Below are positions 1 through 22,115 of a stretch of DNA of 22,115 bases, one piece after another. Both the position numbers and the translations under genes were made by a program. The notes beneath the pieces were generated by a model. That model was not told the origin of the DNA, did not search any database, and worked only from the letters and a program-made list of their open reading frames with translations. Source of the DNA: a virus; IMG/VR virus record IMGVR_UViG_3300009011_000059, positions 1 through 22,115 of that record, one strand, 5' to 3'. Numbering within the stretch: position 1 is the stretch's first letter; every line of letters starts with the position of its first letter.

Positions 1-155
1 ATCGCCTCGCCCTGTTCCTCGATCCCGGCCCACTCCATCAGCTCCAGCAGGGCCTGTTTAGTCCCTGGTCGAACCTTCAAGCGCAGGTCTTCTTCCTGCA
101 AGCGTTCGGCCTTGGTCCTGCGCTTCTCATCACGCTGCTGCTGCGTCAGAGCCAT
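1..155 (-). CDS. Small phage protein, 3' end outside window
   Basis: This reading frame runs leftward off the window edge, so only the first 51 codons are visible (MALTQQQRDEKR..., later LRLKVRPGTKQALLELMEWAG). It is Lys/Arg/Glu rich at the N-terminus. The start at 155 is chosen because GGAGG lies 5 nt upstream; an adjacent ATG at 158 has only 2 nt of spacing. It overlaps the end of the upstream gene by 26 bases, which suggests translational coupling. I recognise the general look (start MALTxxQR, later 'LMEWAGIEEQGEA') from short uncharacterised proteins of Pseudomonas prophages, but I know no function. Confidence 0.7.
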   Translation of the reverse strand, partial: MALTQQQRDEKRRTKAERLQEEDLRLKVRPGTKQALLELMEWAGIEEQGEA

Positions 156-477
156 CATCGCCTCCATTGCGCACGAAGGTGGCGCCCGGTCCGATGTCGA
201 GCAGGTCGCACACCCGGTTGATGATCTTGAGCGCGGCATCGAACGCCTTGGCGTCGTCCGGCTCGCGGGCTAGGCGCTTCATGTTCGGCTGATGCTCAAG
301 GCACACTTTGTCCACCAGGCGCCGGGCCAGCCTGCGCAGGTGGTCGGCGCTGTCGTGGAAACGCAGGCTCAGGGCAAAGGCCATGGCCACATCATCAGGC
401 CGGTACTGGCCGCCGCTGCGGGTGTTGTACAGCTTGCGCACCGGCTTGCGCAGCGGGGAAACGATTGCTTGTGCCAT
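130..477 (-). CDS. Hypothetical phage protein, 115 aa
   Basis: The product is uncharacterised. The start at 477 (MAQAIVSPLRKP) is preferred because AGGAGG lies 6 nt upstream; the frame is open further up to 522 without a ribosome site. The N-terminal 25 residues are basic (PLRKPVRKLYNTRSG). The middle is helical with conserved-looking HDSADHLRRLARRLVDKVC, and the C-terminus ends in a Gly/Asp/Ala tail. No signal peptide or membrane segment is seen. It lies in the leftward early operon between the RMF-like gene and the truncated gene at the window edge, so an early lytic role is an inference from position only. Confidence 0.7.
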   Translation of the reverse strand: MAQAIVSPLRKPVRKLYNTRSGGQYRPDDVAMAFALSLRFHDSADHLRRLARRLVDKVCLEHQPNMKRLAREPDDAKAFDAALKIINRVCDLLDIGPGATFVRNGGDDGSDAAAA

Positions 478-518
478 GCTCGACCTCCTGCAGGCCGCTT
501 GGGGGAATGTGGGATTGC

Positions 519-728
519 TCACGCCGCCTGTGCAGTTGCAGCGATCGGCGGATTTTTCGGTTCATGGGATAACTCCATGTCGCAGTCATGCCAGCCCGCG
601 AGCCACCAGGCGCTATCGACCGACATTTCGGGGTGAGGCTGGTAGGCTCGGCACCGGCCAGCAGCCCGAGTGGTACGCCCTTGGTAGTAGGGCAGTGGGT
701 GGATCTTTTCCGGCTTGACTCTTGGCAT
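519..728 (-). CDS. RMF/CrpP-like small protein
   Basis: A 69-residue protein. Residues 13-52 have the layout of ribosome modulation factor and the related CrpP family: an aromatic YYQG, then RAAGR, a Pro-containing spacer, and a terminal WWLAGWHDCDME resembling the 'W-L-x-G-W' end of RMF. RMF binds the 30S subunit and promotes 100S ribosome dimers in stationary phase; whether this phage copy touches ribosomes is unknown. The C-terminal 17 residues form a Pro/Ala tail not found in RMF. The start follows the stop of the upstream gene by 2 nt with a GGGGGT Shine-Dalgarno-like stretch. The family assignment rests on the motif layout only. Confidence 0.6.
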   Translation of the reverse strand: MPRVKPEKIHPLPYYQGRTTRAAGRCRAYQPHPEMSVDSAWWLAGWHDCDMELSHEPKNPPIAATAQAA

Positions 729-730
729 GG

Positions 731-1243
731 CTACCCCCGGTGCCGCTGAAGCGGGAAGTTGATCTTGAACGCCACCAGGATTCGCTCGAGCTTGCGATTC
801 CCGATCCCCAGCTTCGCGGTTACCCGGGTCCGAGAATCGCCGGCGTCACGGAGAGCGATGATCTGATCGGCGAGCGCTCGATCTTCCTTTTCCTGATCAG
901 CCGCGGACTTCGTTGGCCGGGCCGCCCTGGGCGGGGAGAAGAACTTGAAGCCCTCCCGGGCAGCCACGCCCCAGAGCGCGCCTTTGGTTTCCCCAAGGAG
1001 CTCCGCAACCTCACCGCAGCTCATGGTCTTGGCCAACTCGGCGACCTTCGCTGCGCGGGTCCTGGCTTTGGTTACCTGCTGTCTTTCGGACTTGCGGGCG
1101 GCAGGCTTGGCCGGCTTCTGCTTGGGGTCTGGGTGCTTGCGCTCGGGTAGTGGTCGGTAGGTGAAACCCTCCAGCACGACAAGCTGACCACCAGAGGCAA
1201 AGAAGGCCGCTTGTGCGGCCTCCAGGTCGATTGATGGGTTCAT
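731..1243 (-). CDS. Putative HTH DNA-binding phage protein, 170 aa
   Basis: The N-terminal 30 residues (LVVLEGFTYRPLP) are followed by a Lys/Pro/Ala-rich linker (about 33-60). Two segments then look like helix-turn-helix units: about 64-100 (AELAKTMSCGEVAELLGETKGAL) and about 118-160 (QIIALRDAGDSRTRVTAKLGIGNRKLERIL). The second resembles a resolvase-type HTH. The start overlaps the stop of the exonuclease gene as ATGA, so the two are coupled. A DNA-binding role in recombination or regulation is inferred from the HTH look and the neighbour; no catalytic motif is visible. Confidence 0.65.
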   Translation of the reverse strand: MNPSIDLEAAQAAFFASGGQLVVLEGFTYRPLPERKHPDPKQKPAKPAARKSERQQVTKARTRAAKVAELAKTMSCGEVAELLGETKGALWGVAAREGFKFFSPPRAARPTKSAADQEKEDRALADQIIALRDAGDSRTRVTAKLGIGNRKLERILVAFKINFPLQRHRG

Positions 1244-1875
1244 GCTGCCAGCCCCTCTTCTATGGTTTTCTTCACCTGGGCGACCAGTTCAAGGAACTGT
1301 GCCCGACGCTCAATGAGCCTCGGCAGCTCCTCCTTGAAGTCATCCCGGTCTTGCCTGTACACGATGAGCTGCCCGCTTTCAGGAAAGTCCGAGCAGTAGC
1401 TCACGAAGTCCACCCAATCCCTTCCAGAGCAGTCGAGGTGACCGACCAGTTGCCAGCGGTATGAAGGGTCGAATGACCCACGGCGCAGGGTGTCGTAGTG
1501 GACAGAAGCGATCACCGACTTGATTTCGATAACCCCGTCTTGGCCGATTAACCCGTCAGGCGAATCTCCGAACTCGCCGCAGTCGTAAAAGCCGCCATTG
1601 GTCACTTCGACGAAGCGCTCATCCTCGTAGAGCATTCTGGCAACCGGCTCCTGCTCATGTCCGCGATCGGTATCGGCGTTTTTGAAACCGAACTCAGCTT
1701 TTCGCCCGGTCAGCTGCTCCAGGGCGAGTTGTAGCGCGTACTTCTTCGCAGGCTCGCCGAAAGCCTTTCCGTCGTTCGCCATGAAGCAGGCGAAGTTCGA
1801 TGCCGTGGCCTTTCCGGTGCGCAGGGCCTGCCACACCTCTGTGTTCTGCTCGATGTCATGCCACAGCCGATTCAT
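1240..1875 (-). CDS. YqaJ/lambda-type exonuclease (viral recombinase)
   Basis: A 211-residue nuclease of the PD-(D/E)xK superfamily, YqaJ/lambda Exo branch. Such enzymes resect duplex ends 5'-3' and hand 3' single strands to an annealing protein for phage recombination. The N-terminus has W-x-x-L-R-T-G-K-A-T-A-S (15-26), typical of YqaJ proteins. The catalytic triad is visible as D107 (SPDG), E117 and K119 (IEIKS), with the 10- and 2-residue spacing of lambda Exo D119/E129/K131. A conserved-looking RGHEQEP lies at 71-77. The start at 1875 has GGAG 8 nt upstream; an upstream in-frame start at 1914 lacks one. It overlaps the gene to its right by 20 bases, forming a likely recombination cassette. 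Confidence 0.9.
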   Translation of the reverse strand: MNRLWHDIEQNTEVWQALRTGKATASNFACFMANDGKAFGEPAKKYALQLALEQLTGRKAEFGFKNADTDRGHEQEPVARMLYEDERFVEVTNGGFYDCGEFGDSPDGLIGQDGVIEIKSVIASVHYDTLRRGSFDPSYRWQLVGHLDCSGRDWVDFVSYCSDFPESGQLIVYRQDRDDFKEELPRLIERRAQFLELVAQVKKTIEEGLAA

Positions 1876-2377
1876 TGGCGCACTCCTGCATGAGCTGTTG
1901 CTGGTGTTCGTCACTCATCGCCAGGCGAGCGAGCACTGCATCAAGGTTGCCATCGCGCTTGAATGCGTTCTTGGCATTGCCCCAGGCCTTCTGGTTTTCC
2001 GGGGTAAGCCACGCCACTGTCGGCGCCTTAGGGCTGATGCGCAGGCCTTCCATCACCTCGCGACCGAACTTCACATTGGAGTCGACGTAAATAGTGACTC
2101 TCACACCCTGCCAGTCCTCAATGAACGGCGAGCCGGTCAGGGCCTTCAGGGTCTTGCTGTTGGTAACGTTCAGGATCATCGGCTTCAGCTTCTCGCCCGG
2201 GCGGATCTCGCGCTCGGCAAAGTAAGCAGTGTTGAATTGATCCTTGGTCTTTTTGGTCTTGTCCGTCTCCAGCGCTACGCGAGCAATGGTGAAGGTCATG
2301 TGGCCGACGACATCGGCGCTGCTCAAGTACGGGCTGTTGAAAGCCTTCTTGAAGTGGGTTTTCGATTCGTTGGACAC
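1856..2377 (-). CDS. Unknown protein paired with exonuclease; candidate recombination partner
   Basis: A 173-residue protein starting VSNESKTHFKKAFNSPYL (GTG start, GGAG 7 nt upstream; an alternative GTG at 2434 would add 19 residues with a weaker context). Visible features are a basic TDKTKKTKDQFNTAYF stretch, EIRPGEKLKPMILN, and a globular middle rich in beta-type residues (QGVRVTIYVDSNVKFG). The C-terminus is helical and Gln/Glu rich. I recognise it as a recurrent phage protein but not as Beta, RecT, Erf or a canonical SSB. Its position directly upstream of the exonuclease, with a 20-base overlap, is where an annealing or ssDNA-binding protein sits in other phages, so that role is a reasonable inference. 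Confidence 0.75.
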   Translation of the reverse strand: MSNESKTHFKKAFNSPYLSSADVVGHMTFTIARVALETDKTKKTKDQFNTAYFAEREIRPGEKLKPMILNVTNSKTLKALTGSPFIEDWQGVRVTIYVDSNVKFGREVMEGLRISPKAPTVAWLTPENQKAWGNAKNAFKRDGNLDAVLARLAMSDEHQQQLMQECANESAVA

Positions 2378-2552
2378 GATTCGTCTCCGCGCCAGGCCGG
2401 CGCCGTCAGTTGGAATAGGGAATCGCCAGGTCACCCAGGCACGGAGGTACGCTCCAGGCCCTGGCTGCGGTGGATGGTTGCGCGCTCTCGCCGCTTACGC
2501 TCCCGCATGGGGTACGGTTATCCCGAAGGGCCGCCGTGCTCGGCTACGTGAA

Positions 2553-2669
2553 TCAGGAAGTGATGGTGCCGGCCAGTGCGCTCAGGAGGAGCCAGCCGGT
2601 GAAGAAGGTGAGGGCGATGAAGGAGCCACGCCAGGTAGCGATACGGCGTGCACGCTGGTAGCTGGTCAT
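2553..2669 (-). CDS. Small single-pass membrane peptide, 38 aa
   Basis: The start at 2669 lies 4 nt after the stop of the upstream gene, with only a weak AGG about 9-10 nt before it. The peptide has a basic N-terminus (SYQRARRIATWR) followed by a hydrophobic segment at about 15-36 (FIALTFFTGWLLLSALAG). This predicts one membrane helix with the N-terminus inside. The frame is open up to 2849, but that extension reads through the neighbouring gene in another frame. The function is unknown. Confidence 0.45.
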   Translation of the reverse strand: MTSYQRARRIATWRGSFIALTFFTGWLLLSALAGTITS

Positions 2670-2673
2670 GGCT

Positions 2674-2895
2674 TCAACCTGGAAGGTTTGGCTTGGGGAT
2701 ACGCTTGAAGTTTTGGACTGGCTGAAGCTTCGAGACACCGTACCAATGGCACTGGGGATTTTTGGCGATTGAGCGCAAGGAAGCGAGAATGCATTCCTTG
2801 TGCATAGGGCCTCGAAAACCTCCGCCCAAGTAATGACGCAGATGGCCATTGAACTTGATCAGGTCAAGGTTGCTGTGGAAGTAGCGCTGGCTCAT
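2674..2895 (-). CDS. Hypothetical phage protein, 73 aa
   Basis: The start at 2895 overlaps the upstream stop as ATGA and has GAGG 7 nt before it. The protein (MSQRYFHSNLDLIKFNG...) is basic and aromatic, with a GGGFRG turn and a C-terminal VQNFKRIPKPNLPG tail. No known domain or membrane segment is visible. It belongs to the run of overlapping small genes of the leftward operon. Function unknown. Confidence 0.65.
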   Translation of the reverse strand: MSQRYFHSNLDLIKFNGHLRHYLGGGFRGPMHKECILASLRSIAKNPQCHWYGVSKLQPVQNFKRIPKPNLPG

Positions 2896-3113
2896 GCGCG
2901 CACCTCATACCCAACTGTCCACTCGCCGCACATCCACCAACTGCGGCTGACAGCCTCAGGATTTTCGATGAACGCCTCGGCAGCGGCTCTCTTGGCGTCA
3001 AACAGCGTCGGACCCTTGAAGAGCATTAGCACCCGGTCACCAGGCATGGCTTGGGCCTCGGGCAGTTCAGCGACCTGGTCGTCGATGATCGACGGGAAAA
3101 CTGGCGTGGTCAT
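2892..3113 (-). CDS. Hypothetical phage protein, 73 aa
   Basis: The start at 3113 has a near-perfect AGGAGG 4 nt upstream and overlaps the previous stop as ATGA. The sequence is acidic at the N-terminus (IIDDQVAELPEAQ) and has a helix DAKRAAAEAFIENPEAV. It ends in RSWWMCGEWTVGYEVRA with three Trp residues. It looks like a small globular cytoplasmic protein. No family recognised. Confidence 0.7.
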   Translation of the reverse strand: MTTPVFPSIIDDQVAELPEAQAMPGDRVLMLFKGPTLFDAKRAAAEAFIENPEAVSRSWWMCGEWTVGYEVRA

Positions 3114-3304
3114 GCAACCTCCTTGCGCCCATCAACGATCTTGTTGAGGCGCCCGCAGTAGTGGTTGAACTCTTCGATGGTGATGCGCTGGTCGGCCAGC
3201 ATTTCGGTGAGGAGCTTCTGCACCATGACGCTCCAGCTCAGATCCGTGCCGGGGTGTGCCATGGCGTCGAGTTCTTCGTCGATCAGAACGTGCGGGCTTC
3301 TCAT
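3110..3304 (-). CDS. Hypothetical phage protein, 64 aa
   Basis: The start at 3304 overlaps the upstream stop as ATGA and has GAGGAGG about 4 nt before it. The protein is small and probably all-helical (MVQKLLTEMLADQRITIEEFNHYCGRL), with an N-terminal SPHVLIDEELDAM. It has no membrane segment or recognisable motif. It is part of an overlapping three-gene block (3714 to 2892), so stoichiometric co-expression is likely. Confidence 0.65.
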   Translation of the reverse strand: MRSPHVLIDEELDAMAHPGTDLSWSVMVQKLLTEMLADQRITIEEFNHYCGRLNKIVDGRKEVA

Positions 3305-3714
3305 TGCGCCTCCTCGGCCTGGGCCAGAACCCCTTCCTTGGCGAAGGGGGTTAGCAGCTGGCGGGCGATCTCTTCAAGCGCTGCCTCTGGGTTCGCAACG
3401 CTCATGATCTCGTCGGCCGCTGCCTTTGCGTCGCCGGTGACCTTGGAGCGCGCCGCCAGAACCAGGCGGCCCAATACCGAGTTACTGATGCCGTTCAGGC
3501 CCAGCTGGCCCATCACGAACTCATCCACCGCCTGGGCGAAGCGCTCATAGGTGACACCCTGCTTCGGGCGCATCCGACGCTGAAACACAACGTCGCGGCG
3601 CGCCATCAGCTCAGCGATGCCATCGTCGACCCACAGGCGCTCCCGCACATCGTCCGGGTGCTCGCCTGGAAGGCGGTTGTCGTACTCAAACTGTGCTGCT
3701 CGAAGTGCGCCCAT
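3301..3714 (-). CDS. Hypothetical phage protein, 137 aa
   Basis: The N-terminus (MGALRAAQFEYDNRLPGEHPD) and the helical remainder are of a kind I have seen in Pseudomonas phage early regions, without known function. Visible blocks are a basic RRDVVFQRRMRPKQG stretch (about 39-53) and alanine-rich helices towards the C-terminus. The start has TGGAGG 5 nt upstream. The 16 bases around this start are identical to those at the start of the gene at 3975, which points to a duplicated initiation segment. Confidence 0.7.
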   Translation of the reverse strand: MGALRAAQFEYDNRLPGEHPDDVRERLWVDDGIAELMARRDVVFQRRMRPKQGVTYERFAQAVDEFVMGQLGLNGISNSVLGRLVLAARSKVTGDAKAAADEIMSVANPEAALEEIARQLLTPFAKEGVLAQAEEAQ

Positions 3715-3726
3715 GGTCGCCTCCAG

Positions 3727-3975
3727 TTACGGTTGGGATGCTCGATAGCGCCGCATGAGGCCTTTAGTCAGGCGCTTCATGATTCGCGGGTATCGGTCGG
3801 GGTGATGAAGTCGGCAGTAGAGGTGTTCTCTGCCATAGCCCTCGTGATCGCAGTAGTCGCAATCGCAGTGCTTCTTGAGCAGTGCACGTGCCTCAGCTGC
3901 GCATGCGGCGCGAAGGGTGAACCAGCGACGACCGCCGCCACGGAAGACGGCAGCAGCCTCGACTGTGACGGCCAT
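3727..3975 (-). CDS. Cys/His-rich small protein, possible zinc binder
   Basis: An 82-residue protein with HCDCDYCDHEGYG followed by REHLYCRLHHPDRYP (about 36-62). The clustered Cys and His residues could bind one zinc ion, which is inferred from residue spacing only. The flanks are basic (MKRLTKGLMRRYRASQP at the C-terminus), compatible with nucleic-acid binding. The start has TGGAGG 5 nt upstream. No named family is recognised. Confidence 0.6.
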   Translation of the reverse strand: MAVTVEAAAVFRGGGRRWFTLRAACAAEARALLKKHCDCDYCDHEGYGREHLYCRLHHPDRYPRIMKRLTKGLMRRYRASQP

Positions 3976-3995
3976 GGTCGCCTCCAGGTGGTGGG

Positions 3996-4409
3996 TCAGT
4001 CTGTATATGCGATGTACTTGAAGCGGCCATTGCCGAATTGCTCGAAGCGGCCGCCGAAGGTGCCGCGAATCTCCTGCTCAACCTCCTCGCGGCTCATGTG
4101 CGGCGGGTATACCCCTTCCTTGATCATCGAGAAGTGGGTGTGAGGCACGAAGCGCCAATCGACCTTGCTTGGGTCAAGCGGTTGCGGCTCGGGCGGCTGC
4201 CACGGCTTGCCCTTGTAGGTCTCGGGTGGCGGCGGTGGGTCTTCCGACTCCTCCCAGCCGCAGACTTCGCAGTAACCGCGCGGTGCGGTGCAAGCGCCGC
4301 ATGGTGGAGATATGTGGCAACTGCAATTAACCACCTTGTGAGATTCGATGACGCCCTCACAGCCGTCACGGCCGCAGGTATCGCCCTCGCAATATCCGAG
4401 TTCGCTCAT
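3996..4409 (-). CDS. Cysteine-rich phage protein, putative zinc ribbon, 137 aa
   Basis: The N-terminal half contains many Cys residues: CEGDTCGRDGC, then CSCH, CGAC and CEVCGWEE, the spacing expected of one or two zinc sites. A proline-rich linker (DPPPPPETY...QPPEPQPLDP) follows. A C-terminal globular part holds HFSMIKEGVYPPHMSREEVE and GGRFEQFGNGRFKYIAYTD. I recognise the MSELGYCEG start from other Pseudomonas prophages. The start at 4409 is preferred over an in-frame ATG at 4436, although its ribosome site is weak (GAG about 9 nt away). Confidence 0.7.
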   Translation of the reverse strand: MSELGYCEGDTCGRDGCEGVIESHKVVNCSCHISPPCGACTAPRGYCEVCGWEESEDPPPPPETYKGKPWQPPEPQPLDPSKVDWRFVPHTHFSMIKEGVYPPHMSREEVEQEIRGTFGGRFEQFGNGRFKYIAYTD

Positions 4410-4520
4410 GTTCGTTTGCTCGTGTGGCAACCGCATTGGCCAGGAGCCAGGCGCGGGTGACCAAACCCACCGTGAAAGGTGGCCTGGCGCCTGCCTAATG
4501 CGGTCGAAAATTAGAAGTGG
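4410..4520. other. Gene-free spacer with nested inverted repeats
   Basis: GCCAGGC at 4446-4452 pairs with GCCTGGC at 4482-4488. An inner CACC/GGTG pair (4468-4471 and 4478-4481) encloses a GAAA-type loop. There is no run of T on either strand, so a classical terminator is not supported. It separates the homing-type endonuclease from the downstream operon and could be a processing or border element. Confidence 0.4.
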
Positions 4521-5009
4521 TTAGAGGTGGCAAGCGAACTCGCCGTGGAGCCTTTCCCGGGCGGCAGCAACTTGCTCTGCCGCGACCTGGACGTTGTGGA
4601 AATACCCGAGGATGTGAACCACCTTGTTGCAAGTGATTGAGGCTCGCCACATGCCTTCATGTTTGTCCCAAATGACGCCCTTTACGCCGCTGACGCTGCG
4701 GTAGGAGCGACTGGTGTTCTGACTGTTCTGCGCCGCAGTGGCCTCGCGCAGATTCGCCCAAACATTGTTGTTTGGGTTTCTGTCGATGTGATCAACCTGA
4801 TCTGCAGGCCAGGCCCCAGTCATGTAGAACCATGCGAGGCGATGGGCTCGGTAGCCCTTCTTGTCGACCATGATGTAGATGCCTTTTTCGCCGCAGATAT
4901 AACCGGCAGGCTTTCCAACAACTCGGGTGCCTTTCGATTGGAGCCAGGTAAAGACCCCGCTTTCAGGGTCGTAAACCAATAGCTCGCGCAGGCGCTCATG
5001 CGTCAGCAT
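4521..5009 (-). CDS. HNH endonuclease with AP2 DNA-binding domain
   Basis: A 162-residue free-standing homing-type endonuclease. Residues 53-90 give the HNH core: H56 (AHRLAWFYMTG), D73-H74 (QVDHIDRNPNNN) and the Asn cluster with NLREAT. Residues 105-155 form an AP2-like domain (SGVKGVIWDKHEGMWRASI...LGYFHNVQVAAEQVA), which binds DNA in this family. Such proteins nick or cut specific sites and spread their own gene. The start has AGGAG 6 nt upstream. The gene interrupts the otherwise overlapping operon and is flanked by non-coding DNA on both sides, consistent with a later insertion. Confidence 0.88.
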   Translation of the reverse strand: MLTHERLRELLVYDPESGVFTWLQSKGTRVVGKPAGYICGEKGIYIMVDKKGYRAHRLAWFYMTGAWPADQVDHIDRNPNNNVWANLREATAAQNSQNTSRSYRSVSGVKGVIWDKHEGMWRASITCNKVVHILGYFHNVQVAAEQVAAARERLHGEFACHL

Positions 5010-5132
5010 TTGCGTCTCCTTGAGTTGATTAGTAGGAAAGGGTGCAGGCGGTGAGCGCTACCTCACATGCATCTGGTCTGGCCGGGTGGGCCCCGGATTC
5101 GCCTGCGTGTACGTCGATTAATGTTTACTGCG

Positions 5133-5159
5133 GTGAGCCTTAACCTTCATAAGGCTCAC
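5133..5159. repeat. Palindrome GTGAGCCTT-N9-AAGGCTCAC
   Basis: The two 9-bp arms (5133-5141 and 5151-5159) are perfect inverted copies around a 9-nt loop. No U-tract follows on either strand, so it is unlikely to be an intrinsic terminator. The arms contain the GTGAGC core shared with other repeats in the island, so it could be a protein-binding site or an RNA hairpin. Confidence 0.7.
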
Positions 5160-5185
5160 GGTGATGAGCTTTAAATCGATGAAAA

Positions 5186-5393
5186 CTGCATCGGTGAGCG
5201 ATCTGGCCGGTGCTGATCTCCGGCTTGCGAACCATGCCGAGGTAAACGGCTTGCGCCTCCCTCAATGCCAGTTATTACGACCCGGTACCGCGCGGGCATA
5301 TGAAACTACTTAGCCGGTATCGATCGTTCGCGGGAACTGTTTGCTTTCAAACCTGCGCATCAGCCTGCGCAACCAGATCGCTCACCGATGCAG
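5186..5393. repeat. Perfect 21-bp inverted repeat flanking 166 bp
   Basis: The left arm at 5186-5206 and the right arm at 5373-5393 are exact reverse complements, beginning CTGCATCGGTGAGCG on the left. They enclose 166 bp without an open frame. No target-site duplication is visible next to the arms. The unit could fold into a long-stem RNA or be a miniature mobile element. Confidence 0.85.
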
Positions 5394-5444
5394 CCTGCGA
5401 TGGGGAGCAGGGCATCGGGCAGTTAACGTCAGGCTGACGGGGTT

Positions 5445-5963
5445 TCAGTGGAAAACGACGGCGCCGCCGTCAGCCGCAACCTCGAAGGCAACTTTCCACT
5501 CTTGGTACTTTTCCCAGAAGTAGCCGCCAACTGCCTCGGCTTTCTCCGCAAAGTCGGCGTAGTCCTTGGCCAGCTTCGCGCTGACCACTGGGCCGATGGT
5601 GCCGTCGCAGTCCGAGAACAGGATCTGCTCGTAGAACGGGCCTTCACCTGCCTTGTTGGCACCTCCGAAGTATGGGAAGCGCTTTTCGTACTCATCGCTT
5701 GGGCTGGCATCCGGCGTGTAGCCGGCAAGCTTCGCCAGTTCATCGCGCCATGCGCTGTAGCGACCGTAGCCAGTGCTCAAGCCTGAGCCTTCCTCGCCAA
5801 GCTTGTAGGTCATTCCCTCTTTCAGGCCCTCGGCGCGGCCGGGGAAGTCCTTGTTGAAGTAGAAGTCGCGGTAGTTGTCGTAGTCGACCAGGTCGCCGTC
5901 CTTGTCACGCTCGGCGTCAGGCGCCTCGACCAGCTTGCTGTATGCAGAAACGTCCAAGCCCAT
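5445..5963 (-). CDS. Conserved hypothetical phage protein, 172 aa
   Basis: I recognise the MGLDVSAYSKLVEAPDAE start as typical of an uncharacterised family in Pseudomonas phages and prophages. Features are an acidic Asp/Tyr-rich segment (DKDGDLVDYDNYRDF), KDFPGRAEGL, a Gly/Ser/Tyr turn (GSGLSTGYGRYSAWRDELAKLAGY), ILFSDCDGTIGPVVSAKLAKDYADF, and a C-terminal WEKYQEWKVAFEVAADGGAVVFH. No membrane segment is present. The start at 5963 has GGAGG 8 nt upstream; the frame extends to 6077, but that part crosses the terminator hairpin. It is the first gene after that terminator, so it needs read-through or its own promoter. Confidence 0.75.
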   Translation of the reverse strand: MGLDVSAYSKLVEAPDAERDKDGDLVDYDNYRDFYFNKDFPGRAEGLKEGMTYKLGEEGSGLSTGYGRYSAWRDELAKLAGYTPDASPSDEYEKRFPYFGGANKAGEGPFYEQILFSDCDGTIGPVVSAKLAKDYADFAEKAEAVGGYFWEKYQEWKVAFEVAADGGAVVFH

Positions 5964-6030
5964 TGCTTGTTCCTCCGGTTGATTTCCCGGCAGCCACTCG
6001 CGGGAATGGCTGCTAGTGAAATCGCAGGCA

Positions 6031-6055
6031 CAAAAAAGCCCGAGTTGATCGGGCT
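6031..6055 (-). terminator. Intrinsic terminator in leftward operon (tL1-like)
   Basis: On the minus strand AGCCCGA-TCAAC-TCGGGCT forms a 7-bp stem with a 5-nt loop (6055 to 6037). It is followed directly by TTTTT (6036-6032). It lies between the first and second genes of the PL operon, the same place as tL1 after N in lambda. Confidence 0.85.
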
Positions 6056-6073
6056 GTGTTTTGCTGCTGAGCC

Positions 6074-6313
6074 TCAACGCCTGCTGCTGGGGAGGTCCGT
6101 ATAGCTGACGAACAAGAACTTCCCGCGATCCATGGCGAAGTAAAGCCAGCCGGCCTTGAGTTCTGGGTCATCCGCAGAGGTGCGAGCCTCGTTCCAGCAG
6201 AAACCCGGTACAACTTCAACGCCCCGATGCTCTTCAACAATCCTCTGGATACTCCACTGACCAAACTCGCCAGCTGTAGCGATAAGCCTTTCCATGAACT
6301 CGCAGACTTCCAC
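6074..6313 (-). CDS. First gene of the PL operon, unknown protein, 79 aa
   Basis: The GTG start at 6313 has a perfect GGAGG 5 nt upstream; the longer frame to 6388 would run into the leader hairpins. The protein (VEVCEFMERLIATAGEFGQWSI...) is acidic and ends KAGWLYFAMDRGKFLFVSYTDLPSSRR. It has no Arg-rich N-terminal motif, so it does not look like a lambda N antiterminator despite the equivalent position before the first leftward terminator. Its role is unknown. It would be the only protein made from PL if transcription stopped at 6031. Confidence 0.7.
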   Translation of the reverse strand: MEVCEFMERLIATAGEFGQWSIQRIVEEHRGVEVVPGFCWNEARTSADDPELKAGWLYFAMDRGKFLFVSYTDLPSSRR

Positions 6314-6678
6314 GTTGACCTCCAATCTGTTTTCGATACGAGCAGTATTACATGCCTGATTCCCAATGCCGCCTCGTGGAAGCGGCATCAGTGAATCTCG
6401 TGGTGTTTCCTCACTGATCGCGCTGTGCCAGGTGCTGACGCCCGTTCTGAGGGCATCCCGGCAGGGAGCGTTTGCAGCGCAACCCTTGGCCCGCTTGACG
6501 CTTTCAGTGAGGGAGCGTGCCGCATGGCTTCGAGCTGGCCAGTTCCAGAGCTGGCATGGGGATCGAATTTATTGCTCGCGCTGTGCCGTTGCCGGGATCG
6601 ATCCGCGAGGTTCCCATCAATGTGAAAGAGCGGTGAGGCTTGAGGGCCTCCGCAGTCCCTGTTCGGTGACTGCGTGTT
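6314..6678 (-). ncRNA. Structured untranslated leader of the PL transcript
   Basis: The leftward transcript predicted from PL runs about 365 nt before the first ribosome site. It can form at least six hairpins: 6651-6674 (7-bp stem), 6635-6650 (5 bp), 6538-6555 (5 bp), 6437-6457 (7 bp with one G-U), 6387-6418 (8 bp) and 6366-6388 (7 bp). The last two are adjacent, share two bases, and both display CCACGAG in the loop. No antiterminator gene is evident, while a terminator follows the first gene. A cis-acting antitermination RNA, like put of HK022, is one hypothesis. Confidence 0.55.
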
Positions 6679-6684
6679 GAGGCA

Positions 6685-6713
6685 AATATCACGCATCGTG
6701 TTTTTAATGTCAA
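6685..6713 (-). promoter_or_regulatory. Leftward early promoter PL
   Basis: On the minus strand a perfect -35 box TTGACA (6713-6708) is followed by a 17-nt spacer and GATATT (6690-6685) as -10. Start of transcription is expected near 6678. One operator lies between the two boxes and another covers the upstream edge of the -35, so repressor binding would block it. Confidence 0.8.
6688..6702. promoter_or_regulatory. Putative repressor operator OL1
   Basis: ATCACG-CAT-CGTGTT matches the operator pattern found next to cro. It sits in the PL spacer. Its centre is 24 bp from the next site. Confidence 0.7.
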
Positions 6714-6726
6714 CACGATATGTGAT
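6712..6726. promoter_or_regulatory. Putative repressor operator OL2
   Basis: AACACG-ATA-TGTGAT has the same left half and centre as the site at 9113-9127. It overlaps the upstream end of the PL -35 box by two bases. Confidence 0.7.
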
Positions 6727-6770
6727 TTATTTTTCTTCGGGTGTGATGAGGAAAATCCTCACAAGGCGGG

Positions 6771-6799
6771 TTCACGTTTCACAGAGCGTGATGTATGCT
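6771..6799 (+). promoter_or_regulatory. Possible promoter of the DUF1654 gene with operator in spacer
   Basis: TTCACG (6771-6776) and TATGCT (6794-6799) are spaced by 17 nt. Each matches 4 of 6 consensus bases. The spacer contains TTCACAGAGCGTGAT (6778-6792), which fits the repressor operator pattern CAC-N5-GTG seen at 9091-9105. Confidence 0.45.
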
Positions 6800-6810
6800 C
6801 GCCAACAGTG

Positions 6811-6826
6811 CTGGATGGATATACAG
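6811..6826. promoter_or_regulatory. LexA-like SOS box
   Basis: CTG-N10-CAG, with the right half TATACAGTA matching the proteobacterial LexA consensus well and the left half less so. It lies 17 bases before the start codon of the DUF1654 gene. This suggests induction by DNA damage. Confidence 0.55.
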
Positions 6827-6842
6827 TAATGGAGAGCGGTCT

Positions 6843-7169
6843 ATGTCCAAGCAGAAAAAAACGGCGGCCAAAGAGCGCCAGGAAATGACCGGAGTTGAGC
6901 GTCTAGGGCTCCGCGTATCGTCGATGATTAATCACCCCCTGGCGCAGACACAGCGCTGGGTGACGATCCATCGCCTGGACACGGATGGCGACATGGAGTG
7001 GGAAGAGGTGATGGGGCTGCTTTCGGAGACCCCAGAGCTTGATTTGACCTTCAATGACGATGAGAGCGTGACGGTGCGATGGGAGCTACAGAGCGCCGAA
7101 GATCGCGACGACCTAGTCATAGAGAAGGATTGGGAGGAGGAGAGAATGGAGGAAGAGGCGCCATTCTGA
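6843..7169 (+). CDS. DUF1654 family protein
   Basis: A 108-residue protein whose core (GVERLGLRVSSMINHPLAQ ... IHRLDTDGDMEWEEVMGLL ... DLTFNDDESVTVRWE) fits the DUF1654 family, which is largely confined to Pseudomonas and its phages and has no settled biochemical role. The N-terminus is Lys-rich and the C-terminus very acidic (IEKDWEEERMEEEAPF). The start at 6843 has GGAG 8 nt upstream; an upstream in-frame ATG at 6795 would start inside the promoter region. It is a single-gene rightward unit ending in a terminator, preceded by a repressor-type operator and a LexA-like box. Expression after prophage induction or SOS is therefore likely. Confidence 0.85.
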   Translation: MSKQKKTAAKERQEMTGVERLGLRVSSMINHPLAQTQRWVTIHRLDTDGDMEWEEVMGLLSETPELDLTFNDDESVTVRWELQSAEDRDDLVIEKDWEEERMEEEAPF

Positions 7170-7178
7170 CGGGCATCA

Positions 7179-7202
7179 AAAAGCCCGCCGAGGCGGGCTT
7201 TT
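7179..7202. terminator. Bidirectional intrinsic terminator
   Basis: AAAAGCCCGCC (7179-7189) pairs with GGCGGGCTTTT (7192-7202), giving a GC-rich stem with a U-tract in both directions. It ends the rightward DUF1654 gene and the leftward repressor-region transcript, whose last gene stops at 7210. Confidence 0.9.
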
Positions 7203-7209
7203 CATATTG

Positions 7210-7887
7210 CTATTGCGGCGTGGACTTTTCAGGTGCGGCGGGCTGACTGGGTCGTAACCTCTCGAGCAGCTGCTGAGTTTCAGCTGACTGAGCTTTGGTT
7301 TCCTCTAGCAATTTTTTGAAGGCTTGTTGGTCGGCTGTCTGCTGTTGTCCTGCAGAAAATATGGATGAGGCACTTCCCACGATCGTTGAATTGGCGCCCC
7401 ATAGCCCTATCACGGTCGCAATTCCGACCGACACTACGATGCCCAGGATCGCCAGAACGGTATTGCGATTCGAGTTGCGGACCTCATCGACTTTTGAGGA
7501 GAGCTCTTCAGAAAAGCCGTCAACCTTATCGCTCATGCGCCTCACAGATTCCGCGACGGCATCCAGCTTTGAGTCGATGACCTTGTCACGGTCTTCAAGT
7601 CGCTTGCTGGTGGCTTCAAATCTCTCCGAATAGAGCTGGTCTCGCATTTTCTGCTCATGGCGATATGCCTCTTGCTCCCGCCGCCAAGCCTCCGACCTGC
7701 GCTCCTCGGCTTGCTCTAGGCGCTCAAACCGCCTATCCATCCGATTTTCAATTTCGGATAGGGTTGATCTCAATTCTTCGCGAGTGATGTCGTTCATAGG
7801 TTGAGTATCGGGTTTTAATGGCGAACTGTCACTTTTCTTGAAATGTGGAAGGTGCTTGTCGTTGAATATTGGGGCGAAATCAACCAT
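7210..7887 (-). CDS. Coiled-coil membrane protein, candidate lysogenic accessory gene
   Basis: About 225 residues from the start at 7887, which overlaps the upstream stop by 8 bases; an alternative start at 7797 (MNDITREELRS) gives 195 residues. Neither has a clear ribosome site. Residues about 33-138 form a long charged coiled coil (SEIENRMDRRFERLEQAEERR ... SEELSSKVDEVRNSN). One membrane helix follows at about 143-165 (TVLAILGIVVSVGIATVIGLW), then a Gln-rich helical tail. It is the last gene of the leftward repressor unit, so it is probably expressed in the lysogen. Superinfection exclusion is one inferred possibility. Confidence 0.75.
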   Translation of the reverse strand: MVDFAPIFNDKHLPHFKKSDSSPLKPDTQPMNDITREELRSTLSEIENRMDRRFERLEQAEERRSEAWRREQEAYRHEQKMRDQLYSERFEATSKRLEDRDKVIDSKLDAVAESVRRMSDKVDGFSEELSSKVDEVRNSNRNTVLAILGIVVSVGIATVIGLWGANSTIVGSASSIFSAGQQQTADQQAFKKLLEETKAQSAETQQLLERLRPSQPAAPEKSTPQ

Positions 7888-8182
7888 TGGTAGGCTCGTC
7901 GTCCGCAGGATTCTCAGAAATCCACTTTCGAATGATGGTGGCGTTATGGCTTCTGAAATAGCCACAAACATCGCACGATAGCTTGAGCTCCATCACGGGC
8001 GATCCGCTGTCATCGTTGTTCCCCGAGGGGACCAGGGATACGGGGCCGTTCATCTGATTAACCGGGATGGTCCAAGCAACGGCAGAGCACATTGGACATG
8101 GGCCCGAATTGGTCACTATTCGAAAAAAACGAACTGCATCGGTAAAGCTAATCGTATTGGATCCGATTGCTGATGTAGACAC
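7880..8182 (-). CDS. Zinc-ribbon-like small protein, 100 aa
   Basis: CPMC (about 29-32) and CDVCGYF (about 70-76) supply four Cys residues about 40 apart, the layout of a zinc ribbon. Between them lies a beta-type segment (AWTIPVNQMNGPVSLVPSG). The GTG start at 8182 has GAGG 7 nt upstream. The gene overlaps the coiled-coil membrane gene by 8 bases, so the two are probably made together and may act together. It follows the repressor gene on the same strand without an intervening terminator. Function unknown. Confidence 0.7.
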   Translation of the reverse strand: MSTSAIGSNTISFTDAVRFFRIVTNSGPCPMCSAVAWTIPVNQMNGPVSLVPSGNNDDSGSPVMELKLSCDVCGYFRSHNATIIRKWISENPADDEPTNG

Positions 8183-8248
8183 GATAATTCCTCAACATCA
8201 AAAATTGCAGTTGTATGGTCGGCCGTCCTGTCACTAGATGATTCACCC

Positions 8249-9055
8249 TCACACGAGATGCGCGTTCCATACCAGCAGCACCCGAGCTTGGATGTAGGTC
8301 ATATCCCGTCGGATCAACCGATCCTTGTGTCTGGTATTGTCCGAAATCATCTCGAAATGATCCTCATCAGCCACCTGCAGGCGCTTGATGTAGATGTGGT
8401 CATCCCAGTGGAATAGATAGATCCCATCACCCACAAATTCGCGGATGTTGATGTTCACGATCAGTGGGTCGCGGTGCTTGATGGTGGGCTCCATCGACTG
8501 CCCCCAGCCTGTGACCATCTTCAGGTGGTAGTGCTCTTCGAACTCAACGCCCAATTCGCGAAGGTGGCTTGGGCTGACCCGCACATCCTTGAGCATCTCG
8601 GGGAAATCATGGGCGATTTCGCCGCCACCCATTGCAGCCCGGACATCGTAGTGGGCAATCCACACCTCATCGCCGATGAGGCCTGGGCGCTGGAATTCGG
8701 CAGCAATGACATTTGGAGGCGCCGGCTCTTCGGCAGCTGCGAGCAGCCTCTTGCGAGCCTCCTCAGGGATACCTTTGCCACTCTTGGCGAGCATCTGCTT
8801 GACCAGGTCGGCAGTACTTCGCGGCTGAGTGCTTGGGATCTCTGGTGGCGGAGAATTCAGCAGCAGCTCGGACTGATCCACGCCGAGGGCGGAAGCAATG
8901 GAGGCGATGTCGGCCAGCGTGGGCTCTCGCGTGCCAGCTTCATAGTTACCAACGCGCGACTGCGATTTCCAGCCGCAGGCATCTGCGAGCTGCGCCTGTG
9001 ACATCCCGGTCGCTTTTCTCAAGCGCTTAATGCGCTGACTCAGTGATTCATTCAT
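8249..9055 (-). CDS. cI: CI-type prophage repressor (HTH + S24 peptidase fold)
   Basis: A 268-residue repressor. Residues 6-62 form an XRE-type HTH (MSQAQLADACGWKSQSRVGNYEAGTREPT). A linker of about 50 residues follows, then an S24/LexA-like domain from about 125. Ser187 (GWGQSMEPTI) and Lys234 (IYIKRL) make the catalytic dyad. I see no clear Ala-Gly self-cleavage site in the linker; the nearest candidates are RAAMGGG at 139-145 and PGLIGDE. It is divergent from the cro-like gene across a three-site operator and should silence PL and the rightward early promoter in the lysogen. The ribosome site is weak, as in several prophage repressors transcribed from PRM. Confidence 0.93.
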   Translation of the reverse strand: MNESLSQRIKRLRKATGMSQAQLADACGWKSQSRVGNYEAGTREPTLADIASIASALGVDQSELLLNSPPPEIPSTQPRSTADLVKQMLAKSGKGIPEEARKRLLAAAEEPAPPNVIAAEFQRPGLIGDEVWIAHYDVRAAMGGGEIAHDFPEMLKDVRVSPSHLRELGVEFEEHYHLKMVTGWGQSMEPTIKHRDPLIVNINIREFVGDGIYLFHWDDHIYIKRLQVADEDHFEMISDNTRHKDRLIRRDMTYIQARVLLVWNAHLV

Positions 9056-9067
9056 GCGCGGGATTTC

Positions 9068-9082
9068 ATCACGAAACGAAAT
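9068..9082. promoter_or_regulatory. Putative repressor operator (O3-like, weak)
   Basis: ATCACG-AAA-CGAAAT has one good half-site and one degenerate half. Its centre is 23 bp from the next site and it lies nearest the repressor start, the place of OR3 in lambda. Confidence 0.5.
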
Positions 9083-9090
9083 ACCCGGCT

Positions 9091-9105
9091 TTCACTTATT
9101 GTGAT
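9091..9105. promoter_or_regulatory. Putative repressor operator (O2-like)
   Basis: TTCAC-N5-GTGAT, an imperfect palindrome with the same half-site spacing as the other operators. It is centred 22 bp from the site at 9113-9127. Confidence 0.65.
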
Positions 9106-9112
9106 TGCAATT

Positions 9113-9127
9113 AACACGATACGTGTT
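9113..9127. promoter_or_regulatory. Putative repressor/Cro operator (O1-like)
   Basis: AACACG-ATA-CGTGTT is a perfect 6-bp palindrome around three bases and the best match in the window. It lies 32 bp before the cro-like start. The rightward promoter boxes overlapping it could not be assigned with confidence. Confidence 0.75.
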
Positions 9128-9159
9128 TTATCCTTCGGTCATTAATGGAGGAAAACCGT

Positions 9160-9375
9160 ATGAACCAAGTCCGAACGATTCGCGAAAGGGCTGGCATTAC
9201 CCAGGCAGCGCTGCGACGTCAGCTCGGCTGGAACCAGTCCAGGCTGGCCAACTACGAATCCGGCCTGAGGAACCCAGGCCTCCAAGAGGCGCGCCAGATC
9301 GTAGAAGCGCTGAACAAGCTTGGCGCTATGTGCGCACTGGACGACGCGTTTCCCCCGGCTAGAGCCGCCGCCTAA
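9160..9375 (+). CDS. Cro-like HTH regulator
   Basis: A 71-residue protein with an XRE-type HTH over residues 3-57 (IRERAGITQAALRRQLGWNQSRLANYESGLRNPGL) and a short Ala/Pro tail. The start at 9160 has GGAGG 8 nt upstream; the in-frame ATG at 9145 overlaps that ribosome site and is rejected. It is the first rightward gene, divergent from the repressor, which is the position of cro. It probably competes for the same three operators and shuts down repressor synthesis during lytic growth. Confidence 0.85.
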   Translation: MNQVRTIRERAGITQAALRRQLGWNQSRLANYESGLRNPGLQEARQIVEALNKLGAMCALDDAFPPARAAA

Positions 9376-9405
9376 CAACTTCCAACAGCAAGGAGCAATC
9401 CCCGC

Positions 9406-9594
9406 ATGTACGCCAACCCCAAGCACCTGCATGACCGCGAGATCAAGGTCCGGGTCGATGAGGACACCTTTGAACTGATCCAGGCGCTCGCAAAGTTCCA
9501 CCGCACGCAGCGCGCTGTTCTCTGCCGCGAGCTTTTGGAAGCTCAGCTGGCTGCCCTGGCTTCGGAGAATACCGGCGATCAGCACGTGGCCTGA
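9406..9594 (+). CDS. Ribbon-helix-helix-like small protein, 62 aa
   Basis: Residues 12-50 fit the Arc/CopG pattern: a short strand REIKVRVDEDTFE, a helix LIQALAKFHRT and a second helix RAVLCRELLEAQLAAL. Such proteins bind DNA as dimers through the strand. AAGGAG lies 12 nt before the start, a rather long spacing. It follows the cro-like gene by 30 bases, the place of cII in lambda, but it is not CII-like in sequence. A regulatory role in the lysis-lysogeny switch is inferred from fold and place. Confidence 0.7.
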   Translation: MYANPKHLHDREIKVRVDEDTFELIQALAKFHRTQRAVLCRELLEAQLAALASENTGDQHVA

Positions 9595-9612
9595 AGGCCC
9601 GTAGGAGGCCCC

Positions 9613-9792
9613 ATGCCGATTGAAGAAGTCGGATTGGACCAGGGGCAGATGGAGCAGCTGGAGAAAGAGGCGAAGAGAAGGGGTGTAAGCCCTGAGGCGC
9701 TGGCAGCTGAGCTGATCCGTCGAGAACTGGCCAACCGAACAAAGCCTCGCAATCCGCGAGGTGTCGTGACCCCGTTTCATCGAAAGGCCTGA
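9613..9792 (+). CDS. Small helical protein, possibly ribbon-helix-helix, 59 aa
   Basis: The frame starts MPIEEVGLDQGQMEQLEKEA, with GGAGG 4 nt upstream, 18 bases after the previous stop. Two helices are evident (MEQLEKEAKRRG and PEALAAELIRRELANR), separated by VS as in CopG-type proteins. A basic tail follows (TKPRNPRGVVTPFHRKA). With its neighbour it forms a tandem of two small putative DNA-binding proteins behind cro. The ribbon-helix-helix assignment is tentative because the N-terminal strand is short. Confidence 0.65.
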   Translation: MPIEEVGLDQGQMEQLEKEAKRRGVSPEALAAELIRRELANRTKPRNPRGVVTPFHRKA

Positions 9793-9822
9793 GCAGGCCC
9801 TGATAAGCCCGAATTATGGGCA

Positions 9823-9850
9823 CAAAAAAGCCGGGGGTGAAGGCCCGGCT
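9823..9850 (-). terminator. Leftward intrinsic terminator
   Basis: On the minus strand AGCCGGG pairs with CCCGGCT (9850-9844 with 9835-9829) around an 8-nt loop. It is followed by a run of T (9829-9824). On the plus strand no U-tract follows. It faces against the surrounding genes and would stop leftward transcripts before they reach the cro/cI region. Confidence 0.7.
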
Positions 9851-9879
9851 ATCTGCAAAACAAAACTCTGAAGAGAATT

Positions 9880-10599
9880 ATGCATATGCAGACCCAAAGT
9901 GTACAGGCCCTGCAAAGGCCCGCGCCACAAAATGCGAACCACGATTCTGTGGCGCGGGAAAAGAACAGGCCTCGGCTTGTCTGCGGAGTCGGCCTAAACG
10001 ATTCCGAAACCCCGATTGCTTCTGCTGTCCGCGTGAACGGGAAGACAAGAATCACCTGGAAATGCCCGGCCTATTCCGCCTGGGCAGACATGCTCTATCG
10101 CTGCTACAGCGAAAAATTCCAGAAGCGCTACCCCAGCTATCAGGGCTGCTCCGTATCACCTCGGTGGCTTTCGCTTTCTTCCTTCCGCGATTGGATGTTC
10201 AGCCAGGACTACACCGGAAAGCATCTGGACAAGGATCTTCTGATCCCCGGTAACAAAGTCTATTCAGCGGAAACGTGCGTGTTCATCACTCCAGAGCTGA
10301 ACAACTTCCTGACGGAGGGCCATTCCAAGAGCGGAGGCCTGCCAATCGGCGCCTCACGACACAAGCAGGGGCGGATTGATGCGCAGTGTCGTAACCCGTT
10401 CACAAAGCGTAATGAGCACATAGGCCTGTTTGACTGCCCGTTCGAGGCCCATGAAGACTGGCGAGCACGCAAGCATGAGCACGCTTGTGCCTATGCAGAC
10501 CTGCAAGATGACCCCCGAGTAGCCAGAGCCCTGCGAGCCAGATACCTGAACTGGGACGGCCTGCACACCCACGACAAGGCCGTGCGGGGTGCAGCATGA
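9880..10599 (+). CDS. HNH/AP2-like phage endonuclease-related protein
   Basis: A 239-residue protein. Residues 36-41 are GVGLND and 65-76 YSAWADMLYRCY. A block around 84-106 reads YPSYQGCSVSPRWLSL then FRDWM, and 116-141 has LDKDLL, GNKVYS, TCVF and an Asn at 141. I know this pattern from phage proteins annotated as HNH-type homing endonucleases; the Cys/Trp/Asn framework is kept but a classical His-Asn-His triad is not obvious. The C-terminus (GLPIGASRHKQGRIDAQ) resembles an AP2 segment. The ATG at 9880 has AAGAGA about 5 nt upstream; ATG 9886 is an alternative. Cleavage activity is uncertain. Confidence 0.65.
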   Translation: MHMQTQSVQALQRPAPQNANHDSVAREKNRPRLVCGVGLNDSETPIASAVRVNGKTRITWKCPAYSAWADMLYRCYSEKFQKRYPSYQGCSVSPRWLSLSSFRDWMFSQDYTGKHLDKDLLIPGNKVYSAETCVFITPELNNFLTEGHSKSGGLPIGASRHKQGRIDAQCRNPFTKRNEHIGLFDCPFEAHEDWRARKHEHACAYADLQDDPRVARALRARYLNWDGLHTHDKAVRGAA

Positions 10600-10892
10600 A
10601 GAGCTACCCGCTGGATATCGAATCGGTAGGCGAAGACACCTACATCGTCATGAGCCGTGGCCATCACGATCTGGAGCTGTACATGACCGAGGCCGTCAAG
10701 GAGCGCCCGCGCTGGTGCCTGGGCGGCCCGGAGCACGTATGGGTCAAGACGGTCCCCGGACGAGGCACCTACGCCAGTTTTTATCACTTCGTGCCAGAAG
10801 GTACTCGCGGCGCGTGGCCGGCTACCTACTGCTACGAGTACGGCGACGGCTATGAGCGCTACAACGGCATGTCCGAGGAGCGTGCCCAGTGA
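10596..10892 (+). CDS. Hypothetical phage protein, 98 aa
   Basis: The start overlaps the upstream stop as ATGA. The protein is acidic and aromatic (SYPLDIESVGEDTYIVMSRGHHDLELYMTE), with several Tyr/Trp residues (WVKTVPGRGTYASFYHFVP). It has no membrane segment and looks like a small mostly-beta globular protein. No family recognised. Its place just ahead of the replication genes suggests an early role only. Confidence 0.65.
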   Translation: MKSYPLDIESVGEDTYIVMSRGHHDLELYMTEAVKERPRWCLGGPEHVWVKTVPGRGTYASFYHFVPEGTRGAWPATYCYEYGDGYERYNGMSEERAQ

Positions 10893-11632
10893 GCATGGAG
10901 CTGATGGTCAAGGCCATGAAGACTAAGGTCGGCAATCCGCTGCGCAAGCTGGTGCTCATCAAGTTGGCCGACAACGCCAACGACATGGGCGAGTGCTGGC
11001 CGTCGTACCAGCACATCGCAGATCAGTGCGAAATCGGCCGCTCTACCGTCAAGGTTCACATCCGAGAGCTGGAGAAGTCCGGGCTCCTGCGTCGTGAATT
11101 CCGCCGCAAGGGAGAGCTGAACCAGTCGAACGTCTATCACCTGGCGCTGGAGGGTGGGGCAGCTCCTGCCCTAGGGGGTGGGGCAGGATATAACCCACCT
11201 GGGGCAGGAGATAACCCAGGGGGTGGGGCAGGAGCTGCCCCCAGAACCAGTCACTCTTCTGAACCAGTCAAGGAACCGGTAAAGCCTAAGGTCGCTGACG
11301 CTCCAGGCCTGGTCGATTTTGATCGGTTCTGGGTGTTGTACCCACGAAAGGTCGGCAAGTCGGCCGCTGAGAAGGCCTGGGCGAAGATCAAGGTCACCGC
11401 TGACCTGTTCGACCTCATGGCCAAGGCCCTGGCCGCCTGGACCGTGTCGACCGACTGGACCAAGGACGGCGGCCAGTACATCCCGCACGCATCCACCTGG
11501 CTTAACGGCAAGCGCTGGGAGGACGAGTTACCTCAGGCAGCAGGCGGCAGCCAGCCCGCAACCCGTCGCCAAAGCAACGAACCCGACTTCAACGACTCAT
11601 CCTGGGCCGAAGGGCTGATGGTGCGCACATGA
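10889..11632 (+). CDS. O: Lambda O-like replication initiator (winged HTH)
   Basis: A 247-residue protein. Residues 15-87 form a winged HTH of the phage replication type (PLRKLVLIKLADNANDMGECWPSYQHIADQCEIGRSTVKVHIRELEKSGLL). A Gly/Ala/Pro linker follows at 88-120, encoded by iteron-like repeats, then a C-terminal domain from about 139 (FDRFWVLYPRKVGKSAAEKAWAKI) as in many O-type initiators. It should bind its own coding region as origin and recruit the helicase loader encoded next. The GTG start overlaps the upstream stop; GAGGAG lies 8 nt before it. ATG at 10895 is an alternative start. Confidence 0.85.
   Translation: MSMELMVKAMKTKVGNPLRKLVLIKLADNANDMGECWPSYQHIADQCEIGRSTVKVHIRELEKSGLLRREFRRKGELNQSNVYHLALEGGAAPALGGGAGYNPPGAGDNPGGGAGAAPRTSHSSEPVKEPVKPKVADAPGLVDFDRFWVLYPRKVGKSAAEKAWAKIKVTADLFDLMAKALAAWTVSTDWTKDGGQYIPHASTWLNGKRWEDELPQAAGGSQPATRRQSNEPDFNDSSWAEGLMVRT
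11152..11270. repeat. Iteron-like repeats, probable replication origin
   Basis: GGTGGGGCAGGA or close variants start at 11153, 11177, 11198 (CCTGGGGCAGGA) and 11222, so they are 24, 21 and 24 bases apart. The outer two form a 16-bp perfect inverted repeat (11156-11171 and 11226-11241). A direct repeat GAACCAGTCA follows (11244-11253 and 11261-11270). They lie in the linker-coding part of the O-like gene, where lambda has its origin. Confidence 0.65.
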
Positions 11633-12354
11633 AATCAGCAAACCAACTGATGGCTGCCATGCAGAACCGTCCGCCGGAGCTTCACGGTGGGCCGGTGGTG
11701 GTCTCCCTGGAGACTGCCGAGGTGGTGAACGACCTTTTCCGTCGGCTGCGCGGGATCTTCCCGGCCTGGCGCCAGGCGTGGCCATCCACCGAGGCCCTGG
11801 CCGCTGCCAAGGAGGAGTGGATCAAGGAGTTCGCCGCCGAGGGCATCCGCACGGTCGAGCAGATCGAGTTCGGCATCGAGAAGTGCCGCAAGCTCAAGAA
11901 GCCCTTTGCGCCGAGCGTGGGCGAGTTCATCGCCATGTGCCAGCCGACGCCTGAGGACTTTGGCATGCCGGCTCCGGCTGCTGCCTGGGTCGAGGCGCTG
12001 ATGGGCGTCTACAGCCATGAGGGCGTGAAGATCGCCGCCGTGGCCACCGGCCTGTTCGACCTGAGATCAGCTCAGCAGAACGACAAGGGACTGCAGGCGC
12101 GCTTCGACCGTGCCTACGAAATCGTGCTGCGCCGCGCCAAGGAAGGCCAGCCACTGGACGGCAAGATCGCCACGGGCATCGGTCACGACAGCCAGAAGAG
12201 CCAACTGGAGCTGGCCGACGAGTATGCAAGCCAACGCCAGGCCCGGTTGCTCGAAGTCCAGCAAATTCCCAGTGGTGCTTCCGCGTGCCGTGCGCACCTG
12301 CTGGCCAAGTTGAACATCAAGCGCGCCGGGCAGCCGGCCGGGGAGGGCGTATGA
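11629..12354 (+). CDS. P: Lambda P-like helicase loader
   Basis: A 241-residue protein with the lambda P signature in its first half: VNDLFRRLRGIFPAWRQAWP (33-52), EEWIKEFAAEGIRTVEQIEFGIEKCR (62-87) and KPFAPSVGEFIAMCQP (91-106), which parallels 'RPFLPSPGQFVAWC' of lambda P. The family takes host DnaB helicase to the O-origin complex. No phage helicase is seen next to it, which agrees with use of host DnaB. The second half is helical and less conserved. The start overlaps the O stop as ATGA, so the two initiator proteins are coupled. Confidence 0.87.
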   Translation: MKSANQLMAAMQNRPPELHGGPVVVSLETAEVVNDLFRRLRGIFPAWRQAWPSTEALAAAKEEWIKEFAAEGIRTVEQIEFGIEKCRKLKKPFAPSVGEFIAMCQPTPEDFGMPAPAAAWVEALMGVYSHEGVKIAAVATGLFDLRSAQQNDKGLQARFDRAYEIVLRRAKEGQPLDGKIATGIGHDSQKSQLELADEYASQRQARLLEVQQIPSGASACRAHLLAKLNIKRAGQPAGEGV

Positions 12355-12584
12355 CCGAACAACGAAAATTTCTGGGTCACCAGTACATCGCCCGTCGGGC
12401 CTGCGGAAAGGTTTCGGCCTGCTGCTGGGATGACAAGGGCCAGGAAAAGGACACCGCCAAGTTCGTAGCCAAGTGCGTGCGCCGCGGTGACACGGTGGAG
12501 CGGATTGAGCGCCACGAAGGTGATCCGCAGCTTGAGTGGATCTGCCGACCAGGTTGCAACGACTGCCGCAAGGAGAAGCACTGA
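12351..12584 (+). CDS. Cys-rich small phage protein, 77 aa
   Basis: The start at 12351 overlaps the stop of the P gene as ATGA, with GGGGAGG 4 nt upstream. Visible features are RRACGKVSACCWDDKG, KFVAKCVRRGDTVERIERHEGD and a terminal CRPGCNDCRKEKH. The six to seven Cys residues could hold a zinc ion. It is highly charged and probably cytoplasmic. No known family. Confidence 0.65.
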   Translation: MTEQRKFLGHQYIARRACGKVSACCWDDKGQEKDTAKFVAKCVRRGDTVERIERHEGDPQLEWICRPGCNDCRKEKH

Positions 12585-13027
12585 TGGACACCAACAAGAT
12601 GCGCGAGCAGTTCGAGGATTGGGCGAGCGGCCAGTTCGTCATGCCTGTCGAGGTGATCAAGGCGTGCCGGTATGAGCATACCTATGCCTACACAGTGCTG
12701 AACATTGCTTGGCGTGGCTGGGAGGCCTATCACGAGGTCGTAGTGCCGGAGGTCGAACGGCTGAGTCGGTGGCCAATCCAGCAGGTCGTGGGCGGCATCG
12801 CTGCCGCTGTGGCAAGCCACCTTGCGCAGGAAGCCAAAGGCTGTCTCGAAAAGGGCTTGGTAGAGCAGATCGAGCAGCTCAGGACCGAGCTTGGAGCTTT
12901 GGTGGCGGCTGTCAGCGATCTAGGCGGAAAGCACGACGAGCCGGGGTGGAGAAATTTATGGAGGGCGCGAGACAAAGCGCGCTCCGCTCTAGACGCGGCC
13001 ATGGCCAAGGAGGCAAGCCATGACTGA
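12584..13027 (+). CDS. Hypothetical phage protein, 147 aa
   Basis: Start ATG at 12584 shares bases with the upstream TGA; AGGAG lies about 8 nt before it. The N-terminal half has the layout FEDWASGQ ... Y-x-x-T ... AWRGWEAYHE. This F-x-x-W ... W-x-G-W-x-A pattern is common in small phage early proteins of unknown function. The second half is helical, with IEQLRTELGALVAAVSDLG and RARDKARSALDAAM, a possible coiled coil. It overlaps the NinB gene by 8 bases. Confidence 0.7.
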   Translation: MDTNKMREQFEDWASGQFVMPVEVIKACRYEHTYAYTVLNIAWRGWEAYHEVVVPEVERLSRWPIQQVVGGIAAAVASHLAQEAKGCLEKGLVEQIEQLRTELGALVAAVSDLGGKHDEPGWRNLWRARDKARSALDAAMAKEASHD

Positions 13028-13490
13028 GAAGATCAGCGTCAACAGCCAGGCCAAGCTGTCGGAGGCGATCACCATGATCACCCGGATGTTCCGCGACAAG
13101 AAGTTCGTCGTGGTCAGCATGCGCCCTGGCAAGGATCGCACCCTGGACCAGAACGCCCTGTGGTTCGCGATGTACGAGCGCATCGCCAAGTGCACCGAGA
13201 TGGGTGACATCGAGGACGTGCGCCGGTACTGCAAGCTGCACCTGGGCGTGCCGATCATGCGCGCCGGCTGCGCTGAGTTCCGCACCGGCTGGGCGGAGTC
13301 GTTCATCCACCTGGACTATGACGTGAAGCTGCGCCTGATGGGGCCATGCGCCATGTTCGGGCCGGATGGCTTCCCTGTCACTCGCCTATTCGACCGCGCG
13401 CAGGGTTGCCAGTACACCGACCGGATCGTCGAGGAGTTCGCGCCGCGGGGCGTGCACTTCGCTGACCTGCTTGGGGAGGAGGCGGCATGA
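13020..13490 (+). CDS. ninB: NinB-like recombination protein
   Basis: A 156-residue protein with VVVSMRPGKDRTLDQNALWFAMYERIA (about 30-56), which parallels the 'RSLDQNRKLWACLGDVS' core of lambda NinB (Orf), a single-strand DNA-binding recombination mediator. The rest (DVRRYCKLHLGVPI ... HLDYDVKLRLMG ... RGVHFADLLGEEAA) differs from lambda but keeps the length. It lies two genes upstream of NinG, as in the lambda nin region. It starts 8 bases inside the previous gene. Confidence 0.75.
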   Translation: MTEKISVNSQAKLSEAITMITRMFRDKKFVVVSMRPGKDRTLDQNALWFAMYERIAKCTEMGDIEDVRRYCKLHLGVPIMRAGCAEFRTGWAESFIHLDYDVKLRLMGPCAMFGPDGFPVTRLFDRAQGCQYTDRIVEEFAPRGVHFADLLGEEAA

Positions 13491-13801
13491 GCCATCAATT
13501 CAAACCGGGCGACCTTGTGGTCATCGTGGGGGCCAACTCGCTGACCCAGAACATCGGAAAGCACGGTGAGCTGCGCGAGTACGTCGTGCCAGGCGATATC
13601 TACTTGGCACCAAATGGTCGCATGTATCGGCAGGACGACGTCCCGTGCTGGACGATCAGTGGGGACGGCCTAGCGGCCGTGATCGACGGCGAGGCTGTGT
13701 ACTTCGATTTCGGGATTCATGAGCCCCGGCACCTCATGCTCCTGCGCGGCGACTCTGCCCCAGAGCAGGAGAAAGCTAAGGAGGCCGAGCCATGCGCGTA
13801 G
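13487..13801 (+). CDS. Hypothetical phage protein, 104 aa
   Basis: The start overlaps the NinB stop as ATGA, with GGAGG about 5 nt upstream. The N-terminus (HQFKPGDLVVIVGANSLTQNIGKHGEL) looks like an SH3/KOW-type barrel. It is followed by GRMYRQDDVPCWTIS and an acidic EQEKAKEAEP tail. The fold is inferred from the 'F-K-P-G-D-L-V-x-V' opening only. It sits between ninB and ninG. Confidence 0.7.
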   Translation: MSHQFKPGDLVVIVGANSLTQNIGKHGELREYVVPGDIYLAPNGRMYRQDDVPCWTISGDGLAAVIDGEAVYFDFGIHEPRHLMLLRGDSAPEQEKAKEAEPCA

Positions 13802-14394
13802 CCGAGATCAAGCCGAAGAAGTGCAAGGCACCAGGTTGCAGCCAGCGCTTCAAGCCGGCCATGATCACGCAGAAGGTGTGCAGCATCGCCTGTGCCAAGG
13901 CCATTGCCAAAGACCCGAAGCTGCAGAAGATCGCGGCCAAAGCCATCACCAAGCAGGCCCGGGAAGACCTCAAGGACCGCCGGGAGAAGCTGAAGACCCG
14001 CCGCGAGCACATGGCCGAGGCCCAGACCGCTTTCAATGCCTACATCCGCGAGCGAGACGCCGGCCTGCCGTGCATCAGCTGCGACTCAAAGCCGAGCGAC
14101 CACGACCTCATCACCGGCAGCCGCTGGGACGCCGGACATTACCGGTCGGTGGGCGCCTGCCCAGAGCTGCGGTTCGAGCCGCTCAACGTCCACCGCCAGT
14201 GCGTGAAGTGCAACCGGAACCTGTCGGGTAACGCGATCGAGTACCGCATCCGTCTGGTGAAGCGCATCGGCGCCGACCAGGTGGATTGGCTCGAAGGGCC
14301 TCATAAGCCCCAGCGCCTGACCATCGAAGACCTGCAGGCCATCAAGGCCCTGTACAGGCAGAAGCTCAAAGACCTAAGGAGGGCTGCAGCATGA
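13792..14394 (+). CDS. ninG: NinG/Rap recombination protein
   Basis: A 200-residue protein of the NinG family; lambda NinG (Rap) is a Holliday-junction/branch nuclease. The N-terminal zinc finger is visible as C11, C16, C30 and C34. A basic coiled coil follows (about 45-75), then the nuclease-type half with C94-x2-C97, H116 (WDAGHYRSVG), H134 and C137-x2-C140 (HRQCVKCNRNLSGN). These match the usual NinG layout. AAGGAGG lies 7 nt before the start, which is inside the end of the upstream gene. Confidence 0.92.
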   Translation: MRVAEIKPKKCKAPGCSQRFKPAMITQKVCSIACAKAIAKDPKLQKIAAKAITKQAREDLKDRREKLKTRREHMAEAQTAFNAYIRERDAGLPCISCDSKPSDHDLITGSRWDAGHYRSVGACPELRFEPLNVHRQCVKCNRNLSGNAIEYRIRLVKRIGADQVDWLEGPHKPQRLTIEDLQAIKALYRQKLKDLRRAAA

Positions 14395-14537
14395 CACCTG
14401 CATGGGGATACCTGATTTTGGCCACCCTCATGGTGGTGGGTGGTGTGGCGTTGTCCTGGGCGGGCGCAGTGCGCCGCAAGCGCAGCTACGAAGAATTCAT
14501 TTTGAGAAAGGCCAAGCGGGCAGGGGGCAAGCAATGA
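14391..14537 (+). CDS. Small single-pass membrane protein, 48 aa
   Basis: The start overlaps the ninG stop as ATGA, with GGAGG 8 nt upstream. The stop overlaps the next start in the same way. Residues 4-25 (AWGYLILATLMVVGGVALSW) form a membrane helix, followed by a basic cytoplasmic tail (RRKRSYEEFILRKAKRAGG). The positive-inside rule predicts the C-terminus in the cytoplasm. Tight coupling on both sides makes it a real gene. Function unknown. Confidence 0.75.
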   Translation: MTPAWGYLILATLMVVGGVALSWAGAVRRKRSYEEFILRKAKRAGGKQ

Positions 14538-15223
14538 AGTATCAGAGCGTTTTGGCGGCAGTAGTGCGTGCCCTCGCGGCAGAAACCATGAGCGGGGTGG
14601 GCGGCGGCGACTTCGAGCCGAAGGTCCAGGCCTCGAAGCTGAAGGGGGAGATCACCGGGAAGGATGCGGCGATGCTGGTGGACTGCTGGGTGCACGCCCG
14701 CCTGCACAGCAAGCTGATCCCGCGGCACTGGAATGCACTCACGGCCAGGTTCTCGACCCACAAGGCCAAGAAGGTGGATGCGATCGGCAAGCTGGTGCCG
14801 CTGATCGCGACTCAGGCGCCAAACCTGTTCCGGTACAAGGCAGTCACCGCCTGGGCCATCCCGCCGGTGAAGAGCGTGCAGGCGCAGTCGGGGCATGAGG
14901 TGGCCAGCCGGGCTGCCCGCGAGCGCGCAGAGTTCGATTCGCTGCACGCTGGCGTGGTCCAACACCTGGCTGGCGGCGAGATGCCGGAGGACGCCGGTCA
15001 GGCGCGCCGTGAGCAATACGTGAAGCGCTCCACCGACATGATCGTGCTCCCTGCCGAGTTCTACGACATCAACACATGGGATGGCCAGGGCCTGAACCGG
15101 ACCACGTACTGGCGCTGGAAGAAGGCCATCGAGAAGGTGCTGGACGAGATGGTGGCAGAGGCGCTGGTCGCTTCTGGCAAGATACTTCAGGAAGAAGGCG
15201 TTTTGCTGGCAGATGCCGCTTGA
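14534..15223 (+). CDS. Q-like late antiterminator (putative)
   Basis: A 229-residue protein (MKYQSVLAAVVRALAAETMSG...). The N-terminal half has KDAAMLVDCWVHARLHSKLIPRHWNALTARFSTH. The C-terminal third (YDINTWDGQGLNRTTYWRWKKAIEKVLDEMVAEAL) looks like a DNA-binding helical module. I associate this with proteins annotated as antitermination Q in Pseudomonas phages; the primary sequence gives no invariant motif to prove it. Place supports it strongly: it is the last rightward early gene and its stop codon lies inside the -35 box of the late promoter. It would let RNA polymerase pass the two terminators at 15572-15645. Confidence 0.65.
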   Translation: MKYQSVLAAVVRALAAETMSGVGGGDFEPKVQASKLKGEITGKDAAMLVDCWVHARLHSKLIPRHWNALTARFSTHKAKKVDAIGKLVPLIATQAPNLFRYKAVTAWAIPPVKSVQAQSGHEVASRAARERAEFDSLHAGVVQHLAGGEMPEDAGQARREQYVKRSTDMIVLPAEFYDINTWDGQGLNRTTYWRWKKAIEKVLDEMVAEALVASGKILQEEGVLLADAA

Positions 15224-15248
15224 CATCCGTGCAACGGTGCAACAAAAT
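15220..15248 (+). promoter_or_regulatory. Late promoter PR' with candidate Q-binding direct repeats
   Basis: TTGACA (15220-15225), 17-nt spacer and CAAAAT (15243-15248). In and at the end of the spacer GTGCAAC occurs twice (15229-15235 and 15237-15243), 8 bases apart. In lambdoid phages the Q-binding element lies between -35 and -10. Transcription should start near 15255. Confidence 0.7.
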
Positions 15249-15571
15249 TCCTGCATCCTGTCATTCCTGCGCGTGTTGAGGAGTGGCGAAAGGCTTCGGG
15301 GGGCAAACGGTTCGATTCCGGCAGCTCTCACAGCTACCCAGATGGCATTGCTGTTTGTTATGGCGGTCTTCATGGCCGTGCTTTCCACAACACCAGAAGT
15401 GCTGACCGCGACAGTTATTTCGCTCGCGGATGAGGGTAGTAAGATGACCGAGATCCCAAGCTTCACCATGCTGTTTTTCAAGCCTGTTGCAATCGTGGTA
15501 TCCGCCATCTGGTGTAGCTGCATCGCTGCTGGTGCAGTTCCCCGCTCCATTTGAGGCCAACGGCCTCCGCA
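15249..15571 (+). ncRNA. Predicted short transcript between PR' and tR'
   Basis: Without antitermination, PR' would give an RNA of about 320 to 390 nt ending at the tandem terminators, the equivalent of lambda 6S RNA. Apart from the weak frame at 15342-15554 it holds no gene with a ribosome site. Confidence 0.45.
15342..15554 (+). CDS. Doubtful small membrane protein, 70 aa
   Basis: The frame would encode two hydrophobic segments, about 2-15 (ALLFVMAVFMAVLS) and about 45-66 (LFFKPVAIVVSAIWCSCIAAGA), joined by a polar loop. There is no Shine-Dalgarno sequence before this ATG or the nearby in-frame ATG at 15360. The membrane-like composition is the only support. It lies inside the short PR' transcript, so it would be expressed even before the antiterminator acts, if it is translated at all. 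Confidence 0.3.
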   Translation: MALLFVMAVFMAVLSTTPEVLTATVISLADEGSKMTEIPSFTMLFFKPVAIVVSAIWCSCIAAGAVPRSI

Positions 15572-15597
15572 AACCCGGCCACCGTGCCGGGTTTTTT
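15572..15597 (+). terminator. Late-region terminator tR'1
   Basis: AACCCGGC (15572-15579) pairs with GCCGGGTT (15586-15593) around CACCGT and runs into six T. A further hairpin without a T-tract (GAGGCC/GGCCTC, 15553-15567) lies just before it. Confidence 0.92.
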
Positions 15598-15621
15598 ATT
15601 GCCTGAAGAGGGCCTCAAGAG

Positions 15622-15645
15622 TCCCGGCCAAGCGCCGGGATTTTT
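15622..15645 (+). terminator. Late-region terminator tR'2
   Basis: TCCCGGC (15622-15628) pairs with GCCGGGA (15634-15640) around CAAGC, followed by five T. With the preceding terminator it makes a tandem stop for rightward transcription. Confidence 0.9.
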
Positions 15646-15867
15646 GTTCCAGCAAGAAACGCAACTGCAGCCAGGGCAGGCCCTCATGGGACAGCCTGGA
15701 CACTGCTAGCCGGTAGTGTGGTGATACGGAAAAACACCGGCAGCCCGCGCATCCATTCCCTCACTGTGCTGATGGATGGCGCGAGACTTGACCGGCGAGA
15801 CTGGTGCATCAGGGTGCCAGCGCTGGAAGGGTCTTCGGCGGACAGGTGGGGAAAGACCCACGCATAT
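15646..15867. other. Gene-free stretch between tR' and hicB
   Basis: Only antisense or shadow frames without ribosome sites are seen. GCCGGT near 15710 and ACCGGC near 15737 form a loose inverted repeat downstream of hicB. It lacks the shape of a strong terminator. Confidence 0.4.
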
Positions 15868-16290
15868 TCACACCGGCTCGACAGACACCACCAGGCGTTT
15901 GCCAAGAGCGGCCAGGGCGATCTCAACCTGCTCGATCTTCGAGCTGTGTTCGAAGTCGAGAAGGCGATCAACTTTGGTTTGCGCGGCGCCCAGCGTCCGG
16001 CACAGATCTGCCTTCCGCATGCCCTTTTCCCGCATGGCGTTCCACAGAGCGATCTTCGCGTTCACCAGGGCGGACAGCCGAATAACGCGCTGGCCCTCTT
16101 TTGCTGGCGATGCAAGCGGGATCGGTCGCAGCTGATCGACATAGATCGACAGAGCGACCTCCAGCCCCTCAGCAGCATGGCGCAACAGCTCTTCGAGCGT
16201 ATCGCCCGCGCTGTGCGCCTCTGGGATGTCGTCACACGATGACCAGAAAGACCCGGCCTCTTCGTTGACGTTGATTGCATAGTCGAACAT
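15868..16290 (-). CDS. hicB: HicB antitoxin
   Basis: A 140-residue antitoxin. Residues 1-50 have the HicB partial RNase-H-like fold (FDYAINVNEEAGSFWSSCDDIPEAHSAGDTLEELLRHAAEGLEVAL). Residues 76-132 form a C-terminal HTH (AKIALWNAMREKGMRKADLCRTLGAAQTKVDRLLD). It should bind and block HicA and repress the hicAB promoter. GAGG lies 7 nt before the start. It is the second gene of a leftward two-gene operon, 45 bases after hicA, and stands against the surrounding rightward late genes, the usual sign of an independently acquired cassette. Confidence 0.92.
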   Translation of the reverse strand: MFDYAINVNEEAGSFWSSCDDIPEAHSAGDTLEELLRHAAEGLEVALSIYVDQLRPIPLASPAKEGQRVIRLSALVNAKIALWNAMREKGMRKADLCRTLGAAQTKVDRLLDFEHSSKIEQVEIALAALGKRLVVSVEPV

Positions 16291-16335
16291 GGCATTACCT
16301 CAGGGCAGATGATTTCGAGCTCAAAGGGTGGAGCC

Positions 16336-16521
16336 TCAATCCTTGAGGCCCAGTTGTTTGATGATTGCCTTCCTAGTCCCTTCGGCCATCTCCTTGGCCC
16401 CGTGGTTGGGAAGGGTTGTCTGTTTGCCGTTGAAGTAGAGTTTGAAGTGACTTCCCTTTGCCGTCTTCGAAACCTCTACCCCTCTTGCCAACAGCCACCG
16501 CTTGAACTCGTTACATTTCAT
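16336..16521 (-). CDS. hicA: HicA mRNA interferase toxin
   Basis: A 61-residue toxin with the double-stranded RNA-binding-like HicA fold. The pattern LLARGVEVSKTAKGSHFKL, with catalytic His25, followed by LPNHGAKEMAEGTRKAIIKQLGL, is characteristic. HicA cleaves mRNA independently of ribosomes and is neutralised by HicB. Length and motif order are complete, so it should be active. GGAGG lies 6 nt before the start. The gene begins downstream of its own palindromic promoter. In a prophage it could stabilise the element or act in phage defence. Confidence 0.93.
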   Translation of the reverse strand: MKCNEFKRWLLARGVEVSKTAKGSHFKLYFNGKQTTLPNHGAKEMAEGTRKAIIKQLGLKD

Positions 16522-16550
16522 CTGCCCTCCGTTGTGTGGTTGATGGGCTC

Positions 16551-16578
16551 AGTATACACCATAAGTGGTGTATAACAA
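16551..16578 (-). promoter_or_regulatory. hicAB promoter with palindromic operator
   Basis: On the minus strand TTGTTA (16578-16573), a 16-nt spacer and TATACT (16556-16551) form the promoter. TATACACC (16553-16560) and GGTGTATA (16567-16574) are perfect 8-bp inverted arms 6 nt apart covering it, the expected autoregulatory HicB site. A second weaker palindrome ACAT-N5-ATGT lies at 16580-16592. Confidence 0.8.
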
Positions 16579-16615
16579 CACATTTATGATGTATTTATAG
16601 GTTCAGGGATACCAT

Positions 16616-16927
16616 ATGGCCGAACCAGCAAGCACGACTGCCGGCGTCCTGCTGGTGAAGTACGGCGTGATCATTGGCGGCTTTGCGGGAGCGATCCTTT
16701 CGCTGACCTTCTTGCGCGGCCTCACCCGGGGCCAGGCGGTCGCAGCCTTCTTCACCGGCTTCACCTCGGCAGTTTTCTGCACACCGTTGGCAATCAGTTT
16801 CTTCAAGCTTGAAGCCGGCGGAGAAACCCAATACGGCGTGGCCTTTCTGATAGGCCTTCTGGCAATGAACATCATCCCGGTGCTTAAGTCGCTCGTGGGT
16901 CAGTTCGGAGCTAAGGGAGCTACCTGA
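16616..16927 (+). CDS. Holin-type membrane protein, three helices, 103 aa
   Basis: Three hydrophobic segments are visible at about 9-33 (GVLLVKYGVIIGGFAGAILSL), 40-62 (AVAAFFTGFTSAVFCTPLAI) and 72-93 (YGVAFLIGLLAMNIIPVL), with short charged turns. Size, topology and place at the start of the late operon fit a class I holin, which makes the lethal membrane hole at lysis. AGGGA lies about 6 nt before the start. No endolysin follows, so the lysis role is inferred, not proven. Confidence 0.7.
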   Translation: MAEPASTTAGVLLVKYGVIIGGFAGAILSLTFLRGLTRGQAVAAFFTGFTSAVFCTPLAISFFKLEAGGETQYGVAFLIGLLAMNIIPVLKSLVGQFGAKGAT

Positions 16928-17196
16928 TGAGCTCGACCCTGATTTCAGTTCTGATCGGCGCCAATGCCTTCCTGAGCGTGCTGGTGGTGATCGCGGCGTG
17001 CGATTACCTGCGGCGCATCCGCCCCATGGATCATCCGCTGCTGGCCGTTGCGTTCTACCTGGTGGCCATTGGGGCGTTCGGCGCGTTTGTCCTGGCCATG
17101 AACGGCCATGTGCCCACTGTCTACGGCGTGGTGATGAAGTTCGGCATTGTGCTGTACGCCCTTGCTCGCCGCTGCCATGTGTTCCAGCCGGGGTAG
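16927..17196 (+). CDS. Small membrane protein, possible second holin/antiholin, 89 aa
   Basis: The start shares bases with the stop of the preceding gene (TGATG), so both are coupled. Three hydrophobic segments occur at about 4-26, 37-58 and 64-81. The first is followed by YLRRIRPMDHPLL, a motif I know from uncharacterised Pseudomonas phage proteins beside holins. The pair could act as holin and antiholin, as two-component holins do elsewhere. This rests on position and topology. Confidence 0.7.
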   Translation: MSSTLISVLIGANAFLSVLVVIAACDYLRRIRPMDHPLLAVAFYLVAIGAFGAFVLAMNGHVPTVYGVVMKFGIVLYALARRCHVFQPG

Positions 17197-17448
17197 GGCG
17201 CCACACAACCGGGCGGCATCGCTGAGGCGGTTAGCGCGTCCGCAACCACTCATCTGCGACATCACCCATGGTGGATGGGGTGTCACTCTGAAACGCCTGA
17301 GGAACATAGCGGTACGCAGACTTATCTGCTTCCTGTAAGCCGATATCCATCAGCGCTTATTATCAATTCTGATGATTTGCCGCTCCCATATTACATCTAA
17401 TTCGTCAGGCTAGGCTGAATATCGGCTTGGCTACCATGAGGACACTCC
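17197..17448. other. Gene-free leader of the tailspike-like gene
   Basis: The GC content drops here. A perfect 10-bp inverted repeat AAGCCGATAT/ATATCGGCTT lies at 17337-17346 and 17419-17428, flanking 72 AT-rich bases that probably hold the promoter; no box pair could be chosen with confidence. No endolysin or spanin frame is present. Confidence 0.5.
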
Positions 17449-19281
17449 ATGACTAACGCGATCAACATCTGGGACTATGCCCATCTCGTCACATCAAAGC
17501 CGAACATCGCTGACCCGAATACCTGGAACTGGACCCCAGCCGTAGCCGAGGCTGTACGTGTCGGCGGTGAAATTGAGTTCACTGGCAACCAGACGTACAT
17601 AATCAGCTCTGTGCAGATCCTCGCCAACTGCCGCATTCGCTTCCAAGTAGGCACGGTCATCCAGCGATTGGCCAACTTCGATGGCGAGGGTACATCCTAT
17701 TGGTCGAACGGCGCTGCCGTGTTTGAATTTGGTGCCCCAGGCCTGAATGTCGAGTTCTTGGGGCAATGGACCTACGATGGCAACGAAGCCTCCATGATCA
17801 AGAAGGAGCCTACAGGTTTCTTTGTAAAGTGCATGCCTAAGTCCTTGGATCCTCAAAATGATACTAAGCTGAAAATTTCGGGCGGCACTTTCCGTAACGG
17901 TACCTCCGGCTACCTCTGCCTAAGAGGTACTGACTTGGCTCGCCAGTTCAACACCTTGGTTTCAGTCGTTGATTGCTTCTTCCACGCCACACGCCACGGT
18001 ACCGGCCGCGATGATCCAAACACGCAAACTGCACTTGGTTATTCGCCGAACTACATTTTGTGTGCCGACTATGTTCAACTGAGTTGCCATAATTTCTGGG
18101 CCGACTTCGAAAAGCCAATCAGTACAGGGAAGTATTCGGTAACTGCGATACTTGGCACCTACGTCGGGCGGGATCCACTGACATCCGGCCAGTGTTCCAT
18201 TACCTTGACCGGTCGGACTAACTTGCGGCGCATGGGGCGCGGTGGGCCTGGTTACGATGGTAGCTGGACAACTGCACTAAATGGTATCGGCTGCATCGAT
18301 GTTTACGGTAATGGAGAGAACCTCTTCGTTGAAGATGTCCGTGCAATCGATTGCTACAGCATCCCATTGCGTGGCAAGTCCTCGCTGAAGGAATTCACGG
18401 CGCTCAAGGGTCGTTTCGAAAACTGCGTAGGCGGTATCAACATTTCTCCATCGTCCACTGGTCCAGTTCGTTGTACCGTGTCGATTGGGCAGATCCGGAC
18501 TATTGATTGCAATATTCCAGTGATCGAAGTGACTGGTTCTACTCCGGCTGAGTCAGTCCCCATGGCTACTATCGAATCCGTGCACTGTACTAACTCGAAA
18601 GGTCAAGATAACCAGGCAAACGCCGGTGTAAACCTCACCGGTGTTGTGCGTCTTCGTAACATCGAGGTTTGTACAGTAGAGGCCGTCTACTCAGATAAGA
18701 GCGATGAATACGGCATTTCGTGCACCAGCATTCAGGACTTGACCATCGCCAAGGCGCGAATCAAGAACTGCGGCCGTATTGGAGTACACGTTACGGGTTG
18801 CACCGACGTCAACATCACCGCAAACGTCGAGGCTTGTGGCGGTGAGGGTATCAACCTCTCCTACTGTACCGGCAAAGTGCGGGTTGCCCGTTGCGTAACT
18901 AAAAACACTGTGAACTACGGCATTTTTGCCAACACCGCATCAGCACAAGAAATTGTGATGGAGGAGAATACTGTTTCGGAGGTTTCGGGCAATAGCCGAG
19001 GCTTCTACGCAGCAGGTGTATTAAACCGGATTCACGGCAACATTGTGGGAGCTGGCGTAACCACCCCGTATGTCTCGGCAGGCACTTCGCGCAACCTGTC
19101 CAGTGAAAACAGCTGGGAGCCTGCTGAGTTCTGGGGACCCGGTGTTGCTCCGTCAGTTGGCACCTACAAGCGTGGAGACCGCATTAGGAACGTCGCCCCT
19201 ACTGGGGTAGCAGGTTCTGTGCGTGAACAGACTTGTACCGCGGCAGGCACGCCTGGTACCTGGGCACCTACCAACTTCTAG
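17449..19281 (+). CDS. Beta-helix tailspike-like / polysaccharide-active protein
   Basis: A 610-residue protein. From about 35 to 540 it shows repeating short beta turns of a right-handed parallel beta-helix (TYIISSVQI, LKISGGTFRNGTSG, LFVEDVRAIDCYS, DVNITANVEACGGEGINLSYC), as in pectate lyases and phage tailspikes that bind or cut cell-surface polysaccharide. The C-terminus (GPGVAPSVGTYKRGDRIRN ... CTAAGTPGTWAPTNF) is like the end of other phage spikes. No signal peptide and no obvious virion-attachment domain are seen at the N-terminus. GAGG lies 7 nt upstream. It lies before the terminase, far from the usual tail position, and ends in its own terminator, so it looks like an inserted moron. 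Confidence 0.78.
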   Translation: MTNAINIWDYAHLVTSKPNIADPNTWNWTPAVAEAVRVGGEIEFTGNQTYIISSVQILANCRIRFQVGTVIQRLANFDGEGTSYWSNGAAVFEFGAPGLNVEFLGQWTYDGNEASMIKKEPTGFFVKCMPKSLDPQNDTKLKISGGTFRNGTSGYLCLRGTDLARQFNTLVSVVDCFFHATRHGTGRDDPNTQTALGYSPNYILCADYVQLSCHNFWADFEKPISTGKYSVTAILGTYVGRDPLTSGQCSITLTGRTNLRRMGRGGPGYDGSWTTALNGIGCIDVYGNGENLFVEDVRAIDCYSIPLRGKSSLKEFTALKGRFENCVGGINISPSSTGPVRCTVSIGQIRTIDCNIPVIEVTGSTPAESVPMATIESVHCTNSKGQDNQANAGVNLTGVVRLRNIEVCTVEAVYSDKSDEYGISCTSIQDLTIAKARIKNCGRIGVHVTGCTDVNITANVEACGGEGINLSYCTGKVRVARCVTKNTVNYGIFANTASAQEIVMEENTVSEVSGNSRGFYAAGVLNRIHGNIVGAGVTTPYVSAGTSRNLSSENSWEPAEFWGPGVAPSVGTYKRGDRIRNVAPTGVAGSVREQTCTAAGTPGTWAPTNF

Positions 19282-19293
19282 TCTGATTCATTG

Positions 19294-19318
19294 AGCCCGA
19301 TGATGAAGCGGGCTTTTT
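19294..19318 (+). terminator. Intrinsic terminator after tailspike-like gene
   Basis: AGCCCG (19294-19299) pairs with CGGGCT (19309-19314) around a 9-nt loop, followed by TTTT. It closes the tailspike-like gene 13 bases after its stop codon. Confidence 0.85.
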
Positions 19319-19350
19319 CACATCCACTTCCCGCAATGAGAGGAATCGAG

Positions 19351-19617
19351 ATGGCCCATATGCCGGACAATGATCCCGGCCTGTGAGCCGCCCTGATTGC
19401 CTGGATGATTGCTCGCCAGCCGCAGTTAAACGCCACCGGCCTGTGGAAGTTGCCGGTCTTGCTTGATCGTCCGTACGCCATTGGCAGCGGCACGTCATAC
19501 GCATTCGCTGCGATGGATATGGGCGCATCAGCCGTGAAGGCCGTCGAGATGGCGGCAAGGCGCGATACCAACACTGGCGGCAGGGGGCAGACAGTTCGAG
19601 TCGACAGCGACCAATAA
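19351..19617 (+). pseudogene. Remnant of an HslV/proteasome-type phage peptidase
   Basis: An ATG at 19351 with AGAGG 7 nt upstream opens a frame that meets TGA at 19384-19386 after 11 codons. The same frame then continues 76 codons to 19617. The continued part (LIAWMIARQPQ ... DRPYAIGSGTSYAFAAMDMGASAVKAVEMAARRDTNTGG) resembles the C-terminal third of HslV-like Ntn hydrolases, where 'AIGSG...A..AM..G.sA.eAVe.A...D..tGG' is characteristic. The N-terminal nucleophile domain is missing. It stands between the tailspike moron and the terminase and was probably cut when the moron came in. A short functional protein from ATG 19405 is possible but has no ribosome site. Confidence 0.6.
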
Positions 19618-19626
19618 GGATTCACC

Positions 19627-20226
19627 ATGAGCACCAAGCAACCCGATTGGGAGGCAATCGAACGTGCCTTCCGGGCCGGGGCGCTTTCCATCCGCACCAT
19701 CGCTGACCGTAACGGGGTGAGCGACACCGCGATCCGGAAGAAGGCCAAGGTCTTGGGGTGGGAGCGGGATCTTTCCGAGCAAGTCCGAAAAGAGGTTCGC
19801 AATAAGCTGGTTCGCGGAGAGGTTCGCGAAGATCAATGTGCAAACCCTGAGCGGGACGCCGAGATCATCGAAGAGGCGGCAGAGGAGGGCGCGACGGTTG
19901 TTCGCAGCCACCGCCGCGACATTCGCAAGGCCACGAACCTTGCGAACCTGCTGATGGATGACTTGCTCACCACCATCAAGCGTCGTGAGGACATCGAGGA
20001 CGAGATCGAGCGCGAGACCGCCGACGATGAGAGCGGTTTCCGTCGAGGCTCGATGCTCGCTGCCGTGGCCTTGCCCAGCAACGCCAAGACCCTTTTCCAG
20101 CTGTCTTCGGCCATGAAGAACCTGCAGGTGCTCGAGCGCACCGCATTCGGCCTGGACGACAAGGAGCAGTCGAAAGACGCCGACGAGCTGTCGCAGCTGA
20201 TGGATGAACTATCGAAGGATGCCTGA
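19627..20226 (+). CDS. Terminase small subunit
   Basis: A 199-residue protein. Residues 8-45 form an N-terminal HTH (WEAIERAFRAGALSIRTIADRNGVSDTAIRKKAKVLGW), used in small terminases to recognise the packaging site. A long acidic helical middle follows, and a C-terminal part (LFQLSSAMKNLQVLERTAFGLDD) typical of oligomeric small subunits. AAGGA lies about 7 nt before the start. It is placed 2 bases before the large subunit, which it should recruit to concatemeric DNA. Confidence 0.88.
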   Translation: MSTKQPDWEAIERAFRAGALSIRTIADRNGVSDTAIRKKAKVLGWERDLSEQVRKEVRNKLVRGEVREDQCANPERDAEIIEEAAEEGATVVRSHRRDIRKATNLANLLMDDLLTTIKRREDIEDEIERETADDESGFRRGSMLAAVALPSNAKTLFQLSSAMKNLQVLERTAFGLDDKEQSKDADELSQLMDELSKDA

Positions 20227-20228
20227 CC

Positions 20229-21716
20229 ATGAAGCCCGAGCACATGAAACTGCTCCGGGATCGGTTCTGGCGGCTGAACAACCTGTATTTCATCACGGAC
20301 AAGCAGGGCAAGAAGGTCCGCTTCCGCATGACGCAGGAGCAGGTCGATTATTTCCAGGGGATGCACACCCGCAACATCATCCTTAAGGCCAGGCAGTTGG
20401 GTTTCACCACCCTGGTGTGCATCGTCCAGCTGGATGCCGCGCTGTTCGAGGCCGCCAAGTGCGCCCTGATCGCCCACACCCTGAACGATGCCAAGCGTCT
20501 GTTTCGGGAGAAGGTGAAGTACGCCTACGATCACCTGCCAAAGGAGATCAAGGCGGCCAACCCGGCGAGCAATGATGCCGCGGGCGAGCTGGTGTTCAGC
20601 AAGGGCGGATCGCTGTACGTATCCACTTCATTCCGGGGCGGCACGCTGCGGTACCTGCACGTTTCCGAGTTCGGGAAGATATGCGCCAAGTTCCCGCATA
20701 AGGCGCGGGAGATCGTCACGGGTGCGTTCGAGGCCGTGGCCGCTGAGTGCTTCGTCACTATCGAGTCGACGGCTGAGGGCCGGGCTGGGTATTTCTTTGA
20801 CTACAGCCAGTCCGCCGAGAAGCAGCAACTGGCCGGCGTGCCCCTGGGCCTGCTGGACTGGAAGTTCTTCTTCTTCAGCTGGTGGCGGAACCCTCTCTAC
20901 TCGCTGGATCCGACCGACGTCACGATCCCAGACCGCTTGACCAAGTATTTCGACGAGCTGAGCGCCAAGCACGGCATCGTCACCAGTCCAGGCCAGCGCG
21001 CCTGGTACACCGCCAAGGAAAAGACCCTCGGCGACGACATGAAGCGGGAATATCCGTCGATCCCTGCCGAGGCATTCCAGCAGACGATCGAGGGCGCGTA
21101 CTACGCCAAGCAGTTCACCAAGCTCTACGCCGCCCAGCGCATTGGCAAGTTGCCCGACAACAGCCACCTGCCGGTGCATACCTTCTGGGACATCGGTGTG
21201 GGCGACTCCACGGCCATCTGGTTCGTCCGGATCGTCGGCGAGGAGTACCACGTTGTCGACTTCTACCAGAACAGCGGTGAAGGCCTGCGGCACTACATGA
21301 AGGTGCTGAAGGATCGCGGCTACGAGTACGGCGAGCACTGGGGGCCCCACGACATCGACAACCGGGAATTTGGTAGCGACGGCAAGACTCGGCGAGAACT
21401 CGCGCGAGAGGGCTACGAGATCGACGGCCAGGTGTATCGGATGACCTTCCAGGTTGTGCCGAAGCTTGGAGTGGATGAGGGCATTGAGCAGGCGCGGGAA
21501 ATCCTCCCGAACTGCGCTTTCGACGAATCCAAGTGCGAGGAGGGCATCACTGCCCTTGAAAGCTACCGCAAGGAATGGGACGACAAGCGCGGGTGCTGGA
21601 AGGACAAGCCCCTGCACGACTGGTCTTCCCACCCGGCCGACGCCTTCCGCTACTTCGCTGTGGCCAAAACCAAGCGCTCCGTGGTCAAGCACGTTCCAAT
21701 CTCGTTCACTTTCTGA
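20229..21716 (+). CDS. terL: Terminase large subunit (packaging ATPase-nuclease)
   Basis: A 495-residue motor. A deviant Walker A is seen as KARQLGFTT (53-61), Walker B as YLHVSEFG (142-149) and the coupling motif as TIESTAEG (177-184). The C-terminal RNase-H-like nuclease starts at about 318 with FWDIGVGDSTAIWF (D321), followed by GPHDIDNREFG (around 373-382) and HPADAFRYF near the C-terminus. These supply the metal-binding acids. It docks on the portal, pumps DNA and cuts the concatemer. Gene order small subunit, large subunit, portal is standard. All motifs look intact. Confidence 0.95.
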   Translation: MKPEHMKLLRDRFWRLNNLYFITDKQGKKVRFRMTQEQVDYFQGMHTRNIILKARQLGFTTLVCIVQLDAALFEAAKCALIAHTLNDAKRLFREKVKYAYDHLPKEIKAANPASNDAAGELVFSKGGSLYVSTSFRGGTLRYLHVSEFGKICAKFPHKAREIVTGAFEAVAAECFVTIESTAEGRAGYFFDYSQSAEKQQLAGVPLGLLDWKFFFFSWWRNPLYSLDPTDVTIPDRLTKYFDELSAKHGIVTSPGQRAWYTAKEKTLGDDMKREYPSIPAEAFQQTIEGAYYAKQFTKLYAAQRIGKLPDNSHLPVHTFWDIGVGDSTAIWFVRIVGEEYHVVDFYQNSGEGLRHYMKVLKDRGYEYGEHWGPHDIDNREFGSDGKTRRELAREGYEIDGQVYRMTFQVVPKLGVDEGIEQAREILPNCAFDESKCEEGITALESYRKEWDDKRGCWKDKPLHDWSSHPADAFRYFAVAKTKRSVVKHVPISFTF

Positions 21717-21724
21717 GGCCATCC

Positions 21725-22115
21725 ATGCCTAACTTCCTCCCCCGGGCAGAGTACTCGGAGGCCTTGCCCGGCTGGCAGCTGGTCAAGCGCTGCGTGGCGG
21801 GCGCCCGCGAGGTTCGCAAGCACGATATCTACCTGCCGATGCCTGACCCGGAGAACAAGTCTCCCGAGAACCAGGCGCGGTACAAGCAGTACAAGAAGCG
21901 GGCGATGTTCCTGAACATCACTGGGCGCACGCGTACCGGCCTGCTGGGTGCGGTGTTCCGCAAGACAGCAGAGCTGGAGCTTCCCGCCGGGGTCGAGTAC
22001 CTCAAGGAGAACGCCAGCGGCGATGGCACGAGCCTGGAGCAGCTGTCGAAGGATGCCGTGGGGGAATGCCTGGACGCTGGCCGGGGTGGGTTCCTCGTGG
22101 ACTTCCCTGCGGTTG
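21725..22115 (+). CDS. Portal protein (DUF4055 type), 3' end outside window
   Basis: The first 130 codons are present. MPNFLPRAEYSEALPGWQLVKRC opens the frame. YLPMPDPENKSPENQARYKQY and then KRAMFLNITGRTRTGLLGAVFRK follow, the pattern I associate with DUF4055 phage proteins that occupy the portal position. The portal forms the dodecameric DNA gate of the capsid and the terminase dock. It starts 8 bases after the large-subunit stop. The remainder lies beyond the window. Confidence 0.85.
   Translation, partial: MPNFLPRAEYSEALPGWQLVKRCVAGAREVRKHDIYLPMPDPENKSPENQARYKQYKKRAMFLNITGRTRTGLLGAVFRKTAELELPAGVEYLKENASGDGTSLEQLSKDAVGECLDAGRGGFLVDFPAV

Follow-up and report, generated by a model that had tools for sequence, protein, structure and literature searches.

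A conserved pseudoknot RNA with an rRNA-type boxA in the PL leader of Pseudomonas phages, a candidate processive antitermination site

Results

Organization of the PL leader and its operon

The window analyzed here is the whole of a 22,115-nucleotide stretch of viral DNA (IMG/VR record IMGVR_UViG_3300009011_000059). Its left early operon is read from the minus strand and begins with a leader of 366 nt, measured from the presumed transcription start (~6678) to the GTG at 6313 (Table 1). The first-pass annotation had described a PL leader of ~365 nt ahead of the first ribosome site, and this stretch indeed holds no usable gene. The promoter named in that annotation, TTGACA-17-GATATT, is strong and was recovered with 10 of 12 matches, the best of four sites in a scan for which about two are expected by chance; our promoter and terminator scans, written in Python, are simple heuristics. 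Inverted repeats lie over the promoter and look like repressor operators. A strong intrinsic terminator follows the first gene, as had been noted, and gene 2 (5963-5445) starts ~70 nt past it, a hairpin occupying the space. The scan returned no sigma-70-like promoter in positions 1-6320 of the window and none other for the ~6-kb operon.

Elsewhere in the window, the minus strand at 5010-5445 holds a second long structured intergenic RNA (z = -4.45), closed by a long perfect helix. The 5′ part of this RNA is conserved across many Pseudomonas phages; in phi2 and MD8, phages of P. aeruginosa, it lies immediately before a ParB-like gene. The middle (~5370-5204) is similar to sequence of a Proteus phage and has the look of an insertion, and Rfam gave no convincing match for this RNA. 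On the plus strand, 15665-15745 is a Proteo-phage-1 RNA (Rfam RF03044, 76.7 bits) downstream of the Q-position gene 14402-15223 (phrog_3412, function not assigned), and it could be part of late-gene control. A HicB-like antitoxin and a HicA-like toxin are encoded as a pair at 15868-16521 on the minus strand.

Table 1. Features of the PL leader and the start of the left early operon, in order of transcription.
Feature	Position	Strand	Basis or remark
Operator-like inverted repeats ATCACATATCGTGT (6726-6713) and ACACGATGCGTGAT (6701-6688)	6688..6726		Overlap the promoter; read directly
PL-like sigma-70 promoter, TTGACA-17-GATATT	6685..6713	-	Simple promoter scan
5′ hairpin 1, CGCAGUC...GACUGCG	6651..6674	-	Fold
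5′ hairpin 2, GAGGC-CCUCAA-GCCUC, immediately 5′ of boxA	6635..6651	-	Fold
boxA, CGCTCTTTCACA	6621..6632	-	Close match to boxA of Pseudomonas rRNA operons
Pseudoknot stem a, 5′ arm CUCGCG	6604..6609	-	Pairs with 6580-6575; helix 100% paired, two covarying pairs
Pseudoknot stem b, 5′ arm GGAUCGA	6598..6604	-	Pairs with 6566-6560; 7/8 pairs change on both sides
Inner hairpin CCG-GCAA-CGG within the pseudoknot	6586..6595	-	Homologue alignment
Pseudoknot stem a, 3′ arm CGCGAG	6575..6580	-	Covariation
Conserved A-rich linker CAAUAAAU between a′ and b′	6567..6574	-	Homologues
Pseudoknot stem b, 3′ arm UCGAUCC	6560..6566	-	Covariation
Hairpin 2, GCCAG-CUCUGGAA-CUGGC, loop near-invariant	6538..6555	-	Homologues
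Terminal hairpin GAUUC..UUCCACGAG..GAAUC, 5′ of the ribosome site	6358..6397	-	Fold and homologues
First gene, 79 aa, GTG start, SD GGAGG at 6323-6319	6074..6313	-	No family match
Intrinsic terminator between gene 1 and gene 2	6031..6055	-	6055-6037, AGCCCGAUCAACUCGGGCU-UUUUU
Second copy of the pre-RBS hairpin, ahead of gene 2	5981..6023	-	Homologues

The leader is a structured, noncoding RNA

The minus-strand leader folds at -147.3 kcal/mol, compared with -126.1 ± 5.7 for shuffled sequences (z = -3.7; none of 100 shuffles as low), and the plus-strand fold of the region is weaker (z = -2.0); such single-sequence folds cannot treat pseudoknots. The first hairpin opens at leader position +5, close to the predicted start, in agreement with the first-pass annotation. 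Of the at least six hairpins proposed there, the heavy structuring of the leader stands, but their exact number varies with the fold, and the layout backed by homologues comprises two 5′ hairpins, a pseudoknot with an inner hairpin, a hairpin with the loop CUCUGGAA, a variable middle, and one terminal hairpin. A CCACGAG repeat had been placed in the loops of two adjacent hairpins. Both copies exist (6403-6397 and 6379-6373), but the first directly adjoins the terminal hairpin at its base, and the loops of homologues differ (UUGGCGACAG, UUCGCAAGAG, and others); for this lack of conservation the repeat was rejected as the functional motif.

Other readings of the leader were also set aside. A pseudoknot joining the terminal-hairpin loop to downstream sequence (UUCC with GGAA) was rejected because an outer helix, GAUUUC/GGAAAUC, fits the same bases better by eye. 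A coding leader was rejected because the spacings between boxA and the hairpin fall into all three classes modulo three and no frame remains open; the records of phages psageK9 and MR13 annotate hypothetical proteins across the leader despite this noncoding pattern. An attenuator was rejected because the sense strand of the leader lacks a terminator of its own.

The 3′ parts of homologous leaders are modular. Nine leaders contain a Shine–Dalgarno sequence followed by a two-codon frame (ATG or TTG, AAG, TAG) inside a longer conserved block, which occurs in the 3′ part of L052, L039, L240, L241, L243, and L248; a different conserved block is found in the 3′ part of L026, L053, L066, and L236. 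The hairpin before the ribosome-binding site, of the form GAUUUCACU-stem-loop-stem-GGGAAAUCAACCGG, is repeated: it occurs at 6397-6358 and 6023-5981 of the window (minus strand), in 67 distinct copies in homologous operons, and up to four or more times in one operon (L243), with stems that vary strongly yet remain complementary. A further conserved module, GTCAGCACTC..GCGCCCANCGGCAANCAGC..GAGTGYTGACGAA, was found in 12 copies in the downstream operon of L154, L161, L239, L240, L110, L148, and others, in several loci right after operon terminators.

An rRNA-type boxA precedes a covarying pseudoknot

The boxA lies at leader +47, ~46 nt downstream of the predicted start, and homologous elements open with the same word. 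The family consensus, CGCTCTTTAACA, was derived from 87 nonredundant copies that had been preselected for a TCTTT core; in a set chosen by the downstream hairpin alone, G(C/T)TCTTT stands at the boxA position of almost every untruncated copy. This consensus is identical over 12 nt to the host rrn boxA (host rrn sequence, CGCTCTTTAACAA). Searched with a loose 3′ extension, GCTCTTTAACAA is present two to three times in each of three Pseudomonas genomes. In L258 it precedes the 16S gene by ~160 nt and follows a stretch with hairpin potential (by eye). Because GCTCTTTAACAA is found upstream of Pseudomonas 16S, we read the phage leader as carrying an rRNA-type boxA. Single-sequence folds leave boxA unpaired at 0.58, versus 0.46 for other segments, a modest excess.

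Downstream of boxA, ~10 nt are followed by arms a and b without a gap, the inner hairpin, a′, the A-rich CAACAAAU, b′, CCATG, and the hairpin with the CUCUGGAA loop. Pairing of a with a′ and of b with b′ gives an H-type pseudoknot, whose inner hairpin is a variable insertion point in some homologues. Across 21 sequences, 92.5% of cells are paired, and 18 of 28 pairs vary at both positions. The score for covariation, 0.504, compares with 0.167 for shuffles and at most 0.084 with a slid partner. About 20 different arm pairs make up stem b among homologues, and b is paired with its own b′ in 131 of 150 distinct cores, compared with 65 of 150 when the partner comes from another sequence. When the CUCUGGAA hairpin was left out of the query, a second scan yielded 52 further loci, 48 of which have exactly the CUCUGGAA loop, closed by either GCCAG/CUGGC or GCAGG/CCUGC. 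Another class of homologues has GCAGC/GCUGC. Compensatory base changes in homologues, for which the first-pass annotation had suggested a search, were thus found, and judged by this covariation the conserved leader element is a genuine RNA family. Rfam 15 had no match in 6000-6860 even at E values up to 2, leaving no known Rfam RNA as its identity, and the element is absent from the literature searched, a body of text with most subscription journals outside its coverage.

The leader RNA is widespread in Pseudomonas phages

BLAST returned only patches in a few phages, and from these a motif was taken: the pattern CCATGNNNNCTCTGGAANNNNC then brought in ~90 true homologues from viral contigs. Further homologues were taken from bacterial genomes, and occurrences were counted with a covariance model, R1. 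Phage contigs, phage isolates, and Pseudomonas genomes together supplied ~150 distinct homologous cores; well over 100 Pseudomonas phages and prophages that otherwise differ share the leader RNA. R1 matched 46 of 299 genomes of one Pseudomonas genus and 33 of 398 genomes of the family. Occurrence outside the Pseudomonadaceae was rejected: among 369 genomes of the class, the search gave, apart from the Pseudomonas genome it started from, one doubtful match (L247, E 0.004), which lacks boxA and the CUCUGG loop and was judged to be due to chance. The plasmids searched held no copy. Isolated phages with the element include psageK9, MR13, MR15, and the 'Leptolyngbya' phages Lbo-JY16 and Lbo240-yong2; UFJF_PfDIW6, PseuP_222, and VW-6S match parts of a variant leader. 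The records PP438408.1 (L003) and OP828577.1 are entered as phages of Leptolyngbya, a cyanobacterium, and have a Pseudomonas-type leader; the named host may be in error, or an accompanying Pseudomonas may be the source of the phage.

The leader RNA stays constant while the operators upstream and the first genes downstream vary. Among 137 nonredundant homologous leaders, promoter scores reach 9 or more in 62% (9% of shuffles), and the distance from the -10 element to boxA is nearly fixed, with a median of 52 nt. The repeats overlying the promoter keep their location and vary in sequence between phages, a pattern that distinct immunity groups would be expected to show. One full copy of the element was found per phage, at PL, extra matches being weak or partial only, and the PR regions of the phages checked contained neither boxA nor a second full copy. 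Strong structure and conservation would also suit a leader that is the source of a processed, trans-acting small RNA serving immunity, exclusion, or host takeover. We consider this very improbable: no terminator follows the element inside the leader, a promoter immediately precedes the element and a gene comes after it in the loci inspected, and there is a single full copy per phage.

No common protein is seen with the RNA

The first genes behind 147 leaders fall into 79 clusters, a number inflated by some false ORFs within leaders, and include, as read from their sequences, a CsrA-like protein and HNH-nuclease-like proteins. In one viral contig (L250, G998; 2088-2162, minus strand), a tRNA-Gly(TCC) directly follows the leader in place of a protein gene. 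Because of this tRNA and the 79 clusters among 147, the function of the leader is not tied to one gene. No protein occurs in more than 8 of 13 phage records, and the leader RNA is the feature most widely shared among them; a spurious ORF opposite the leader strand is common to 12 of the 13.

The earlier statement that no N-like protein is visible holds for the window proteins scanned, none of which matched an N family, and for the 13 records, which share none; N proteins are short and diverge fast, and can escape detection. An N-type system, in which a small, fast-evolving phage protein binds the pseudoknot or hairpin and acts with boxA and Nus factors, would make the RNA an oversized nut site. 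The order of boxA and then structured RNA is that of lambda nut, our scan also detects the boxA-like sequences at lambda nutL and nutR, and the 79-residue gene 1 occupies the position of N. Gene 1 nevertheless lacks an arginine-rich start as well as a family match, near-identical RNAs in different phages are followed by unrelated first genes, and no protein is common to all, so we hold an N-type system to be unlikely. Since operators and first genes vary and no protein is common, the leader RNA is more plausibly read as an autonomous cis module with no visible cognate protein.

Terminators and ribosome sites downstream of the element

Beyond the gene 1 terminator of the window, other operons contain ~11 more strong same-strand intergenic terminators, mostly with the next gene 69-133 nt on and without a good promoter between. 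Terminators are not enriched in 243 kb of these operons (23 sense versus 39 antisense), and most loci have no sense terminator within 3.5 kb.

A long, structured 5′ UTR with modular 3′ parts, in an operon along which pre-RBS hairpins are repeated, might alternatively bind a regulator of host or phage origin, or stabilize the mRNA, and in this way set the expression or lifetime of the early transcript, boxA merely shielding the long untranslated leader from Rho. The ribosome site, however, lies 35 nt beyond the last hairpin and is not sequestered, and the near-constant distance to the promoter, together with the 12-nt consensus match to rrn boxA, points to a role in early elongation. We regard a regulatory or stabilizing role as improbable.

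Discussion

The PL leader described here joins a conserved sequence and a covarying structure to a boxA of rRNA identity, stands directly behind the promoter, and is independent of operator type and downstream gene. Because boxA lies at +47 with structured RNA behind it, a terminator has to be passed, and no protein is common to the phages, we lean, with somewhat better than even confidence, toward a cis-acting processive antitermination site for the left early operon, made of an rrn-like boxA and a put-like structured part and acting through RNA and host factors. The boxA argues for host Nus factors, as at rrn and nut sites, over a purely protein-free put mechanism, and antitermination by the leader probably depends on them. 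Counted against antitermination are the lack of terminator enrichment, the single copy at PL in contrast to the pairs nutL/nutR and putL/putR, a boxA that is only mildly unpaired, and the elusiveness of N-like proteins. A broader claim is put forward tentatively, as falling a little short of an even chance: the leaders would form a new class of autonomous antitermination RNA, widespread in phages of the Pseudomonadaceae, that couples an rRNA-type boxA to a private pseudoknot and, in place of N, converts the host polymerase with host factors only.

Antitermination by this leader would proceed as follows. Transcription would begin at PL and within ~60 nt expose boxA in the RNA, flanked upstream by hairpins, after which the pseudoknot and the CUCUGGAA hairpin would fold. 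As at rrn, boxA would bring in NusB-S10, NusA, and NusG of the host. The pseudoknot module might stabilize the resulting complex or take over the part of N-boxB, perhaps through direct contact with RNA polymerase or with a Nus factor. So modified, the polymerase would then pass the gene 1 intrinsic terminator and Rho sites in the untranslated leader and the operon, with no phage protein required for read-through.

How lambda-like phages outside the enterobacteria express early operons without N is, to our knowledge, largely an open question. For many Pseudomonas phages, given its presence in 46 of 299 genomes of one genus, the leader RNA family offers an answer that can be tested, and it would unite in a single leader two principles already known, the boxA of rRNA operons and structured RNA of the put type. 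If the proposal is true, the leader would offer a small genetic element with which polymerase could be made to ignore terminators in Pseudomonas.

The known systems resemble the leader in part. The large structured cis RNAs of Bacillus-type operons, EAR and other processive antitermination RNAs, have been proposed to act on a whole operon; our element would share with them this general layout, and their hosts differ. Like lambda nutL, the leader has boxA at PL and structured RNA after it; unlike nutL, it has no recognizable N, its hairpin part is a large pseudoknot domain, and its boxA is of rrn type (GCTCTTTA) rather than of lambda's GCTCTTA type. R1 found no real match in the lambda stretch searched.

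The put sites of phage HK022, putL and putR, are ~70 nt long, consist of two stem-loops, and act without protein factors at PL and PR (PMC9378689). The leader is likewise a structured RNA at the start of the PL transcript, with no visible phage antiterminator protein and a terminator inside the operon. It differs in having a boxA and a pseudoknot instead of two simple stem-loops, and one copy, with none found at PR in the phages checked. A search of HK022 24000-40000 with R1 gave no significant match (best E = 1.8). Judged from its features, the leader element is not put, because it has one full copy at PL only and boxA is present. Of the analogy to put drawn in the first-pass annotation, the structured, covarying cis RNA survives, and the purely protein-free layout gives way to one with an rrn-type boxA.

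The antitermination site of rRNA leaders consists of a boxB hairpin, boxA, and boxC, and acts with NusA, NusB, NusE, NusG, and SuhB. The phage leader shares with it the untranslated RNA, a boxA consensus identical to that ahead of Pseudomonas 16S, and a boxB-like hairpin between start and boxA (6674-6651 and 6651-6635); unlike an rrn leader, it sits at a phage PL, with ~52 nt from the -10 element to boxA and a pseudoknot where rrn has boxC. We know of no rrn leader with a pseudoknot and CUCUGGAA hairpin downstream of boxA. The leader probably works like put or rrn, as an analogue and not as a demonstrated homologue of either.
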